NCBI RefSeq assembly: GCF_900163695.1
Contig: NZ_FUIC01000007.1
Coordinates: 124,001-188,000, forward strand
DNA length: 64,000 nt
Direction: 5' to 3'
Source of the DNA: Gulosibacter sp. 10
Lineage (GTDB): Bacteria > Actinomycetota > Actinomycetes > Actinomycetales > Microbacteriaceae
Part shown: piece by piece, positions 1 through 64,000 of the stretch
How the letters are laid out: every line of letters begins with the position of its first letter
Numbering within the stretch: the stretch's first letter is position 1
Translations under genes and position numbers: made by a program
Notes under the pieces: generated by a model
What the model saw: the letters and a program-made list of their open reading frames with translations, nothing else
What the model was told of the DNA's origin: nothing
Databases searched by the model: none

Positions 1-172
1 CCGCCGCCTGCGCGAGGCGGGGGTACCGGTCATCCTCGACGGGCGGAGCCTCCGTCTCCCCGGGGTCGCGCGCTCGCGGGCCGAGTCCGTCCTCGCCGGT
101 CTGCCCGGCCCGATGCGCCTCGAGGAGCGGCGCTCGACGCTCGAGGAGTCGATGCTGCCCGGCGCGGACTGA
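1..172 (+). CDS. C-terminal end of an unidentified protein (cut by window edge)
   Basis: An open frame enters from the left edge (codons in phase with position 2) and stops at the TGA at 170-172, giving 56 visible residues. They are rich in Arg, Leu, Gly and Glu and end in LEESMLPGAD. Third positions are nearly all G or C, as in neighbouring real genes. No membrane segment or catalytic motif is visible, so the family cannot be named. About 150 nt separate it from the antiporter start, so they need not share a transcript. Confidence 0.6.
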   Translation, partial: RRLREAGVPVILDGRSLRLPGVARSRAESVLAGLPGPMRLEERRSTLEESMLPGAD

Positions 173-325
173 GCCGCATGCCGCGTGCGTTCGAGCGCGA
201 CCGTCCAACATCGCCGTCCGCCCCGCGTACGGGAGCAGGCCCCGTTCCTCCCGATGCCGCGTGGCATCCTTACGGTATGCATCGACGCGAGCGGGCGGCC
301 GCCCGACGAGCCAGTGAGGAGCATC

Positions 326-1996
326 ATGACGGAACTGCTTGTCGTGTTCGTGGCGGGATTGCTGCTGATCGCCGCCGCGACCCTCTTCGGGCCGAAGCTG
401 GGCGTCGCGGCGCCGCTCATCATGGTGGCGCTGGGCGTAGCGGCCAGCTTCCTGCCGATCTTCGATGAGTTCGTCTTCGATCCGGAATGGATTCTGCAGG
501 GACTGCTGCCGCCGCTCCTCTACTCCTCGGCGGTCTCGATGCCCGCCATGAACTTCCGGCGCGAGTTCGGCGCCATCAGCGGGCTCTCGGTGGCCCTGGT
601 CGTCGCGAGCTCGCTCGTGCTCGGCGTGTTCTTCATGCTGGTCCTCCCCGACCTCGGCTTCGCGTGGGGCGTCGCGCTGGGCGCGATCATCAGCCCGACG
701 GATGCGGTGGCCACCTCCATCGTGAAGCAGACCTCGGTCTCCAAGCGGGTCGTCGCGATCCTCGACGGCGAGAGCCTGCTCAACGACGCCACGGCGCTCG
801 TGCTGCTGCGCACCGCCATCGTGGCGACGGCGGCCTCCTTCTCGTTCTGGGGTGCGGTCGGCACCTTCGCGTACTCCGTGGTCGTCGCCGTGGCCATCGG
901 CGCGGTCGTCGGCGTGCTGAACCTCGCCGTCCGCAAGCGCGTCACGGACTCGACCGTCAACACCGTGATCTCGTTCACCGTCCCCTTCCTCGCCTCGATC
1001 CCGGCGGAGCTGCTCGGCGCCTCCGGGCTCGTCGCGGCCGTGGTGGCGGGACTCATCACCGGCATCCGCGCCCCGAAGGTGCTCTCGCCCCGGAACCGGC
1101 TCTCGGACTCGCAGAACTGGCGCACCGTCGAACTCGTGCTCGAGGGCATCGTCTTCCTCACGATGGGCCTGCAGATCCACGAGATCGTGCTCAGCGTGGA
1201 GCGGGATCACGCCGGCGTCGCCCCGGCGCTGCTGATCGCGCTCGGGGCGCTGCTCATCACCGTGCTCGTCCGTGCGGGCTACGTCGCGCCCCTGCTCGGG
1301 GTGCTGGCGGCACGACGGCGCCGCTACGAGCGGATGCACGGCCGGATCAGCGGATTGCGCGAGAAGATCAGCACGGACACGGGCAGGCAGGCCGCCGTCG
1401 AGCGCTTCAACCGCGCGGGGCGCCCCGCCTCGCCGCGGGACCTCGAGCGGCTCTCAACGCGCGTCACGCGGGGGCTCGCGGACATCGAGTACTTCCTCCG
1501 AGCCCCGCTGGGCTGGCGCGAGGGCACGGCGGTCGTGTGGGCCGGGATGCGCGGCGCGGTCACGGTGGCCGCGGCGCAGACGCTCCCCGACGACACGCCG
1601 ATGCGCTCCGTGCTCGTGCTCATCGCCTTCGCCGTGGCCGCGTTCTCGCTGCTCCTCCAGGGCGGCACGATCGGGGCGCTGCTGCGGGCCATCTCGCCGG
1701 ACGTCGATCCCGATGCGGTGGACGAGCAGATGCAGGCGGAGCACCGCCGCATCCTCGAGCTGATACGCGATACCGCGAAGGACGTGATCGAGCCCGAGGT
1801 CTCGGAGGACGCGCCCCGGCGCGAGCGCTTCGAGGCGGCCAAGCGCCACAAGATCGCCGTGCTCGAGGCGCAGCGCTCGGCGCTCCTCGACGCCCGCGAC
1901 AACGGCCTCTTCGACGCGGATGTGCTCGAGGACGCGCTGGACGACCTCGACGCCGCCCAGATCGCGATCGAGCTGCGGGGCAAGGACCGCTACTGA
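326..1996 (+). CDS. CPA1-family Na+/H+ antiporter (NhaP type)
   Basis: A 556-residue inner-membrane cation/proton antiporter that would exchange Na+ (or K+) for H+ in pH and salt homeostasis. About twelve hydrophobic segments fill residues 1-320 and 385-440. The CPA1 ion-site motifs are visible: SPTDAVA at about 123-129 and DGESLLND at about 147-154. A charged cytoplasmic loop (about 325-385) precedes a GMRGAV segment, and the last 90 residues form an acidic, Arg-rich cytoplasmic tail. The ATG at 326 is chosen because GTGAGGA lies just upstream; the frame is open back to 185, but that extension is Arg/Pro-rich and not membrane-like. No operon partner is evident. Ion preference cannot be read from the sequence. 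Confidence 0.9.
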   Translation: MTELLVVFVAGLLLIAAATLFGPKLGVAAPLIMVALGVAASFLPIFDEFVFDPEWILQGLLPPLLYSSAVSMPAMNFRREFGAISGLSVALVVASSLVLGVFFMLVLPDLGFAWGVALGAIISPTDAVATSIVKQTSVSKRVVAILDGESLLNDATALVLLRTAIVATAASFSFWGAVGTFAYSVVVAVAIGAVVGVLNLAVRKRVTDSTVNTVISFTVPFLASIPAELLGASGLVAAVVAGLITGIRAPKVLSPRNRLSDSQNWRTVELVLEGIVFLTMGLQIHEIVLSVERDHAGVAPALLIALGALLITVLVRAGYVAPLLGVLAARRRRYERMHGRISGLREKISTDTGRQAAVERFNRAGRPASPRDLERLSTRVTRGLADIEYFLRAPLGWREGTAVVWAGMRGAVTVAAAQTLPDDTPMRSVLVLIAFAVAAFSLLLQGGTIGALLRAISPDVDPDAVDEQMQAEHRRILELIRDTAKDVIEPEVSEDAPRRERFEAAKRHKIAVLEAQRSALLDARDNGLFDADVLEDALDDLDAAQIAIELRGKDRY

Positions 1997-2054
1997 GGCA
2001 TAGGCTCCGTCCCGTCCCCTTCCCCGCGGACGGCCGCGCTGATAACCTGACCCC

Positions 2055-2510
2055 GTGCAAAAACCTGAGGATGTACTCGATGGATTCGCCGCGGCCTGGA
2101 ACGACCGCGATGCGCCGGCGCTCGCGGGCCTCTTCGTGGAGGAGCCCGAGTTCGTCAACGTGGTCGGCAAGTGGTGGCACACCCGGGAGCGGATCCGCGA
2201 GGCGCATCAGTACGGCTTCGACGTGATCTTCCCGGAGTCGACGATCACGTTCACCGAACGACGCGTCCGGTCCCTCGGCGCCGAGGCGGCCCTCGTGCAC
2301 GGGCAGTGGCGCATGGTCGGCCAGAGCGCGCTCGGCACGGGCGAGCAGCACGCCGAGGAGCGCCACGGCATCTTCAGCTTCGCTATGCAGCGCTTCGAGG
2401 ACGGGTGGCGGGCGGTGGCCGCCCAGAACACGGACATCATCGAGGGGGCGACTTCCATCCAGGTCGTGGACGGCCGGTCCCGGCCGGCGAACTACCGCGG
2501 CGAGGACTAG
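2055..2510 (+). CDS. SnoaL/NTF2-like protein (SgcJ/EcaC-type, DUF4440-like)
   Basis: A 151-residue soluble protein with the NTF2-like cone-fold pattern: an N-terminal helix (FAAAWNDRDAPALAGLF), a strand with the EFVNVVGKWW segment, and the late strand pair ERHGIFSFAMQRFEDGWRAVAAQNTDI. Such proteins are small enzymes or ligand-binding proteins, and the substrate cannot be predicted. It starts with GTG at 2055. A GATAAC hexamer lies about 10 nt upstream and there is no clear Shine-Dalgarno, so a leaderless message is possible. It converges on the methyltransferase gene, with a strong shared hairpin in between. Confidence 0.75.
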   Translation: MQKPEDVLDGFAAAWNDRDAPALAGLFVEEPEFVNVVGKWWHTRERIREAHQYGFDVIFPESTITFTERRVRSLGAEAALVHGQWRMVGQSALGTGEQHAEERHGIFSFAMQRFEDGWRAVAAQNTDIIEGATSIQVVDGRSRPANYRGED

Positions 2511-2672
2511 ACCCGCCCGAACGGGCGGCCCCGCCGCTCACCCGGCCCGGCCCCGCTCACCCGGCCCGACCGTACGGACGCGGACGACGCCAGTCCGCGG
2601 AGGGCTCGAATCCCGCGGCGGACGCACGAGTTCCGCTGACGCGCAGGCGCGCACTCCCCTGGCGAGCGCATC

Positions 2673-2717
2673 GCTCTCGGCTCGTGCCGATCCACAGGAT
2701 CGGCACGAGCCGAGAGC
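2673..2717. terminator. Perfect 20-bp hairpin between convergent genes, likely bidirectional terminator
   Basis: Arms at 2673-2692 and 2698-2717 are perfectly complementary over 20 bp around a five-base loop (CACAG). The hairpin sits between the stop at 2510 (+ strand) and the stop at 2734 (- strand), so it can end both transcripts. There is no U-tract on either side, as is common in high-GC actinobacteria. Confidence 0.8.
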
Positions 2718-2733
2718 ATCCGGCGCCCGGAGC

Positions 2734-3903
2734 CTAGCCCCAGAACTGCCGGGCGATGCGACGGCCCTGATCGATCTTCGCCCACTGCTGGTCCGCCGCG
2801 AGCGCGTTGCCGCCGTCGCAGGACGCGAATCCGCACTGGTGCGAGACGAACAGGCGCTCCTTGGGAAGGACGGCCGAGGCCTGCTCCAGCAGCCGCAGCG
2901 CGCGCTCCTCGTCGTCGAGCTCCGTCGTCTTGCTCGACAGCACGCCGAGCACGACCTCGACGTCGTCGCGGCCGTCGAACGCGTGGAGCGCCTCGATCGA
3001 CCCGGCGCGATCGTCGTCCCATTCGAGGAAGAAGCGGTCGTAGCGCTGACGGCCGAGGAAGAGGTCGGCGATCGCGGCGTACGATCCGCCGCCCATGTTG
3101 CGCGACTCGTAGTTGCCGCGGCAGTTGTGCGTCCACACCTTGAGGCCGAGGCCGTGGGCGTAGTCGATCAGCTCGTTGTTGATCGCGACGAACTCCTCGG
3201 CGACCTCGATCGCGACGTCGGCGCCCGGGCCGTCACCGGTGAACGGCGAGTGCTCGTTGTCGTCGGCGAACAGCTCCCACAGGCAGTCGTCGAGCTGGAG
3301 GATCTTCCCGCCCGCGGCCGCGTACTCGGCCGCGAACTCCTTGTAGGCGCCGAGCAGCCCGGCGCGGAGATCGGCTCGCGTGGCGTACACGCCTTCGGCG
3401 CTGCCGGCGTGCGGCTGGCCCGACATCGCGCCCGAGAGCTCGCCGTAGATGTGCGCCGGCGAGGGGATGCACTGCTTCACGGCGCGCCCCTCGGCGAGGT
3501 CGACGACCCGCCGGTAGCACTCGATGAAGTGGTGGTTCCGGCCCGAGAGCGGCGCGGTGACGCGGATGCCGATGTCGCGGCGCGTCTCGAACCGGCTCTC
3601 GCCGTCCAGGTCGCGGAAGAAGTAGCCGTGCGGCGCGATGAAGCGCTCGGCGCCGTGCAAGCCCCAGACGAAGTCGAGGTGCCACATCGACTTCGTGTAC
3701 TCGCCGTCGGTGAGCACGTCGATGCCGTGCTCGATCTGCTTGGCGACGACCTCGCGGGTGGCGGCGACCTCGACCTCCTCGTAGCCCTCGAAATCGTCGT
3801 AGAACGGATAGGCGATGTCGTCGCGGTGCTCGATCTTCGTCTTGAAGTCGAGCAGTTCCTGGGGGCGCAGGAGGCTGCCGACGAGTTGGAAGCGTTCGGT
3901 CAT
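2734..3903 (-). CDS. MetE-like cobalamin-independent methyltransferase (YxjG/YxjH type)
   Basis: A 389-residue protein resembling the C-terminal (methionine synthase II) half of MetE, in the short stand-alone YxjG/YxjH form. It would transfer a methyl group to a thiol such as homocysteine. The start reads QLVGSLLRPQELL, the family's opening strand. DVLTDGEYTKS and the late HQCGFAS segment, with a candidate zinc-ligand Cys, are typical. The N-terminal folate half of full MetE (about 750 residues) is absent, so the methyl donor may differ from methyl-THF. A GGAGG-like ribosome site precedes ATG 3903. The same-strand LysR gene lies 129 nt upstream, and the gap carries a T-N11-A box. Confidence 0.85.
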   Translation of the reverse strand: MTERFQLVGSLLRPQELLDFKTKIEHRDDIAYPFYDDFEGYEEVEVAATREVVAKQIEHGIDVLTDGEYTKSMWHLDFVWGLHGAERFIAPHGYFFRDLDGESRFETRRDIGIRVTAPLSGRNHHFIECYRRVVDLAEGRAVKQCIPSPAHIYGELSGAMSGQPHAGSAEGVYATRADLRAGLLGAYKEFAAEYAAAGGKILQLDDCLWELFADDNEHSPFTGDGPGADVAIEVAEEFVAINNELIDYAHGLGLKVWTHNCRGNYESRNMGGGSYAAIADLFLGRQRYDRFFLEWDDDRAGSIEALHAFDGRDDVEVVLGVLSSKTTELDDEERALRLLEQASAVLPKERLFVSHQCGFASCDGGNALAADQQWAKIDQGRRIARQFWG

Positions 3904-3987
3904 GGAGGAGGCCTTTCTCGAATGGTGTGATTCGAGGGTCGCAAAGATCCGGCGGTATCGGGTAAGAGCGATGATCGATAGTGGACC

Positions 3988-4002
3988 ATAGGCCAGCCCT
4001 AT
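3988..4002. promoter_or_regulatory. T-N11-A LysR-type operator upstream of the MetE-like gene
   Basis: ATAGG-N5-CCTAT is a perfect 15-bp inverted repeat containing T-N11-A, the LysR recognition pattern. It lies 85-99 nt upstream of the methyltransferase start, the usual distance for activation. It is just past the end of the LysR gene itself. Confidence 0.65.
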
Positions 4003-4032
4003 AGGCGAGTCGGTGTCGAGCTTTCGCGGCGG

Positions 4033-5028
4033 CTATGGCCGCCTCGGCCCCGTCTTCCCGGCCTCCTCGGCTCCGCCCTCGATCAGGTCGACGCCGTAGT
4101 CGGCCACCACCGAGCGCAGCGAATCCAGGTAGCCGACGGCCTGTTGCGTGAGCTGGATCGATGCGTGCGCGATCCAGCCGATCTCGATGCGCTCCTCGAC
4201 TCGCAGCGGGACGCTCACGATGTCCGGCCCGTTGAGGTCCTCACTGACGATGCCGGTCGAGATGGTGTAGCCGTCGAGCCCGATCATGAGGTTGAAGATC
4301 GTCGCGCGGTCACTGACCCGGATCGACTTCGGCGCGGATTCCGTGCTGAGGATCTCCTCGGACAGGTGGAAGGAGTTGTGCTCGCCCTGGTCGAAGGACA
4401 GCCGCGGGAACGGCCGGAGGTCGTCGAGGGTGACGGCGCTTCGCCCCGCGAGGGGGTTGCCCCGGCCGACGAACACGTGCGGCTTCGCCATGAACAGCGG
4501 ATGGAAGGCCAGGCCTGCGTCGCGCAGGAGCTTGTCGACGACCCGGCGGTTGAAGTCGTTGCGGTAGAGGATGCCGAGCTCGCTCCGCATGGTGCGCACG
4601 TCCTCGATGAGGTCGTGGGTGCGGGTCTCGCGCAGCGTGAACTCGTACTCGGAGGAGCCGGCGTCGCGCACCATGTCGACGAAGGCGTTGACCGCGAAGG
4701 CGTAGTGCTGGGCCGAGACCGCGAGCTGGCGCTTCGACGGCGCGCCCGAGCCGAACCGCCGCTCCAGCAGCTCGGCCTGCTCGACCACCTGGCGCGCGTA
4801 GCCGAGGAACTCGATGCCGTCGGAGGTGAGCGAGATGCCGCGCGCCGAGCGGATGAAGAGCTCCTTGCCGAGGCGGGCCTCGAGGTCCTTCATCGACGCG
4901 GACAGGCTCGGCTGCGACCGGTACAGCACGGCGGCCGCGCCCATGATCGACCCCTGGTTCACCACCTCGACGAAGTACTTGAGCTGTTGGAGCGTGACGA
5001 GTTGTTCCACCGGCATGACTGCAAGCAT
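4033..5028 (-). CDS. LysR-family transcriptional regulator
   Basis: A 331-residue regulator. An N-terminal winged helix-turn-helix (about residues 8-70, LQQLKYFVEVVNQGSIMGAA and the following recognition helix) is followed by a periplasmic-binding-like effector domain. The ATG at 5028 is the longest plausible start; the ATG at 5016 (MPVEQL) is equally possible. It is transcribed in the same direction as, and directly upstream of, the MetE-like methyltransferase. The box at 3988-4002 makes that gene its probable target (inference). The tRNA-Arg gene lies just upstream on the same strand. Confidence 0.9.
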   Translation of the reverse strand: MLAVMPVEQLVTLQQLKYFVEVVNQGSIMGAAAVLYRSQPSLSASMKDLEARLGKELFIRSARGISLTSDGIEFLGYARQVVEQAELLERRFGSGAPSKRQLAVSAQHYAFAVNAFVDMVRDAGSSEYEFTLRETRTHDLIEDVRTMRSELGILYRNDFNRRVVDKLLRDAGLAFHPLFMAKPHVFVGRGNPLAGRSAVTLDDLRPFPRLSFDQGEHNSFHLSEEILSTESAPKSIRVSDRATIFNLMIGLDGYTISTGIVSEDLNGPDIVSVPLRVEERIEIGWIAHASIQLTQQAVGYLDSLRSVVADYGVDLIEGGAEEAGKTGPRRP

Positions 5029-5113
5029 GGCACGCGCACGAGGTGCGACGCCGACAGGGCCCGGACCTCGCGCCCTTCGACTCGGGAACGGGAGGCCGGG
5101 CTCGCGCGCTCGG

Positions 5114-5186
<73 letters not shown>

Positions 5187-5366
5187 ATCGCGGCAAGTCT
5201 AGCGGCCGCGGGGGCCGTTGCGAGCGCATCCGTCGCCCCGGCATCCGGCAGCCCAGAAGGCCGCGCCGCACCCGGCATCGTCGAGCTCGACGGTCTCCCG
5301 ACCTCTCCATCGGGAGTGCCCATGGAGCGCCGGCCCGCCCTTCCCCAAGAGTTCTGCAGCAGACCC

Positions 5367-5410
5367 TTGACTCTTCATTGCCTGCATGGTTAATTAGTTG
5401 AGTAATGAAC
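5367..5410 (+). promoter_or_regulatory. Promoter and YtrA-type operator of the GntR/ABC operon
   Basis: A -35 hexamer TTGACT (5367-5372) is followed after 17-18 nt by an AT-rich -10 region (TTAATTA). Overlapping it is an imperfect inverted repeat, GTTAATTA (5389-5396) and TAATGAAC (5403-5410), with 7 of 8 positions matching and a six-base spacer. This resembles the half-site arrangement bound by YtrA-like GntR repressors, so autoregulation is likely. Confidence 0.6.
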
Positions 5411-5436
5411 CACACCACATCGGAAAGGCGGGAGCG

Positions 5437-5802
5437 ATGGATGAAGGCAAGCCCCTGTTCGTCCAGATCGCCGAGGGCATCGAGGACCGGGTCGTCGACG
5501 GCTCCCTCGCCGAGGAGAGCCGCGCGCCGTCCACGAACGAACTCGCGAGCTTCTACCGCATCAACCCCGCCACCGCCGCGAAAGGAGTCAACATGCTCGT
5601 CGACAAGGGCGTGCTCTACAAGCGACGCGGAATCGGCATGTTCGTCTCCGAAGGCGCCCGCGACCGCGTGCTCGCGGAACGGCGCCAGGCCTTCGCCGAC
5701 CGATTCATCGCCCCGCTCATCGCCGAGGCCCGCACCCTGGGCCTCTCCCCCGAGGACGTGACGCGGCTCATCCGCGACTACGCGCCTCCCCACGACAGCT
5801 GA
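5437..5802 (+). CDS. GntR-family regulator, YtrA subfamily
   Basis: A 121-residue regulator with only the GntR winged helix-turn-helix (about residues 5-75: LFVQIAEGIEDRVVDG, then APSTNELASFYRINPATAAKG) and a short helical dimerisation tail. It lacks the large ligand domain of FadR or HutC types; this short form is the YtrA subfamily, which usually represses an adjacent ABC exporter. ATG 5437 is chosen for the AAAGGCGGGAG ribosome site; the frame is open back to 5398, but that start would lie inside the operator. It is the first gene of a three-gene operon. Confidence 0.88.
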   Translation: MDEGKPLFVQIAEGIEDRVVDGSLAEESRAPSTNELASFYRINPATAAKGVNMLVDKGVLYKRRGIGMFVSEGARDRVLAERRQAFADRFIAPLIAEARTLGLSPEDVTRLIRDYAPPHDS

Positions 5803-5835
5803 CCCGGCTCAGGCCGACAACCGGAAGGGACCGAC

Positions 5836-6753
5836 ATGGACCCCGTCATCCAAGTCCGCAATCTCACCAAGCGATACAAGACCAAGCTCGCGCTCGACGA
5901 TGTCGGTTTCGATATCGAGCGCAACACCATCTACGGCTTCCTCGGCCGCAACGGCGCGGGGAAGACCACGGCGATGTCGATCCTCACCGCGCAGAACTTC
6001 GCGACGAGCGGGTCCGTGCGGGTCTTCGGCGAGGATCCCTATGAGAATCCTCGCGTCCTGAGCCGCATCTGCTTCGTCCGCGAGAGCCAGAAGTACCCCG
6101 ATGAGGCGACGGCGACGCACGCGTTCCGCACGGCGCGGCTCTTCTTCCGCAATTGGGATCAGGAGTTCGCCGAGCAGCTCATCGAGGATTTCCAGCTGCC
6201 GATGAAGCAGTCGATCAAGAAGCTGTCGCGCGGCCAGCTCTCGGCCGTGGGCGTGATCATCGGACTCGCCTCGCGGGCGGAGATCACGTTCTTCGACGAG
6301 CCGTACCTCGGCCTCGACGCGGTGGCCCGGCAGACGTTCTACGACCGCCTGATCGCGGACTACGCCGAGCATCCCCGTACCGTGCTGCTCTCGAGCCACC
6401 TCATCGACGAGATCGCGAACCTCATCGAGCACGTCATCGTGATCGACCGCGGACGCATCCTCATGGACGAGCCCGCCGAGAGCGCCCGGGAGCAGGCCAC
6501 GAACTTGGTGGGCGATGCGCAGGCCGTCGAGCGGTTCGTCGCGGACCGCGAGGTGCTGCACCGCGAGGAGCTCGGCCGGGTGGCCTCCGTCACCTTCCTC
6601 GGCAAGCTCACCGCCGAGGAGCTCGCCGCAGTCCGCGACGCGGGGCTCGACCTCGCGCCCGTCTCACTCCAACAGCTCATCGTGCGCCGCACGCAGCACG
6701 CGTCCCCGGCGTCCGACGAGTCCGCAGACCAGCAGGAAGGAGCCCTGCGATGA
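5836..6753 (+). CDS. ABC transporter ATP-binding protein (YtrB-like)
   Basis: A 305-residue nucleotide-binding subunit of an ABC-2-type exporter. Walker A is GRNGAGKTT at about residues 37-45. The signature is degenerate (LSRGQLSAV, about 135-143) and Walker B is ITFFDEPYLGLD at about 153-164, followed by the H-loop SSHLIDE. The C-terminal 80 residues form an accessory domain. It is co-transcribed with the upstream YtrA-type repressor and overlaps the downstream permease by 4 nt (ATGA). In characterised Ytr systems the operon responds to cell-wall-active antibiotics; that role here is inferred from family and layout only. Confidence 0.9.
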   Translation: MDPVIQVRNLTKRYKTKLALDDVGFDIERNTIYGFLGRNGAGKTTAMSILTAQNFATSGSVRVFGEDPYENPRVLSRICFVRESQKYPDEATATHAFRTARLFFRNWDQEFAEQLIEDFQLPMKQSIKKLSRGQLSAVGVIIGLASRAEITFFDEPYLGLDAVARQTFYDRLIADYAEHPRTVLLSSHLIDEIANLIEHVIVIDRGRILMDEPAESAREQATNLVGDAQAVERFVADREVLHREELGRVASVTFLGKLTAEELAAVRDAGLDLAPVSLQQLIVRRTQHASPASDESADQQEGALR

Positions 6754-7484
6754 CCACCGCAACCCCCGCCGAGGCGACCCGCGCCCGGCCCGCATCCGGC
6801 AACCGCGTCATGAACGTGCTGCGGCTGCAGCTCATCAACACGCAATCGCTCGTCTGGGTGCCGCTGCTCATCCTCGTCGCCGCCGTGGTGATCTCCGTGC
6901 TCATCTTCGCGATGATCCCCGGCGATGGCATCAAGGTGGCCGGCGCGGCGAATGCGCCGCTCTGGTACTTCATGGCCCTGGGCGTGCAGTCGCTGACGCT
7001 CGCCTTCCCCTTCGCGCAGGCGATGAGCGTGACCCGGCGCGAGTTCCTCCTCGGCACGCTCGTCTTCGGCGTCATCGCGGCCGCGCTGATGGCCACGCTC
7101 TTCATCCTGCTCGCCGGCGTCGAGTTGCTCACCGACGGTTACGGCATGAACGGACGCGTCGCGCATCTCGACTGGCTCTTCGAGCCCGGCTGGATCTCGG
7201 CGTGGCTGTCCTACTTCATGTTCACGCTGCTGCTGTTCGTGATCGGGTTCTGGGCGGCCACGATCTGGAAGCGGTTCGGGACCCTGGCGATCGTCAGCGT
7301 CGGGATCGTGCTCGGGCTCGCCCTGGCGCTCTCCCTCCTCCTCATCACGAGGACCGAGTCGTGGCCGGCGGTGATCGGCTGGTTCGTCGACACCGGGGCG
7401 TTCGTCCTCACCCTCCTCGGCCTGGCGCTCACCGGCGTCGCCGCCGTCGGAACCTATCTGACGCTCCGCAGGGCCACCGTGTGA
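6750..7484 (+). CDS. ABC-2 type permease of the Ytr-like exporter
   Basis: A 245-residue integral membrane protein with about six hydrophobic segments (for example WVPLLILVAAVVISVLIF and VFGVIAAALMATLFILLAGV). The ATG at 6750 overlaps the ATPase stop by 4 nt, indicating translational coupling. The frame is open far upstream, but that part is Arg-rich shadow sequence. It would form the membrane channel for the ATPase. A GC-rich hairpin at 7547-7590 closes the operon. The exported substrate is unknown. Confidence 0.85.
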   Translation: MTTATPAEATRARPASGNRVMNVLRLQLINTQSLVWVPLLILVAAVVISVLIFAMIPGDGIKVAGAANAPLWYFMALGVQSLTLAFPFAQAMSVTRREFLLGTLVFGVIAAALMATLFILLAGVELLTDGYGMNGRVAHLDWLFEPGWISAWLSYFMFTLLLFVIGFWAATIWKRFGTLAIVSVGIVLGLALALSLLLITRTESWPAVIGWFVDTGAFVLTLLGLALTGVAAVGTYLTLRRATV

Positions 7485-7546
7485 TCGCGGTCCCGCGAGG
7501 CCGGTCCGCCCAGGCCGGTCTCGCGCAGGCCGTCGGCATGAGTCCC

Positions 7547-7590
7547 GCGAGGGGCCGCCGCTCCGTCGAATCGGGGCGGCGGCCCCTCGC
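7547..7590 (+). terminator. Terminator of the Ytr-like operon
   Basis: A 15-bp perfect stem, with arms at 7547-7561 and 7576-7590 and a 14-nt loop that can pair further, lies 63 nt after the permease stop. It is followed by AGCTTTCC, a weak pyrimidine run. Confidence 0.75.
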
Positions 7591-7705
7591 AGCTTTCCTG
7601 GCCCGCCGGGGCCGTGCCGCCGGGTCGCCAGATTGCCAGGCGGCCAGGCCACCGGGCCACCGAGTCGCCGGTCGCCGGTCGCCGGTCCGCCGTGACGCCG
7701 TGACG

Positions 7706-7752
7706 CCAAGGCACCAAGGCACCAAGGCACCAAGGCACCAAGGCACCAAGGC
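7706..7752. repeat. Octanucleotide tandem repeat (CCAAGGCA), six copies
   Basis: Six consecutive copies of CCAAGGCA, the last ending CC, occupy 47 nt in an intergenic region. Flanking sequence from about 7610 to 7840 is a degenerate version of the same theme (GCCGGTC and CACCGGGA runs), so the whole block looks built by slippage or unequal exchange. Open frames through it (for example LVPWCLGA repeats on the minus strand) are artefacts of the repeat. Confidence 0.9.
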
Positions 7753-7968
7753 CATCCTGCCGCCAGGACACCGGGCCGGCGTAACACCGGGACACCGGGA
7801 CGTAGGGAAGCCGGGTCACTGGCAAGCCGGGTCGCCGTTCCTCGCAGATGACTCCCCACATCGGCCCAGTGCGCTTCCCGCACAGTCGCCTGCCCCACCC
7901 CACAAGCAGGCGACCCGATAGCCCTCCTCCCAGCCCTGCCTGCTTCCTGGCTTCATGGCCAAGCTCGC

Positions 7969-8006
<38 letters not shown>

Positions 8007-8185
8007 ACGGTGGCGCAGACGACGGTGCCGCGTTCCCGGCCCTGCAAGGGTTCCCGTCCTGTCCCTTTGAAACCCCACCGCCGCAGTGACACCGCACCGA
8101 TACCGTCAGCGCTGCGCGCATGGACTGCAGTCGTTGGCCGCACTGCCGTCTCTGCGGTTATGAGCTGCGCCAATAGAGGCTAGCC

Positions 8186-8323
8186 ATGAGACGCGCTGTC
8201 GGTCGATACATCGTCTTCTTCGTCATCGCTATTGCTGCAGGCGCCGCCCTGATTACGGCTCACCCCCACTTCGATCGGTTCCGAACCAACGATCCGGACC
8301 TGAATTGTGTCGGCCGGCGTTAG
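8186..8323 (+). CDS. Possible small membrane protein, 45 residues
   Basis: ATG at 8186 opens a 45-codon frame ending in TAG at 8321. The ATAGAGG at 8173-8179 is a reasonable ribosome site. The product has a basic N-terminus (MRRAVGR), one predicted membrane helix (YIVFFVIAIAAGAALITA) and a short polar C-terminus with one Cys. The topology and ribosome site favour a real small protein. Its short length, and its position between repeats and a convergent gene, leave doubt. No family recognised. Confidence 0.4.
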   Translation: MRRAVGRYIVFFVIAIAAGAALITAHPHFDRFRTNDPDLNCVGRR

Positions 8324-8543
8324 GCGTCGTCTTCGCAGTCAGTACCCTCGCGGGCTGGAAGACCCGGCCGAACTGGTAACAAGGTCCGCCGCAGAACCGC
8401 ACGTGAGGCCCGACAGATCGGCCTTCGACAGAACAGTCTCCGACGCGAACGGCCCCAGACTCGGCGCTCGTCCACGTTCAGGAACCGCACGCTCGCACGT
8501 CCCGAATGGCGCGGGCGAGCAGGACGCATCACCGCAATCGGCG

Positions 8544-10847
8544 TCACGGCTCGTCTGCGTAGCCCGGAAGCGGGATCGGCGGATGCTCCCGCCGGTAGAT
8601 CGGGTCGAATCGCTTCCTGCCGCCCAGGCGCGGACGCTGCTGCCAGTCCACGTCGCCGGGAGGGATGAACCACACGGTTCCCGACCCGCCTCGACTCCCC
8701 GAAGGCCGGCCGCTCCCCGAGCGACGACCGCGCGCAGAGTCTCCACCACTCGCAGGAGCTCCACCACTTGTAAGGCCCCGGCTGCTCGCAGGGTCCGGGC
8801 CGCCCGCAAGGTCCCGATCGCCCGCAGGGCCCGGGCTGCCTTCAGGGCCCCTGCTGCCCGCAAGGTTCCGGCGGCTGCCCGCAGAGCCCCGACGGCTCGA
8901 CGAATCCCGCCCGTTCGCAGGGTCGGGCGCGTGGGCGATCCGAACCTGCCAGCCCTCGTGCATGCGATGGTGGCAGTTCGTGCAGAGCAGGACCCCGTTG
9001 TCGAGGTCGGTTCTGCCGTCGTGGGCGTGCCACCAGCGCACGTGATGCGCCTCGGTCATGCCCGGCGGGAGTCCGCACATCGCGCAACCGCCGTCGCGCT
9101 CCACCAGGGCGAGTCGTTGCGCGCGGGTGAATTGCCGGCGCTCTCGTCCGAGGTCGAGCACCTCGCCATCTCCGCCGAGCACCATCGGGATGAGCCCGGC
9201 CGATGCCGCGAGTCTCCTCGCCGCTCCGGCATCGATCACAGGGCCTCCGTCGATCTCCGCGAGTCCGCCGACGCCGCGAGGGCCGTCGCGCAGGCTCGAT
9301 GCTCCCTCCGCTTCGCGGCTGCGACCGCGACCGGATCCCGAGATGGCGAGCAGGCGGAAATTCCGAGTGCCGTCGGCCGGTTGCCCTCGACCGTCCGCGA
9401 GAGCGCCGATGCCCTCGGGACCGTCAATGCCCTCGGAAGCATCGTTGGGTTCAGCGTCCCCGGGACGTGCAGACTCCCGGAGACGCGGGGCATCTCGCAC
9501 GTCTTCCGCGGAGCCTCGGCGCGCACCCGCCGCGGCTCCTGCCTGCCGCGCCCTGGGGCGCAACGACCGCACCTCGACCGGTCGCCTGGATTCCTCCGGG
9601 CTGCGGCGGGCCGCGACCACGCGAAGCACCGCTCCGTCAGTCGGGTCGAAGCCGTTGGCGGCCGCGGTCTCCGCCACCGGGACCGGCTCGTCGACGTCGA
9701 CGAGGTCGTCGAGCCCCATGCGCACCACCACGGTGGTCGAGGGTCCGGGCAGCCGCGAATGGTCGCACCCGAGCACGTGCTTGCAGAACTCCACCATCGC
9801 ATCGGCCTGCATCTGGACCACCGAGCGGGTGTCCACCGTCACCTGGTCCGCCGCTTCCAGAGATGCCGTCGGGGCGAAATGCACGCCCGAACCGTGCCCG
9901 GCGCTGCTCGCGCCGCCGCATCTCGACTCATCGGCAGCCGTTCCGGGCGCCTCCTCTGGGGCCCGCCCGACCACGGCGCCGTCCGGGCCGCTGCGTTCAC
10001 CGGCGGTCGGCACGGCTGGGTCGCCGAGGACGTTTCGACCCCGAGAGGTCCGGAGCTGCCCGGTCGTATAGGCCTCCAGCCCGTGCGCGATATAGGCGCC
10101 GGACTCCGCATCGAATCTCCCACGCAGATGCACCATCCCCGTCGACACGTCGGTGCGGATCGTCAGGGATCGCTCGCGGCGCTGCGCCTCCAACGACGGC
10201 GCGACGCCGTCGGGGTCGAGATGCGCCTCGACGCGCGCGCACACCTTGCGGAAGTCCCGCAGCCGCATCCCGTCGCGTGCGGTCTCGACCAGCTCGCGTT
10301 CGCCGATATCGAGCTCCTCCGGCTCCACTCGGGGCGCGAGTCTGGCGCGCAGCGCTACGACCTCGTTCGCGTGCGCCACCCCGATTTCGCCGCCGCGCAT
10401 CGCCTCGGCGACGTGCTCCGCCTTCGGCGGCACGCGATCGCCGGTCAGGCCGCGCTCTCCGACGATCGCGCGCCCGACCCGCACCAGCGCGGCGGCGTCC
10501 CGAGCCTCCACCCGGAGGAGCTCCGCTACCAGATCCGACCCGTTCCGACAGCCGTGACGCCGGGCGAGCCCTTCGGCGCCCCGAATCGGATCGGACCGGC
10601 GGTCGACCTCTCGCGCCGCGATGGCGGCCGCGACATCGACCCTGCGCCGCAGCTCTGCGAGGACCCGCATCAGGTCCAGCACATCCGCACCCGCCGCCAC
10701 CTCGAGGTCGTCCTCCAGGACGTCTCCAGCAGAGCGAGGCGCGAGGGAGTACCAGGAGGACAGGAAATCGTCGAACGCGCGCATGAGCGCGGCACGGTCG
10801 CCCGCGCGCTCGTCGTCGGAGCGACGATCGAACTGCACCGCTTCCAT
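8544..10847 (-). CDS. DUF222 / HNH-endonuclease domain protein (13E12 type)
   Basis: A 767-residue protein of the family often present in many copies in actinobacterial genomes (13E12 repeat family). The N-terminal two-thirds is a DUF222 domain (helical; ADVLDLMRVLAELRRRVDVAAA near residue 55). The HNH nuclease motif lies at about 587-635: CAMCG, EAHHVRWW, TDLDNGVLLC and CTNCHHRMHEGW supply both zinc Cys pairs and the catalytic His/Asn. The last 130 residues are low-complexity Gly/Ser/Arg/Asp/Pro. GAGGAGGTC precedes ATG 10847, and a TATGAT hexamer lies at 10878-10883. The biological role of the family is not established. Confidence 0.9.
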   Translation of the reverse strand: MEAVQFDRRSDDERAGDRAALMRAFDDFLSSWYSLAPRSAGDVLEDDLEVAAGADVLDLMRVLAELRRRVDVAAAIAAREVDRRSDPIRGAEGLARRHGCRNGSDLVAELLRVEARDAAALVRVGRAIVGERGLTGDRVPPKAEHVAEAMRGGEIGVAHANEVVALRARLAPRVEPEELDIGERELVETARDGMRLRDFRKVCARVEAHLDPDGVAPSLEAQRRERSLTIRTDVSTGMVHLRGRFDAESGAYIAHGLEAYTTGQLRTSRGRNVLGDPAVPTAGERSGPDGAVVGRAPEEAPGTAADESRCGGASSAGHGSGVHFAPTASLEAADQVTVDTRSVVQMQADAMVEFCKHVLGCDHSRLPGPSTTVVVRMGLDDLVDVDEPVPVAETAAANGFDPTDGAVLRVVAARRSPEESRRPVEVRSLRPRARQAGAAAGARRGSAEDVRDAPRLRESARPGDAEPNDASEGIDGPEGIGALADGRGQPADGTRNFRLLAISGSGRGRSREAEGASSLRDGPRGVGGLAEIDGGPVIDAGAARRLAASAGLIPMVLGGDGEVLDLGRERRQFTRAQRLALVERDGGCAMCGLPPGMTEAHHVRWWHAHDGRTDLDNGVLLCTNCHHRMHEGWQVRIAHAPDPANGRDSSSRRGSAGSRRNLAGSRGPEGSPGPAGDRDLAGGPDPASSRGLTSGGAPASGGDSARGRRSGSGRPSGSRGGSGTVWFIPPGDVDWQQRPRLGGRKRFDPIYRREHPPIPLPGYADEP

Positions 10848-11256
10848 GCGCAGACCTCCTCGACTGCAATCCAGCCAATCATATTTCGATGATTATTTCA
10901 ATACTTTTTCGCTGAAAGAATCGGTATTACTAGAACAAATATACGATTATACGCGCCGTTCCACCGGCTCCTCCATCGCGTCGTGCGCCCGCACCCACCC
11001 GTTCACGGCGTCGGAAGATCCTTCCGAGTTCATCGAAGCACCACCCACCGACATCGGTGCCGTGCCGCCGAAGCCGCGCGTCATCGGTTCCGAGCATGGG
11101 GGCACCGTACTGCCCCCCTGCCCGCCACTTTCGACGCCTTGTCGCCGGCTCGGCGCATGGAGAGCTCGGCGAATGGAGGACACCGAATCGCACCCGCCAG
11201 CGCGCGTTGCCCACAGCCGCCCCTCGCCCGCGCGCATCGTCATTAGGATTGAGCGC
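10848..11256. other. Intergenic region between the HNH gene and orn
   Basis: This 409-nt divergent gap begins with an unusually AT-rich stretch (about 10878-10955), the most AT-rich in the window. It holds the probable HNH-gene promoter (TATGAT at 10878-10883, minus strand) and several TATT/AATA runs. The rest is GC-rich, and I see no gene, hairpin or RNA motif there. The orn promoter should lie at the right end, but no clear hexamers are visible. Confidence 0.5.
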
Positions 11257-11907
11257 ATGAGTGCAACACAGGACCGCCTAGTTTGGATCGACTGCGAGAT
11301 GACCGGGCTCGAGGTGGAGGTCGACGAGCTGTGCGAGATCGCGGTGTTCGTGACCGACTACGAGCTGAATCTCCTCGACAAGGCAGGCCTGGACGTCGTC
11401 ATCAAGCCCTCGCAGGCCGCGATGGACCACATGAACGATTTCGTGACCGGCATGCACCGCACCTCCGGCCTGCTCGACGAGATCCCCTTCGGCGCGAGCG
11501 TCGAGGAGGCGGAGCGGCAGGTGCTCGACTACATCAAGCGCTTCGTGCCGGGCGAGCGCCAGGCGCCGCTCGCGGGAAACACGATCGGCACCGACCGCAT
11601 GTTCATCAACCGCTACATGCCGAAGCTCGACGCGCACCTCCACTACCGGAACATCGACGTCTCCACGCTCAAGGAGCTCTCGCGCCACTGGTACCCGCGG
11701 GTCTACTTCAACTCCCCCGAGAAGCACGGCGGCCACCGCGCGACGGCGGACATCCTCGAGTCCATCCGAGAGCTCCGCTACTACCGCGAGGCGATGTGCA
11801 TCCCCCAGCCCGGCCCCGACAGCCAGTCGCTCAAGGCCGTCTCGGAGCGCGTCGTCGCCGATTTCGCACCGAACCTCGAGCGCTTCGCGGAGCCCGAGGA
11901 GCAGTAG
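11257..11907 (+). CDS. orn: Oligoribonuclease (DEDDh 3'-5' exonuclease)
   Basis: A 216-residue cytoplasmic exonuclease that degrades 2-5-nt RNAs (and pGpG) to mononucleotides, the last step of mRNA turnover. Catalytic acids are visible in WIDCEMTGLE (Asp12, Glu14). The family blocks LAGNTIGTDRMFINRYMP, NIDVSTLKELSRHWYP and the late HRATAD (DEDDh His and Asp) follow. The length matches bacterial Orn plus about 30 extra C-terminal residues. ATG 11257 is chosen because it starts the conserved domain; the frame is open upstream without homology. It stands alone, followed by repeats and tRNA-His. Confidence 0.95.
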   Translation: MSATQDRLVWIDCEMTGLEVEVDELCEIAVFVTDYELNLLDKAGLDVVIKPSQAAMDHMNDFVTGMHRTSGLLDEIPFGASVEEAERQVLDYIKRFVPGERQAPLAGNTIGTDRMFINRYMPKLDAHLHYRNIDVSTLKELSRHWYPRVYFNSPEKHGGHRATADILESIRELRYYREAMCIPQPGPDSQSLKAVSERVVADFAPNLERFAEPEEQ

Positions 11908-11964
11908 CGCGGCCCGAATCCGCAACAGTCCGAACCGGCACCCGACCGGGGCTGAATCCGCACG

Positions 11965-12050
11965 GCTGCGATTCGCCGAATCGCAGCCAACACTGATCGA
12001 ATCGATTCGCCGATTCGCGATCGGAAGCGGTCGAATCGATTCGCCGATTC
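11965..12050. repeat. GATTC/GAATC repeat cluster upstream of tRNA-His
   Basis: A 23-nt near-perfect palindrome (11965-11987, arms GCTGCGATTCG/CGAATCGCAGC around one base) is followed by two identical 20-nt direct repeats at 11997-12016 and 12031-12050, each built of TCGAATCGATTCG plus CCGATTC, with a 34-nt period. The palindrome could terminate orn. The direct repeats contain nested palindromes and end about 50 nt before tRNA-His. A TAGGAT hexamer at 12064-12069 is a candidate tRNA -10. Confidence 0.7.
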
Positions 12051-12101
12051 AACAGGATTGGGGTAGGATTCCATGGTTGGCGCCTGCAGGGCGCCGGCAC
12101 G

Positions 12102-12174
12102 GTGGGTATAGCTCAGTCGGTAGAGCGCTTGGTTGTGGTCCAGGAGGTCGCGGGTTCAAGCCCCGTTACTCACC
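12102..12174 (+). tRNA. tRNA-His (anticodon GTG)
   Basis: Acceptor GTGGGTA pairs with TACTCAC. The D arm is GCTC-AGTCGGT-AGAGC, the anticodon arm CTTGG-TTGTGGT-CCAGG with anticodon GTG, and the T arm GCGGG-TTCAAGC-CCCGT (one G-T). A G at 12101 faces discriminator C at 12174, providing the G-1:C73 identity pair of tRNA-His. CCA is not encoded. Confidence 0.96.
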
Positions 12175-12183
12175 CCGAACGCA

Positions 12184-12223
12184 GACCCCCGACTTCGATG
12201 CCGCGGCACGGAAGTCGGGGGTC
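12184..12223 (+). terminator. Terminator after tRNA-His
   Basis: A 13-bp perfect stem (arms 12184-12196 and 12211-12223) with a 14-nt loop is followed by GCTCCTTTTCC. It lies 10 nt after the tRNA and probably ends its transcript. The opposing gene at 12305 stops 80 nt further on. Confidence 0.8.
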
Positions 12224-12304
12224 GCTCCTTTTCCCGGCGCCGGTCCCCGCTCACGCTCTGCGCGCGATCCACGTTCCGCCCCGGGCGATCCGGGTCAGCC
12301 GCCC

Positions 12305-12760
12305 CTACCCGAACAGCCCCGCCTTCTTCCAGCCGCACTGCTTGAGATAGCCCCGCACCGCATCCTTGATCAGCGAGGTGTCCAGCCGGGACTCCACCAT
12401 GCCGACCTCGCCGTCGGCCTTGTTCTGGCCGAAGCCGAAGGAGACGGACTTCTGCGTCGTCTTCCCCTTGAAGGTCGACGCGCTGGTCCCGAACCCGATC
12501 CGACCGCCGCCGGCGCTGATGCCCGAGGCCGATTCATCGGTCCGATCCTGCTCCTTCCACCTGCCCTTGTCGTTGAGCGTCGCGGTGAAGGTGTATTCGC
12601 GCTGCTCGTCGGTGACGGCGTCGGGCGCGAAGAACCGGGCGTCCATCCACCGCCAGGTCGCGATGATCGAGTCGCCCTCGACGGTGACCTGCCACGGCTG
12701 TTCGTCCCCGTTGAGCGCCCGCGGCGCCTCCGCCAGGACCTGCTGCTTGTCCATTGCCAT
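12305..12760 (-). CDS. Conserved-looking hypothetical protein, 151 residues
   Basis: I do not recognise the family. The protein is soluble, with no signal or membrane segment. The N-terminal half reads as a beta-rich domain (WQVTVEGDSIIATWRWMDARFF, then EYTFTATLNDKGRWKEQD). A Gly/Ser-rich linker follows (about residues 80-110), then a C-terminal helix ending GYLKQCGWKKAGLFG. ATG 12760 is preferred over the ATG at 12754 because AAGGAGCGACC gives it proper spacing; the frame is open upstream to 13312 but without domain content. It is divergent from the lipoprotein pseudogene and convergent with tRNA-His. Confidence 0.75.
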   Translation of the reverse strand: MAMDKQQVLAEAPRALNGDEQPWQVTVEGDSIIATWRWMDARFFAPDAVTDEQREYTFTATLNDKGRWKEQDRTDESASGISAGGGRIGFGTSASTFKGKTTQKSVSFGFGQNKADGEVGMVESRLDTSLIKDAVRGYLKQCGWKKAGLFG

Positions 12761-12896
12761 TGGTCGCTCCTTAACTCGCGGCCGATCGTAGCGCCCACTC
12801 CTTCGGCCCACCCAGGAGAAGCCCTCCGATCCCCGGCTCCCGTCAGGCGCCCCGTTGCAGAATGAGGTCCGCAGGACCAAGCATCTTGGAGGATCC

Positions 12897-13888
12897 ATGC
12901 CCGCACGACGACGTACGACCGCCGCCATCGCCGCCTCGTCCATGCTGCTCGCACTGACGGCGTGCAGCCAGCAGCCGCAGCCGTCGGCGCCCGAATCCGC
13001 CCCCGAGCCCGTCGAATGCGGCAGCGCCACCGCACCCGTGTTCACCGGCGAGGCGGCGGCGTGGGTGACGACCGCGGATGCGGGCGAATTCACCGTCGTC
13101 ACGGGAGCGCCCGCGATCGAGACGGCCGCCGACGGCGCGGTATTCACCGTCGACGTCTCGCTCGCGACGCCGACGATCTGGAGCGAGGTCATCAGCGCCG
13201 GACGCCATCTCGTGCTCGCGGACGCCGAAGGCCGCGTATGCGAGCCCGCCGACGTCTCGGGCGCGAACCAGCAGTTCATGACCGGGGTGAACAGCGACGA
13301 GTTCATGGACATCGACCTCGCCTTCGAAGTGCCCGAGGGCTCCGATCCGGCCGACTAGTCGCTCTTCATCGTCGACGACTACGGCAACGCCACCGGCCGC
13401 ATCGCGACGGGCCAGGTCGAGCCGTTCGCACGGCCCGACGGGCAGTGCCCGGGGGTGCACGTCGGCTTCCGCGGCGCCGACGTCGAGGCCGCGTTCGGCG
13501 AGCCGGCGCAGGTCGAGCTCGGCGGGGAGGCGCTCGGCTCGATCCAGGTCGAGGAGCCCGCCCCAGGCGCGGCCGAGGAGGGCGGGCGGGCGGATGCCCC
13601 GGGGCCGCTCATGTCCTCGAGCGTGCAGGTGCTCGACGACCCCGAGCTCGAAGTGACGGTCTCCGCCGACGCGATCGAGGCCGTGGACTCCCAGGGCAAC
13701 CTCTGCCCCTGTGGTCGGCCTCCGGCCAGGACCCCGACTTCATGCAGGTGGCCGACGAATCGGCGGGGGCCTTCCCCGTCGAGTTCATCACCGCCTCCGA
13801 CGCGGTGCCGGAGGGCGTCCGCATCCAGTACAAGTCCGGCTACACGCAGCCGGACAGCGAGGAGCAGCTCCTCTTCGTGTGGCAGTGA
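12897..13888 (+). pseudogene. Secreted lipoprotein gene with in-frame stop and frameshift
   Basis: ATG 12897, with GGAGG in front, starts a lipoprotein signal (MPARRRTT..LLALTAC, lipobox Cys near residue 22). The frame stops at TAG 13356-13358 inside PEGSDPAD-stop-SLFIVDDYG, where a Trp codon would fit. It then continues open with good codon bias to about 13706. There the continuing protein (LWSASGQDPDFMQVADES...LLFVWQ) is in another frame; one extra C in the C4 run at 13706-13709 would restore it. The intact product would be about 330 residues with two similar extracellular segments. Both lesions could be real decay or sequencing errors. Family unknown. Confidence 0.75.
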
Positions 13889-14042
13889 TGCACGTGGCAG
13901 TGATGCACGCGGCGGGAATATGCGGGGTAGGAATACGGGGCGGGAATACGGGGGGGCGTCCGATGCCGCCCCGTGCGGCGGTGACGCCGCCCCGCGCGCG
14001 ATCGGCTACCGTGTTCGCATCCCGCCCGGAAGGGGATGAACG

Positions 14043-15047
14043 ATGAACCAGCACCAGGACGCGGCGGCGCGCCCCGCATCCGCGGACGCGGCCGATGAAG
14101 CGCAGGTCGCGGCCCACGCGGTGCCGCCGCCGAGCCGACGCATCTGGGTGTGGCTGCTCTCCACCGCCGCCGAGATCGCCGCCTTCGCCTCCATCCCGGC
14201 CCTCCTCGACGGAGCGGTGCCGGAGGGCGTCGACCTTCCGGGGAACGGCCTCGTCATCGCCTGGGTGATCCTCACCGTCATCGCCACGGTGCTGTCGAGC
14301 ACGGCGGTCTCGCTCCGAGGCTCGCGCGCCGGCGCCCGCTTCTTCGGCGTCGCCGCACTCGCAGCGCTGATCGCTTCCCTGGCGCTGCTGAGCTGGATCA
14401 CGATCGAGCTCCGCGTGGCGCACATCTCCCTCTACGAACTCGGCGCCGAGGCGATGCGCGGCTGCGAGGGATCCTATCCGGAGGGCTGCCTGCCGGACCC
14501 GCATCGCATCCCGGAGCTCTTCGTCCCCTCCCTCGCCATGGTGATGGCGGCCATCGCGGTGGTCCTCGACCTCGTCAGGAGGCGCACCGCCTGGCCGGTC
14601 GCCACGATCGCCGGCGTGGTCGCGGCCGCGCCGACCACGGTCTTCCTCCACCTCACCGTCATCGCTGACGATGCGGTGGCCGTCGACCTCGAGCCGCTCT
14701 CGCTCCTGCTCCTGCTGGTATTCGCGATCACCGCGGCCTGCTGGTGGATGCGCGCCCTCGACGGGGTGGGCGCCATCGGCGCCTGGCTCTGGTACCTCGG
14801 AGGCATGGTGTTCTTCTTCATCGCCGCGCCGCTGATGAACGAGGCGCAGAGCCGGTACCGGGAGCAGTTCGACGCCTCGATCCACCGGTATGTCAACGAC
14901 GGAGGCCTGGGCATGGTCGGGGTCATGGTCTGGCTGCTGCTCGCCTTCACCATCACGCACATCGTCTGGCTGGTCCTCGACGCCCGGAAGAACCGGGCCG
15001 CCGAGGTCGGGGCAGCCGGCCGGACGCCGAGGAGCGAATCCGCATGA
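14043..15047 (+). CDS. Multi-pass membrane protein of unknown function
   Basis: A 334-residue protein with a 30-residue polar Ala-rich N-terminus and then about eight hydrophobic segments (for example IWVWLLSTAAEIAAFASIPALL and LSLLLLLVFAITAACWW). An extracytoplasmic loop holds two Cys (RGCEGSYPEGCLP) that could form a disulfide. ATG 14043 follows GGGGATGAACG. The stop overlaps the glpD start by 4 nt (ATGA), so the two are translationally coupled. That coupling is the only functional hint. I do not recognise the family. Confidence 0.8.
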   Translation: MNQHQDAAARPASADAADEAQVAAHAVPPPSRRIWVWLLSTAAEIAAFASIPALLDGAVPEGVDLPGNGLVIAWVILTVIATVLSSTAVSLRGSRAGARFFGVAALAALIASLALLSWITIELRVAHISLYELGAEAMRGCEGSYPEGCLPDPHRIPELFVPSLAMVMAAIAVVLDLVRRRTAWPVATIAGVVAAAPTTVFLHLTVIADDAVAVDLEPLSLLLLLVFAITAACWWMRALDGVGAIGAWLWYLGGMVFFFIAAPLMNEAQSRYREQFDASIHRYVNDGGLGMVGVMVWLLLAFTITHIVWLVLDARKNRAAEVGAAGRTPRSESA

Positions 15048-16822
15048 CGTCATCCGCAAACGGGGCCGCCCGGCCCCTCCGCGCCAGGGTCGCCGAGCTC
15101 CGCTCCCGGCCTCGGGCCGAGGTGCTCGTCATCGGCGGCGGGATCAACGGCATCGCCGCCTTCCGCGAGCTCGCACTCCAGGGCGTGGACGTGGCCCTCG
15201 TCGAGCGGGGCGATTTCGCCTCGGGCGCCTCCTCCGCGTCGAGCCACATGATCCACGGCGGCATCCGCTATCTCGAGAACGGCGAGTTCCGGCTCGTGCG
15301 GGAGGCCGTGCAGGAGCGCAACCGGCTCATCCGCAACGCCCCGCACTACGTGCGGCCGCTCAAGACCACCATCCCGATCTTCTCCACCTTCTCGGGCCTG
15401 CTCAGCGCCCCGTTCCGCCTGCTCGTGACGCACGGCCGCGGCGAGCCCCGGGAGCGCGGCGCCGCGCTCATCAAGACCGGGCTCACGCTCTACGACGCGT
15501 TCTCCCGCGGCTCCACGCGGGTGCCGCCGCACCGCTTCCACGGCCGCGCGAGGTCGCTCCGGGACCTGCCCTGGCTCAACCCCTCGCTGAAGTACACGGC
15601 CACCTACTACGACGCGTCGATGCACGATCCCGAGCGCCTCGCGCTCGACGTGCTCTCGGACGGACTCGCCGCCGGCGCCGACCGCTCGGGCGCGCCGAGC
15701 GCGCGAGCCGCGAACTACCTCTCGGCGACGGGCGCCGCCGAGGACGGCGTCCTGCTCCGCGACGAGGTCGGCGGCGAGACCTTCCCCTTCGCCGCGGATG
15801 TCGTCGTCAACGCGTCGGGGCCGTGGACGGACCGCACCAACGCCGCGCTCGGAGCGCCGACCGAGTTCATGGGCGGCACCAAGGGCTCCCACATCGTCCT
15901 CGACCACCCGCAGCTGCTCGCGGCCACCCGCGGCCGCGAGCTGTTCTTCGAGCACTCCGACGGCCGCATCGTGCTCATCTACCCCCTCAAGGGCCGCGTC
16001 CTCGTGGGCACCACCGACCTCCGCGCCGATCCCGGCGAGGCCCCGGTCTGCACCGACGAGGAGATCGACTACTTCTTCGACCTCATCGGGCACGTCTTCC
16101 CCTCGATCCCGGTCGAGCGCTCGCAGATCGTCTACACCTTCTCCGGCATCCGGCCGCTCCCCCGGCAGGACGACGCGGCGCCGGGCTTCATCTCCCGCGA
16201 CTACCGCATCGAGCGCGGGCGCGTCGGCGGCGCCGCGCTGCTGAGCCTCGTGGGAGGCAAGTGGACGACGTTCCGCGCGCTCGGCGAGCACCTGGCCGAC
16301 GAGACGCTGTCGGCGCTCGGCCGGCGGCGGAGCGTGGACACCCGCACCACCGTGATCGGCGGCGGCATCGGCTTCCCCATCGACCGGGCCTCGCGGACGA
16401 TCTGGGTCGCCCGGCACGGCCGCGGCCATGCCGCGGCGACGGTGGAGCGGATGCTCGACCGGTACGGCACGAAGGCGGCCGAGGTGCTCGAGGCGATCCC
16501 GGCGCGTGCCGAGCCCCTCGCGGAGCTCCCCGGCTACTTCGCCGAAGAGCTCGCCCATCTCGCCGCGCACGAGGAGGTCGTGCATCTGGACGACCTGCTG
16601 CTCCGCCGCACCTCCCTCGCGTTCACCGGCGGGCTCCGCCACGACGGGCTGCGCGCCGCGGCCGATGCGGTCGCGCCCGTGCTCGGCTGGGATGCCTCGC
16701 GCCGCGACGCCGAGGTCGGCCGGACCGTCGAGCTGCTCCTGCGCGCCCACCGGGTCGTCGTCGAGATGCCCTCGGCCGCCCGAGGCCGCGCGGAGGATGC
16801 GGGGCGCGCCGGAGGTTCCTAG
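15044..16822 (+). CDS. glpD: Glycerol-3-phosphate dehydrogenase (FAD-dependent, GlpD)
   Basis: A 592-residue membrane-associated flavoenzyme that oxidises glycerol-3-phosphate to dihydroxyacetone phosphate, passing electrons to quinone. The FAD Rossmann motif VIGGGINGIAAF is at about residues 29-40. SSHMIHGGIRYLENGEF, the DAO-fold signature of GlpD, follows. KGRVLVGTTDLRADPGE and GGKWTTFRALGEHLADE mark the end of the DAO domain, and the C-terminal domain fills about 400-592. ATG 15044 overlaps the upstream membrane-protein stop. The glycerol kinase and facilitator genes are not in the window. The 3' end overlaps a convergent gene by 4 nt. Confidence 0.93.
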   Translation: MTSSANGAARPLRARVAELRSRPRAEVLVIGGGINGIAAFRELALQGVDVALVERGDFASGASSASSHMIHGGIRYLENGEFRLVREAVQERNRLIRNAPHYVRPLKTTIPIFSTFSGLLSAPFRLLVTHGRGEPRERGAALIKTGLTLYDAFSRGSTRVPPHRFHGRARSLRDLPWLNPSLKYTATYYDASMHDPERLALDVLSDGLAAGADRSGAPSARAANYLSATGAAEDGVLLRDEVGGETFPFAADVVVNASGPWTDRTNAALGAPTEFMGGTKGSHIVLDHPQLLAATRGRELFFEHSDGRIVLIYPLKGRVLVGTTDLRADPGEAPVCTDEEIDYFFDLIGHVFPSIPVERSQIVYTFSGIRPLPRQDDAAPGFISRDYRIERGRVGGAALLSLVGGKWTTFRALGEHLADETLSALGRRRSVDTRTTVIGGGIGFPIDRASRTIWVARHGRGHAAATVERMLDRYGTKAAEVLEAIPARAEPLAELPGYFAEELAHLAAHEEVVHLDDLLLRRTSLAFTGGLRHDGLRAAADAVAPVLGWDASRRDAEVGRTVELLLRAHRVVVEMPSAARGRAEDAGRAGGS

Positions 16823-17706
16823 GAACGCGGATGGCGGATCCCCCAAGATGGCACCCGCGCGTCGCGGACCGGCAGCAGCCTTCGCGCGGCCCGGACGACC
16901 GGCCCGGCGCCGGGCCGCCAGTCGGCGTCGTCCCCCGCCGGCCACGCGTAGGCGGGCACGCCGTCGACGAGGAGCCCGGCGAGCTCGGGGATGCCGAGTT
17001 CGGCCGCGGACCAGTCGTAGAGCGCCCGGAGCCGCGGCTGGACGAGTCCGTGGTCGAGCAGCCGGCCGAGGCCGTGCTCCCGCGCGACGTACGGGGCGAC
17101 ATCCTCGCCGAGCGGATACCGGTTGGGCAGCACCCTCGAGAGCGATAAGAAGATGCCGCTGAACCCAACCCGCGGATCGCCGAGGACCGGCCCGAGCGGC
17201 GCCAGCGGTCCGAGCGCCAGCCGAGGGGCCGCCACGAGCGCGTGCGCGTAGAGCACCCGCATGAGGACGAGGTTGAGGAAGAACCGCTCGACCCGCCCCT
17301 CCGCCGCGGCCAGCGCCTCGTGCCGCAGGTAGGCGCTCGCAACGGAGGCGTTGTGCGCGTGGTACCAGTGCCGCGCCGACGGTCGGCGCAGGAACCGGAC
17401 CGCCGAGGCCGCCGCCGGCGAGGACGGGCCGCCGGGACGCCCCGCGACGAGGTAGCCCGCCTCCGCGCTCGTGCGGAGCAGGTCCTCGTTCATCGCCCGC
17501 CACCAGGGGCTCCCGGCACCCGGGTCGAGCAGGCCCCGCCGGAGCTGCCAGCGCATGAAGGCCACCGCCGCGCGCCGATAGGGCAGCCTGCTCCGCCCGA
17601 TCTCCGGATGCGCGTAGAGGCGGACGAGCAGTCGCACGCGCTTCCCCGGGTCGTCGCGCACCGCGGCGACCAGCCGTTCGGCGAGCGCCGCGGCGGAGGG
17701 GGCCAT
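16819..17706 (-). CDS. Uncharacterised 295-residue protein
   Basis: I do not recognise a named family. The protein is Ala/Leu/Arg-rich and mostly helical by composition, with no signal peptide and no clear membrane helix. Distinct segments are RRPSARHWYHAHNASVASAYL (a His/Tyr-rich stretch near 110-130), RFFLNLVLMRVLYAHALV and GFSGIFLSLSRVLPNRYPLGEDV. These have the conservation-like spacing of a real domain rather than shadow translation, and codon bias is normal. It converges on glpD with a 4-nt overlap and is followed upstream by corA's 3' end. Function unknown. Confidence 0.75.
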   Translation of the reverse strand: MAPSAAALAERLVAAVRDDPGKRVRLLVRLYAHPEIGRSRLPYRRAAVAFMRWQLRRGLLDPGAGSPWWRAMNEDLLRTSAEAGYLVAGRPGGPSSPAAASAVRFLRRPSARHWYHAHNASVASAYLRHEALAAAEGRVERFFLNLVLMRVLYAHALVAAPRLALGPLAPLGPVLGDPRVGFSGIFLSLSRVLPNRYPLGEDVAPYVAREHGLGRLLDHGLVQPRLRALYDWSAAELGIPELAGLLVDGVPAYAWPAGDDADWRPGAGPVVRAARRLLPVRDARVPSWGIRHPRS

Positions 17707-17767
17707 GGTCCCAGTATCCCGCAGCCGACCCGCGCCTATCCCGGCCCGCCCGGGATCGCGAGGGCCG

Positions 17768-18859
17768 TCACATCCATTTCTTGCGCTTGAAGGTGAAGTA
17801 GAGCAGCGCAGCGAAGGCCACCATGGCCCCGACCGCGAGAGGATAGCCGAACACCCAGTGCAGCTCGGGCATGATGTCGAAGTTCATGCCGTACACCGCC
17901 GCGATCAGCGTCGGAGCGAAGAGGATCGCGGCCCAGCCCGAGATCTTCTTCATGTCCTCGTTCTGGCGCTGGGCCACGAGCGTCGCGTTCACGTTGAGGA
18001 TCTGCGCGAGCAGCTCGCGCAGCTCGTTCGTCTCGGTGTTCACGCGAGTCAGGTGGTCGCCGACGTCCTGCAGGTACGCCTGCAGCTCGGCGGGGATGCG
18101 GTACTTGCTCGCGCCCTCGTGGAGCCGCAGCAGGATCTTCGCGAGCGAGGTCGCGGCGTGCTGCACGTCGATGACCTCCTGGCTCAACCGGTAGATGCGC
18201 TCCGCCGCGGCGGGGTCCCCGCTGAACACCTGCCGCTCGATCTGCTCGAGGTCCACCTGGAGCCCGTCCAGCACGGGGCGGTAGCCGTCCACCACCGCGT
18301 CGAGCAGCCGGTAGAGCATCGCCTCCGGGCCGAGGCTCAGCAGCTCGTGGTCGTCGAGGATGGGGGCGCCGTTCCCGAGCGGCGCGTCGGCGTCGTCGGC
18401 GTGCCGCAGCACGTCGGGGCCGATGGTCGCGCCGTTGACGAGCCGTCCGTCCTGGCAGATGATGGCGAGGTTCTGCGACCGCATGACGAGGTGGAACTCG
18501 CTGAACTCCACCTCCTCCCGCGCGTCGAGGTAGCGGGCCGACCTCACGGCGACGAAGAGCACGTCGCCGTAGCGCTCCAGCTTCGGCCGCTGGCCGCCCT
18601 GGAGCAGGTCCTCGGTGAGCAGCGGATGCAGCTGCCACGCCGTCGCGAACTCCGCGATCTCCTCGACATCCGGCCGCGGGAAGACCGTGAGCGTCATGCG
18701 GTCCTCCGACTCCGCCGTGTACCGCAGCGCCTCCTCGAAGTCGCAGCCGGTGTCGAGCTCCAGCGGAACGCCGCGCTCGATCCGGCGCACGAGCACGGGC
18801 GGCCGGGCCTCGTCGCCGCGCGGCGGCTCCTGCCTGCCGAGAAAGCCTTTACGCGCCAT
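17768..18859 (-). CDS. corA: CorA-family magnesium/cobalt transporter
   Basis: A 363-residue pentameric divalent-cation channel. The long N-terminal cytoplasmic domain includes a helical stalk (VDLEQIERQVFSGDPAAAERIYRLSQEVIDVQ). Two C-terminal membrane helices follow, with the diagnostic GMN motif (GMNFDIMPE, about residues 324-332) between them and a basic tail FKRKKWM. Length and motif match CorA. ATG 18859 is the first start with conserved sequence. It sits alone on the minus strand beside an APC transporter gene transcribed the same way, 90 nt apart. A second Mg2+ transporter, MgtE, lies at 33.7-35.1 kb. Confidence 0.93.
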   Translation of the reverse strand: MARKGFLGRQEPPRGDEARPPVLVRRIERGVPLELDTGCDFEEALRYTAESEDRMTLTVFPRPDVEEIAEFATAWQLHPLLTEDLLQGGQRPKLERYGDVLFVAVRSARYLDAREEVEFSEFHLVMRSQNLAIICQDGRLVNGATIGPDVLRHADDADAPLGNGAPILDDHELLSLGPEAMLYRLLDAVVDGYRPVLDGLQVDLEQIERQVFSGDPAAAERIYRLSQEVIDVQHAATSLAKILLRLHEGASKYRIPAELQAYLQDVGDHLTRVNTETNELRELLAQILNVNATLVAQRQNEDMKKISGWAAILFAPTLIAAVYGMNFDIMPELHWVFGYPLAVGAMVAFAALLYFTFKRKKWM

Positions 18860-18949
18860 GCCTCTCCCCTCCGCCGGCCGCGGCCGGCCCGCCCCGTCCG
18901 AGGCGCTTCGATGCTCAGGACAGCCTACGGAGTCCTCGCCGTCCGCGTC

Positions 18950-20371
18950 TCAGAGCGTCATGCGGCCGGTCGCCAGCGCCCAGACGACGGCGAGCGCGAT
19001 CGCGAGGACGACGGCGAAGAGGGCGAGCTCGCCGCGCGTGAACGGCTTCAGCCCCTGCTGCCTGCGCGCGATGACGAACAGCAGCGTGGCCGGGGCGTAG
19101 AACAGCGAGGCGAGCAGGGTGAGCTCGAAGCCCGCCGCGATGAGCAGGAACACGGTGTAGCCGGTGGCGGCCAGCGCGACGACGGCGTCCCGTCGCCCCT
19201 CCCGCTCGCGGCCGAGGCTCAGGCGCAGCGCGAACAGCGAGGTGAGCAGGAACGGGAAGAGCGCCATGACGGCCGTCATGTCGAGCGCGAACGAGAACGC
19301 GTTGTCCGAGAAGACCGTGAGCAGCAGCACGACCTGCGCGAGGAGGGTGCTCGCGAACAGCGCGTTCGACGGCGCCGCCCGGCGGTTCTGCCTGCCGAAG
19401 ATCCTCGGCATGCCGCCGTCCTGCGCAGCGGCGTAGATGACCTCGGCGGCCATCATGGTCCAGGCGAGATACGCCCCGAGCACGGCGACGATGAGGCCGA
19501 CCCCGACGAAGACCGACGCCCACGGCCCGACGACGGCCTCGAGCACGCCCGCCATCGACGGCTGCTGCAGCCGCGCGATCTCGCTCACGGGCAGCACGCC
19601 GTAGGAGAGCACGGTCACGGCCGCGAAGATCGACAGCACCGTCAGGAATCCGAGCACCGTCGCGCGGCCGACGTCCCGCCTGCGCCGGGCGTGCCGCGAG
19701 AACACGCTCGCGCCCTCGATGCCGAGGAAGACGAACACGGTCACGAGCATGGTGCCCCGCAACTGCTCGAACACCGGCCCGGCGTGCTCGGCGCCGCTCC
19801 AGTTCTCGGCGAACACGGCCGGGTCGAGCGCCGCCGCCGCGATCACGAGGAAGACCACGATGGGGATCACCTTCGCGATGGTCACGATGCGGTTCAGCGC
19901 GGCCGCCTGCTGGGCGCCCGCGCGGAGCAGCAGGTAGAAGGCCCAGAGCCCGAGCGAGGAGAGGCCGATCGCGAGCGGGGTGCTGCCCTGCCCGAGCGCG
20001 GGGAACCACTGGCCCAGCGTGGACATGATGAGCACCCAGTAGGTGACGTTGCCGATGCACGAGCTCGCCCAGTAGCCCGCGGCCGCGAAGAAGCCGACGT
20101 ACTGCCCGAATCCGTTCCGGGCGTAGGTGTAGACGCCCGTGTCGAGGTCGGGCCGGCGCAGCGCCAGGCGCTGGAAGACCAGGGCGATGGCGAACATGCC
20201 CGCGCCCGCGAGGCCCCAGGTGAGCAGGGCGCCGGCGACACCCGTGCTCTGCGCGAAGCGCTGCGGCAGCGAGAACACCCCGGCGCCGACCATCGATCCC
20301 ACGACCATGGCCATGAGCGCGAGGAAGGACACGGTGCCGGGCGCCTCGGCAGCCACGGGGCGGCGCGCCAT
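18950..20371 (-). CDS. APC-family basic amino-acid/polyamine antiporter (ArcD-like)
   Basis: A 473-residue transporter with about twelve to thirteen membrane segments. The N-terminal helix carries SLMAMVVGSMVGAGVFSLP-type sequence (GSMVGAGVFSLPQRFAQ, about residues 22-38), the substrate-binding unwound segment of the basic amino-acid/polyamine antiporter branch. DTGVYTYARNGFGQYVGF and the later GIEGASVFSRHARRRRDVG are also typical of arginine/ornithine exchangers. ATG 20371 is chosen for AAGGAGCCCCGC; the open frame extends to 21562 but overlaps a phosphatase gene. No arginine deiminase genes are nearby, so the physiological substrate is unproven. Confidence 0.88.
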   Translation of the reverse strand: MARRPVAAEAPGTVSFLALMAMVVGSMVGAGVFSLPQRFAQSTGVAGALLTWGLAGAGMFAIALVFQRLALRRPDLDTGVYTYARNGFGQYVGFFAAAGYWASSCIGNVTYWVLIMSTLGQWFPALGQGSTPLAIGLSSLGLWAFYLLLRAGAQQAAALNRIVTIAKVIPIVVFLVIAAAALDPAVFAENWSGAEHAGPVFEQLRGTMLVTVFVFLGIEGASVFSRHARRRRDVGRATVLGFLTVLSIFAAVTVLSYGVLPVSEIARLQQPSMAGVLEAVVGPWASVFVGVGLIVAVLGAYLAWTMMAAEVIYAAAQDGGMPRIFGRQNRRAAPSNALFASTLLAQVVLLLTVFSDNAFSFALDMTAVMALFPFLLTSLFALRLSLGREREGRRDAVVALAATGYTVFLLIAAGFELTLLASLFYAPATLLFVIARRQQGLKPFTRGELALFAVVLAIALAVVWALATGRMTL

Positions 20372-20729
20372 GCGGGGCTCCTTCCCGGCGGGTTCGAGGA
20401 TGCGGTGGACGCGGCTCGAGGCGTCCCAGACCGGTCCCCGCGGAGGCGGATGCCCTCGTGACGGCGGACGATGCGCTCGGCACGACGCCGGAAGCAGCGA
20501 TGCCGGCCGATCTGGACGAGCCATCGGCCAGCGGCGCCAATTACACCAGACTCGCGCGCGCCCGCGCAACCGGCGCGGGCCGGCGCCGCAGCCTTCCCCG
20601 GAGCCCGGTGCAGTAGCGTGGGGCAGCATGCCGATTCCTGCCGCCACGCGATGCCGCCCGACGGGCCCCGCATCCGGCCCGTCGCCGATCGTCCTCAGCG
20701 CCGACCCCGCCCGCCCGGCCTGATCCGGC
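20372..20729. other. Divergent intergenic region, APC transporter / PAP2 phosphatase
   Basis: This 358-nt stretch between divergently transcribed genes must contain both promoters. A TGTAAT hexamer on the minus strand near 20540 is a candidate -10 for the transporter gene. I see no hairpin, operator palindrome or small ORF with a ribosome site. Confidence 0.4.
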
Positions 20730-21377
20730 ATGGAGGATGTGCTGACGCGTCGACGCGTCCAACTCGGCCTGGGCCTCGGCCTGCTCGCGCTCGCGCTCGC
20801 CATCGGCGCGCTGGTCGCCTGGGGTCCGGATCCCACGGCGCTGGACCGGTGGTGGAACGGCCTGATCGCGGAAACCCGGGCCCCGTGGCTCGTCGCGGTC
20901 GCGCACGGGCTGGACCGGGTCGGCGGCGGGGTCATCGGGGTCTGGATCGCGCCCGTCCTCATCGCCGCGGCTGTGACCGCCCTGCGGGGCTGGCGGACGG
21001 GCGTCTTCGCCATCGCGGCCTTCGCGTTCAGCGCCGGCCTCGTGCAGATCCTCAAGCACCTCTTCGCCAGGGCGCGGCCGGAGGATCTCATGGTGACGAG
21101 CGATTTCGGCTCGTTCCCCTCCGGCCACACCGCCAACGCGGCGACCATCGCCGTGGTGCTGTGGCTGCTCTTCCCGCGCGTCGCGGTGCTCGTCGCCGGC
21201 ATCGCCTGGACCGTGCTCATGGGGTTCTCGCGCACCGTCGTCGCGGCGCACTGGACCACCGACACGCTCGCGGGCGCGGTCCTGGGCGTCGCCGCCGCGC
21301 TGCTGTGCGGCGCGGCGCTGCTCGCGTGGTCCCGGCCGAGAGCGCCCGGGGAGCGGCGCGCCGAGGGCTCAGGCTGA
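20730..21377 (+). CDS. PAP2-superfamily phosphatase (membrane)
   Basis: A 215-residue membrane acid phosphatase with about five or six helices. The three-part active site is visible: KHLFARARP (about 109-117), FPSGH (129-133, catalytic His) and SRTVVAAHWTTD (167-178, nucleophilic His and Asp). Such enzymes dephosphorylate phosphatidate, undecaprenyl pyrophosphate or similar lipid phosphates at the outer face of the membrane. The exact lipid cannot be told. ATG 20730 opens the first helix region. The last 9 nt overlap the convergent VOC gene. Confidence 0.88.
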   Translation: MEDVLTRRRVQLGLGLGLLALALAIGALVAWGPDPTALDRWWNGLIAETRAPWLVAVAHGLDRVGGGVIGVWIAPVLIAAAVTALRGWRTGVFAIAAFAFSAGLVQILKHLFARARPEDLMVTSDFGSFPSGHTANAATIAVVLWLLFPRVAVLVAGIAWTVLMGFSRTVVAAHWTTDTLAGAVLGVAAALLCGAALLAWSRPRAPGERRAEGSG

Positions 21378-21890
21378 GGCGCCGCCCTCCTGCGCCGCCG
21401 CCCATTCGGCCACGCGGCGCGCGCTCTCCTCCTCGGACAGGTCCTCGACCCTGGACATGATGGACCACCGCACGCCGAACGGATCCCTGACGGAGGCAAA
21501 GCGGTCGCCGGACACGAAGTTCGAGAGCGGCTCGCGGATGGTCGCGCCGGCGGCCTCGGCACGCGCGACGACCGCGTCGGCGTCCTCGACGTACAGGCCC
21601 ATCGAATAGCAGTCCGCCTCCCCCTCGGGCGCGGACACCAGTCCGAAGTCGGGGTTGGGCTCGCCGAGCTGCAGCTGGCCCTGCTGGAAGGCGAGCACGG
21701 CGTGCACGATCAGCCCGCCCATCTCGGTCACGTCCACGACGCGGGCGTCGAAGACCGACTTGTAGAATTCGATCGCCTCCCCTGCGTTCCCGATGGCGAG
21801 AAACGGGGTGAGGCTGGTCACGCCGTGCGGGACGCCCCTGGTGGTATGCGCGCCGGTGGCGCCGCGGTCGGATGCGTTGTGTTCGTTCAT
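21369..21890 (-). CDS. VOC-family (glyoxalase/PhnB-like) protein
   Basis: A 173-residue vicinal-oxygen-chelate fold protein. TPFLAIGNAGEAIEFYKSVFDARVV is the PhnB-type opening, VLAFQQGQLQLGEPNPDFG the middle strand, and SVRDPFGVRWSIMSRVEDL the closing strand with the usual DPFG turn. PhnB-like members often lack measurable enzyme activity, and the function is open. ATG 21890 has no good ribosome site. It is divergent from an AraC regulator 60 nt away, a common regulator/target arrangement. The 3' end overlaps the PAP2 gene by 9 nt. Confidence 0.82.
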   Translation of the reverse strand: MNEHNASDRGATGAHTTRGVPHGVTSLTPFLAIGNAGEAIEFYKSVFDARVVDVTEMGGLIVHAVLAFQQGQLQLGEPNPDFGLVSAPEGEADCYSMGLYVEDADAVVARAEAAGATIREPLSNFVSGDRFASVRDPFGVRWSIMSRVEDLSEEESARRVAEWAAAQEGGASA

Positions 21891-21950
21891 GCGGCAACAG
21901 TAGGCCGCCGCGCGGGCGCGGGGCTTGAAGATTCGCGACGGGAGGGCGCC

Positions 21951-22787
21951 ATGCCGCAGGAACCGGATCCCCGGGGCGTCCTCTACCCGTCGAGGCTGCC
22001 CTCGTTCGCGAGGATCCTCGCGCCGCCCGACCTCGCCGACCGGGTCCGCTGGTTCTGGATCCCGCGCTGGCGGCTGCCGCCGGGGCGGGTCTCCCGGCAG
22101 GAGGTGCTGCCCTTCCCCGCCTCCAACCTCGTGGTCGAGCCCGGAGGTGTCTCCTTCGTGGGCCCGCAGACCCGTATCTTGCACCGCGATCTCGCCGGCG
22201 CAGGCTGGGCCGTGGGTGCGCTGCTGCGGCCGGCCGGCGCGGCGGGCCTGCTCCCCGGCGCCTCCTCGCTCTCGACGCTCCGCGATGCCGAGGCCCCCTT
22301 CGAGGCGGCGGACCTGCACCGCTCGATCGCCGAGGCGATGGCCGGGCCCGAAGACGGGGAGGCCGAGGCTCGCGCGGCAGCGCGCTTCGCGGACTGGGCC
22401 GCCGCGACCATCCCGCCGCCCGGCGAGGAGGCGCTGCTCGCGAACCGTCTCGAGGAGGTCGTGGCGGCGGACCGCGACGTCCTCCGCGTCGAGCAGCTCG
22501 CCGAGCGGCTCGCGATCTCGCCCCGATCGCTGCAGCGCCTCGCCCGGCGCTGGATCGGGCTTCCGCCGCTCGCGGTGATCCGCCGCTATCGGCTGCAGGA
22601 GGCGGCGCAGCGGCTGCGGGAGGACCCTGAGGCCGGGATCGCCCGCACCGCGGCCGAGCTCGGCTACGCGGATCACGCGCATCTCACCGCCGATTTCCGG
22701 TCGGTGCTGGGGTTCACGCCGAGCCGCTACCGGCGGGACCACGCCCGGCCCGACGGGGACGACGAAACGACTCGCGAGGACCGCTGA
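21951..22787 (+). CDS. AraC-family transcriptional regulator
   Basis: A 278-residue regulator. The N-terminal 150 residues contain the DUF6597-like segment (RILAPPDLADRVRWFWIPRW, then VLPFPASNLVVEPGG). The C-terminal AraC double helix-turn-helix spans about 175-265 (LRVEQLAERLAISPRSLQRL and IARTAAELGYADHAHLTADFRSVLG-type second HTH). ATG 21951 follows GGGAGGGCGCC. Being divergent from the VOC gene, it probably controls that gene. No operator repeat was evident in the 60-nt gap. Confidence 0.87.
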   Translation: MPQEPDPRGVLYPSRLPSFARILAPPDLADRVRWFWIPRWRLPPGRVSRQEVLPFPASNLVVEPGGVSFVGPQTRILHRDLAGAGWAVGALLRPAGAAGLLPGASSLSTLRDAEAPFEAADLHRSIAEAMAGPEDGEAEARAAARFADWAAATIPPPGEEALLANRLEEVVAADRDVLRVEQLAERLAISPRSLQRLARRWIGLPPLAVIRRYRLQEAAQRLREDPEAGIARTAAELGYADHAHLTADFRSVLGFTPSRYRRDHARPDGDDETTREDR

Positions 22788-23221
22788 GCTGGCGTTCCCA
22801 GCGGGTCTTCCAGCCAGGACCCGGTTCCTCGATGCAGACCGGCTATTCATGACGCAGGAGGAAAGAGCGAAATTCGTGGGGCTTCCTCCAACAGCCCTGC
22901 GATCCACCCTCGCCAACGCCCTTCCGCCTTGACACCAGGACGAATCCGCTACAAGATTTGGAGCGTTCCAAATGGCGAGCACACCTCGTCGAGTGGAGCC
23001 CGTCCGGACTGGCCGGCCAGAACAACGAAGCTCATCCGGCAGGGCCGAGGCGGACAAGTCTGTCAAACCGTTACCCGAACTTGACCGCATGGCCGATCAT
23101 TGGGGAACCGAGCAGGTACTCTAAGCTCGAGCGGTTGGCTTGTGAAGACAACAACTCAAAATCACGCGCGCGGACATCGTCGTCCGAGCGTATTCAATGA
23201 GAAACACAATGGAGTGAAATC
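22788..23221. other. 434-nt gap before the sugar ABC operon
   Basis: The first part has a short GCTGG/CCAGC hairpin right after the AraC stop and a 27-codon frame (ATG 22849 to TGA 22932) with no recognisable content. The middle holds the promoter and palindrome described separately. From about 22930 onward the sequence is visibly less GC-rich and richer in AA/TT than the flanks, marking the left end of the sugar cassette. The 5' leader of the operon would be about 250 nt long; I see no known riboswitch in it. Confidence 0.5.
22929..22973 (+). promoter_or_regulatory. Promoter with LacI-type operator for the sugar ABC operon
   Basis: A consensus -35, TTGACA (22929-22934), is followed after 17 nt by CAAGAT (22952-22957). 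Overlapping the -10 is the palindrome ATTTGGAGCGTTCCAAAT (22956-22973): half-sites match at 8 of 9 positions with a central CG, the usual LacI-family operator geometry. The LacI-type gene at 27601 is the obvious candidate repressor. Confidence 0.65.
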
Positions 23222-24214
23222 ATGTTGAAGAGTGTCAGACGCTGGACGCGCCTCGGAATCGCGGCACTTGCCGCAACGAGCGCCATACTTCTCGCAGCCT
23301 GCAGCGGACCGGCCGGTGTGCAAGGCGAGAACGCCGCAGAGGGGGCGGGCGAGACGACTCTCAAGGTCGCCCTGATCACCCACTCGACTCCTGGTGACAC
23401 GTTCTGGGACATCCTTCGCAAGGGTGCTGAAGCGGCAGCCGCGAAGAACGGGATCGAGCTGCTGTACAGCTCGGACCCGGACGGAGCCCGCCAGTCCCAG
23501 CTCGTGGAGCAGGCGATCGATCAAGGCGTGGACGGCATCGTCGTCACCCTGGCGAAACCCGAGGCGATGGCTTCCGCGGTGCAGAAGGCCACCGATGCGG
23601 GCATCCCGGTATTCAGCATCAACGCCGGTGAGGATGCGTGGGAGGATATGGGCGTTCTCGCGCACTTCGGCCAGGACGAGACCGTCGCCGGCAACGCGGC
23701 CGGTGAGAAATTCAACGAGCTGGGGGCGCAGAGCGTGCTGTGCGTCATTCAGGAGCAGGGGCATGTCGGCCTCGAGTCTCGCTGCGCGGGCGTCGAGGAG
23801 ACGCTCGAAGGCGAAATGGAGATCATCTACGTGACCGCCGCCGACCCGACGAATATCTCCTCCACGATCACGGCAAAGCTGCAAACCGATAGCTCGATCG
23901 ACTATGTGCTCACACTCGGTGCTCCCCAGGCCCCGATCGCTCTCGAATCCATCGCCGAAGCGGGCAGTAGCGCCCAACTCGCGACCTTCGACATGAACCC
24001 GGACGTCGCGGAGGGCCTTGGAAATGGCGACCTCGTCTTCGCGATCGATCAGCAGCCGTACCTGCAGGGGTACTCCGCAGTCGACGCCGTGTGGCTCTAC
24101 AAGACCAATGCGAACGTCCTCGGCGGCGGACAGCCCGTACTGACGGGCCCGGCGGTCATCACCCCGGATCAAGCAGACACCCTGAGCGAGTACGTCAACA
24201 ACGGCACCCGCTGA
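23222..24214 (+). CDS. Sugar ABC transporter substrate-binding lipoprotein
   Basis: A 330-residue secreted binding protein of the Peripla_BP_4 (ribose/fructose-binding) type. A lipoprotein signal (LLAAC, Cys27) is followed by VALITHSTPGDTFWDILRKGAE, the family's first strand and ligand loop. GVDGIVVTLAKPEAM, FSINAGED, AHFGQDE and FAIDQQPYLQGY are typical ligand and hinge segments. GGAGTGAAATC precedes ATG 23222. It is the first gene of a binding-protein/permease/ATPase operon. FQPYLQ-type endings are seen in FrcB-like proteins, but the sugar is not determined. Confidence 0.9.
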   Translation: MLKSVRRWTRLGIAALAATSAILLAACSGPAGVQGENAAEGAGETTLKVALITHSTPGDTFWDILRKGAEAAAAKNGIELLYSSDPDGARQSQLVEQAIDQGVDGIVVTLAKPEAMASAVQKATDAGIPVFSINAGEDAWEDMGVLAHFGQDETVAGNAAGEKFNELGAQSVLCVIQEQGHVGLESRCAGVEETLEGEMEIIYVTAADPTNISSTITAKLQTDSSIDYVLTLGAPQAPIALESIAEAGSSAQLATFDMNPDVAEGLGNGDLVFAIDQQPYLQGYSAVDAVWLYKTNANVLGGGQPVLTGPAVITPDQADTLSEYVNNGTR

Positions 24215-24245
24215 CCGACCGCACCGAGCCCAAGGAACCTGATTC

Positions 24246-25295
24246 ATGAATGCTCAAGTAGCAACCAAGTCAGGCGACGAGCGGATCGCTTCCGCCTCCG
24301 TCTTCGTGCGTTTCTTCACGAAGCCGGAGGCGGGTGCCACCGCCGCCGCGGTAGTGCTGGCAGTCCTCTTCGCGGTCGTCGCTCCCCAGTTCACACAACC
24401 CGCCTCGATCGCGACGACGCTCTACGGGGCTTCCACGGTCGGCATCATGGCCGTCGGCGTATCACTGCTGATGATCGGCGGGGAGGTCGATCTGTCGGCC
24501 GGTGTGGCGGTCACTACCGCCGGACTCGCCGGCGCACTGACGATCTACTGGTTCGGCTCGAATGTCTGGCTAGGCGTCATCGTCTCGCTGGCCATCTCGC
24601 TGGGAATCGGACTCCTCAACGGCTGGCTTCTGACGAAGACACGGCTCGCGAGCTTCATCGTGACGCTGGCGACCTTCTTCATGCTGACCGGTCTCAACCT
24701 CGGTCTTACCCGCCTCATCACCGGGGGCGTGGCCACGCCTACGATCGCACCGGCGGCCGGCTTCGATGCCGCTGCGGCGATATTCGCCGCGGACATCCCG
24801 ATTTTCGGCGTAAGTGTGAAGATCACGGTCATCTACTGGATCGCGCTGGTGATCGTCGCCACTTGGATCCTCAAGCGCACGCGCGTGGGCAACTGGATCT
24901 TCGCAAGCGGTGGTGCTCCCGAAGCGGCTCGCGCTGTCGGCGTACCCGTAGTTCGGACGAAGATCGGACTCTACATGGGAGTGAGCTTCTGCGCCTGGCT
25001 GCTGGGCATGCACCAGCTCTTTGCGTTCCGAACCGTGCAGTCCGGCGAAGGAGTCGGCAACGAGTTCCTCTACATCATCGCCGCGGTCGTCGGCGGGTGC
25101 CTCATGACGGGCGGCTATGGCAGTGCGATCGGCGGTGCGATCGGCGCCCTGATCTACGGCATGGCGCTCAAGGGCGTCGTATACGCCGAGTGGAACCCGG
25201 ACTGGTTGAAGTTCTTCCTCGGCGCCATGCTCCTCGGCGCGACGGTACTGAACTTCACACTGCAACGGCGCGCAGGTAAAGGAGGGAAAAAATGA
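24246..25295 (+). CDS. Sugar ABC transporter permease (RbsC/FrcC type)
   Basis: A 349-residue membrane subunit with about nine to ten hydrophobic helices. [30 protein letters not shown] is the hallmark of the BPD_transp_2 ribose-type permeases, with the GGEVDLSAG loop near residues 80-88. [23 protein letters not shown] and [24 protein letters not shown] are also typical. It lies 31 nt after the binding-protein gene and overlaps the ATPase start by 4 nt (ATGA). A single permease gene implies a homodimeric channel. Confidence 0.9.
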
Positions 25296-26206
25296 ACACC
25301 ACTGCAACGGCCGAGAAGCCACTCGTCGAGTTGCGAGACGCGGGAAAGCGGTACGGCAACATCATCGCTCTCCGAGACGTCAGCCTGAAAGTGGCCAGCG
25401 GCGAAGTCATGTGCGTACTCGGCGACAACGGTGCCGGCAAATCGACCTTGATCAAGATCATCGCCGGCCTGCATCAGAACACCGAGGGCACCTATCTCGT
25501 CGACGGTGAAGCGGTCAGATTCTCATCGCCCCGAGACGCGCTCAACCGTGGTATTGCAACGGTCTATCAGGACCTCGCTATCGCGCCGCTCATGCCGGTG
25601 TGGCGGAACTTCTTTCTCGGCTCCGAGATCACGAAGGGGTGGGGTCCATTTCGGAGAATGGACGTCGACTTCATGAAGAAGACCGCGAAGCAGGAGCTGC
25701 TGGATATGGGAATCGACCTCCGGGATGTCGACCAGCCCATCGGCACCTTGTCGGGAGGTGAGCGACAGTGCGTCGCGATCGCCCGTGCGGTGTACTTCGG
25801 GGCGAAGGTGCTGATTCTCGACGAGCCGACCGCGGCTCTCGGCGTGAAACAGTCGGGGGTCGTGCTGCGGTATATCGTGCAAGCTCGTGATCGCGGCCTC
25901 GGGGTGATCTTCATCTCGCACAACCCTCACCACGCGTACCCGGTGGGCGACAGATTCCTGCTCCTCAAGCGCGGTCAGAGCATCGGCTACCACGAGAAAT
26001 CGGAGATCACGCTCGAGGAGCTCACCGGCCTCATGGCAGGTGGCGCCGAACTCGAACAGCTCGTCCATGAGCTTCGACAGGCCGGGACGGACACCGACAC
26101 GGTTCGCGTCATCCGCGACGAGATCGAAGACGATTCCTCGGCCGGCGTGGGCCATGTGCCCGTTACCGAGTCCGTCCAAACCCTCCCGCCCGAGGAACGC
26201 ACCTGA
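25292..26206 (+). CDS. Sugar ABC transporter ATP-binding protein, single-domain (FrcA-like)
   Basis: A 304-residue ATPase with one nucleotide-binding domain, unlike the duplicated RbsA/AraG ATPases. Walker A is GDNGAGKST (about 44-52), the signature LSGGERQ (about 151-157), Walker [12 protein letters not shown] (about 170-180), and the H-loop [13 protein letters not shown] 50-residue acidic C-terminal tail follows the domain. The single-domain form is typical of FrcA-like importers. GGAGGGAAAAA precedes ATG 25292. The operon ends at the hairpin 26225-26262. Confidence 0.9.
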
Positions 26207-26224
26207 CCTCCGGCAGTACGCAGG

Positions 26225-26262
26225 CGATGACGCGCTCGAGAATTCACTCGAGCGCGTCATCG
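26225..26262. terminator. 16-bp perfect hairpin between convergent genes
   Basis: Arms 26225-26240 and 26247-26262 pair perfectly with a six-base loop and are followed by TTGTTC. It lies 19 nt after the ATPase stop and 49 nt before the end of the convergent oxidoreductase gene, so it can serve both. Confidence 0.82.
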
Positions 26263-26310
26263 TTGTTCACGCACCGCAGATCTGCGCTGCCCGCGCTGCA
26301 GACGGCCCGG

Positions 26311-27333
26311 CTAATCGAGCATCGCTTCGGCCCGGTCGAGCATGCGCAGTGTTCCGATGGTGTCCTCGAGAGGATGCAGTCGCGATTCGGTACGTCCTTC
26401 GGCGACGCACCTCGCCGCTTCCGCGGCCTCGTAGCAGAGGCCGTCCGCCTGAGTACGGACTGCGTAGCGCTCGGTGACCGCGGAGGAGGCATCGTTAGCC
26501 CGCAGCGTCAGAGCCGATGGTGCATAAAACGGTGCCGAGATCTCGAGGACTGCATTCGCCCCTTTGAGGAATGCCTCGGTCGGTGTTCGGGCGTCCAGCG
26601 TGGTGAAAAGCTGCGAGATCGCCGCGCCGTGGCGCAGAGTCAGCGCCACATCGGCGCTCACACCGGTGACGGCCCGGTTGCCGCTTACGTCGATCTGGTC
26701 GGGAGCTCCTCCGAAGACGAACGCGTCGTAGGCGAGCAGGTAGACCCCCAGATCGAGCAGTGATCCGCCACCCAACTCCGGGTCGAAAAGCCGGGCCCCG
26801 GGCTCGGGGGCGAAGTATTCGCCGAGGTCTGCTCGGAAATACTGCAGTTCACCAAGCGCGCCATTCTCGAGCAACTGACGAATGACATCCGCAGCCGGCG
26901 TGAAGCGTGCCCACATCGCCTCCATCGCGAAGAGCCCTCGTTCCCGTGCCAATGCGGAGAGTGCTTCTGCCTCCGCGGCATTAATCGCAAGCGGCTTCTC
27001 GACAAGCACGTGCTTGCCACTTTCCAGGGCGATCCGAGCGCATTCGACATGAAACGGGTGCGGTGTCGCTACGTAGACGATGTCGATGTCCTCGGCCGAG
27101 GCGAGCGCTTCATAGCTTTCATACGAATGCTCGATGTGGTGCTCGCGTGCAAAGTTTTCCCCGCGCGCCCCGCTGCGCGACCCCACCCCGGCAAGCACTT
27201 GATTCGTATGCGTGCGAAGAGAACTCGCGAAATCCCCGGCAATCCGTCCTGGCCCCATGATGCCCCAACGCAGCGTAGGGGCGTTTCGTGGGTCTTCGAT
27301 TCGGGGCTTGGGAATGTGCAGTTGAGTGCTCAT
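26311..27333 (-). CDS. Gfo/Idh/MocA-family oxidoreductase
   Basis: A 340-residue NAD(P)-dependent sugar or polyol dehydrogenase. The N-terminal Rossmann fold has WGIMGPGRIAGDFA (about residues 23-36), YVATPHPFHVE and the EKPLAINAAEAEAL signature whose Lys is catalytic in the family. The C-terminal alpha/beta domain begins near FRADLGEYFAPE and contains GGGSLLDLGVYLLAYDAF. ATG 27333, preceded by GGGAGGAGCGAC, is preferred to the TTG at 27417. Convergent with the sugar ABC operon, it probably oxidises the imported sugar (inference). Confidence 0.88.
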   Translation of the reverse strand: MSTQLHIPKPRIEDPRNAPTLRWGIMGPGRIAGDFASSLRTHTNQVLAGVGSRSGARGENFAREHHIEHSYESYEALASAEDIDIVYVATPHPFHVECARIALESGKHVLVEKPLAINAAEAEALSALARERGLFAMEAMWARFTPAADVIRQLLENGALGELQYFRADLGEYFAPEPGARLFDPELGGGSLLDLGVYLLAYDAFVFGGAPDQIDVSGNRAVTGVSADVALTLRHGAAISQLFTTLDARTPTEAFLKGANAVLEISAPFYAPSALTLRANDASSAVTERYAVRTQADGLCYEAAEAARCVAEGRTESRLHPLEDTIGTLRMLDRAEAMLD

Positions 27334-27485
27334 GTCGCGCTCCTCCCGACCGCATCTTCGCGGTCCGCTTCGCTGATGCCGCGGCTCCACATGGAGCACG
27401 TCAATTTGTACGGTCAATATAACTTACTCGCGTCTCAGCTCTCGAAAAGAACATCGCGCCCTGACTCGATTCGGTTCGCGACAAA

Positions 27486-27550
27486 CTTGCATCATTGCAA
27501 GGCGAGTCGACGTTGTCGTCCTTGACGGTGCCGAGTCCCTAGACTAATAG
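27486..27550 (+). promoter_or_regulatory. lacI-type gene promoter with upstream palindrome
   Basis: TTGACG (27522-27527) and TAATAG (27545-27550) are separated by 17 nt and precede the regulator's ATG at 27601 by about 50 nt. Upstream, CTTGCA-TCAT-TGCAAG (27486-27501) is a perfect 6-4-6 inverted repeat and could be an operator. It does not resemble the 22956 palindrome, so a different protein may bind it. Confidence 0.55.
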
Positions 27551-27600
27551 TCATCACGGTGCGGCCAACCTCGCCGGGAGCGCGAGCCGAAGGAACGACC

Positions 27601-28614
27601 ATGACGGATGAGCACCGACCGAAGCGCGTGACCATGCAGGACGTGGCCCGCCGCGCGAACGTCTCCCGCGCCCTCGTCTCCCTCGTCATGCGCGGCCGGG
27701 ACTCCGTCGCCCCGGAGAGCCGCGCGAAGGTGCTCAAGGCCGCGGAGGACCTCGGATACGTCCCGAACCTCCTGGCGAGCAAGCTCGCGAGCCAGCGCAC
27801 CAACACCGTCGGCGTCCTGCTCGACTCGCTGCAGAACACGTTCTTCGCCGAGATCTACGAGGGCATCGTCGACGGGCTCGCCGGCACCCCCGTCCAGCCC
27901 CTGCTCGCGGTGGGCTCGCTCGACCCGCAGGTCGAGGCCTTCAAGATCCAGCGGCTGCGCTCGCACCAGGTGGACGGGCTCATCCTGGCCGGATACGTGG
28001 GCGATGTCGACGCGCTGGCGCGCTTCGCGCAGTCCATCCCCACCGTCGTCACGACCCGGGCCGTGAACGTGCCCTTCGTGGACAGCGTGCTCGCCGACGA
28101 CCTCAACATCGGCAGGCTCGCGACCGAGCACCTCCTCGAGCTCGGCCACCGCGAGATCCTCCACGTCGGCAGCCCGCAGAGCATCCCGCACCAGGAGCGC
28201 GGCGAGGGGTACGAGCGCGCGATGGCGGCCGCACGGTGCGAGCCGTTCATCGTCCGCACCGATCACGTTACCCCCGAGGACGGGCGCCGCGCCGTCACGA
28301 CGGCGCTCGCAGACGGCCGGCCGTTCACCGCCGTGTTCGCCTTCAACGACTTCATCGCCATCGGCGTGATGGAGGCGCTGATCGAGGCCGGGTACCGGAT
28401 CCCGGAGGACGTCTCGGTGATCGGCGTGGACTACACCCACTTCGCGAAGTCGAGCCTCATCCGACTCGCCTCGGTGGATCAGCGGACCTACGAGGTGGGC
28501 AAGCTCGCGGCCGAGCGGTTCTTCGAGCGCCTCGACTCGCCCGCGGCGCTCCCCCACCGCGAGACCCGCCTCGATCCCGTGCTCCGCCTCGGGACGACCA
28601 CTTCGCCGAGATGA
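27601..28614 (+). CDS. LacI-family transcriptional regulator
   Basis: A 337-residue repressor. The HTH is MQDVARRANVSRALVSLVMRG (about residues 11-31). The second recognition-helix positions read ALVSLVMRG rather than the common TVSRVLNG, so its operator may deviate from LacI/PurR consensus. The hinge helix (LLASKLASQRT) and a periplasmic-binding-like effector domain follow. ATG 27601 is preferred over the frame's earlier start at 27559. Codon use is typical GC-rich, unlike the adjacent transporter genes. It most likely controls the 23.2-27.3 kb sugar cassette. Confidence 0.9.
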   Translation: MTDEHRPKRVTMQDVARRANVSRALVSLVMRGRDSVAPESRAKVLKAAEDLGYVPNLLASKLASQRTNTVGVLLDSLQNTFFAEIYEGIVDGLAGTPVQPLLAVGSLDPQVEAFKIQRLRSHQVDGLILAGYVGDVDALARFAQSIPTVVTTRAVNVPFVDSVLADDLNIGRLATEHLLELGHREILHVGSPQSIPHQERGEGYERAMAAARCEPFIVRTDHVTPEDGRRAVTTALADGRPFTAVFAFNDFIAIGVMEALIEAGYRIPEDVSVIGVDYTHFAKSSLIRLASVDQRTYEVGKLAAERFFERLDSPAALPHRETRLDPVLRLGTTTSPR

Positions 28615-28664
28615 GACGGCCGCCCGGGATCGGACGGCCGCCCCGAGCGCGCCGGCGGATGCGG

Positions 28665-29576
28665 CTAGCGCGAGGCGAGCCAGTCCGCGGCGATGACCTC
28701 GGCGGAGCTCTCCTCCTGCACGGAGGTCGCGTTCATCTGGATGAGGTCCTCCGCGGTGAGGTCCGCGGAGACCTCGTCGATGACCGCGGCCGCCTCCTCG
28801 TCGACGTTGTCGGAGACCACCGGCACCACGTGCGAGGCGAGGAACAGGGACTCCGGGTCCTCGAGCACCACGAGATCGCCCTCCGCGAGCACGGGATCGG
28901 CCGAGTAGATGTCCGCGAGCTGCACGTCGCCGTCGCGGAGCGCCTTGACGGTGAGCGGACCGCCCGAGTCCTCGATGGGCGTGAACGACACGTCGACGCC
29001 GTACACGGAGGAGAGCCCCTCGGGGCCGTAGGGCCGGGTCTCGAGCTCCGAGTTGCCGCCGAGCACGAGGCCGTCGACGCCCGCGAGGTCGCCGATCTCG
29101 GCGAGCGAGTGCTCCTCGGCGAACTCCGCGGTGACCACGTACGAGTCCTGGTCGGTCGCGTCGGCGTCGTCGAGCACGTGCAGCCCCTCGGGCAGCGCCT
29201 CCTCGAGCGCCGCGTACACGTCCTCGCGGCTCGTCACCGTCGCCTCCGGGTCGAAGTACTGCAGCAGGTTGCCCGTGTACTCGGGCAGCAGGTCGATCTC
29301 CCCCGCCTCGAGCTCGGGCATGTAGACCTCTCGCTGGCCGATGCGGTACTCGCGCTCGACGGTGAAGCCCGCCTCCTCGAGCGACTGGGCGTAGATCTCG
29401 GCGATGATCTCGTTCGAGTAGTAGTCCTGGGAGCCGATGACGATGGCGCCCGCGTCGCCGCCGCTCCCGCCGCCGTCGCCCTCGGCGTCGAGCGGGTCTC
29501 CGCTCGCGCAGCCCGCGAGCGCGAGGGCGCCGACGAGTGCGAAGGCTCCCGTGGTCAGTGCCGGTGTGCGTGCCAT
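28665..29576 (-). CDS. Glycine betaine/choline ABC transporter binding lipoprotein (OpuCC/OsmF-like)
   Basis: A 303-residue lipoprotein (lipobox LALAGC, Cys23) with an OpuAC-type domain. IVIGSQDYYSNEIIAEIYAQSLEEAGF is the family's opening, IDLLPEYTGNLLQYF the shared hinge/ligand segment, and ADIYSADPVLAEGDLVVLEDP the second lobe. Such proteins bind betaine, carnitine or choline. It is the last gene of the ATPase-permease-permease-binding-protein operon, 10 nt after its neighbour. The ligand is inferred from family only; betaine would feed the catabolic cluster at 57-64 kb. Confidence 0.88.
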   Translation of the reverse strand: MARTPALTTGAFALVGALALAGCASGDPLDAEGDGGGSGGDAGAIVIGSQDYYSNEIIAEIYAQSLEEAGFTVEREYRIGQREVYMPELEAGEIDLLPEYTGNLLQYFDPEATVTSREDVYAALEEALPEGLHVLDDADATDQDSYVVTAEFAEEHSLAEIGDLAGVDGLVLGGNSELETRPYGPEGLSSVYGVDVSFTPIEDSGGPLTVKALRDGDVQLADIYSADPVLAEGDLVVLEDPESLFLASHVVPVVSDNVDEEAAAVIDEVSADLTAEDLIQMNATSVQEESSAEVIAADWLASR

Positions 29577-29586
29577 GATTCTCTCC

Positions 29587-30309
29587 TCAGTGCTTCGTGG
29601 GGGTGGTGCCGGACCGGATCGGTTCCGGGCGTCCGGTTCGACGTCGTGCCGGGTCGGCGACCCGGGTGCTCGCGAGCCGCTGGGCGGCCGCGAGGATGAG
29701 CTCGAGCAGCAGCGCGAGCAGGATGACGAGCAGCGCGCCGCCGAGCATCTGGGCGTAGTCGCGGGTCTTGAGGCCCGCGAACAGATAGCGCCCGAGGCCC
29801 GTGTCGGCCGTGTACGCCGCGAGCGTCGCGGTGGCGACGACCTGCAGGGTGGCGGCGCGGAAGCCGCCGACGATGACGGGCAGCGCGAGCGGCGCCTCGA
29901 CCCGCAGGATCACCTGCCGCGGGTTCATGCCCACGGCCTTCGCCGCGGCCGGCAGCGCGGGGTCGACGGCCTGGATGCCGGCGTACGAGCCGGCCAGGAG
30001 GGAGGGGACGGCGAGCACCACGAGCGCGAGCAGCGGCGCGCCGAGGCCGATGCCGAGCCAGAGCCCGAACAGCGTGAGCAGGCCGAGCGTGGGGATGGAC
30101 CTGGCGGCGCCGGCGATCGCGCCGATGACGCCGGAGCCGCGGCGCGAGTGCCCGATGAGCACGCCTGCGGGGATCGCGATGACGACCGCGAGCGCGAGCG
30201 CCGCCCCGGTGAGCAGCAGGTGCTCGAGCAGGCGCGTCGGGATGCCGCCCGCCCCGCTCCAGTTGCCGGGGTCGGTGAGCCACTGCAGGGCCTCGAGGAT
30301 GAGGGTCAT
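29587..30309 (-). CDS. Opu-type ABC permease (second of two)
   Basis: A 240-residue membrane subunit of about six helices, binding-protein-dependent type. EEA-like loop sequence GIQAVDPALPAAAKAVGMNPRQVILRVEAPLALPVI contacts the ATPase. YTADTGLGRYLFAGLKTRDYAQMLGGALLVILLALLLE closes the protein. ATG 30309 overlaps the preceding permease stop by 4 nt. The two different permeases would form a heterodimer as in OpuC/OpuB systems. Confidence 0.88.
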   Translation of the reverse strand: MTLILEALQWLTDPGNWSGAGGIPTRLLEHLLLTGAALALAVVIAIPAGVLIGHSRRGSGVIGAIAGAARSIPTLGLLTLFGLWLGIGLGAPLLALVVLAVPSLLAGSYAGIQAVDPALPAAAKAVGMNPRQVILRVEAPLALPVIVGGFRAATLQVVATATLAAYTADTGLGRYLFAGLKTRDYAQMLGGALLVILLALLLELILAAAQRLASTRVADPARRRTGRPEPIRSGTTPTKH

Positions 30310-30974
30310 GCGGTCGCCTCCCTCCGGCCGCGCCGCGGCGTCGCCGCCCGCGTCCAGGGCGTGAGCAGCCGTCCGAGCAGCAGCAGCGCGCCGTCGAGCA
30401 CCAGCGCGAGCAGCACTGTGGCGAGGACGCCGGTGACGACCTCGCCGGCGATGCCGCGCTGGAACCCGTCCGTGAGCAGGCTGCCGAGGCTCGGGATGCC
30501 GATGAGGGCGCCGATCGTGACCAGGCTGATGGTCGAGACCGTCACCACTCGCGCGCCGGAGACGAGCACCGGCACCGCGAGCGGCAGGTCGACCCGCCAG
30601 AACACGCTCCTCGGCGAATGGCCCACCGAGATCGCGCCCTCGCGGACGCGGGGGTCGACCGAGCCGAACGCGTCGGCGGCGGTGCGCACCATGAGCGCGA
30701 TGCCGTAGAGCACGAGCGCCACGATCATGGTCGCGGCCGAGCGCAGCGGCGTGCCGATGATCGCGGGGATGAGGATGAGCATCGGCAGGGCGGGGATGGC
30801 GTAGAGCAGCGTGGCGGCGCTCAGCAGCGGCGAGCCGATGCGCGGCCGCTGCCGGGCGAGCCTGCCGATCGGGATCGCGAGCAGCACGCTGATCGCGATG
30901 GCGGGGAGGCTCAGCGCGAGGTGGTCGCCGGCGAGGCCGAGCACCTGCGACCAGTTGTTCGCGAACCAGTTCAC
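30306..30974 (-). CDS. Opu-type ABC permease (first of two)
   Basis: A 222-residue membrane subunit with about six helices. The coupling loop GSVDPRVREGAISVGHSPRSVFWRVDLPLAVPV corresponds to that of its partner. A GTG start at 30974 (VNWFANNW) overlaps the ATPase stop by 4 nt (GTGA). The frame is open further upstream through the ATPase gene, but that is shadow sequence. Together with the other permease it forms the membrane pore of the betaine/choline importer. Confidence 0.85.
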   Translation of the reverse strand: MNWFANNWSQVLGLAGDHLALSLPAIAISVLLAIPIGRLARQRPRIGSPLLSAATLLYAIPALPMLILIPAIIGTPLRSAATMIVALVLYGIALMVRTAADAFGSVDPRVREGAISVGHSPRSVFWRVDLPLAVPVLVSGARVVTVSTISLVTIGALIGIPSLGSLLTDGFQRGIAGEVVTGVLATVLLALVLDGALLLLGRLLTPWTRAATPRRGRREATA

Positions 30975-31783
30975 GGCTCGAGCACTCCCACCGGCCGTCC
31001 GTCGCCGTCCACCGCGATGTCGCGGCCGTCGACGTGCTCGGCCCGCAGCTTCCGCTCCGACCGGTCCGCCCCGACGAACTCCCGGACGAACGCGTCGGCG
31101 GGCCGGGCCAGGATCTCGGCGGGGGCGCCCTGCTGCGCGATCCGCGCCCGGTCCCGCAGCACGACGACCTGCTCGCCGAGCCGGAACGCCTCGTCGACGT
31201 CGTGGGTGATGAAGAGGATGGTCTTGCGCAGCTCCCGCTGGAGGCGGATCAGCTCGTCCTGCAGCTCGCGGCGGACGATGGGGTCGACGGCGCCGAAGGG
31301 CTCGTCCATGAGCAGGATGTTGGGGTCGCCCGCGAGCGCTCGGGCCACGCCCACCCGCTGCTGCTGACCGCCCGAGAGCTGCCCCGGGTAGCGCCCGCCC
31401 AGCTCGGGGTCGAGCCCGACGCGCTCGAGGAGCGGCCCGGCGTCCCGCACCGCGTCGCGGCGCTTCCTCCCCGTGAGCATGGGCACGGTCGCGACGTTCT
31501 CGGCCACGGTGCGGTGCGGCAGGAGGCCGCCGTGCTGCAGCACGTATCCGATCGAGCGGCGCAGCGCGACGGGGTCGCGCCGCCGGACGTCCTCGTCGTC
31601 GATGAGCACGCGCCCGCCGGACGGCTCGACCATGCGGTTGACCATGCGCAGCAGCGTCGTCTTCCCCGATCCCGAGGAGCCGACGAGCACGGTGGTGCTG
31701 TGCGACGGGATCGTGAGCGAGAACTCCTCGACCGCCGCGGAACCTCCCGGGTAGGTCTTGGTCACGCCGTCGTACCTGATCAT
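30971..31783 (-). CDS. Opu-type ABC transporter ATP-binding protein
   Basis: A 270-residue ATPase and the first gene of the operon. Walker A is GSSGSGKTT (about 35-43), the signature LSGGQQQR (about 143) and Walker B ILLMDEPFGAVDP, followed by TILFITHDVDEAFRLGE. The chain ends about 30 residues after the ATPase domain. The tandem CBS domains that let OpuA/OpuCA sense ionic strength are missing, so osmotic gating, if any, must act elsewhere. Start codon 31783 has no striking ribosome site. Confidence 0.88.
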   Translation of the reverse strand: MIRYDGVTKTYPGGSAAVEEFSLTIPSHSTTVLVGSSGSGKTTLLRMVNRMVEPSGGRVLIDDEDVRRRDPVALRRSIGYVLQHGGLLPHRTVAENVATVPMLTGRKRRDAVRDAGPLLERVGLDPELGGRYPGQLSGGQQQRVGVARALAGDPNILLMDEPFGAVDPIVRRELQDELIRLQRELRKTILFITHDVDEAFRLGEQVVVLRDRARIAQQGAPAEILARPADAFVREFVGADRSERKLRAEHVDGRDIAVDGDGRPVGVLEP

Positions 31784-31957
31784 CCGCCAACACTACCGCC
31801 CGGCCCTTGGCGTCCCCGCCGTATCCGGGGGCGCCGATGACCTCGGATGACGAATCACAGCGTACGGCCAAGGTCGGCCGGTAGGTTCGCCCTGGTTGCC
31901 GACGGCAGCGTCGCATCGCCACCAGCCCCATCGACCGAGGAGACGACCAGGTTCGTC

Positions 31958-32728
31958 ATGACCATCACCCCCGAGACGCAGACCACATTCGTTGAGACGC
32001 TCAAGGAGGTGCGCGAGGACTTCACCCGGCTGATGCTCTCCTACCAGTTCGGGTTGGACGAGATCACGACGAAGATCCGCATCCTGCGCGACGAGTTCGA
32101 CAAGCTGCACAGCTACAACCCGATCGAGCAGATCTCCACGCGGCTCAAGAGCCCGGAGAGCGTGGTCGACAAGGTCTCGCGCAAGGGGCTCGACCCCTCG
32201 CTCGACAGCATCCGGCGCATCACCGATATCGCGGGAGTGCGCGTCACCTGCTCGTTCACGGCCGACACCTACCGCGTCTTCGAGGCGCTCACGCGCCAGC
32301 CCGACGTCACGGTGCTGCAGGTCAAGGACTACATCGCGAATCCCAAGCCGAACGGCTACCGCTCCCTGCACGCGATCGTGCAGGTGCCGGTGTTCCTGTC
32401 CTCACGCACCGTGAACGTGCCCGTCGAGGTGCAGTTCCGCACCGTGGCGATGGACTTCTGGGCCACGCTCGAGCACAAGATCTTCTACAAGTACGACGGC
32501 GACGTGCCCGCGGAGGTCGTGCAGAAGCTCACCGAGAGCGCGGCGACGGCGGCGCGGATGGACCGCGAGATGGAGGAGCTGCACGAGACCGTGCACGGAC
32601 CGCGCGACTTCGCCCACGTCGACCGCTCGATCAAGGGGGCGGACATCTCGGACGACGTCGTGCAGCGGCTCGCGCAGTTCCTCGCCGGCCCCTCGCTGAA
32701 CCCGCCCGATACCGAGCACCTCTGCTGA
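31958..32728 (+). CDS. Small alarmone synthetase ((p)ppGpp synthetase, YjbM/YwaC type)
   Basis: A 256-residue single-domain RelA/SpoT synthetase. [26 protein letters not shown] supplies the ATP-binding basic residues, [15 protein letters not shown] the G-loop region, [15 protein letters not shown] the Tyr stacking the guanine, and [24 protein letters not shown] the catalytic Glu (ExQxR). There is no HD hydrolase, TGS or ACT domain, so it makes but does not degrade (p)ppGpp. ATG 31958 is chosen though its GAGGAGA site is about 14 nt away; an in-frame ATG at 31847 is less likely. It stands alone. Confidence 0.92.
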
Positions 32729-32777
32729 CCGCCGGCGGGCGCCGCCGCGCCGTGCCGCCGCCGTAGAATCGGATCTC

Positions 32778-33683
32778 ATGGCCGTGCCGAAGATCCTGCT
32801 CTACTACGTGTTCGCGCCCATCCCGGACCCGGCGGCGATGCGGCTCTGGCAGCGCGAGCTCTGCGAACGCCTCGGGCTGCGCGGGCGCATCATCGTCTCG
32901 CCCCACGGCATCAACGGCACCGTCGGCGGCGACGTGGACGCCTGCAAGCGGTACGTCCGCCGGCTCCGCGAGTACCCCGCCTTCCGGGACGTCGACATGA
33001 AATGGTCGGACGGCACCGCGCTCGACGAGGACGGCTTCTCGACCGACTTCCCGAGGCTCAGCGTCAAGGTGCGCGACGAGATCGTGTCCTTCGGCGCCCC
33101 GGACGAGCTGCGGGTCGACGAGCACGGCGTGGTCGGCGGCGGCGAGCACCTCGACCCCGAGTCCCTGCACGAGCTCGTGGAGCGCAGGCCGGATGCCGTG
33201 TTCTTCGACGGCCGCAACGCGGTCGAGGCCGAGATCGGCAGGTTCAGGGGCGCGGTCGTGCCCCACACCGGCACGACCCACGACTTCGTCGCCGAGCTCG
33301 AGTCGGGCAAGTACGACGAGCTCAAGGACAGGCCGGTCATCACCTACTGCACCGGCGGGGTCCGCTGCGAGGTCCTCTCCGCCCTCATGGTCTCCCGCGG
33401 CTTCCGCGAGGTGTACCAGCTCGACGGCGGCATCGTCCGCTACGGCGAGCGGTACGGCAACGACGGCCTCTGGGAGGGCTCGCTCACGGTGTTCGACGGC
33501 CGCGAGTCCATCGACTTCGCCCCGGCGCCGAAGGTGCTCGGCCGCTGCCACCGCTGCGGCGGGCCGACGCCGCGGCTGCAGAACTGCGGCGATCCCGCGT
33601 GCCGCGAGCGGCTCGTGACCTGCGAGGCCTGCGGCGCGCATCCCATCCGCTGCGAGGCGCACGCGGACGAGCTCGAGGCCTGA
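32778..33683 (+). CDS. trhO: tRNA uridine(34) hydroxylase TrhO (rhodanese-domain, YceA-like)
   Basis: A 301-residue cytoplasmic protein of the TrhO/YceA family, which hydroxylates U34 of tRNAs to ho5U, a prephenate-independent route. The N-terminal UPF0176 domain ([16 protein letters not shown], about 37-51) precedes a rhodanese domain with active-site loop YCTGGVRCE (Cys191). The C-terminus has a Cys-rich tail with four CxxC-like pairs ([23 protein letters not shown]) that probably bind zinc. ATG 32778 is the clear start, preceded by a TAGAAT -10-like hexamer about 10 nt upstream, so translation may be leaderless. Confidence 0.92.
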
Positions 33684-33698
33684 GCCCGCCCGCCGGTC

Positions 33699-35057
33699 TC
33701 AGAGCTGCAGCACCGCCTTGGCGATGAGGAAGTAGACCACGAGCCCGGTCGCGTCGACGAAGGTCGTGATGAACGGGTTGGAGAACACCGCCGGGTCCAC
33801 GCGCAGCGCCCTCGCGATCATCGGCATGATGCCGCCGATCGTGGCGGCCATCGAGCAGACCGCGAGCAGCGTGAGCCCGATCACGAGGCCGATGCGCGGC
33901 TCGTAGATGAGCGCGGTGACCGCCCCGCCCACGAGCCCGAGGAGCGAGCCGAGCGAGAAGCCGACGCCGAGCTCCCGCAGCAGCACCCGCCCGAGGTCGC
34001 GCGGCCGCACATCACCCAGCGCGAGCGCTCTCGTGACCGTGGTGGCCGCCTGGTTGCCGGTGTTGCCGCCCGTGCCGATGAGCAGCGGCACGAACAGCGC
34101 GAGCACCGTGACCTGCTCGAGCGTGGCCTCGAACACCGAGAGCACCTGCACCGTGAGCGTGGCGCCGATCGCGAGGACGAGCAGCCAGACGATCCGGGAG
34201 CCCACGAGCGAGCGGACCGGGGTGGCGAAGTAGGGGCGCCGCAGCGGCTCGACGCCGCCCTGGCGCGCGGAGTCCTCGGTCTCCTCGTGCTCGAGGATGC
34301 GCACGGCGTCGTCGATGGTGAGCACGCCGACGAGCCGGGACTCCTTGTCGACGATGGGCAGCGCGAGCAGGCCGAGGTCGGCGCACTTCCTCGCCGCGTC
34401 CTCCGCCGTCTGATAGGCGGTGGAGACCCTGGCCTGCTGCATGATCTCGGCGACCGGGCGGTCGTCCTCGGCCCTCAGCAGGTCGCGGAGGCTCACGATG
34501 CCGATGACGCGCCGCCCGCCGTCGAGCACGGGCAGCGTGTAGACCGTCTCGGCGTCGTCGAGGCGGGCGCGCACGCGGCGCATGGCCTGCGCGACCGTGT
34601 ACTCGGCGCGGGTCGACACGTACTCGGGGCTCATGCGCCGGCCGACCGACCCCTTGGGGTAGCCGAGCACCTCGGCGGTGAGCTGGCGGTCCTTCTGGGA
34701 GAGCCCGTGCAGCAGCCGGGGCGCCAGCGAGGCGGGGAGCTCGTCGAGCAGCCAGACGCGGTCGTCCGGGTCGAGCTCGGCGAAGATCGACGCGACCTCG
34801 CCGTCCTGCAGCCCGTGGATGAGGTCGCTCTGGAGCGCCGGCGAGAAGCTCTCGAAGACCTCGATGGCCCGTTCTTTGGGCAGGAGCCGGTAGACGATGG
34901 CGCGCTCGTTCATCGGCAGCCGCTCGAGCAGCGAGCTCAGCTGCTCGACGGTGGCCGGGGCCACGGCTTCGACGATGCCCGGGAGGTCGTTCGCCTCGAC
35001 GAGCGTCTGGATGGTGTCCTGGAGGTCGATCACCTCGGTGATCTGCTTGGCGTTCAT
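33699..35057 (-). CDS. mgtE: MgtE-family magnesium transporter
   Basis: A 452-residue Mg2+ channel. The N-terminal helical MgtE_N domain (LPMNERAIVYRLLPKERAIEVFE, about 45-70) is followed by paired CBS domains (about 135-255), which close the pore when bound to Mg2+. Five membrane helices follow (about 285-452) with GTGGNTGNQAATTVTRALALGDV, the pore signature. ATG 35057 (MNAKQITEVIDL), preceded by GAAGGACC, is preferred over the longer open frame to 35117. No M-box riboswitch is visible upstream. With corA at 17.8 kb it is the second Mg2+ route in the window. Confidence 0.93.
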   Translation of the reverse strand: MNAKQITEVIDLQDTIQTLVEANDLPGIVEAVAPATVEQLSSLLERLPMNERAIVYRLLPKERAIEVFESFSPALQSDLIHGLQDGEVASIFAELDPDDRVWLLDELPASLAPRLLHGLSQKDRQLTAEVLGYPKGSVGRRMSPEYVSTRAEYTVAQAMRRVRARLDDAETVYTLPVLDGGRRVIGIVSLRDLLRAEDDRPVAEIMQQARVSTAYQTAEDAARKCADLGLLALPIVDKESRLVGVLTIDDAVRILEHEETEDSARQGGVEPLRRPYFATPVRSLVGSRIVWLLVLAIGATLTVQVLSVFEATLEQVTVLALFVPLLIGTGGNTGNQAATTVTRALALGDVRPRDLGRVLLRELGVGFSLGSLLGLVGGAVTALIYEPRIGLVIGLTLLAVCSMAATIGGIMPMIARALRVDPAVFSNPFITTFVDATGLVVYFLIAKAVLQL

Positions 35058-35295
35058 AAGCTGGTCCTTCGCGCAGAAGACGAGGCCAGGCCGGGTCGGC
35101 TCGACGCGGCGTGGCATGGGGGAACCACGCCCTCAGGTGCGAACGGCTCAGATCATGCCGATGAGGAGCCGCGGTGCAGGGAGGGCACGGTGCAAGATCG
35201 GTGACTGGAACTATCGCTGTTCACGAACCCTCACCCCCATCCCACGACTCGACGACGCGGCCGCGACTGGTCGATGCGGCCGACTCCCCACCCTA

Positions 35296-35329
35296 CCCCG
35301 CGCCGCGGATTTCCGCCCGCGGCGCGGGG
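35296..35329 (-). terminator. Terminator after the carbonic anhydrase gene
   Basis: A 13-bp GC-only stem (arms 35296-35308 and 35317-35329, loop ATTTCCGC) lies 15 nt beyond the carbonic-anhydrase stop on the minus strand. It insulates that gene from mgtE, which reads the same way. Confidence 0.75.
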
Positions 35330-35344
35330 AGGACGCGGCCGGCG

Positions 35345-36025
35345 CTACGCGAGGGCCTCCGGCGCGAGCTCGACCGAGAGCCGCCCGACCGCGACGATCG
35401 GGCTCACGCGACCCTCCTCGAGCTGGTACTGGCAGCCCACGATGCCGAGCCGACCGGCGGCGACCGCGTCGCTGATCACGCGCGAGCTGCGCATGAGCGA
35501 GTTGATGGTCGTGCCGAGATGGCGACGGCCCACGGCGTCCGCGTCGATCGCCTCGGGGTCGACGTACGGCGTCTCGCGATGCTCGCTGAGCCATTCCTGC
35601 TGCACGGCGGGCTGGATGTTCTCGAGCTCGCGCCTGATCGCCGGCGTGACCTCGTTGGGGTGCGCGCTGGACTGGTTGATCGCGGCCGCGACTGCACCGC
35701 ACGAGCAGTGCGCGAGCACCACGATGACCGCGACGCCGAGCTCCGCGACGGCGAACTCCATCGTCGCGGTGGTGTTGTCGTTCGAGATCTGGCCGATGTT
35801 GCGGACCACGAAGAGATCACCGAGGCCGCAGTCGAAGAGGATCTCGGCCGCCACCCGCGAATCCGAGCATCCGAGGAACGCCGCGTTCGGCGCCTGGCTG
35901 CCCGACAGCTCGCTTCGTCGGGCGGCGCTCTGCTGCGGGTGGAGGAGCTGTCCCTCGACGAACCGGGCGTTGCCGTTCGCCAGGACGTCCCAGGCTTCCT
36001 GCGGAGTGACTCGGGGGTCGGTCAT
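35345..36025 (-). CDS. Beta-class carbonic anhydrase
   Basis: A 226-residue zinc enzyme interconverting CO2 and bicarbonate. Zinc ligands are visible: CSDSR (Cys53, with Asp55 and Arg57 as the catalytic dyad) and HCSCG (His106, Cys109). FVVRNIGQISND and EFAVAELGVAVIVVLAHCSCGAV complete the core. It looks like a cytoplasmic enzyme with no signal peptide. AGGACACTTCT precedes ATG 36025. It stands alone, with its own terminator at 35296-35329. Confidence 0.92.
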   Translation of the reverse strand: MTDPRVTPQEAWDVLANGNARFVEGQLLHPQQSAARRSELSGSQAPNAAFLGCSDSRVAAEILFDCGLGDLFVVRNIGQISNDNTTATMEFAVAELGVAVIVVLAHCSCGAVAAAINQSSAHPNEVTPAIRRELENIQPAVQQEWLSEHRETPYVDPEAIDADAVGRRHLGTTINSLMRSSRVISDAVAAGRLGIVGCQYQLEEGRVSPIVAVGRLSVELAPEALA

Positions 36026-36162
36026 AGAAGTGTCCTTTCGATCCTGCCGATTTTACGGCCGGACGCGGACGGGAACGACGCCCCGGCCGGGCGGAGGGCG
36101 TGTCCGGCCGCGCCGACGCGCGCGCCGGTGCCGCACGCGTCGCGGCGGCGGGGCGACCCGCC

Positions 36163-36615
36163 CTAGTCCTCGAGAGGCTCGGCGAGAGCCTCGGGCTTCC
36201 CGCCCGCGGCCGCGGCGGCGAGCGCCCGCTCGAGCACCTGCAGGTCCTCGATCGTCTCGACGGAGACGACTTTCCCCCACGCGAGCGTCATGAACTGGAA
36301 CACCGTGTTCCGGTAGCGCGCGCCCCCGGGGAGGTCGCCCGAGATCGACGCGCGCACGGCGACTCGGGTGCGCCGCGGACCGCCGTTCACCAGGATGTCG
36401 TCGATATCGAAGCGCGCGCCCGGGAGGAGGTCGAGGATGCGTCGCCACCAGCGGATCATCGACTCGCGCGTCGTGCGGCGGCCGCCGAGCGCATGGTCCC
36501 CGTGGAAGCGGTACTCGAACGAGGGCGCGAGCCCGTCGACCATCGCCATGTAGTCGCCCGCGTTGATCCGCTCGAAGACGGCTCGCACCTTGTTCCTGAC
36601 GATCCGTCTGTACAT
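36163..36615 (-). CDS. SnoaL/NTF2-like protein
   Basis: A 150-residue soluble protein with NTF2-like fold features: an N-terminal helix VRAVFERINAGDYMAMVDGLAPSFEYRF, HGDHALGGRRTTRESMIRWWRRILDLLPG (the SnoaL helix block), then strands ARFDIDDILVNGGPRRTRVAVR and YRNTVFQFMTLAWGKVVSVETIED. It could be a small isomerase or hydrolase, but the ligand is unknown. It is divergent from a TetR gene 46 nt away, and both promoters share one palindrome, so the TetR is its likely regulator. Confidence 0.82.
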   Translation of the reverse strand: MYRRIVRNKVRAVFERINAGDYMAMVDGLAPSFEYRFHGDHALGGRRTTRESMIRWWRRILDLLPGARFDIDDILVNGGPRRTRVAVRASISGDLPGGARYRNTVFQFMTLAWGKVVSVETIEDLQVLERALAAAAAGGKPEALAEPLED

Positions 36616-36643
36616 GCCGCCCCCAGCGCGTCGAGAGAATTAC

Positions 36644-36658
36644 GTTACTATCAGTAAC
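36644..36658. promoter_or_regulatory. TetR-type operator in the divergent NTF2-like/TetR promoter
   Basis: GTTACT-ATC-AGTAAC is a perfect 6-3-6 palindrome in the 46-nt divergent gap. TACTAT (36647-36652) inside it is a good -10 for the TetR gene, whose ATG is at 36662, so that message is probably leaderless. Binding would block both promoters. Confidence 0.65.
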
Positions 36659-36661
36659 ACT

Positions 36662-37288
36662 ATGGTCGGTCCAGGTCGCCCCCGCAAGCCCCGCGTCGAC
36701 GAGAGCATCGTCCGGGCGTTCGCCGAGCTGGTAGCGGAGCACGGGTACGCCGCGGTCACCGTCGATCGGGTCGTCGCGCGCGCGGGCACGAACAAGCCCG
36801 CCTTCTATCGCCGGTTCCGGCGTCTCGCCGATGTCGTGCCGCACGTTCTCGCCGCCCGCCACGGCACGGACGAGGACATCGACACCGGCTGCCTCGTCGG
36901 CGATCTGGTCGAAGTGCAGCATCGGCAGCACCGGCTCTTCACCGACCCGGTGATCACCAGGGGCCTCGCGGGATGGCTGGCGCACGTCGAAGCCGACCCC
37001 GAGGCCGGCGCCCCGTTCTTCCGGGAGTACCTGGCGCCCCGACGCGCCTACACAGCGGTCATCCTCGGCCGCGCCCTGGGCAGGGGCGAGATCGCCGCCG
37101 GGGCGGATCCCGAATGGATCGCGGATCTGCTCACGGGCCCGCTGCTCATGCGGGCGATGATGCCCGGCCTGCCCCCGATAGACGGCCGGTTCGTCGCGCG
37201 CACGGTGCACGCCGCGCTCGACGCCGTGGGATACCGCGGTGATCGCGAGGGCGTCGACGCCGCCGGGGCGCCCGGGACTCCGGGTTGA
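36662..37288 (+). CDS. TetR-family transcriptional regulator
   Basis: A 208-residue regulator. The N-terminal TetR HTH is at about residues 12-58 (RVDESIVRAFAELVAEHGYAAVTVDRVVARAGTNKPAFYRRF). The C-terminal helical domain (about 75-190) resembles the TetR_C_16-like class. ATG 36662 is taken as the start because it follows the palindrome and a -10 hexamer directly. It probably represses itself and the divergent NTF2-like gene. The inducer is unknown. Confidence 0.87.
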   Translation: MVGPGRPRKPRVDESIVRAFAELVAEHGYAAVTVDRVVARAGTNKPAFYRRFRRLADVVPHVLAARHGTDEDIDTGCLVGDLVEVQHRQHRLFTDPVITRGLAGWLAHVEADPEAGAPFFREYLAPRRAYTAVILGRALGRGEIAAGADPEWIADLLTGPLLMRAMMPGLPPIDGRFVARTVHAALDAVGYRGDREGVDAAGAPGTPG

Positions 37289-37346
37289 AGCAGTCCGCGT
37301 GCCGTGCGATCCGCGCGCGCCCGGTGGCGCCGGCCCGGCGCCCCGG

Positions 37347-38174
37347 TTAGAGGATCTCCAGCGGCTGCGGGCGGGTGGGCGCTGGGAAGGCGGCGTCGAT
37401 GTCGGCGAGCTCCTCCGGCGTCAGCACGAGCGCCGCGGCTGCGGCGTTCTCGCGCACGTGCTCCCGCGTGGACGCCTTCGGGATGGCCACGACATCCCCT
37501 TCGCGGATGGCCCAGGCGAGCAGCACCTGTGCGACGCCGACGCCGCGCGCCTCGGCGATGCGCGTCAGGGTCGGGTCCGTCAGTAGGCGCCCCTGCTCGA
37601 TGGGCGAGTACGCCATCGTCGTGGTCGGCGGCCGCTGAGCGCGATGCTGCGGCAGGAGGTCGAACTCGACGCCGCGGCGGGAGGGGTTGTAGAGGATCTG
37701 ATTCACCTGCGGCTGCGCGGGCAGGCCCCGGAGATCGTCCGGGTCGAAGTTGCTCACGCCCCAGGACCCGATGAGGTCGCGCTCGATCAGCTCCTCGAAG
37801 GCCTCGATCGTCGCCTCGAGCGGATGCGGTCCCGGCCAGTGCAGCAGGTACAGGTCGATCCGGTCGGTGCCCAGGACCTCGAGCGACTGCTCGCAGGCGG
37901 CGATCGCACCGCGGCGCGAGGCGTTCATCGGCATCACCTTGTCGACGAGGAAGACGCGGTCCCGCACCGGGCGGATCGCCTCCCCCACGACGCTCTCGGA
38001 GCGGCCGGAGCCGTACATCTCCGCGGTATCGACGAGCGTCATGCCCAGCTCGACGCCCTCGCGGATCGTCGCGATCTCCTCGGCCCTGGATTCGTCTCGG
38101 TCGCCGATGTACCAGGTGCCCTGCCCGAGGAGGGGGACTTCGGTGCCGTTGGGAAGCGTCGTTGCCTGCATCAC
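37347..38174 (-). CDS. Aldo/keto reductase
   Basis: A 275-residue NADPH-dependent oxidoreductase with a TIM-barrel fold. The catalytic tetrad is visible: Asp49 and Tyr54 in LVDTAEMYGSGRSE, Lys79 in FLVDKVMPMNASR, and His112 in LYLLHWPG. SWGVSNFD and the late AIPKASTREHVRENAAAA segment bind the cofactor. Starts at 38174 and 38171 (tandem ATG) are both possible. A 30-nt minisatellite occupies its upstream region, so any promoter must lie beyond or within repeats. The physiological substrate is unknown. Confidence 0.9.
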   Translation of the reverse strand: MMQATTLPNGTEVPLLGQGTWYIGDRDESRAEEIATIREGVELGMTLVDTAEMYGSGRSESVVGEAIRPVRDRVFLVDKVMPMNASRRGAIAACEQSLEVLGTDRIDLYLLHWPGPHPLEATIEAFEELIERDLIGSWGVSNFDPDDLRGLPAQPQVNQILYNPSRRGVEFDLLPQHRAQRPPTTTMAYSPIEQGRLLTDPTLTRIAEARGVGVAQVLLAWAIREGDVVAIPKASTREHVRENAAAAALVLTPEELADIDAAFPAPTRPQPLEIL

Positions 38175-38250
38175 CCGGGCATCCTAGCAAGCCGCGCGGC
38201 GCCGACCCGGATGCGCGGCAGCCGCAGGCCCACCACCCCGATGCGAGCCA

Positions 38251-38460
38251 TACGCGCTCGAGCTCCCCGGATGCGAGAGATATGCATTCGGGCTCCCCCG
38301 ATGTGAGGGAGACGCACTCGGGCTCCCCGGATATGAGGGATACGCGCGTACACTCCCCCGATGTGAGACAGACGCACTCGGGCTCCCCGGATATGAGGGA
38401 TATGCACTCAAGCTCCCCGGATATGAGAGATATGCACTCAAGCTCCCCGGATATGAGGGA
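38251..38460. repeat. Seven-copy 30-nt minisatellite between aldo/keto reductase and VOC genes
   Basis: Seven directly abutting 30-nt units (boundaries at 38251, 38281, 38311, 38341, 38371, 38401, 38431) share the core CTCCCCGGATATGAGGGA with 1-8 differences each. Degenerate units extend it on both sides (38221-38250 and 38461-38490). The period, a multiple of three, keeps several frames open, giving ten-residue peptide repeats on both strands. Each unit contains a small TCCC/GGGA dyad. No spacers, so it is not a CRISPR array. The rest of the 38175-38556 gap holds nothing else recognisable. Confidence 0.92.
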
Positions 38461-38556
38461 TACGCAGGGTTCACCCGATCCATACCCCGCATATCCCTCA
38501 CATCCGCCGCTCCTTCGCATCCGCCGCAGCCGATGCCGCGGCGGAGGAGGAAGCGC

Positions 38557-38946
38557 CTACTGCTCGGCGACGATCTCGGCCTTGAATCCGGCCGAGTTCT
38601 CGAGCCAGCCCGCGTAGTGCTGCGGACCGCCGGCGTGCGGATACCGCTCGTGATAGAGCGGCCGCCAGCCGTGGGCCTCCGCCTCCGCCATGATCGCGTC
38701 GACCTGCTCAGCCGTGCCGCCGCGGAACGCCAGGTGGTTCAGGCCCGCGCGCCGCCGATCGTGCTCGGCCGCGGTCAGGTTCGGGCTCGTCGTGAGCGTC
38801 AGGTAGGCGCCGTCGGCCTGCCAGGACCGCCCTTCCGGCCACTCGCCCGCCGGTTCGAACCCGATTCGGCGCAGCAGCCAGCCCCACTCCTCCCGGGCCT
38901 CCTCGATCTCGGCCACCCACAGTTCGACATGATGAAAACCAGGCAT
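38557..38946 (-). CDS. VOC-family (glyoxalase/bleomycin-resistance-like) protein
   Basis: A 129-residue single-module VOC protein. It opens with GFHHVELWVAEIEEAREEWGWLLRRIGFE, carrying the metal-ligand-like His at residue 5-6. AGLNHLAFRGGTAEQVDAIMAEAEAHGW forms the second half and AGWLENSAGFKAEIV closes it. The fold is shared by dioxygenases, glyoxalase I and antibiotic-binding proteins. Nothing here selects among them. It reads towards the 30-nt repeat array and the aldo/keto reductase. Confidence 0.82.
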   Translation of the reverse strand: MPGFHHVELWVAEIEEAREEWGWLLRRIGFEPAGEWPEGRSWQADGAYLTLTTSPNLTAAEHDRRRAGLNHLAFRGGTAEQVDAIMAEAEAHGWRPLYHERYPHAGGPQHYAGWLENSAGFKAEIVAEQ

Positions 38947-39048
38947 GGGGCCAAGTCTCCCAAACGGCGCATCTGACCCACGCATGTCGCGGCCGCGGCG
39001 ACCGCCGACTCGGACCGCTCTCCCCGCCGCCGCCCCTACCATGGGGGC

Positions 39049-39771
39049 ATGCCTCGGCGCGTCGACGACTTCCGGGGGCTGACGCAACCCAGTCGCCTCC
39101 GGCTCCTCCATGCCGTGCAGCGGGAGCCGGGCAGGCGGTTGAAGGCGCTCGCCGAAGAGACCGGTCTCCACATCAACACCGCCCGCGACCACCTGCGAGT
39201 GCTCGAGGACGAGGGGCTCATCGTCGGCGCGCCCGTCGAGACCGGCCGTCGGGGACGGCCGCCGATCGGCTATTCCCCCGTGCGCGCGGTCGAGCAGAGC
39301 CCCGCCGCAGCGCGCCGCAGCGCCGACGCGAAGGCCCGCGGCGATCTGCTGCGCGGGTTGGATCCCGAGCTCGACCACCGCGATTCGCTCGGCGAGCGGG
39401 CCGTGCACCAGCTGGATGCGCTGTACGAGCACCTCGAGGATGCGGGGCTCGAGCCCGAGATCGACGAGCACGATCTCACGGTCGGCCTGCTGCCCTGCCT
39501 CTACGAGGGGATGCTCGACGCGGAGCGCCCCGCCGTGTGCTCGGTGCACGCGAAGCTCGTCCGCCATCAGCTCGAGCAGGTGCCCGGGCCGATGGAGCTG
39601 CGCGCCCTGCATCCCTTCGTCGGGGCGCGGCGCTGCATCCTCGTGCTGGGGCTTGCGGGCGAGGAGGCGCGCACTGAGCGCCCCGGCGGGGTGGACGGCG
39701 CGAGCGCGGATGCAGAGCTCGAGCGGCACGCCCTCGAGGCGATGCGCAGGCACGCCCCGTCCCGCGGGTGA
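39049..39771 (+). CDS. SufR-like winged-HTH regulator with cysteine-bearing sensor domain
   Basis: A 240-residue regulator. The N-terminal winged HTH spans about 8-75 (LTQPSRLRLLHAVQREPGRRLKALAEETGLHINTARDHLRVLED). The C-terminal domain carries Cys150, Cys164 and Cys196 in LPCLYEGML, AVCSVHAKL and RRCILVL. This Cys spacing resembles the iron-sulfur ligands of SufR and related repressors, but the third of the four Cys is absent and His188 lies nearby. It converges on the flavohemoglobin gene, stops 17 nt apart. I infer an Fe-S or metal sensor that may respond to NO and control hmp; that is not proven. Confidence 0.75.
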   Translation: MPRRVDDFRGLTQPSRLRLLHAVQREPGRRLKALAEETGLHINTARDHLRVLEDEGLIVGAPVETGRRGRPPIGYSPVRAVEQSPAAARRSADAKARGDLLRGLDPELDHRDSLGERAVHQLDALYEHLEDAGLEPEIDEHDLTVGLLPCLYEGMLDAERPAVCSVHAKLVRHQLEQVPGPMELRALHPFVGARRCILVLGLAGEEARTERPGGVDGASADAELERHALEAMRRHAPSRG

Positions 39772-39787
39772 TCTCGCGCCGCCACGA

Positions 39788-40996
39788 CTACTCCGGGTTC
39801 TGCGCCCACATGTCGGGGCCGAACACCTCGTAGTGGATGCGCTCGGCCGGCACTCCCTGGCGGATGAGCGCGCGTCGGGCCGCCTGCATGAACGGCAGCG
39901 GTCCGCACATGAACACCTGCGCCTCCTCGGGGAGCTCGACGTCGGAGAGGTCCATGAACCCCGGCTTCGCGGGATGCAGCGTCGGGGCCGTCTCCGCCTC
40001 CCGCTCGTACCAGTTCTGGGCGCGGGCGTCGGGCATCGCGAGCACCTGGCGGCGGAGGCCGTCGTAGAGGGCGTGATGCGCGTGGGACCTGTCCGCGTGG
40101 AAGAGGCGCACCGTGCGCTCGGGCTGCCGGCGCGAGAGATCCTCCATGATGGCGGCGATCGGGGTGATGCCGATGCCTGCGGAGACGAGCACGATGGGCG
40201 CGTCCGTCTCGTCGAGCACGAGATCGCCGGCCGGCTGCGAGACGTCGAGCACGGTTCCCGCCCGGGCGTGCTCGTGCAGCCAGCCGGACACCTGCCCGTC
40301 GGGTGCGCCGTCGACGCCGCGGACGCGCTTGATCGTGACGCGGAGCGAGTCGCCGCGCGGTCCCGAGGAGATGGTGTACTGGCGCGGCTGCCGGGTGCCG
40401 TCGGGGAGGTCGACGGCGATCGCGACGTACTGCCCCGTGCGGTGCGCGGGCACCGAGCCTTCGACGGGGGCGAGCAGCAGCGAGAACACCTCGTCGGATT
40501 CCTCGAAGCGCTCGACGACCCGGTATCGCCGCCAGGGCTGCTCCGGGTCGGTGCCCGCGAGCGCGTAGAGCCTGGCTTCCTCGGCGATGAGCGAGGTGGC
40601 GAAGAGCCAGTAGACCTCGTCCCAGGCCGCGCCGACCTCGGGGGTGATCGCGTCGCCGAGCACGGTCTTGACGGCCCCGAGCAGGTGGCGGCCGACGATC
40701 GTGTACTCGCGCGCCCTGATGCCGAGCGAGACGTGCTTGTGCGCGATGCGCTGCAGCACCGGGGTGAAGTCGGGCGCATCCGGGTCGATCAGCTGCACCG
40801 CGAACGCGACGACGGAGGCGGCGAGCGCCTTGGGCTGCTCGCCGATGGCCTGGTTGGCCCGGTTGAACACGTTCAGCAGCTCGGGATGCGCGGCGAACAT
40901 GTCCGGGTAGAAGACGCGGGTGATCGCTTCGGCGTGCTCGGCGACGACGCCTGCGGTGGCGGCGACGATGGACTCGGATTCGGGGGACAGTTGCAT
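39788..40996 (-). CDS. hmp: Flavohemoglobin (nitric oxide dioxygenase)
   Basis: A 402-residue cytoplasmic enzyme converting NO and O2 to nitrate with NAD(P)H. The globin domain covers about 1-140, with the heme-binding IAHKHVSLGI segment (proximal His near 88) and the distal region AHPELLNVFNRANQ. The FAD domain spans about 150-255 (RQYTISSGP), and the NAD domain about 265-402 (LVSAGIGITPIAAI and MCGPLPFMQAARRAL). A ribosome site is weak before ATG 40996. A partly dyad-symmetric TATCGCGGTA (41032-41041, minus strand) lies in the promoter region and could be an operator. Confidence 0.94.
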   Translation of the reverse strand: MQLSPESESIVAATAGVVAEHAEAITRVFYPDMFAAHPELLNVFNRANQAIGEQPKALAASVVAFAVQLIDPDAPDFTPVLQRIAHKHVSLGIRAREYTIVGRHLLGAVKTVLGDAITPEVGAAWDEVYWLFATSLIAEEARLYALAGTDPEQPWRRYRVVERFEESDEVFSLLLAPVEGSVPAHRTGQYVAIAVDLPDGTRQPRQYTISSGPRGDSLRVTIKRVRGVDGAPDGQVSGWLHEHARAGTVLDVSQPAGDLVLDETDAPIVLVSAGIGITPIAAIMEDLSRRQPERTVRLFHADRSHAHHALYDGLRRQVLAMPDARAQNWYEREAETAPTLHPAKPGFMDLSDVELPEEAQVFMCGPLPFMQAARRALIRQGVPAERIHYEVFGPDMWAQNPE

Positions 40997-41114
40997 GATC
41001 TCGTGCTCTCCAGGACAGTCGGGTGTCGGGATACCGCGATACTGCCCGGAAGCGCGTGCCGCGCGTCGCCGGTTCCACCGTGTTTATTCGAGGGCGCCTC
41101 GGGGAGTTCTCGGA

Positions 41115-41483
41115 TCACCGCCGCGGAGGCGCGTCGTCCGGCGCCGCCTCCGAGCCCTTCGGTCGCTCCGCGGGCACCAGTTTGAGCCCGACGATCGCCG
41201 CGATGATGCCGGCGAGGAAGACGAGCTTCCACGCCGAGAACGGCTCGGCGCCGGTGAGCAGCGCGTAGGTCACGGTGAGCGCCGCGCCGAGTCCGGTCCA
41301 CACGGCATAGGCGGTGCCGATCGGAATCGATTTCGCGGCCCAGCCGAGCCCCGCCATGCTGATCGTCACGGCGACGAGGAAGACCACGACCGGACCGGGG
41401 CGGGTGAACCCGTCGGACATGCCGAGCGCGGTCGCCCAGACCGCCTCGAATACGGCGCTGGCGAGCAGGACGATCCACGCCAT
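41115..41483 (-). CDS. gdx: SMR/Gdx-type guanidinium exporter subunit B
   Basis: A 122-residue four-helix small multidrug-resistance protein. WIVLLASAVFEAVWATALGMSDGFTRPGP contains the central Glu of SMR transporters with the W-A-T-A-L Gdx/SugE context. GTAYAVWTGLGAALTVTYALL is the third-helix signature. The last 20 residues form a charged cytoplasmic tail. The gene starts 1 nt after the stop of its partner, so the two subunits are translationally linked, as in heterodimeric SMR pairs. The upstream guanidine-III riboswitch favours guanidinium export over multidrug export. Confidence 0.85.
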   Translation of the reverse strand: MAWIVLLASAVFEAVWATALGMSDGFTRPGPVVVFLVAVTISMAGLGWAAKSIPIGTAYAVWTGLGAALTVTYALLTGAEPFSAWKLVFLAGIIAAIVGLKLVPAERPKGSEAAPDDAPPRR

Positions 41484-41484
41484 G

Positions 41485-41799
41485 TCAGCTCACCGCCTTC
41501 AGGCCCACGACGGAGCCGATGAGCAGGACAAGCAGCGCGACCCTGGCGATCGACACGCGCTCGGCCTTCGTCACCATCGCCCAGAGCACCGTGAGCGTCG
41601 CCCCGATGCCCACCCACACCGCGTACGCGGTGCCGGTCGGCAGCTCGCGCATCGCCCAGGCGAGGCCGACGGTGCTGACGGTCATCGTGACGAAGAACAG
41701 CACCGTGGGCCAGAGCTTGCGAAAACCGTCGGAGGCGCTGAGCGCGGTCGCCCAGACCGCCTCGAGCATCCCGCTCAGAATGAGCACGAACCAAGACAT
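41485..41799 (-). CDS. gdx: SMR/Gdx-type guanidinium exporter subunit A
   Basis: A 104-residue four-helix membrane protein. The first helix has SWFVLILSGMLEAVWATALSASDGF, with the essential Glu13, and the third GTAYAVWVGIGATLTVLWAMV, both close to the Gdx (formerly SugE) consensus. As the first gene of the pair it starts at ATG 41799, just after an AAGGGA ribosome site that abuts the riboswitch 3' end. This suggests the riboswitch controls translation initiation. Guanidinium/H+ antiport is inferred from family plus riboswitch. Confidence 0.9.
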   Translation of the reverse strand: MSWFVLILSGMLEAVWATALSASDGFRKLWPTVLFFVTMTVSTVGLAWAMRELPTGTAYAVWVGIGATLTVLWAMVTKAERVSIARVALLVLLIGSVVGLKAVS

Positions 41800-41813
41800 G
41801 ACCGGATCCCTTC

Positions 41814-41855
41814 GAGTCAGTCTTGTCGTGTGCGGGTACTGCTCCCTCGTCCGCA
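41814..41855 (-). promoter_or_regulatory. Guanidine-III (ykkC-III) riboswitch
   Basis: Reading the minus strand, the three conserved blocks ACGAGG, GTACCCG and GACAAGAC occur in order and spacing. P1: TGCGG (41855-41851) pairs with CCGCA (41835-41831). P2: GAGCAGT (41844-41838) pairs with ACTGACTC (41821-41814) with one bulged A. Together they make the H-type pseudoknot of this class. The P2 3' strand ends 1-2 nt before the AAGGGA ribosome site of the Gdx gene. Confidence 0.9.
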
Positions 41856-41915
41856 GGCCCGATCGCCGGACCTCACCACAGCACTATAGCAACGCTCCCG
41901 CGCACCGCGGCCGCG

Positions 41916-42635
<720 letters not shown>

Positions 42636-42807
42636 GTCGCGGTTCTCCTGGGCGCACGAGAAGGCGCCCGGGGAGTCCCCGGACGCCGTCGAATCGATCA
42701 ACCTCCTCACGCTAGCAGTTCCCGGCGCGATCGGGCCCGGTTCAAGGCGGATGCGCCGAATCCCGCTGTAGCAGAATGGGGCGGACGACGAGACGAAAGG
42801 CGACGCC

Positions 42808-43155
42808 GTGGAGATGGGATTCGACGAGTTCGAGCGGCTCGTGATCGAGGAGCTCGATCTGCTGCCCGATGAGATGGTCGACGGACTCGAGAACCTCGTC
42901 TTCGTCGTCGAGGACCGGCCCGAGGACGGCTCCCTCGACCTGCTGGGGGTCTACGAGGGATACGACCTCTTCGACCGCTCGAACTACGGCTACGGGCAGC
43001 TCCCGGACCGCATCGTGCTCTTCCGCGAGCCCCTGCTCTCGATCTGCGAGGACGAGGAGACCCTCCGGCACGAGGTGCACATCACGCTCGTGCACGAGAT
43101 CGCCCACTACTACGGCATCGACGACGCCCAGCTCCACGAGCTCGGCTGGGCCTGA
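42808..43155 (+). CDS. Zincin-like metallopeptidase family protein
   Basis: A 115-residue cytoplasmic protein of the minimal zincin family common in actinobacteria. HEVHITLVHEIAHYYGIDDAQLHELGW near the C-terminus contains the HExxH zinc motif (about 96-100) and downstream Asp/His that may be the third ligand. The N-terminal half (LVIEELDLLPDEMVDGLENLVFVVEDRPEDG) is acidic. GTG 42808 or ATG 42814 may be used. Its physiological substrate is not known, and proteolytic activity in the family is unproven. Confidence 0.87.
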   Translation: MEMGFDEFERLVIEELDLLPDEMVDGLENLVFVVEDRPEDGSLDLLGVYEGYDLFDRSNYGYGQLPDRIVLFREPLLSICEDEETLRHEVHITLVHEIAHYYGIDDAQLHELGWA

Positions 43156-43193
43156 CCGGGCTGCACTCGCCCGGGCCGCTACCGCCCGAGCCG

Positions 43194-43829
43194 TTACCGC
43201 CCTGTGCCCGCCCCGTCGCGCGCGGCCGGCGCCGCAGCGCCGAGCACCAGCCGCAGGTGCTCGCGGAGCACCGTCCGCAGCCGATCCTCGTCGAGGTCGC
43301 CGCCGTGCGGCGTGATCGCGTCGAGGGTCAATCCCCCGACCACGGCGGCCACCTGCTCGGCGGCGAGCCCGGCGTCGGGCACCGACAGCGCTTCGAGCGC
43401 CTCCTGCAGCACCGTCCTGAGATCAGCGCCCATGCGCTCGGCCATCGCGCGGAACACCGGCTTCGTGCGAGCGGCCATGATGAGCTCCATCACCACGACG
43501 GCCTCGCCGCGCCGCTCCTCGTCGACGGGCATGACCGCCTCGACGAGCGCCTGCAGCGCGTCGAGCGCGGCGTCGCCGCGCAGCCCTCGCATGTCCTCGA
43601 GGGGATGCCGCGCGAGCCGACGGCCCATCCGGTCGCCGGCCTCGGTCGCGGCCGCGGCGAGCAGGTCCCGGTGCCCGTCGAAGTAGTGCCGCACGGAGCC
43701 GATGTTCAACCCCGATTCCTCGGCGACCTTGCGGAGCGACATGCCCTCGGTGCCCTCGGCGGCCACGAGGCGGAACGCCGCCTCGACGATCTGCCCGCGC
43801 CGACGCTCGGGGTCGATCCGTGCGGCCAT
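43194..43829 (-). CDS. TetR-family regulator in the ABC-F operon
   Basis: A 211-residue regulator. The HTH is at about residues 8-52 (RRGQIVEAAFRLVAAEGTEGMSLRKVAEESGLNIGSVRHYF). The C-terminal domain contains AVMPVDEERRGEAVVVMELIMAARTKPVFRAMAERM, typical of the BetI-like TetR_C_6 class. It starts 3 nt after the ABC-F stop, so the two form an operon. The palindrome at 45517-45532 on the operon promoter is its likely operator, giving negative feedback. Confidence 0.88.
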   Translation of the reverse strand: MAARIDPERRRGQIVEAAFRLVAAEGTEGMSLRKVAEESGLNIGSVRHYFDGHRDLLAAAATEAGDRMGRRLARHPLEDMRGLRGDAALDALQALVEAVMPVDEERRGEAVVVMELIMAARTKPVFRAMAERMGADLRTVLQEALEALSVPDAGLAAEQVAAVVGGLTLDAITPHGGDLDEDRLRTVLREHLRLVLGAAAPAARDGAGTGR

Positions 43830-43832
43830 GAC

Positions 43833-45506
43833 TCATCCTCGTTCCCTGTCGACTCGCGGCTCGTCCCAGACCGGCTCGTCCCGCTCGACGACATCGCCGT
43901 CCGCGCCGAAGACGAGAAAGCGGTCGAAGTCCCGCGCGAACCACCGGTCGTGGGTCACCGCCAATACCGTACCGTCGAATGCCGCGAGCGCCTGCTGCAG
44001 CGCCTCCGCCGAGACGAGATCGAGGTTGTCGGTGGGCTCGTCCAGCAAGAGCAGATTCGCCCCGCCGAGTTCCAGCAGCAGGATCTGCATCCGCGCCTGC
44101 TGCCCGCCGGACAGCGAGTCGAACGGCTGTTCCGCGGACCTCGCCAGCTCGTAGCGGGCGAGTGCGCGCGCCGCCTCCTCCCTGGGCAGGCCCGTTCGGC
44201 GCCCGTCGCCCCGATGCAGGATCTCGAGGAGCGTGCGCCCCGCGAGGTCGGGGCGGCCCCGGTTCTGCGCGAACCAGCCCGGCCGCACCCGCGCGCCGAG
44301 CCGCGCCGAGCCCGTGTGCGGCACGGGCTCTACGGCCATCCCCGGGACCGGCGCCTGCTCCGGCGCCGGGTCGGTGCCCCCTGCTGCGAGCAGCCGCAGG
44401 AAATGCGATTTCCCGGAGCCGTTCGAGCCGAGCACCGCGACCCGGTCGCCGTACCCGGCCTCGAAGCCGAAGGGCCGCATGAGCCCCGTGAGCTCCAGCG
44501 AGTCGCACCGCAGCACCCGCTTGCCGGTGCGGCCGCCGGCCAGATGGATCGCGAGCCGCTGCTCGCGGGGCCGCTCCTCGGGCGGTCCCGCGGCCTCGAA
44601 CCGCGTCAGGCGCGTCTGCGCGGCGCGGTACCGGGAGGCCATGTCGGAGTTGTAGGCCGCCTTCTGCTTGTACATGAGCAGCAGCGAGCGGAGCTTCGCC
44701 CGCTCCTCGTCCCAGCGGCGCCGCAGCTCGTCCAGCCGCTCGAACCGCCGTTCCCGGGCCCGGCGGTACGTGTCGAATCCGCCCGGGTGCGTCCATGCGG
44801 CGCTCCCGGCCGCACCGAGCTCGAGGGTGACGATCGAGGTCGCGGTCCGGGCCAGCAGCTCGCGGTCGTGGCTCACGAAGAGCACGCCCTTGCCGCTCGA
44901 CCGCAGCTGTTCCTCCAGGCGGCGCTTGCCCGGGACGTCGAGCGAGTTGTCGGGCTCGTCCAGCAGCAGGAGCTCGTCCGGGCCGCGCAGCAGCGCCTCC
45001 AGCGCGAGCCGCTTCTGCTCGCCGCCCGAGAGCGTGGACAGCGGCCGATCCCGGCACCGGTCGAAGGGCTCCCCGAGGGCGTCGATCGTGCAGGCGTCCC
45101 ACAGCACCTCGGCCTCGTATCCGCCGGCGTCGCCCCAGTCCGCCACGGCCGCGGCGAACGCCATCTGCGAGTCCGTCGTACCGCGCTCCGTCATCGCCCG
45201 CTCCGCTCCGGCGAGGCGGGACGCCGCCGCGCGGACGCCCGCCGGCGCGACGGAGAGCAGCAGTTCGCGCACCGTCCCGCCCTCGATGAACTGGCGCATC
45301 GCGCCCATCGCGCCGCTGCGGGCGACCGTCCCCGAATCGGGGGCCAGCTCCCCCGCGACGATGCGCAGCAGCGTGCTCTTCCCCGCGCCGTTGGCACCGA
45401 TGAGGGCGACGCGCTCCCCGGGGCCGACCCGCAGGGATGCGTCGCGCAGCAGCGGACGGCCGTCCGCGAGCGTGTACGCGGCCGAGACGACTTCGAGATG
45501 ACCCAT
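43833..45506 (-). CDS. ABC-F family ATPase (ribosome-protection type possible)
   Basis: A 557-residue cytoplasmic protein with two ABC domains and no membrane segment. First Walker A is GANGAGKST (about 37-45) with LSGGEQKR, the second GSNGSGKSH with LSGGQQAR. The Arg/Lys-rich inter-domain linker (YRRARERRFERLDELRRRWDEERAKLRSLLLMYKQKAAYNSDM, about 245-290) is the ribosome-contacting element of ABC-F proteins. Co-transcription with a TetR regulator suggests inducible antibiotic protection rather than housekeeping EttA-type activity, but the drug class is unknown. The second Walker A has Ser-His where Ser/Thr-Thr is usual. Confidence 0.88.
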   Translation of the reverse strand: MGHLEVVSAAYTLADGRPLLRDASLRVGPGERVALIGANGAGKSTLLRIVAGELAPDSGTVARSGAMGAMRQFIEGGTVRELLLSVAPAGVRAAASRLAGAERAMTERGTTDSQMAFAAAVADWGDAGGYEAEVLWDACTIDALGEPFDRCRDRPLSTLSGGEQKRLALEALLRGPDELLLLDEPDNSLDVPGKRRLEEQLRSSGKGVLFVSHDRELLARTATSIVTLELGAAGSAAWTHPGGFDTYRRARERRFERLDELRRRWDEERAKLRSLLLMYKQKAAYNSDMASRYRAAQTRLTRFEAAGPPEERPREQRLAIHLAGGRTGKRVLRCDSLELTGLMRPFGFEAGYGDRVAVLGSNGSGKSHFLRLLAAGGTDPAPEQAPVPGMAVEPVPHTGSARLGARVRPGWFAQNRGRPDLAGRTLLEILHRGDGRRTGLPREEAARALARYELARSAEQPFDSLSGGQQARMQILLLELGGANLLLLDEPTDNLDLVSAEALQQALAAFDGTVLAVTHDRWFARDFDRFLVFGADGDVVERDEPVWDEPRVDRERG

Positions 45507-45516
45507 GCCCGGAAAC

Positions 45517-45532
45517 TATCACACCTGTGATA
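45517..45532. promoter_or_regulatory. Operator over the ABC-F/TetR promoter
   Basis: TATCACA-CC-TGTGATA is a 7-2-7 perfect inverted repeat 11 nt upstream of the ABC-F ATG. On the minus strand it merges into TGTGATAGT, an extended -10 (TGnGATAGT, hexamer 45520-45515). Transcription would begin at or beside the ATG (leaderless), and repressor binding would cover the -10. Confidence 0.65.
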
Positions 45533-45698
45533 ATCATCGATCCGCTCTGTCCGCGCCGACACGCTCCCGCACGCCGAGGAGCCGTCGCGCACGAGCCGCA
45601 CCTCCGGCCCGTCGACTCCGCGCTCCCAGGTTCCCGCCCGCCCTCGCGCGTAGCGTCTTCGCCGTACCGATCGCCTGTCGAGCAGAGAAGGAGCCGGC

Positions 45699-46010
45699 GT
45701 GTCGAACTACCAGCCGTACCCCCAGCAGCAATACCAGTCCGGGCCGCCTCAGAACCAGGCTCCCGCCGACTCGATCGGCAGCTGGATGCTCACGATCTTC
45801 ATCATGGCCATCCCGATCGCGGGGTTCATCTACATGCTCGTCATCGCGTTCGGCGGCACGCAGTCGGTCTCGAAGCAGAACTTCGCGCGCGCCTACCTCA
45901 TCTGGATGCTCATCGGCATCGCCATCGCCATCATCGCCGCCATCCTCCTCGCGATCGCCGGCGTCTCGTTCTTCGCCTGGTTCTCGGACGCCACGAGTCG
46001 CCTCTACTGA
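45699..46010 (+). CDS. Small two-helix membrane protein
   Basis: A 103-residue protein beginning at GTG 45699 after GAAGGAG. A Gln/Pro/Tyr-rich cytoplasmic N-terminus (SNYQPYPQQQYQSGPPQNQ) is followed by two membrane helices (about 27-52 and 68-98). It resembles many actinobacterial small proteins of the DUF4190/DUF4870-like kind, but I would not assign a family. It overlaps the convergent membrane-protein gene by 7 nt. Confidence 0.75.
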   Translation: MSNYQPYPQQQYQSGPPQNQAPADSIGSWMLTIFIMAIPIAGFIYMLVIAFGGTQSVSKQNFARAYLIWMLIGIAIAIIAAILLAIAGVSFFAWFSDATSRLY

Positions 46011-47452
46011 CGGACGGGCGGCGCTTCGGGCTCGCGCTCGGAGCGCCGCGCCCGCGGCACCTCCGCGGCGGCCCGGGCCGCTCGCGCCACGAGCCGTTCC
46101 AGCGGTCCGCGCCCGAAGAAGGCCGACCACGCGGTGGCCGCGATGACGAGCAGGAGCGCGAACCAGCCCCAGCCCGCGGGATCCTGGTAGTAGCCGAGCG
46201 GTCCGCCGAGGACGAAGAACACGACGACGTGCAGGCTGTACGTGGTCAGCGGCATGCTCCCGAGCGCGGCGATGGGCAGCAGCGGCCAGCGCAGCGGGCG
46301 GCTCAGCAGCAGGCTCAGGCCGATCACGGCGAGGGCGAAACCGCCCGAGCCGACGATCTCGGCCGAGCCGCCGGAATGCGGAGACGCGCTCGCGGCGGCC
46401 TCGAGCAGCATCGCCGGGATCTGCTCGGCCCCCAGCATCGCGGGATACTCCGACCATCCGGCGCCGAGGCCCGACCACGACTCCCCCTCCCAGCTCCAAC
46501 CGCTCTCCGACGAGTCGACGAGCTGCTCCTCGGGATAGCACGAGACGAAGCCGTCGCCGTAGTCGTCGCACACGAGCCCGTCGAAGTCGAGAGCATCGGG
46601 CGGCACGCCCACCTCGCCGTCGAGGCCGTAGTCCTCCGAGGAGAACGACTCGTACCCCTTGCCCGCGAGGCCCGAGTCGGAGTAGCCGAACGCGGAGACG
46701 CTCTCCTCGTCGGAACCCGCGTGCGCGGAGTACAGCGCCGAGGCGCCGTAGCCGATCGTCGCGAGCAGCGCGCCGAGGAGCAGCAGCGCGCCCGCCGTCC
46801 GCCCCCGATCGATCCGCAGCCTGCCCACGACCATCCCGGCCAGCAGCAGCGCGAGCCACACGGTGATCGGATACGTGCCGACGAGCACGAGCGAGAGGCC
46901 GGGCCCCATCGGCTGCAGCACGACGGCCAGCAGCAGCGCGAGCAGCGGGGCGCCGAGCAGGCCGATCGCCGCCGAGAGCAGCAGGAGGCTCCGGCTGCGC
47001 CAGCGCAGGAACGGGATGGCGAGCACGTAGAGCACGCCGTACAGGGTGAGGATCACCGCGATCGAGGTGTTGAGCCACTCGAGCGCGAGGCCGACGACGA
47101 AGATCGCCGCGCCGCGCCCGAGCATCGAGAGTCGGATGCCCGGCATGCGCTCCGGCTCCGGCCGCGCGAAGCGGCCGGTCATGAGCGTGATCGAGATGCC
47201 CGCGAGCACCGCGAAGAGGATCGAGGAGCGGCCGTGGACCAGCCCCGTCCACGTGGCCGGCTCGAGGAGCGAGACCTCGTCCACGCCGACGCCCAGATGC
47301 GCGGCGACCATGCCGAGGATCGCCACGGCGCGGGCCACGTCGAGCCCCATGATGCGGGGCGGTCGCCCGAACGTGCGCCACCATGCGGCGGGTCGGGCGA
47401 AGAACGAGGGCGCCGGCGTCGTGCCGGAGGCGGGGATGGAGCGGCTCACCAC
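46004..47452 (-). CDS. DUF1624/DUF418-type membrane protein with acidic insertion
   Basis: A 482-residue membrane protein. The N-terminal heparan-alpha-glucosaminide-acetyltransferase-like (DUF1624) start is RIMGLDVARAVAILGMVAAHLG, followed by about ten helices. The C-terminal DUF418-like part (LPIAALGSMPLTTYSLHVVVFFVLG) is present. Between helices, about 100 residues (roughly 215-320) form an extracytoplasmic Ser/Gly/Tyr/Asp/Glu-rich insertion (for example SAFGYSDSG, YESFSSEDYGLDGE, SGWSWEGESWSG) with two Cys (LVCDDYGDGFVSC). Ordinary members lack it. Transported or modified substrate unknown. Confidence 0.85.
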   Translation of the reverse strand: MVSRSIPASGTTPAPSFFARPAAWWRTFGRPPRIMGLDVARAVAILGMVAAHLGVGVDEVSLLEPATWTGLVHGRSSILFAVLAGISITLMTGRFARPEPERMPGIRLSMLGRGAAIFVVGLALEWLNTSIAVILTLYGVLYVLAIPFLRWRSRSLLLLSAAIGLLGAPLLALLLAVVLQPMGPGLSLVLVGTYPITVWLALLLAGMVVGRLRIDRGRTAGALLLLGALLATIGYGASALYSAHAGSDEESVSAFGYSDSGLAGKGYESFSSEDYGLDGEVGVPPDALDFDGLVCDDYGDGFVSCYPEEQLVDSSESGWSWEGESWSGLGAGWSEYPAMLGAEQIPAMLLEAAASASPHSGGSAEIVGSGGFALAVIGLSLLLSRPLRWPLLPIAALGSMPLTTYSLHVVVFFVLGGPLGYYQDPAGWGWFALLLVIAATAWSAFFGRGPLERLVARAARAAAEVPRARRSEREPEAPPVRQ

Positions 47453-47507
47453 CGCAGTCTAGAGCGCGAACACCGCCCGCACCGCCGAGACCACCGGCGC
47501 GGCCGCC

Positions 47508-48071
47508 TCAGCGCGCCGCCTCCCCCGCGAGCGCCTCGCGCACGGCCGAGACGCGGGCGTCCAGGCCCGCCGGCGGGCCGTCGATATCGAGCCGGAGATC
47601 GGCGAGCTCCCAGGAGCGCTCGGCCTCGTAGAAGGCGTCCTCCTGCGCGCGCCAGTCCTCCCACCAGTCGTCCCCGCCGTCGCGGAGCCCGGCGCGGCGG
47701 CGGCGCGCGGCCTCGTCGCCGTCGATCCACACGGCCGCGTCGAGGAGGGGCCGAGAGGCCCGCGAGAGCGCGCCGCAGCCCTCGACCACCACGAGTCCGG
47801 CCGGCTGCACGTCCTCGTGCGGGAGGAAGCGGTGCTCGTGCCAGTCCCACCGCCGCTGACGGGCGGGGCGGCCCTGCCGCAGCGGCTCGAGGACGTCGCT
47901 CACGAGGAACTCCGCGCCCGCACGCAAACCGCCCCAGCCGGGGTAGTAGTCCTCGACGTGGAGCAGTGCTGCGCGGGTGCGCGCCGCGAAGGCGCCGGCG
48001 AGCGTCGTCTTGCCCGACCCGGATCGGCCGTCGAAGGCGATGATCCGGACCGGGCCGTCGGCCTCGGCTAT
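47508..48071 (-). CDS. Uridine-kinase-like P-loop protein (start codon problem)
   Basis: The coding frame contains RIIAFDGRSGSGKTTLAGAFAARTRAALLHVEDYYPGW, a Walker A (GRSGSGKTT) with the following HVEDYYPGW of uridine-kinase-like NTPases, then PAGLVVVEGCGALSRA (Walker B-like) and a helical end. The only ATG/GTG/TTG in frame upstream of or near the start is the TTG at 47927, which would remove the P-loop. The frame stays open beyond it to an ATA at 48071 overlapping the preceding gene's TAG (ATAG), with GAAGG upstream. I take AUA as the likely start; an upstream fusion or unlisted start is possible. Confidence 0.72.
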   Translation of the reverse strand: MAEADGPVRIIAFDGRSGSGKTTLAGAFAARTRAALLHVEDYYPGWGGLRAGAEFLVSDVLEPLRQGRPARQRRWDWHEHRFLPHEDVQPAGLVVVEGCGALSRASRPLLDAAVWIDGDEAARRRRAGLRDGGDDWWEDWRAQEDAFYEAERSWELADLRLDIDGPPAGLDARVSAVREALAGEAAR

Positions 48072-48400
48072 TTCTTCAGCGCCTTCACCAGGCGCGGCAG
48101 CGCCCAGCCGGCGACCATCACGAGGGGGGTGAGCGTCGCCAGCAGCGCGATGATGTTGGGGCGGAAGCGGGTGCCGTAGTCGTCGCCCACGTAGGCGCCG
48201 AGCGGGATCGCCACCCCGCCCTCGCCGCCGCCCTCGGCACGGCGGTCGGGGTCGAGCCCGCCCTGGCCCTCGGCGGAGCCGCCGGCCCAGAACGCGACCG
48301 GGATGATCTGCTCGTGCCCGAAGTCGATCTTCTCGCCGTAGGCGAGGCGTGCGCCGACCTTCGTCACCGTTCCGTTGGTTGCATCGCGTCGTTCACTCAT
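48068..48400 (-). CDS. GerW/YtfJ-like hypothetical protein
   Basis: A 110-residue protein. VTKVGARLAYGEKIDFGHEQIIPVAFWAGGSAEGQGG resembles the GerW/YtfJ pattern, in which a basic strand precedes IIPVxxxxxGGGxG. The middle is Gly/Glu-rich, and a C-terminal membrane helix (IIALLATLTPLVMVAGWALP) ends in a Lys-rich tail. ATG 48400 has a weak ribosome site. It overlaps the kinase-like gene by 4 nt, forming an apparent two-gene operon. GerW-like proteins occur in non-sporulating actinobacteria, with unknown function there. Confidence 0.7.
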   Translation of the reverse strand: MSERRDATNGTVTKVGARLAYGEKIDFGHEQIIPVAFWAGGSAEGQGGLDPDRRAEGGGEGGVAIPLGAYVGDDYGTRFRPNIIALLATLTPLVMVAGWALPRLVKALKK

Positions 48401-48506
48401 GGCCGTAACGCTACGGACTCCGCATGGGCCGCACCTGGCAGTCCGCACAACTCGCGCCGCGCGGGTCAGGCAAGCGGTCAGCATTTCAGCCTAGGCTTCC
48501 AGACTG

Positions 48507-50726
48507 ATGAACGAGACAAATCCTGCCGTCAGCGCAACGATCGAGAGCTGGCCCGGAACGGCGTATCCGCTTGGCGCCACCTATGACGGATCGGGGACGA
48601 ACTTCGCGATCTACACCGACGGCGCCGAGCGCGTCGAGCTGTGCCTCTTCGACGAGGACGGCGAGGAGACCCGCGTCCGCCTCTACGAGCAGGACGGGTA
48701 CGTGTGGCACTGCTACCTCCCCTCCGTGCAGCCCGGACAGCGGTACGGCTACCGCATCCACGGCCCCTACGACCCGGCCTCGGGCCAGCGGTTCAACCCG
48801 AGCAAGCTGGTACTCGACCCCTACGCCAAGGCGATCAGCGGCGACATCACCTGGGACCAGGCGGTGTTCAGCTACGACTTCGGCGACCCCGACTCGTTCA
48901 ACGACCAGGACTCCGCGCCGTACATGCCGAAGGGCGTGGTGATCAACCCGTATTTCGACTGGACCGGCGACCGCCACCCCCGCACCCCGTACGCCGACTC
49001 GCTGATCTACGAGGCGCACGTCAAGGGCCTCACGCAGCTGCACCCGGATGTGCCCGAGGCGCTGCGCGGCACCTACGCGGGCATCGCCCATCCCGCCGTC
49101 GTGGCGCACCTGAAGAACCTCGGCATCACCGCCATCGAGCTGATGCCGGTGCACCAGTTCGTGCACGACTCGGTGCTCGGCGAGAAGGGCCTGCGCAACT
49201 ACTGGGGCTACAACACGCTCAACTTCTTCTCGCCCCACGGCGAGTACGCCTCGGCCGGCGACTACGGCCAGCAGGTGCAGGAGTTCAAGAGCATGGTGAA
49301 GACCCTGCACGCGAACGACATCGAGGTGATCCTCGACGTCGTCTACAACCACACCGCCGAGGGCAACCACCTGGGCCCCACGCTGAGCTGGCGCGGCATC
49401 GACAACGAGGCCTACTACCGGCTCGAGGAGGACCGCCGCTACTACACCGACTACACGGGCACGGGCAACTCGCTGAACATGCGCCACCCGCATTCGCTGC
49501 AGCTCATCATGGACTCGCTGCGGTACTGGGTCACCGAGATGCACGTCGACGGATTCCGCTTCGACCTCGCCTCGACCCTCGCCCGCGAGCTCCACGACGT
49601 CGACAAGCTGTCCGCGTTCTTCGACCTCGTGCAGCAGGACCCGATCGTCTCGCAGGCCAAGCTCATCGCCGAGCCCTGGGACGTCGGCCCGGGCGGCTAC
49701 CAGGTGGGCAACTTCCCGCCGCTGTGGACGGAGTGGAACGGCAAGTACCGCGACACGGTCCGCGACTTCTGGCGCGGCGAGCCCTCGACGCTCGGCGAGT
49801 TCGCCACCCGCCTGTGCGGCTCCCCCGACCTCTACGCGCGCTCGGGGCGCCGCCCCGTGGCGTCCATCAACTTCGTCACCGCGCACGACGGGTTCACCCT
49901 CCGCGACCTCGTGAGCTACAACGAGAAGCACAACGAGGCGAACGGCGAGGACGGCAACGACGGCGAGAGCCACAACCGCTCGTGGAACATGGGCGCCGAG
50001 GGCCCCACCGAGGACGAGCACGTCCTCGCGCTGCGCGCCCGCCAGCAGCGCAACTTCATCGCCACGCTGATGCTCTCGCAGGGCGTGCCGATGCTGCTGC
50101 ACGGCGACGAGCTCGGCCGCACCCAGCAGGGCAACAACAACACCTACGCCCAGGACAACGAGCTCTCCTGGGTGCACTGGGACCACGCGGATCAGCCGCT
50201 GATCGAGTTCACGAAGACGCTTGCCAAGCTCCGCCACGAGCACCCCACGTTCCGCCGCCGCCACTTCTTCAACGGCAAGGTCGCCAAGCGCGGCGACGGC
50301 GAGGGCCTGCCCGACGTCGTGTGGATCTCCACCGACGGCAGCCAGATGGAGGACGAGGACTGGAACGAGGCCTTCGTGAAGGCGATGGGCTACTTCCTCA
50401 ACGGCGACGCGATCCCCGGCCGCGACGACCGGGGCCAGCGCATCGTCGACAAGAGCTTCATCATCTACTTCAACGCGTCGGAGTCGGATATCGAGGCCAC
50501 GCTGCCGACCCACGAGCTGCGCTACCGCTGGGAGGTGGTCATCGACACCTCGGGCCAGAACGTGGATCTCGGCGTGCTCGAGCCCGGGGCGAGCCTCACG
50601 CTGCCGCAGCGCACCGTCACGGTGCTGCGCGAGTACAGCCAGCCGGAGCAGGAGCCCGACCATTCGGTGGCGGCGTCGGTCGCGACCCTGACGCAGCCGA
50701 TCTCGATCATCCAGAACGCCGACTGA
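48507..50726 (+). CDS. glgX: Glycogen debranching enzyme GlgX/TreX
   Basis: A 739-residue GH13 isoamylase-type enzyme that hydrolyses alpha-1,6 branches of glycogen. An N-terminal CBM48 (AYPLGATYDGSGTNFAIY) precedes the barrel. EAHVKGLT, GFRFDLAS (nucleophile Asp), LIAEPWDVGPGGYQ (acid/base Glu) and FVTAHDGFTLRD (transition-state Asp) are visible. Product maltodextrins feed the next two genes: treY and treZ follow, all on the plus strand, so this is the TreX step of the glycogen-to-trehalose pathway. A short gap of about 20 nt to treY suggests one operon. Confidence 0.95.
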   Translation: MNETNPAVSATIESWPGTAYPLGATYDGSGTNFAIYTDGAERVELCLFDEDGEETRVRLYEQDGYVWHCYLPSVQPGQRYGYRIHGPYDPASGQRFNPSKLVLDPYAKAISGDITWDQAVFSYDFGDPDSFNDQDSAPYMPKGVVINPYFDWTGDRHPRTPYADSLIYEAHVKGLTQLHPDVPEALRGTYAGIAHPAVVAHLKNLGITAIELMPVHQFVHDSVLGEKGLRNYWGYNTLNFFSPHGEYASAGDYGQQVQEFKSMVKTLHANDIEVILDVVYNHTAEGNHLGPTLSWRGIDNEAYYRLEEDRRYYTDYTGTGNSLNMRHPHSLQLIMDSLRYWVTEMHVDGFRFDLASTLARELHDVDKLSAFFDLVQQDPIVSQAKLIAEPWDVGPGGYQVGNFPPLWTEWNGKYRDTVRDFWRGEPSTLGEFATRLCGSPDLYARSGRRPVASINFVTAHDGFTLRDLVSYNEKHNEANGEDGNDGESHNRSWNMGAEGPTEDEHVLALRARQQRNFIATLMLSQGVPMLLHGDELGRTQQGNNNTYAQDNELSWVHWDHADQPLIEFTKTLAKLRHEHPTFRRRHFFNGKVAKRGDGEGLPDVVWISTDGSQMEDEDWNEAFVKAMGYFLNGDAIPGRDDRGQRIVDKSFIIYFNASESDIEATLPTHELRYRWEVVIDTSGQNVDLGVLEPGASLTLPQRTVTVLREYSQPEQEPDHSVAASVATLTQPISIIQNAD

Positions 50727-50745
50727 TCCAGGAAGGGTGATTGCA

Positions 50746-53088
50746 GTGTCGACCAAGCACGGCGTCTCGCGGGCTCCCGCCAGCACGTACCGGCTCCAGA
50801 TCACGCCCGACTTCACGTTGGACGACGCCGCCGCGCGCGTGCCGTACCTCAAGAAGCTCGGCGCGGACTGGCTCTACCTCTCCCCCATCCTGCAGGCCCG
50901 CAGCGGCTCCTCGCACGGCTACGACGTCGTGGATCCCACCCGGGTGGACGAGGCGCGCGGCGGCCGCGCCGCGCTCGAGCGGCTCGCCGCCGCGGCCCAC
51001 GAGGCCGGCCTCGGCGTCATGGTCGACATCGTGCCCAACCACATGGGCATCGAGGTGCCGCGCGAGAACCCGTGGTGGTGGGATGTGCTCGAGCACGGCC
51101 GCGAGTCGCGCTACGCGAAGTTCTTCGACATCGACTGGGATGCGGAGGACGGCAAGGTGCTGATCCCGGTGCTCGGCGACGACGACATGCCCACCGAGCC
51201 GGGCGGCGAGATCGGCGGCCTCTGGATCGACCGCGGCGTCGGCGTCGTCCGCTACTACGACAACGAGTACCCGCTCGCGGCGGGCTCGGCCGAGGACCCC
51301 GAGGACGACGCCCGCACGGTGATGGAGCGCCAGCACTACCGGCTCGTGCACTGGCGGGTCGGCGACTGGGCGCTCAACTACCGGCGGTTCTTCACGATCA
51401 CCACGCTCGCGGGCCTGCGCGTCGAGGACGACGAGGTGTTCGAGGCCTCCCACGCCGAGATCCTCTCCTGGGTGCGCGAGGGGCTCGTCGACGGGCTCCG
51501 CATCGACCACCCGGACGGGCTGCGCGATCCCGAGGGATACCTCGCGAAGCTCCGCGAGCGCACGGACGGCGTCTACGTCACCGTCGAGAAGATCCTCCAT
51601 TTCGGCGAGGACCTCCCCGACTGGGCGTGCGAGGGCACGACCGGGTACGACGCGCTCGGCGAGTACGAGCGCATCCTGATCGATCCGGCCGCCGAGGCCG
51701 TGCTCGACGAGACCACCGCGGCGCTCTCGCGCACCGACGTCGACGACTGGCACACCCTGGGCCACGAGATGAAGCGCTTCGTCACCGACGGACCGCTGCA
51801 GGCCGAGATCCGCACCGTCGTCCGCATCCTCGAGGGCGCCGGGTTCGAGGCGCCGGACGCCGCGGACGCGCTCTCCGAGATCGCCGCCGGCTTCGGCGTC
51901 TACCGCACCTACCTGCCCGCGGGGCGCGAGGAGCTCGACCGGGCCGCTCGGGAGGCCGCCGACTGGCGCAGCGACCTGGCGCCCACGATCGAACGGCTCC
52001 ACGAGGTCCTGGCCGATCCCGGGCATCCGGCCGCGATCCGCTTCCAGCAGATCACCGGCATGATCATGGCCAAGGCGATCGAGGACCGCGCCTTCTACCG
52101 CTACTCGCGCCTCACCTCGCTCAACGAGGTGGGCGGCGACCCCTCGCTCTTCGCGCTCTCGCCCGAGCGCTTCCACGAGCTCCAGCGGCGCCGCCTGCAG
52201 TGGTGGCCGGAGGCGCAGACCGCGCTCACGACCCACGACACGAAGCGCAGCGAGGACGTGCGGGCGCGCCTCGACGTCCTGAGCGAGGTGCCGGACCTCT
52301 GGCACGACACGCTCGAGCAGCTCCTCGAGATCGCGCCCATCCGCAACCGGTCCTTCGGCAACCTGCTGTGGCAGGCCATCGTCGGAGTCTGGCCGGCCCG
52401 CCAGGAGCGCATCCGCGACTACGCCCTCAAGGCGGCCCGCGAGGCCGGCCAGGAGACCGCCTGGACCGATCAGGACGAGGAGTACGAGGCCGAGCTCCTC
52501 GCCGCCGTGGACGCCGCCTTCGAGCATCCCGCGGCGAAGTCGCTGCTGCTCAACTTCGTGGACGCCACGAGGCGGCCCGGGTGGTCCAACTCGCTCGTGC
52601 TCAAGGGCATGCAGCTCCTCGCCCCGGGGGTGCCGGACGTGTACCAGGGCACGGAGCTGTGGAGCCACTCGCTCGTGGACCCCGACAACCGCCGCCCGGT
52701 CCGCTGGCTCACCCGCGAGACCGCCCTCGACGCGGTGGTGCACGGGGCCCGCCCCGAGATCGACGACAGCGGCGCCGCCAAGCTCATGCTCGTGACCGCG
52801 GCCCTGCGGCTGCGCAAGCACTTCGCCGACCGCTTCCACGGCTACGAGCCGTGGTACGCCGACGGGCCGGCCGCCGAGCACGCCATCGCGTTCGACCGCG
52901 GCGGCGTCGCCTTCGTCGGCGTGCGCCGGCCGGTCGGGCTCGAGCGCGGCGGCGGCTGGCACGACACCAAGCTCGCCCTTCCCGAGGGCACCTGGATCGA
53001 CCAGCTGAGCGGCAGGTCGTTCTCGGGCCGCGTCGCGATGGCGGCGCTGCTCGCGGACCTGCCCGTGGTGGTCCTGCTGCACCAGTAG
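50746..53088 (+). CDS. treY: Maltooligosyl trehalose synthase
   Basis: A 780-residue GH13 intramolecular transglycosidase that turns the reducing-end glucose of a maltodextrin into a terminal trehalose unit. [36 protein letters not shown] is the family opening. [30 protein letters not shown] (nucleophile) and [15 protein letters not shown] (acid/base Glu) follow. Two GTG starts exist; the one at 50746 has proper spacing to GGAAGG, the one at 50737 sits against it. It lies between glgX and treZ. Confidence 0.94.
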
Positions 53089-53147
53089 CGCCGCCCCGCG
53101 CCGCCGCCCCACCGACCCCATTCGCTTCCGCCCCTGGAGGATCCGAT

Positions 53148-54914
53148 ATGCGCGACTCCCGATTCGACGTCTGGGCGCCCTTCGCCGAGACGCTCCAAGT
53201 GCAGATCGACGGCGAGGCTCACCCCATGCGCCGCGCCGAGGACGGCTGGTGGCGCCCGGCGGAGCTGGAGTTCGACGGCGCCGAGCACGACTACGCCTAC
53301 CTCCTCGGGGAGGACCCGACGCCGTACCCCGACCCGCGTTCGCGCCGGCAGCCGCACGGCGTGCACGGCGCCTCGCGCACCTTCGACCCGTCGGCGCACG
53401 CGTGGTCGGACGGCGGGTGGACGGGCCGCCGGCTCGCGGGGGCGTCGATCTACGAGCTGCACATCGGCACGTTCACACCCGAGGGCACGCTGGACTCGGC
53501 GATCGGCCGTCTCGACCACCTCGTGGAGCTCGGCGTGGACTTCGTCGAGCCGCTGCCCGTCAACGCGTTCAACGGCGAGCACGGTTGGGGCTACGACGGC
53601 GTGTACTGGTACGCCGTGCACGAGGCCTACGGCGGCCCCGCGGCCTATCAGCGATTCGTCGACGCCTGCCACGCGCGCGGCCTCGGCGTGATCCAGGACG
53701 TCGTCTACAACCACCTCGGCCCCTCCGGGAACTACCTCGGCAAGTACGGCCCGTACCTCTCGAACCACCACCAGACCGCGTGGGGCGACACCGTGAACCT
53801 CGACGGCCCCGAGTCCGACGAGGTGCGCCGCTACATCCTCGACAACGTGCGCATGTGGCTGCGGGACTTCCACGTCGACGGGCTCCGGCTGGACGCGGTG
53901 CACGCGCTCGTGGACACCCGGGCGACGCACCTCCTCGAGGAGATGGCGCTCGAGGTCGAGGCGCTCTCGGCCCACGTCGGCAGGCCGCTCGCGCTCATCG
54001 CCGAGTCGGATCTCAACGCGCCGCGCATGATCGCGCCGCGCGAGATCGGCGGCTACGGCCTCGACGGCCAGTGGTCGGACGACTTCCACCACGCCGCGCA
54101 CGTGACCCTCACGGGCGAGTCCTCCGGGTACTACGCCGACTTCGCCGAGACGGCGGGGCACGGCCTCGGCGCCCTCAAGAAGGTCCTCACCGGCGGGTTC
54201 TTCCACGACGGCACGCTCTCGAGCTTCCGCGGCCGGCACCACGGCAGGCCGCTGCCCGCCGGGACGCCCGGCTGGCGCCTCGTCGCCGCCATCCAGAACC
54301 ACGACCAGATCGGCAACCGCGCCCGCGGCGACCGGCTCTCGGAGACGCTGAGCACGGCCGAGCTCAAGCTCGGCGCCGTGCTGCTGCTGTGCTCGCCGTT
54401 CACGCCGATGCTGTTCCAGGGCGAGGAGTGGGGCGCGGGCACGCCGTTCCAGTTCTTCTCCTCGCATCCCGAGCCCGAGCTCGCGCAGGCGGTCTCGCAG
54501 GGCCGCAAGCACGAGTTCGCGCGCATGGGATGGGATGAGTCGCAGGTGCCCGACCCGCAGTCCTTCGAGACCTTCGAACGCTCGAAGCTCGACTGGTCGG
54601 AGCCGGGTCGGGACGGGCACGCCGAGCTGCTCGACGTCTACCGGCGCCTGCTCGCCCTGCGGCGGCAGCGGCCCGAGCTGACGGATCCGTGGCTGCACGA
54701 GGTCGCCGCGAGCGCCGATCCGGAGCGGCGGGTGCTCGTCGTCTCGCGGGGCGCGCTGCGGATCGTGCTCAACCTCTCCGCCGAGGAGCACGAGGTGCCG
54801 CTGCCGGAGGCCGGCCTGGAACCGCTCTTCGCCACGGACGGCGCCGTGAGCGTCCGCGACGAGGCCGTGCGCCTGCCCGGCTGCAGCGCCGCGATCCTGG
54901 CCCCTCGGGAGTAG
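53148..54914 (+). CDS. treZ: Maltooligosyl trehalose trehalohydrolase
   Basis: A 588-residue GH13 hydrolase that releases trehalose from maltooligosyltrehalose, completing the TreX-TreY-TreZ pathway. After a beta-rich N-domain, [18 protein letters not shown] is the typical barrel start. [14 protein letters not shown] (nucleophile Asp), [12 protein letters not shown] (Glu) and [11 protein letters not shown] (Asp) are in order. GGAGG lies before ATG 53148; the frame is open far upstream through treY, but that is shadow. A GC hairpin at 54935-54957 probably ends the operon. Confidence 0.94.
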
Positions 54915-54934
54915 CCCCGAGCTCCCGGGCGCGA

Positions 54935-54957
54935 CCGCCGGCGCCGCGTACCGGCGG
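54935..54957. terminator. GC hairpin between treZ and erm (convergent)
   Basis: Arms CCGCCGG (54935-54941) and CCGGCGG (54951-54957) pair over 7 bp around a 9-nt loop; flanking GCGC can extend it imperfectly. It lies 21 nt after treZ and 28 nt before the end of erm. No T-run. Confidence 0.55.
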
Positions 54958-54984
54958 CCGCGCCTCGCGTCGGGCGCCGGCCGG

Positions 54985-55758
54985 TCAGCGCCGGCGCTGC
55001 GCCTCGAACAGCGCCGCCCAGTGCCGCGCCTCGAGGTCCTTCGGCAGGGCGGAGGCCGGGATGCCCTCCTCAGCGAGCCTCGCGCGCACGGCCCTCCTGG
55101 ACCGCGGCTCGACGACGCGGTCGAGGATCGCGCCGATCCCGCGGCCCCGCCCGGTGAAGACCGCGTGCACGAACCGCCGGTAGGCGCTCCTGTCCCGCGA
55201 GCCCACGAGGGGGCGTTCGCGCCGCCGCATCACGAGTATGCCGCCGTCGACGCCGGGCCGCGGCCGGAAGGCGCTCGCGCGCACCCGCCCCTCGAGCGAG
55301 AACTCGACCCACGGCCACCACTGCGCCGTCATCATCGTGGCGCCGCCGACCGCGGCGCGGCGGCGCGCGACCTCCCACTGCACGAGCAGCACCGCGTCGG
55401 TCCAGGAGCGCGAGTGCAGCACCCGTCGGAGCGCGGCGGTGGTCAGGTGGAAGGGGAGGTTGCCGACCACGACGTGCGGGCGGTCCGGCAGCCGGTGGTC
55501 GAGGAGATCGCCGGCGACGAGCTCGACGTGGCGCGCGAGCCGCGGCCGCAGCTCGCGCACGAGCGTCTCATCGATCTCGATGGCGCGCAGGGGGCGTCCG
55601 AGCCGCTGCAGCGCGAGCGTGATCGCGCCCGAGCCCGCGCCGAGCTCGATGATCGGCCCGTTCGTGCGCTGCACGAGTCGGACGAGGTGTTCGATGGTCT
55701 TCCGGTCGGTGAGGAAGTTCTGACCGTGTTCGTGGCGTCCGCCACTGTAGGTAGGCAT
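54985..55758 (-). CDS. erm: 23S rRNA (adenine-2058-N6)-methyltransferase, Erm(X)-like
   Basis: A 257-residue SAM-dependent methyltransferase that (di)methylates A2058 of 23S rRNA, blocking macrolides, lincosamides and streptogramin B. HEHGQNFLTDRKTIEHLV (about 9-26) opens the family. IIELGAGSGAITLAL is SAM motif I, VVVGNLPFHLTTAALRRVL the NLPF-type catalytic motif IV, and QWEVARRRAAVGGATMMTAQWWPWV the segment that makes it closest to Erm(X). ATG 55758 with GGAG 10 nt upstream is preferred over the frame's earlier start. Expression is probably inducible through the leader at 55861-55890. Confidence 0.9.
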   Translation of the reverse strand: MPTYSGGRHEHGQNFLTDRKTIEHLVRLVQRTNGPIIELGAGSGAITLALQRLGRPLRAIEIDETLVRELRPRLARHVELVAGDLLDHRLPDRPHVVVGNLPFHLTTAALRRVLHSRSWTDAVLLVQWEVARRRAAVGGATMMTAQWWPWVEFSLEGRVRASAFRPRPGVDGGILVMRRRERPLVGSRDRSAYRRFVHAVFTGRGRGIGAILDRVVEPRSRRAVRARLAEEGIPASALPKDLEARHWAALFEAQRRR

Positions 55759-55768
55759 GAGAAGCGTG

Positions 55769-55862
55769 CTCCGCAGAAGTCGTGTGCTTCCGGGCAGCAA
55801 TGAGCACCGCCCGGCTGGACTGCCTGAGCGGCGGAGACTGTGTACGGTGCAGGTCCGCCGCT
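55769..55862 (-). promoter_or_regulatory. Attenuator hairpins of the erm leader
   Basis: On the minus strand, arm 1 AGCGGCGGA (55862-55854, starting in the leader's stop codon) pairs with arm 2 TCCGCCGCT (55835-55827). A second stem CCGGGC/GCCCGG (55814-55809 with 55795-55790) lies downstream. Arm 2's CTCCGC could instead pair with the SD GCGGAG (55774-55769). GAAGC/GCTTC encloses the SD in a third weak hairpin. This is the usual alternative-pairing layout of translational attenuation; the exact conformers are inferred. Confidence 0.6.
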
Positions 55863-55890
55863 ATGCGCGACGGATCCGTACTATTGCCAT
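55861..55890 (-). CDS. erm leader peptide MAIVRIRRA
   Basis: A nine-codon ORF (ATG 55890-55888, stop TAG) lies 102 nt upstream of the erm start codon, in the same direction. Its product contains Arg-Ile-Arg, the +x+ motif known to stall ribosomes with bound macrolide, and stalling near it would mask arm 1 of the hairpin. No strong SD precedes it; TACGCT about 20 nt upstream may be a -10. Too short for gene callers. Function inferred from location and motif. Confidence 0.65.
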   Translation of the reverse strand: MAIVRIRRA

Positions 55891-56084
55891 GACTGGGATA
55901 CCCACGCCCTCAGCGTAGCAGGGGCCGAGCGATGCCGTCCCGGCGCGGCGGCCACGAGTCCGTGCGCAGCGGCCGCGCAGCTACTACACTGCCCGGGACC
56001 GCAACGATCCCGCCCTCGCGGGGGTCAGGCGCCTCCGCCCCTCCGGCGAGGCCTCTTCGTCACCGTCGACAGGGAGGAGCCCCG

Positions 56085-57011
56085 ATGCTCGATCACCGGC
56101 TCACCGTGCTTCGCACCTTCGCAGCCTGCGGAACGGTGGGCGCGACCGCCGAGACGCTGGGCTACTCCGCGTCGGCCGTGTCCGCCCAGCTCCGCGAGTA
56201 CCAGCGCGCACTCGGCATACGGCTCGTCGTCAAGGACGGCCGCGGGCTGCGGCTGACCGCGTCCGGGGCGACGCTGGTCGAACGGGCCGACGAGCTGGTC
56301 TCCGCATGGGAGCGCATCTACAGCGAGATCCGCAACGCGGACGAGGACGCCGCCCCCGCCCTGCTGCGCCTGGGCGGGTTCTCCACGGCGACCGCCTCGC
56401 TGCTCTCGCCCGTGGCCGCGCGCCTCAAGGAGCGGCACGCCCTGCTGGACGTGCACATCGTGGAGGCCGACCCCGCCCGGTGCGTGGACCTGCTCGTCGC
56501 GGAGCGGCTCGACATCGCCGTGATCGTCGCGATGCAGACCACGCCGGGGATCAACGACGGCGCCCTCGAGCAGATCACCCTGGTCGACGATCCGCTCGAC
56601 GTCATCGTCCCCGCCGGCCACCCGCTCGCCGACAGGGAGGCCGTGAGCCTCGAGGAGTTCGCCGGCGACCACTGGATCACCGATCGTCCCGGCACCCCCT
56701 ACCGCGCCCTCTTCGTCACCGCGTTCACGGCCGTCGGCGTCACGCCCCGAGTCGTGCACCAGGTCTCCGACTGGGGCTCGCAGGAGTCGCTGGTGAGCAA
56801 CGGACTGGGCGTGGCGTTCGTCCCCCGGCTCATGCGGCTGAGCAGTGATTCCGGCGTGCGGCGAGTACCGCTGACGGGCGCGACGGCGCCCACGCGCAGG
56901 GTGCTCGCCGTGCTGCGCCGCGGCACGAGAACGCACCGGCTGTTCTCCGAGGCGCTGGGCTCGCTCACGGAGACCGCGCTCTACGCGCAGAGCCTCACCA
57001 CGCCCCGCTGA
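56085..57011 (+). CDS. LysR-family transcriptional regulator
   Basis: A 308-residue regulator. The HTH is at about 3-60 (LTVLRTFAACGTVGATAETLGYSASAVSAQLREYQRALG). The effector domain (about 88-290) contains VDLLVAERLDIAVIVAM and LVSNGLGVAFVPRLM. ATG 56085 follows GGGAGGAGC. It is divergent from erm and convergent with the betaine cluster, with which it shares a terminator. It may regulate either neighbour, but no T-N11-A box was evident beside it. Confidence 0.88.
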   Translation: MLDHRLTVLRTFAACGTVGATAETLGYSASAVSAQLREYQRALGIRLVVKDGRGLRLTASGATLVERADELVSAWERIYSEIRNADEDAAPALLRLGGFSTATASLLSPVAARLKERHALLDVHIVEADPARCVDLLVAERLDIAVIVAMQTTPGINDGALEQITLVDDPLDVIVPAGHPLADREAVSLEEFAGDHWITDRPGTPYRALFVTAFTAVGVTPRVVHQVSDWGSQESLVSNGLGVAFVPRLMRLSSDSGVRRVPLTGATAPTRRVLAVLRRGTRTHRLFSEALGSLTETALYAQSLTTPR

Positions 57012-57064
57012 GCCGCCGCCGACGCCCCGACGCACACCGCGGGCGCCCCGACGCACACCGGATT

Positions 57065-57090
57065 CGGGGGCACCGCGAACGGCGCCCCCG
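57065..57090. terminator. Terminator between LysR gene and gbcB
   Basis: Arms CGGGGGC (57065-57071) and GCCCCCG (57084-57090) form a 7-bp stem. Wider imperfect pairing between about 57037 and 57094 (ACCGCGGGCGCC with GGCGCCCCCGCGGT) is possible. A 17-nt direct repeat, CGCCCCGACGCACACCG, occurs twice just before it. Confidence 0.6.
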
Positions 57091-57113
57091 CGGTTCCGAT
57101 GCCGCGAGGCCCG

Positions 57114-58505
57114 TCAGGCCTCGATGACGAGGTCCGTCCGCGCCGTGGAGCAGCAGGGAAGGAACTTCCCCGATTCGATCTCCCGCCTGCGGATCCCGCC
57201 CTGGTGGTGCATCTCCACCTCGCCGGAGCGCTTGATCGACTTGCAGGAGCCGCACATGCCCTCCTGGCAGTTCATGGGAATGCGGATGCCGGCGGCGCTG
57301 GCCGCGCCGAGGACGTTCTCCCCCTCCTCGATCCGCACGTTGAGCCGGCTGCGCAGAAAGGTCATGGTCAGCGCCCCCTCGCCCACGGTGTCGAACGCGG
57401 CCGCGTCCGGCCCGCCCTCCCCGGCCGCTGCCTCGGCACCGCCGTCGACCGGCGTCCCCGCATCGGCCGGGCCGTCCCCGCCCTCCCCGGCTCCGGAGGA
57501 CGGCACCGGCCGCGCCTCGCGCTCGTGGCCGAGCCCGTAGACGTCGAACGCCGCGGGCTGCCCGTCGAGGGACTCCTCGGACGCGGCCGCGATCTCCTCG
57601 GCGAGCTCCACCTCCGCCTTGTACTCGAGACGCGTTCCGTGGTCCCCGGAGAAGAACTCCATGTGCACGGAGGTGTCGTCGACGCCCAGATCGCGCAGCA
57701 GTTCCCCCGCCGCGTTGAGGTATCCCTCGGGTCCGCAGGCGTAGACCTGTCTGCCGTTGGCGTCCGGGGCGACCTCCTCGATCATCGACGCGGTGAGCCG
57801 GCCGGCCATCCCCTCCCACGAGCCGTCGACGCTGCGGTCCCCCAACGAGTAGTAGACGACGATGCGGTAGTCGACGGAGGCGAGGTACTCCAGCTCGCGC
57901 GAGAAGGCGAACGTGCCCGGCGCGGCCCCGTGGTAGAGCAGCACGATGTCCGCGGCGCCCGGCAGCGAGTGCACGGTGCGGACCATGGACATCAGGGGCG
58001 TGATGCCGGACCCCGCCGCGAGGAAGAGGAACCGCGCGCGGCGATCGGCATCCGGCAGGTGGAATGCGCCCACCGGCCCCAGCATCTCGAGCACGGTGCC
58101 GGGCCGCACGTGCTCGTGCACCCAGGGGGAGACCCGTCCCCCGGTCTCCCGCTTGACCGTGATCGCGAACGTCCACGGCTGCGTGGGGGCGCTGGAGATC
58201 GAATAGCTGCGGTCCACCGGATCCGCGTCCGGGCCGTCCACGGGGAAGGCGATGTTCACGTACTGCCCGGAGCGGAAGGCGAGCGGGGCGCCGTCCGTCC
58301 GCCGGAACACGAAGGTCATCATGTCCCCCACCTCGGGGACGGTCTCGACGCACTCCGCCGTGAACTCCTGCGGGTGCCAGGGCCCGAGCGCCTTCGCCGC
58401 GCCGGCCGGCTCCGCCGAGGCCTGGAGCACGCGGTTCCACGGCATCTCCAGGCCGCGGATGCGCTCGGCGAAGGGCAGCGCGGTCGTCGAGATCTCCACC
58501 GTCAT
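57114..58505 (-). CDS. gbcB: Glycine betaine monooxygenase reductase component (GbcB-like)
   Basis: A 463-residue FNR-type flavin/NAD reductase with a C-terminal plant-type 2Fe-2S ferredoxin domain, supplying electrons to GbcA. RSYSISSAP (FAD) and FLFLAAGSGITPLMSM (NAD) mark the reductase (about 40-300). CQEGMCGSC and the later CCS provide the cluster Cys near 425-455. Between them lies an Ala/Gly/Glu/Pro-rich linker (about 330-395), much longer than in typical FNR-ferredoxin reductases. ATG 58505 overlaps the gbcA stop by 4 nt, giving tight coupling. Confidence 0.9.
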   Translation of the reverse strand: MTVEISTTALPFAERIRGLEMPWNRVLQASAEPAGAAKALGPWHPQEFTAECVETVPEVGDMMTFVFRRTDGAPLAFRSGQYVNIAFPVDGPDADPVDRSYSISSAPTQPWTFAITVKRETGGRVSPWVHEHVRPGTVLEMLGPVGAFHLPDADRRARFLFLAAGSGITPLMSMVRTVHSLPGAADIVLLYHGAAPGTFAFSRELEYLASVDYRIVVYYSLGDRSVDGSWEGMAGRLTASMIEEVAPDANGRQVYACGPEGYLNAAGELLRDLGVDDTSVHMEFFSGDHGTRLEYKAEVELAEEIAAASEESLDGQPAAFDVYGLGHEREARPVPSSGAGEGGDGPADAGTPVDGGAEAAAGEGGPDAAAFDTVGEGALTMTFLRSRLNVRIEEGENVLGAASAAGIRIPMNCQEGMCGSCKSIKRSGEVEMHHQGGIRRREIESGKFLPCCSTARTDLVIEA

Positions 58506-59806
58506 GCGAGGTGCTCCTGCATGCGCTTCGCGTACCAGCTGATGAAGGCCTCCACCTGGTACTCGCTCTTCATGTACGGGCCGGGCTCGTACGCCGGGCT
58601 CGAGGCTCCGCGCTGGCAGAGCTCCACGAAGTGCTTGTCCTGCAGGTTGGTCTGCTTCCAGGTGTGGGTGAGCTCCTCGAGGTCGTAGTCGACGCCCTCC
58701 ACCGCGTCGTCGGCGACGAGCCAGGTGGTGCGGACCAGCGTGCGCCCCTCGTCGATGGGGAAGGCGGAGAAGGTGATGACGTGATCCGAGAGGAAGTGGA
58801 ACCACGAGTTGGGCTGCAGATGCATCGAGCATCGGCCGAGGCGGAAGTCCCGAAGGTCGCCGAGGAGCTTCTTGGACAGCCTCCGCCCGGTCGCCGAGAA
58901 GGACTCGCCCTCGCCGTCGAGCGGCTCGCGGGAGATGCGGATCCCGGCGATGCGCGTGTCGAGCTCCTCCACCACCTCGTACGGCAGCCCGTAGCGCTTG
59001 CACCGTTCGCGGAGCGCTTCCTCGGAGGCGAGGTTGCGCTGCCAGACCTCCTCCAGATGCGGCGGGATGATGCCCTCCGTCAGCCCCCAGGTGGGGAACA
59101 GCGAGCAGGCCAGCTCGGGGTGGCCGTCGCAGTGGTAGCACTCGCGGTTGTTCTCCATCACGAGCTTCCAGTTGCCCTCTTCGACGATGTTCTGCTGATA
59201 GGCGACCTTCGTCTTCCCGAGCTCGTGCGGCGCCAGGTAGGGTTCGAAGCGCTTCGCGACCTCGTCGAAGTCCTGCGGCGGCTCGTCGGCGAGGCACACG
59301 AAGATGAGCCCCGCCACCTCGCGGGAGTGCGCGCGCTTGAGGTTGTAGCAGCCCTTGGCGAAGTCGGCCTCGCCCGGGGCCGAGGCATGGATGAGCGTCC
59401 CCTCGGCGTCGTATGTCCACGAGTGGTACTGGCAGACGAGGTTGCCGGTGGTTCCCGTCTTCTCGGTGAGCACTCGTGCGCCGCGGTGGCGGCAGACGTT
59501 GTGCAGCACGTTGATGCCGCCGTCGTCGTTGCGGAGCACGATCAGGGAGTGCGGCCCGTAGTCCACCGTCACGTAATCGCCCGGTTCCGGCACTTCGGCC
59601 GTGCTCGCCGCGAAGACCCAGTGGTTCGCGAAGATGCCCTCCATGTCGGCCGCGAAGATCGCGGGGTCGGTGTAGAAGGGGGCTTCGAGGGAGAAGCCCG
59701 CCCGGCGCTCCTCGAGGAGCCGGCGGAGCTCCGCGAGACGCTCCTCGAGGAGCGCCGCCGTCGGGCGGCCGGGCCTGGTGGAGGTCAGGTTCACTGCAGG
59801 TGCCAT
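58502..59806 (-). CDS. gbcA: Glycine betaine monooxygenase oxygenase component (Rieske, GbcA-like)
   Basis: A 434-residue Rieske non-heme iron oxygenase that would demethylate glycine betaine to dimethylglycine with release of formaldehyde. The Rieske Cys-x-His...Cys-x2-His is in CRHRGARVLT and CQYHSWTYD (about 97-125). The mononuclear iron site is in ENNRECYHCDGHPE (about 207-220). FLSDHVITFSAFP and the C-terminal domain follow. ATG 59806 is the first start with homology. Its 5' region contains spaced CGGATG copies (59878, 59890, with CGGATC at 59897). Confidence 0.92.
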   Translation of the reverse strand: MAPAVNLTSTRPGRPTAALLEERLAELRRLLEERRAGFSLEAPFYTDPAIFAADMEGIFANHWVFAASTAEVPEPGDYVTVDYGPHSLIVLRNDDGGINVLHNVCRHRGARVLTEKTGTTGNLVCQYHSWTYDAEGTLIHASAPGEADFAKGCYNLKRAHSREVAGLIFVCLADEPPQDFDEVAKRFEPYLAPHELGKTKVAYQQNIVEEGNWKLVMENNRECYHCDGHPELACSLFPTWGLTEGIIPPHLEEVWQRNLASEEALRERCKRYGLPYEVVEELDTRIAGIRISREPLDGEGESFSATGRRLSKKLLGDLRDFRLGRCSMHLQPNSWFHFLSDHVITFSAFPIDEGRTLVRTTWLVADDAVEGVDYDLEELTHTWKQTNLQDKHFVELCQRGASSPAYEPGPYMKSEYQVEAFISWYAKRMQEHLA

Positions 59807-60037
59807 GGTGTGTCTCTCTCCTGGTTTCGTCTGCCGAGCTGTGCAGCAGGGCATGGCGCCCCTGGACGCCGTACGGACGGATGCGATGTCGGATGACGGA
59901 TCCCGGCTGTGCGGGGCGAGCGCGATCCACTTCGATGTGCACCGGCTCACTGGCCAGGCTAGGGATTCCGAACATTGAAGAAAAGCGCAATTCATCGCAG
60001 GAGATCATGCGGGTTTCTTGCAGATTCCCAGCGGCCC

Positions 60038-60898
60038 TCAGGCCAGGATCACGGTCCGGCTGCCGTTGAGGAACACTCGCGACTCGCAGTGCCACTTCAC
60101 CGCGTCGGCCAGGGCCCTGCTCTCGGAGCCGCGTCCCGCGGCGACGAGGTCCTCGGGGTCGAACGTGTGGTCGACGGGGATGACCTGCTGCGCGATGATC
60201 GGTCCCTCGTCGAGCTCGTCGTTGACGTAGTGGGCGGTCGCGCCCACCGTCTTCACGCCGCGCTCGTACGCCTGGTGGTAGGGCTTGGCGCCCTTGAAGC
60301 TGGGCAGGAAGGAGTGGTGGATGTTGATCGCTCGCCCCGCCAGGGCGGCCGAGAGCTCGTCGGAGAGGATCTGCATGTATCGGGCGAGCACCACGAGGTC
60401 CACCTCGAAGCGGTCGACGAGGTCCATGAGCCGCTGCTCGGCCTCCGGCTTCGTCGTCTTCGTCACCGGCACGTGGAAGAAGGGGATGCCGTGCCATTCC
60501 ACCGTCTGCCGATGATCGGGATGGTTCGACACCACGGCCGCGATCTCGGCGTTGATCTCCCCCATCCGCGTCCGGTAGAGGAGGTCGTTGAGGCAGTGCC
60601 CGAACCTGGACACCATGACGAGGAGCCGCTGCTTCTGCCCGGTCGGCCGCAGCTCCCACTCGGCGCCCAGCTCCTCGGCGAGCGCCGCGAAGTCCGCGTC
60701 GACCCGTTCGAGATCCGCGCCCTGCCCGAGCGAGAACCGGATGCGGGAGAAGAAGCGGGAGGTGCGGGGGTCGTCGAACTGCTTGAGCTCGATGATGTCC
60801 CCGCCGTGAGCGACGAGCACGCCCGTGAGTGCGTGGACGATGCCGCCGCGCTGCGGGCAGGCGAAGGTGATGACGTGGTCGAGCGTCTGGATGGTCAT
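60038..60898 (-). CDS. purU: Formyltetrahydrofolate deformylase
   Basis: A 286-residue enzyme hydrolysing 10-formyl-THF to THF and formate. The N-terminal ACT domain (about 5-80; HVITFACPQRGGIVHALTGVLVAHGGDI) precedes a formyltransferase-like domain with HHSFLPSFKGAKPYHQAYERGVK, the catalytic His/Asn/Asp region (SNHPD nearby). In methylamine and betaine catabolism PurU recycles folate loaded by DMGDH/sarcosine oxidation; its place between the DMGDH-like and gbc genes supports that. It lies 232 nt from gbcA, so a separate promoter for gbcAB is possible. Confidence 0.92.
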   Translation of the reverse strand: MTIQTLDHVITFACPQRGGIVHALTGVLVAHGGDIIELKQFDDPRTSRFFSRIRFSLGQGADLERVDADFAALAEELGAEWELRPTGQKQRLLVMVSRFGHCLNDLLYRTRMGEINAEIAAVVSNHPDHRQTVEWHGIPFFHVPVTKTTKPEAEQRLMDLVDRFEVDLVVLARYMQILSDELSAALAGRAINIHHSFLPSFKGAKPYHQAYERGVKTVGATAHYVNDELDEGPIIAQQVIPVDHTFDPEDLVAAGRGSESRALADAVKWHCESRVFLNGSRTVILA

Positions 60899-60989
60899 GC
60901 GAGCTCCTGATTCGATCGGATGTCGGTGCGTTCGGCGATGGATGGGCGGCGGCGGGGTTTCGCCGCAAGATGGCGCAGGGGAGGTCCGG

Positions 60990-61289
60990 TCAGTCCTCGA
61001 CCTTCGGCTTCACCCTGACGACCCGGTCGGGGAGGACCAGCAGCATCGTGGCGGTGTCGAGGTAGTCGTGGTCGTCCTGCCCCGCCTCCAGACGCTCCGC
61101 CTCCGCCCGGCTCGAGACCACGGACACCGACCCCAGCAGCGGACGCTTCGCCGTGTCCCTCTCATCGTCCGGTGCTGGGTCGGGAGCTCCGCCGCGGGAA
61201 CGCCGCTGTTCCTCCGCGCAGGGGTCGGCGGCGGGCTCGTGGGCGCCGGGGCGGTGCGCGGCATGCGCGGCACCGCCCCGGTCGCTCAC
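60990..61289 (-). CDS. Uncharacterised 99-residue protein in the betaine operon
   Basis: The GTG at 61289 overlaps the DMGDH-like stop by 4 nt (GTGA), typical of translational coupling, and the frame runs to 60990. The first 45 residues are basic and Ala/Arg/Glu-rich. The C-terminal half (LLGSVSVVSSRAEAERLEAGQDDHDYLDTATMLLVLPDRVVRVKPKVED) looks like a folded beta-alpha segment. I do not recognise it. Its position suggests a role in C1 or betaine metabolism (inference). A longer open frame upstream is shadow of the DMGDH gene. Confidence 0.5.
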   Translation of the reverse strand: MSDRGGAAHAAHRPGAHEPAADPCAEEQRRSRGGAPDPAPDDERDTAKRPLLGSVSVVSSRAEAERLEAGQDDHDYLDTATMLLVLPDRVVRVKPKVED

Positions 61290-64000
61290 CGGCGGATGCG
61301 GGCCATCTGCGGGTCGTAGACGGGCTCGGCGAGCACCCTGGCCGCGTGCGTCCGCCCGAACCGCATGATGCCGAGCTCCGTGCCCGGCTCGGACAGCGCC
61401 TCGGGCGCCCAGGCCAGGCCGATCACCTGGCCGGTGACGTACCCGAAGTCCGCGCTCGTCACCCAGCCCGCGGCGTCGGCATCCGAGCCGACCTCCGCGG
61501 CGCCCCGCGCCGCGGAGGCGAAGACGGGCGATCCGGCCTCGGGGCGGCCGGCGTCCAGGCGCATGCCGAAGGCCACGAGCCGGCGCCCGCGCGAGGGCAG
61601 CGCGACGAGCGCCTCCCTGCCCGTGAAGCCGCCCGCCTTCTCCATCCGCACCGCGAAGCCGAGCCCCGAGTCCTCGGGGGTGTCCTCGCGCGTCATGTCC
61701 GATCCCCACGCGCGGTAGCCCTTCTCCAGCCGCAGGCTGCTGAACGCCGCGCGCCCCGCCGGGACGATGCCGTGGCGCGCCCCCGCCGCGAAGATCTCGT
61801 CCCACAGCCGCAGGCCGTGGGCCGCCTCCGTGTAGAGCTCCCAGCCGAGCTCGCCCACGTAGCTCACCCGCAGCGCGAGCACGGGCACTCCGGCCACTCG
61901 GATGCGGGCGCAGCGGAAGTACCGCAGGCCCTCGTGACTGATATCGCCCTCCACGAGCGGCTCGAGGACGGCTCGCGCGCGCGGCCCCCATAGCCCGACG
62001 CAGCACGTGGAGGTCGTGATGTCGTCGATCACCACGGAGCCGTCGGCGGGCTGGAGGCGCGCGAGCCGGTCGAGGTCGAGCGGCCCGTTGGCGCCGATCA
62101 TGTACTCGTCCTCGTCCACGCGGGCGACGGTCACGTCGGAGAGGATCCCGCCCGCGTCATCGAGCATGAGCGAGTACGTGACGGCGCCGACGCTCTTGCC
62201 GATCCTGTTGGTGCTGAGCCGCTCGAGCCACGCCGTGGCGCCGGCGCCCCGCACGCGGTATCGGGTCAGCGAGGTCATGTCGTACGCGGCGACGCGGTTG
62301 CGGGTGGCCCAGGCCTCGGCGGCGGCGATGGGCGACCAGTTCACCTGATCCCACGCGTCGCGGCGAGGCACCGCCACCGGCACGGGCGCGGCGAGGTCGT
62401 CCGAGGCCGCCGGGTCGGCGAGCGCGGTCGCCGCCTCCGCCGCGGCGCCGAACGCCTTCGCCGCCCGGGTCCGGAACTCCGGATCCTCGAACAGCGCCGC
62501 GTTCTGCGCATGCCAGAGCGGGCGCTCCCAGCCGTTCGCCTCGACCATGTATCCGCCCGCGTCCAGGATGCGGGTGTGGAACGGGCTGGTCTTGAGACCG
62601 CGGGCGACCATGGTGGCCTGGTGCGGGAAGGCGACGTCGTAGACCTCGTCGTACGCCTCGGCGCCCCGGCCCCGGATCCACGCGTCGCCGAGCAGGGCGG
62701 GGTCGAATCGGGCGAAGTCGAGCTCCTGCGTGGCGATGCCGGGGTCGCCCGTGACGATCCAGTCGGCGAGCACCTGCGCGCAGCCCGCGGATTGCGTCAC
62801 CCAGATCGCCTGGGCGGACCAGAACCCCTCGAGTTGCGGCGACGGCCCGAGCATGGGCCCGCCGTCGGGGGTGAAGGAGAAGACGCCGTTGAACTCGTCC
62901 TCGAGCGGGAGCTCCTCGACGATCGGCAGGAGGCGGGCGACCTCGGCGCGGCAGAACTCGAAGTCCTCGACGGTGAAGGCGCGCTTCGCCGGCTCCTGCC
63001 CGGTCTCGAGCAGGTGCGCCGTATCCGTGAGGTCCTCGGGGGCGACGGGGATCGGCCGGTGCTCGTAGGCGCCGATGCCGATGCGCCTGCCGAACTCGCG
63101 GAAATAGAGTCCGGACCCCTGGTGCCGGACCATGGGGCGGCCGGACTGGTCCTCCGCCAGAGGGTTCCCGTCGCGGTCGGCGCCGGGCAGCTGCGGCACC
63201 GGGGCGGTCCAGGCGAATCCGTGCTCCATCGGGTGCATCGGCAGCCGCAGGCCGCCCAGCCTCCCCAGCAGGTGGCCCCAGATCCCGCCGGTTGCGACCA
63301 CCACATCGGCGGGGAGCGTTCGCCGGCCCTCCCCCGTCTCCGCGTCCTCGCACACCACGCCGACCACCCGCCCGGCCTCGGACTCGACGTCGACGACGCG
63401 GGTGAGCCCGTGGAGCACCGCTCCTCCGGCCTGCGCTCGGCGGGCCTGGTACTCGACCGCACGGCTGGAGAAGACCACGCCGTCGGTGGGCGTGTGCAGC
63501 GCGCCGACGATCTGCGACACGTCCAGATCGGGCCAGAGCTCGGCGACGCGCTCCGGGCCGATGAGCTCCGCGGGAACGCCCCAGGCGCGGGCGAAGCCGT
63601 AGCGGCGCCGCAGCTCCTGCAGCTGCCCCTCGGTCGTCGCGACCTCGATCCCGCCCACGCGGTCGAGGAGCCGGCGGCCGTCCAGCTCCAGCCCGTCGAG
63701 CTTGTCCAGGGTGCGCCGCGCGAGCTCGCACATCACCCGGGAGCCGTTCGTCTGGAACACGAATCCCGGCGCGTGGGAGGAGGACCCGCCCGTCCGGTAG
63801 AGCGGCCCCTGGTCGAGCACCGTGACGTTCGCGCATCCGCGCGCCACGAGCTCGTCGGCGAGCGCCGCGCCGACGACGCCCGCGCCGATGATGACGATCC
63901 GCGCGTTCGGATCGACCGGTTGCGGCTGCCCGGCGACGACCCGTGCGGAGACGGTGAGCGGGGTGCCGGATGGTGAGGATGCACGTGCTTCCGCGGGATC
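61286..64000 (-). CDS. Dimethylglycine/sarcosine dehydrogenase-like FAD protein (5' end outside window)
   Basis: 904 codons are visible; the protein begins beyond the right edge. IVIIGAGVVGAALADELVARG (FAD site) lies 34 residues from the edge, so the N-terminus is nearly complete. The DAO domain (about 30-430) includes SSHAPGFVFQTNGSRVMCELA and GGIWGHLLGRLGG. The FAO_M, GCV_T and GCV_T_C parts follow, with GWERPLWHAQNAALFEDPEF and SDVTVARVDEDEYMIGANG, typical of folate-linked DMGDH/sarcosine dehydrogenases. Oxidative demethylation with THF is inferred. It is the first visible gene of the betaine cluster. Confidence 0.88.
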   Translation of the reverse strand, partial: DPAEARASSPSGTPLTVSARVVAGQPQPVDPNARIVIIGAGVVGAALADELVARGCANVTVLDQGPLYRTGGSSSHAPGFVFQTNGSRVMCELARRTLDKLDGLELDGRRLLDRVGGIEVATTEGQLQELRRRYGFARAWGVPAELIGPERVAELWPDLDVSQIVGALHTPTDGVVFSSRAVEYQARRAQAGGAVLHGLTRVVDVESEAGRVVGVVCEDAETGEGRRTLPADVVVATGGIWGHLLGRLGGLRLPMHPMEHGFAWTAPVPQLPGADRDGNPLAEDQSGRPMVRHQGSGLYFREFGRRIGIGAYEHRPIPVAPEDLTDTAHLLETGQEPAKRAFTVEDFEFCRAEVARLLPIVEELPLEDEFNGVFSFTPDGGPMLGPSPQLEGFWSAQAIWVTQSAGCAQVLADWIVTGDPGIATQELDFARFDPALLGDAWIRGRGAEAYDEVYDVAFPHQATMVARGLKTSPFHTRILDAGGYMVEANGWERPLWHAQNAALFEDPEFRTRAAKAFGAAAEAATALADPAASDDLAAPVPVAVPRRDAWDQVNWSPIAAAEAWATRNRVAAYDMTSLTRYRVRGAGATAWLERLSTNRIGKSVGAVTYSLMLDDAGGILSDVTVARVDEDEYMIGANGPLDLDRLARLQPADGSVVIDDITTSTCCVGLWGPRARAVLEPLVEGDISHEGLRYFRCARIRVAGVPVLALRVSYVGELGWELYTEAAHGLRLWDEIFAAGARHGIVPAGRAAFSSLRLEKGYRAWGSDMTREDTPEDSGLGFAVRMEKAGGFTGREALVALPSRGRRLVAFGMRLDAGRPEAGSPVFASAARGAAEVGSDADAAGWVTSADFGYVTGQVIGLAWAPEALSEPGTELGIMRFGRTHAARVLAEPVYDPQMARIRR

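Follow-up and report, generated by a model that had tools for sequence, protein, structure and literature searches.

A guanidine-III riboswitch in the short leader of a putative heterodimeric Gdx-type exporter operon, with a predicted start-codon-burying OFF state

Introduction

How might an aptamer whose last helix runs up to the ribosome-binding site control the genes behind it, and what would those genes export? The question is raised by a locus in Gulosibacter sp. 10, a member of the Microbacteriaceae, within a 64,000-nucleotide stretch of contig NZ_FUIC01000007.1 (the window). An earlier note on this DNA had read the locus as a guanidine-III riboswitch before a two-subunit Gdx-type exporter. 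This core interpretation is supported by the covariance-model score (46.5 bits against a gathering threshold of 36), by the gene context in relatives and by the opposite charge bias of the two subunits, with guanidine binding and transport being predicted from sequence. The principal features are the following.

41811..41876, reverse strand: guanidine-III riboswitch aptamer, RF01763 (46.5 bits, gathering threshold 36, E 1.7e-6)
41485..41799, reverse strand: SMR subunit A, 104 aa, Gdx-type, Arg/Lys bias -2 (PF00893 77.2 bits; 6wk5 75.2 bits)
41115..41483, reverse strand: SMR subunit B, 122 aa, Gdx-type, Arg/Lys bias +5 (PF00893 75.3 bits; 6wk5 80.3 bits)

The RNA class, its action as an ON switch, Gdx and paired SMRs are already known (PMC5696562, PMC9574504, PMC12186494, PMC7736828). 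The locus as a whole is read here, with considerable confidence, as an operon for a heterodimeric Gdx-type SMR exporter, headed by a short leader that holds a guanidine-III riboswitch whose OFF state would bury the start codon.

The aptamer

The pseudoknot at 41855-41814 on the reverse strand is confirmed as a real guanidine-III (ykkC-III) riboswitch by its covariance-model score. The Rfam search for ykkC-III, which the earlier note had proposed as a check, gives a full-length alignment at 41876-41811 that exceeds the gathering threshold and has zero non-standard pairs marked. It is the window's own match and the only one found in the 3.65-Mb genome; this, together with the E value of 1.7e-6, makes a chance match unlikely. 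The parts of the element are listed below.

41855..41873, reverse strand: 5' hairpin of 7 bp with loop GCGAU, abutting P1 (41873-41867 with 41861-41855; Rfam alignment and fold)
41832..41854, reverse strand: P1, GCGG/CCGC, of the G1-C24 type (41854-41851 with 41835-41832; from the sequence)
41814..41844, reverse strand: P2 pseudoknot helix of seven pairs with A41817 bulged (41838-41844 with 41821-41814; from the sequence and the numbering in PMC5696562)
41807..41813, reverse strand: Shine-Dalgarno (SD) sequence GAAGGGA (from the sequence)

Elements are numbered after the T. fusca crystal structure (PMC5696562). Like that RNA (RF01763; 5NWQ), the window aptamer is an H-type pseudoknot with helices P1 and P2, carries the C6-G7-G17 contacts, lies before an SMR gene and is expected to be an ON switch. 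By homology, the ligand would be contacted by C41849 (C6), G41848 (G7) and G41839 (G17), and a fifth P1 pair is formed by C41836 and G41827. The conserved core blocks ACGA, GUACC and GACAAGAC, both pseudoknot helices and the position directly before the ribosome site can all be seen in the sequence, as had been claimed. The window aptamer differs from its T. fusca counterpart in the outer pair of P1 (G1-C24 instead of C1-G24), in a third strand one base shorter, in P2 pair 16-37, which is A-U, and in the bulged A between P2 positions 38 and 39. Zero bases separate the last P2 base (41814) from the SD at 41813-41807, just as described earlier, and the ATG follows at 41799-41797; in T. fusca the SD is 16 nt away (PMC5696562).

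The same architecture recurs in 162 distinct cores drawn from 247 of 257 loci. P1, taken at a fixed offset, pairs in all 162, and changes on both sides are seen at 1-24, 2-23 and 3-22. The 3' strands of P2 were located by complementarity, so that P1 constitutes the only unbiased test of pairing. All 162 also carry the C6, G7 and G17 contacts, in a search whose pattern itself demanded CGA and GTA. With type P defined by a P1 5' strand of GCGG, G1 faces C in 70 of 71 distinct cores and U in the remaining one, whereas pair 1-24 is C-G in 91 of 91 distinct non-P cores.

Promoter and leader

An extended -10 element is found immediately upstream.

41883..41891, reverse strand: extended -10 element TGCTATAGT, with the -10 hexamer at 41888-41883 (read in the sequence)

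The hexamer begins 12 bases ahead of the aptamer, from which we infer a transcript start near 41876. Such placement is common in the family: TGnTAnnnT falls within -22 to +8 of the Rfam start at 46 of 147 loci against 0.5 in shuffles, and TANNNT lies near the aptamer start at 108 of 147 against 12.7. Because the -10 element sits beside the aptamer and both patterns are enriched there, the leader is probably little more than the aptamer and the ribosome-binding site (RBS). A sigma-70 scan that also required a -35 element gave zero sites at the window locus, and a scan for intrinsic terminators gave nothing there.

In other members of the family the -35 region carries tandem TGNNCAG repeats, 11 nt apart, that look like the operator of some regulator. 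They occur at 40 of 147 loci and in 0 of 30 shuffles, at positions near -38 and -27 relative to the start of the aptamer (as in L040, L051 and L068), and are absent from the window. With a span five bases wider, they are present at 36 of 96 loci with a single SMR gene, 2 of 39 with a pair and 3 of 12 others. Genomes G155 and G224 each have the strict pattern once, at this promoter, and G000, G025 and G033 lack it; another look-alike site, in G102, falls within an ORF. The relaxed pattern TGNNCAGNNNNTGNNCAG has 21 matches in five genomes against 35 for its reversed control. If the repeats are indeed operators, some gdx genes may be under dual control.

A predicted OFF state

The window riboswitch is likely a guanidine ON switch. 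ON switches of this class are described as freeing the SD (PMC12186494, PMC5696562), and PMC5696562 anticipates rival structures in which the RBS is concealed while naming none in the text consulted. A candidate competing structure emerges from the leader fold.

41792..41825, reverse strand: proposed OFF hairpin (41825-41816 and 41814-41813 with 41792-41797 and 41799-41804; prediction)

In the absence of guanidine, the conserved CAAGAC and the 3' strand of P2 (41825-41813) would pair with the surroundings of the start codon (41804-41792), lowering translation of A and, through coupling, of B. Guanidine would then clamp the P1/P2 pseudoknot and its triplex, withdraw the pairing strand and free the start codon, allowing an A/B dimer to export guanidinium. 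The model thus offers a defined OFF structure, open to test, that would use conserved bases of the aptamer itself to cover the start codon.

In the nested leader fold, CAAGACUGAC (41825-41816), which overlaps the 3' strand of P2, pairs together with CG (41814-41813) across 41804-41792. The predicted hairpin is incompatible with P2 and places the start codon in the stem, with pairing probabilities of 0.86 for A and 0.90 for G, and most of the SD in the loop. Six of the seven SD bases are largely unpaired in the OFF model (0.75-0.96, against 0.15 at the first base), and the SD opens less in the ON model (0.24-0.92); only the start codon opens, which counts against the OFF model. The locus had been called a compact switch with 'almost no expression platform': P2 does end at the SD, yet the fold predicts a platform, one in which CAAGACUGAC can pair across the start codon and which does not bury the SD. 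The platform is better described as overlapping, being the 3' part of the aptamer itself, a prediction against which there is also evidence.

At -12.6 kcal/mol, the hairpin is more stable than shuffled counterparts (-7.3 +/- 2.3; z -2.3; 6 of 200 as good). Blocking, defined as the extra cost of opening the SD-to-start region when the aptamer strands are free rather than locked away, amounts to 6.5 kcal/mol in the window against 0.74 +/- 2.5 in spacer shuffles (16 of 1000 as high). When the first codons are replaced by synonymous ones, blocking is 3.3 +/- 4.0, and 262 of 1000 recodings reach the native value; combining both kinds of shuffle gives 1.2 +/- 2.9, with 46 of 1000 reaching it. The effect extends to 203 leaders (224 kept of 247, less duplicates and those loci whose 5' flank was too short), where blocking is 4.8 in type P (n = 100) and 4.7 in type S (n = 103) against 1.6 and 1.7 in shuffles. 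Native blocking exceeds the leader's own shuffle mean in 79 of 100 P and 88 of 103 S leaders; the corresponding p values (1e-11 and 2e-14) are overstated, since relatives are not independent.

Chimeras proved less informative. When P2 strand and RBS are recombined, the native fold lies below the chimera mean in 58% of P (n = 96; p 0.001) and 54% of S leaders (n = 101; p 0.004), and duplex energies for the same chimeras give p 0.11 (P) and 0.016 (S). Full-leader chimeras, 70 of each type, give p 0.16 (P) and 0.04 (S). P2 strands of the opposite type served P leaders equally well (p 0.36), and the window's start site is blocked almost as strongly by other members' aptamers as by its own (97 of 222 as high). 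Because CAAGACUG is shared, such chimeras discriminate poorly, which is why spacer shuffles were used.

The same riboswitch could instead act mainly on mRNA stability, with a bound pseudoknot near the 5' end blocking RNase E scanning and start-codon pairing playing a secondary part. Protection from RNase E has been described for guanidine-III (Richards and Belasco 2021, as cited in PMC12186494), and the window aptamer appears to begin only a few bases from the transcript start placed near 41876. This reading, which leaves the excess of start-site complementarity over shuffles in the 203 leaders unexplained, is the less likely one; the two outputs are not exclusive.

A further proposal, in line with the earlier note and in our view unlikely, dispenses with any alternative structure: the P2 strand lies beside the SD, and the ligand would shift ribosome access locally. 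It draws on the termination of P2 right at the SD, on an SD that stays mostly exposed in the OFF fold, and on two leaders of the same genus in which computed blocking is absent (L081, -1.6; L082, -0.5), set against two others in which it is present (L087, 5.9; L110, 4.7). In addition, PMC5696562 cites in-line probing in which P1 and P2 were already present in the ligand-free RNA, on constructs that may have lacked the RBS; this speaks against an OFF state in which the P2 strand is sequestered. What this proposal does not accommodate is start-site blocking beyond that of spacer shuffles, in the 203 leaders as in the window, or the low energy of the hairpin relative to its shuffles. Burial of the start codon is kept as the preferred OFF model.

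The SMR gene pair

Both proteins pass the PF00893 cut-off of 23.7 bits, and a single base separates the stop of A from the start of B (TGA-C-ATG). The nearest solved structures for both are 6wk5/8vxu, the best EmrE-labelled chains reaching only 42.2 (A) and 28.6 (B) bits. 6wk5 is the structure of Gdx-Clo, which the window proteins resemble in length, in PF00893 and in E13, W16, S42, Y59 and W62, present in A and B by alignment (Gdx-Clo numbering). The central Glu, binding-site Trp and Tyr switch of Gdx are thus found in both subunits. Unlike 6wk5, the window pair has opposite charge bias, Ser/Gly in place of Lys at position 21 and, in B, Ala10 where 6wk5 and A have Gly; Ala occupies this position in 91 of 116 B subunits.

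Paired SMR heterodimers, which make up about 20% of Gdx (PMC9574504), are recognised by neighbouring genes whose Arg/Lys biases are opposite in sign and lie near -4/+4. Computed by the formula quoted there, with column boundaries of our own choosing, the bias of first subunits in riboswitch-linked pairs is -4.0 +/- 1.1 and that of second subunits +4.5 +/- 2.2. The signs are opposite in 115 of 116 pairs, and the lone exception (L200) is cut off. Single SMRs (n = 122, a set that takes in L188, L238 and L243) average 0.08, with exactly 0 in 107 and values beyond +/-2 in 3. Published values are about -4/+4 for paired SMRs and 0 for single ones (PMC9574504), so the bias seen here is the known pattern, and in A and B it fits an arrangement as in antiparallel heterodimers.

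The two genes are a probable guanidine exporter. The riboswitch had been said to identify the cation 'directly', which goes too far, given that aptamers of this class take methyl- and aminoguanidine as well (PMC5696562). A real riboswitch before an SMR pair of broader or other, Qac-like substrate is nevertheless quite improbable. Both proteins fall below the cut-off of 126 bits for the NCBIfam SugE equivalog NF008512 (89.4 and 82.6 bits) and the pair is not filed there, and Ala10 in B departs from the Gly of 6wk5; against this, 6wk5 is the closest solved structure by a wide margin, and it is the genome's other SMR pair, the only SMR genes found elsewhere in it, that has neither W16 nor an RF01763 match. 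This second pair lies at 8678-9362 of contig 7 (genome G000; L150, L151), and a nearby ORF looks MarR-like by eye.

Neighbouring genes were considered as parts of the riboswitch-exporter system and rejected after tblastn over 257 loci, many of which are too short to show such neighbours. The upstream excalibur protein has matches at 0 of 256 other loci, and the downstream flavohaemoprotein has two weak ones of about 30% identity (L218, L248). Within the excalibur-domain protein (42710-41916, reverse strand), a run of GTCGGC repeats at 42174-42250 encodes a Pro-Thr stretch.

RNA form and transporter architecture

RF01763 is found at E <= 0.001 in 146 of 299 sampled Microbacteriaceae genomes (138 over the cut-off), including 5 of 7 from the window's genus. 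One locus with the window's genus code, L110 (genome G161), also falls within L213, from [Zimmermannella] bifida NBRC 103089, now Gulosibacter bifidus (Microbacteriaceae). Among the 147 family loci, 135 have an SMR ORF downstream, 96 of them single (including L024 and L090, with partial ORFs only) and 39 paired. Ten of the 12 others precede small membrane proteins; L145 is probably a false match, and at L120 no SMR ORF was found downstream. A chance match or decayed relic in the window, for which the middling score speaks (46.5 bits against a family-sample best of 63.3), is extremely improbable in view of its E value, conserved ligand contacts and conserved gene context.

The form of the RNA tracks the architecture of the transporter. 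The P1 5' strand is GCGG at all 39 SMR-pair loci (38 by script, L128 by eye) and at 0 of the 108 others, which carry CCGG (103; L106 and L127 by eye), CCCG (4) or CTGG (1). All 39 riboswitch-linked pairs in the sampled Microbacteriaceae thus have the G1-C24 form. The relation also holds in the other direction: an RNA-only pattern, GCGGACGAGGGAGCNGTACCCGC, finds at least 119 stretches, and of the 80 made into loci 77 carry two SMR ORFs, a few of them cut by the locus end. Two of the exceptions (L188, L243) end too early to tell, and the third (L238) has one shortened, fused-looking ORF. The 80 loci come from 18 actinobacterial families (NCBI rank), with 25 in Microbacteriaceae, one labelled as an acidobacterial family, probably through a name clash, and one unranked. 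The G1-C24 form is a sharp RNA marker of two-gene Gdx operons across actinobacteria. A class-wide RF01763 search gave matches in 175 of 394 genomes; the 30 best loci by score, a sample biased by that choice, have CCGG in 29 (in the remaining one, L158, the strand was mis-located), with one SMR in 23, two in 0 and none in 7.

In L238, from Janibacter terrae, the G1-C24 riboswitch precedes a single ORF of 174 aa that looks as if A and B had been fused in frame, with deletions.

A quick tree built from 37 pairs and 40 singles, with few columns and many open forks, places all pair A subunits in one clade (SH-aLRT 95) and 36 of 37 pair B subunits in another (SH-aLRT 93), L259_B being the stray. The SMR pair probably arose once, so the link between G1-C24 and the pair reads as long co-inheritance, and the association of RNA and transporter may rest on a single origin followed by such co-inheritance. 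Both forms occur within one genus code, in g73 (L003 single; L116, L118, L119, L122 paired) and likewise in g71 (L012 against L113 and L135), which suggests replacement of whole cassettes. It is conceivable, if doubtful, that beyond co-inheritance guanidine-III lineages have been matched and tuned to their output, with G1-C24 for heterodimeric Gdx pairs, C1-G24 for single Gdx and an often core-shortened form for the CBU_0592 family, CAAGAC doubling as the strand that buries the start codon. In the open literature on this topic, searched by subject and not by the name of the form, no paper on G1-C24 was found; so far as that literature goes, an outer P1 pair that tracks transporter architecture is new within a known class.

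Small membrane proteins and other outputs

The ten riboswitches that precede a small membrane protein (82-101 aa in nine cases) are L052, L067, L078, L104, L115, L127, L129, L130, L141 and L142. Three of the proteins were tested and match NCBIfam CBU_0592. With a profile built on nine of the proteins, 15 genes across the 299 genomes score high, ahead of a gap from 99.6 to 40.7 bits; this adds L330, L332, L335, L336 and L337. The aptamers at these 15 comprise ten RF01763 matches, four sub-threshold ones (26.4-29.5 bits) and L332, core-like by eye. Searches for PDB relatives of the set up to E 10, and of the literature by family name, found nothing.

By eye, the AAG of the core is missing from 10 of the 15 CBU_0592-linked aptamers. 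Since the same deletion occurs before SMR genes (L140, L146), a changed ligand is just one possibility, the other being that the CBU_0592-type protein is a new guanidine-related transporter. The family sample ties the guanidine-III class to a small membrane protein family of unassigned role.

Among the seven SMR-less loci of the class-wide sample, six (L152, L156, L158, L160, L161, L168) have guanidine-III aptamers before ORFs that by eye resemble ureohydrolases and are possible guanidinases, and the ORF at the seventh, L170, begins like the CBU_0592 proteins.
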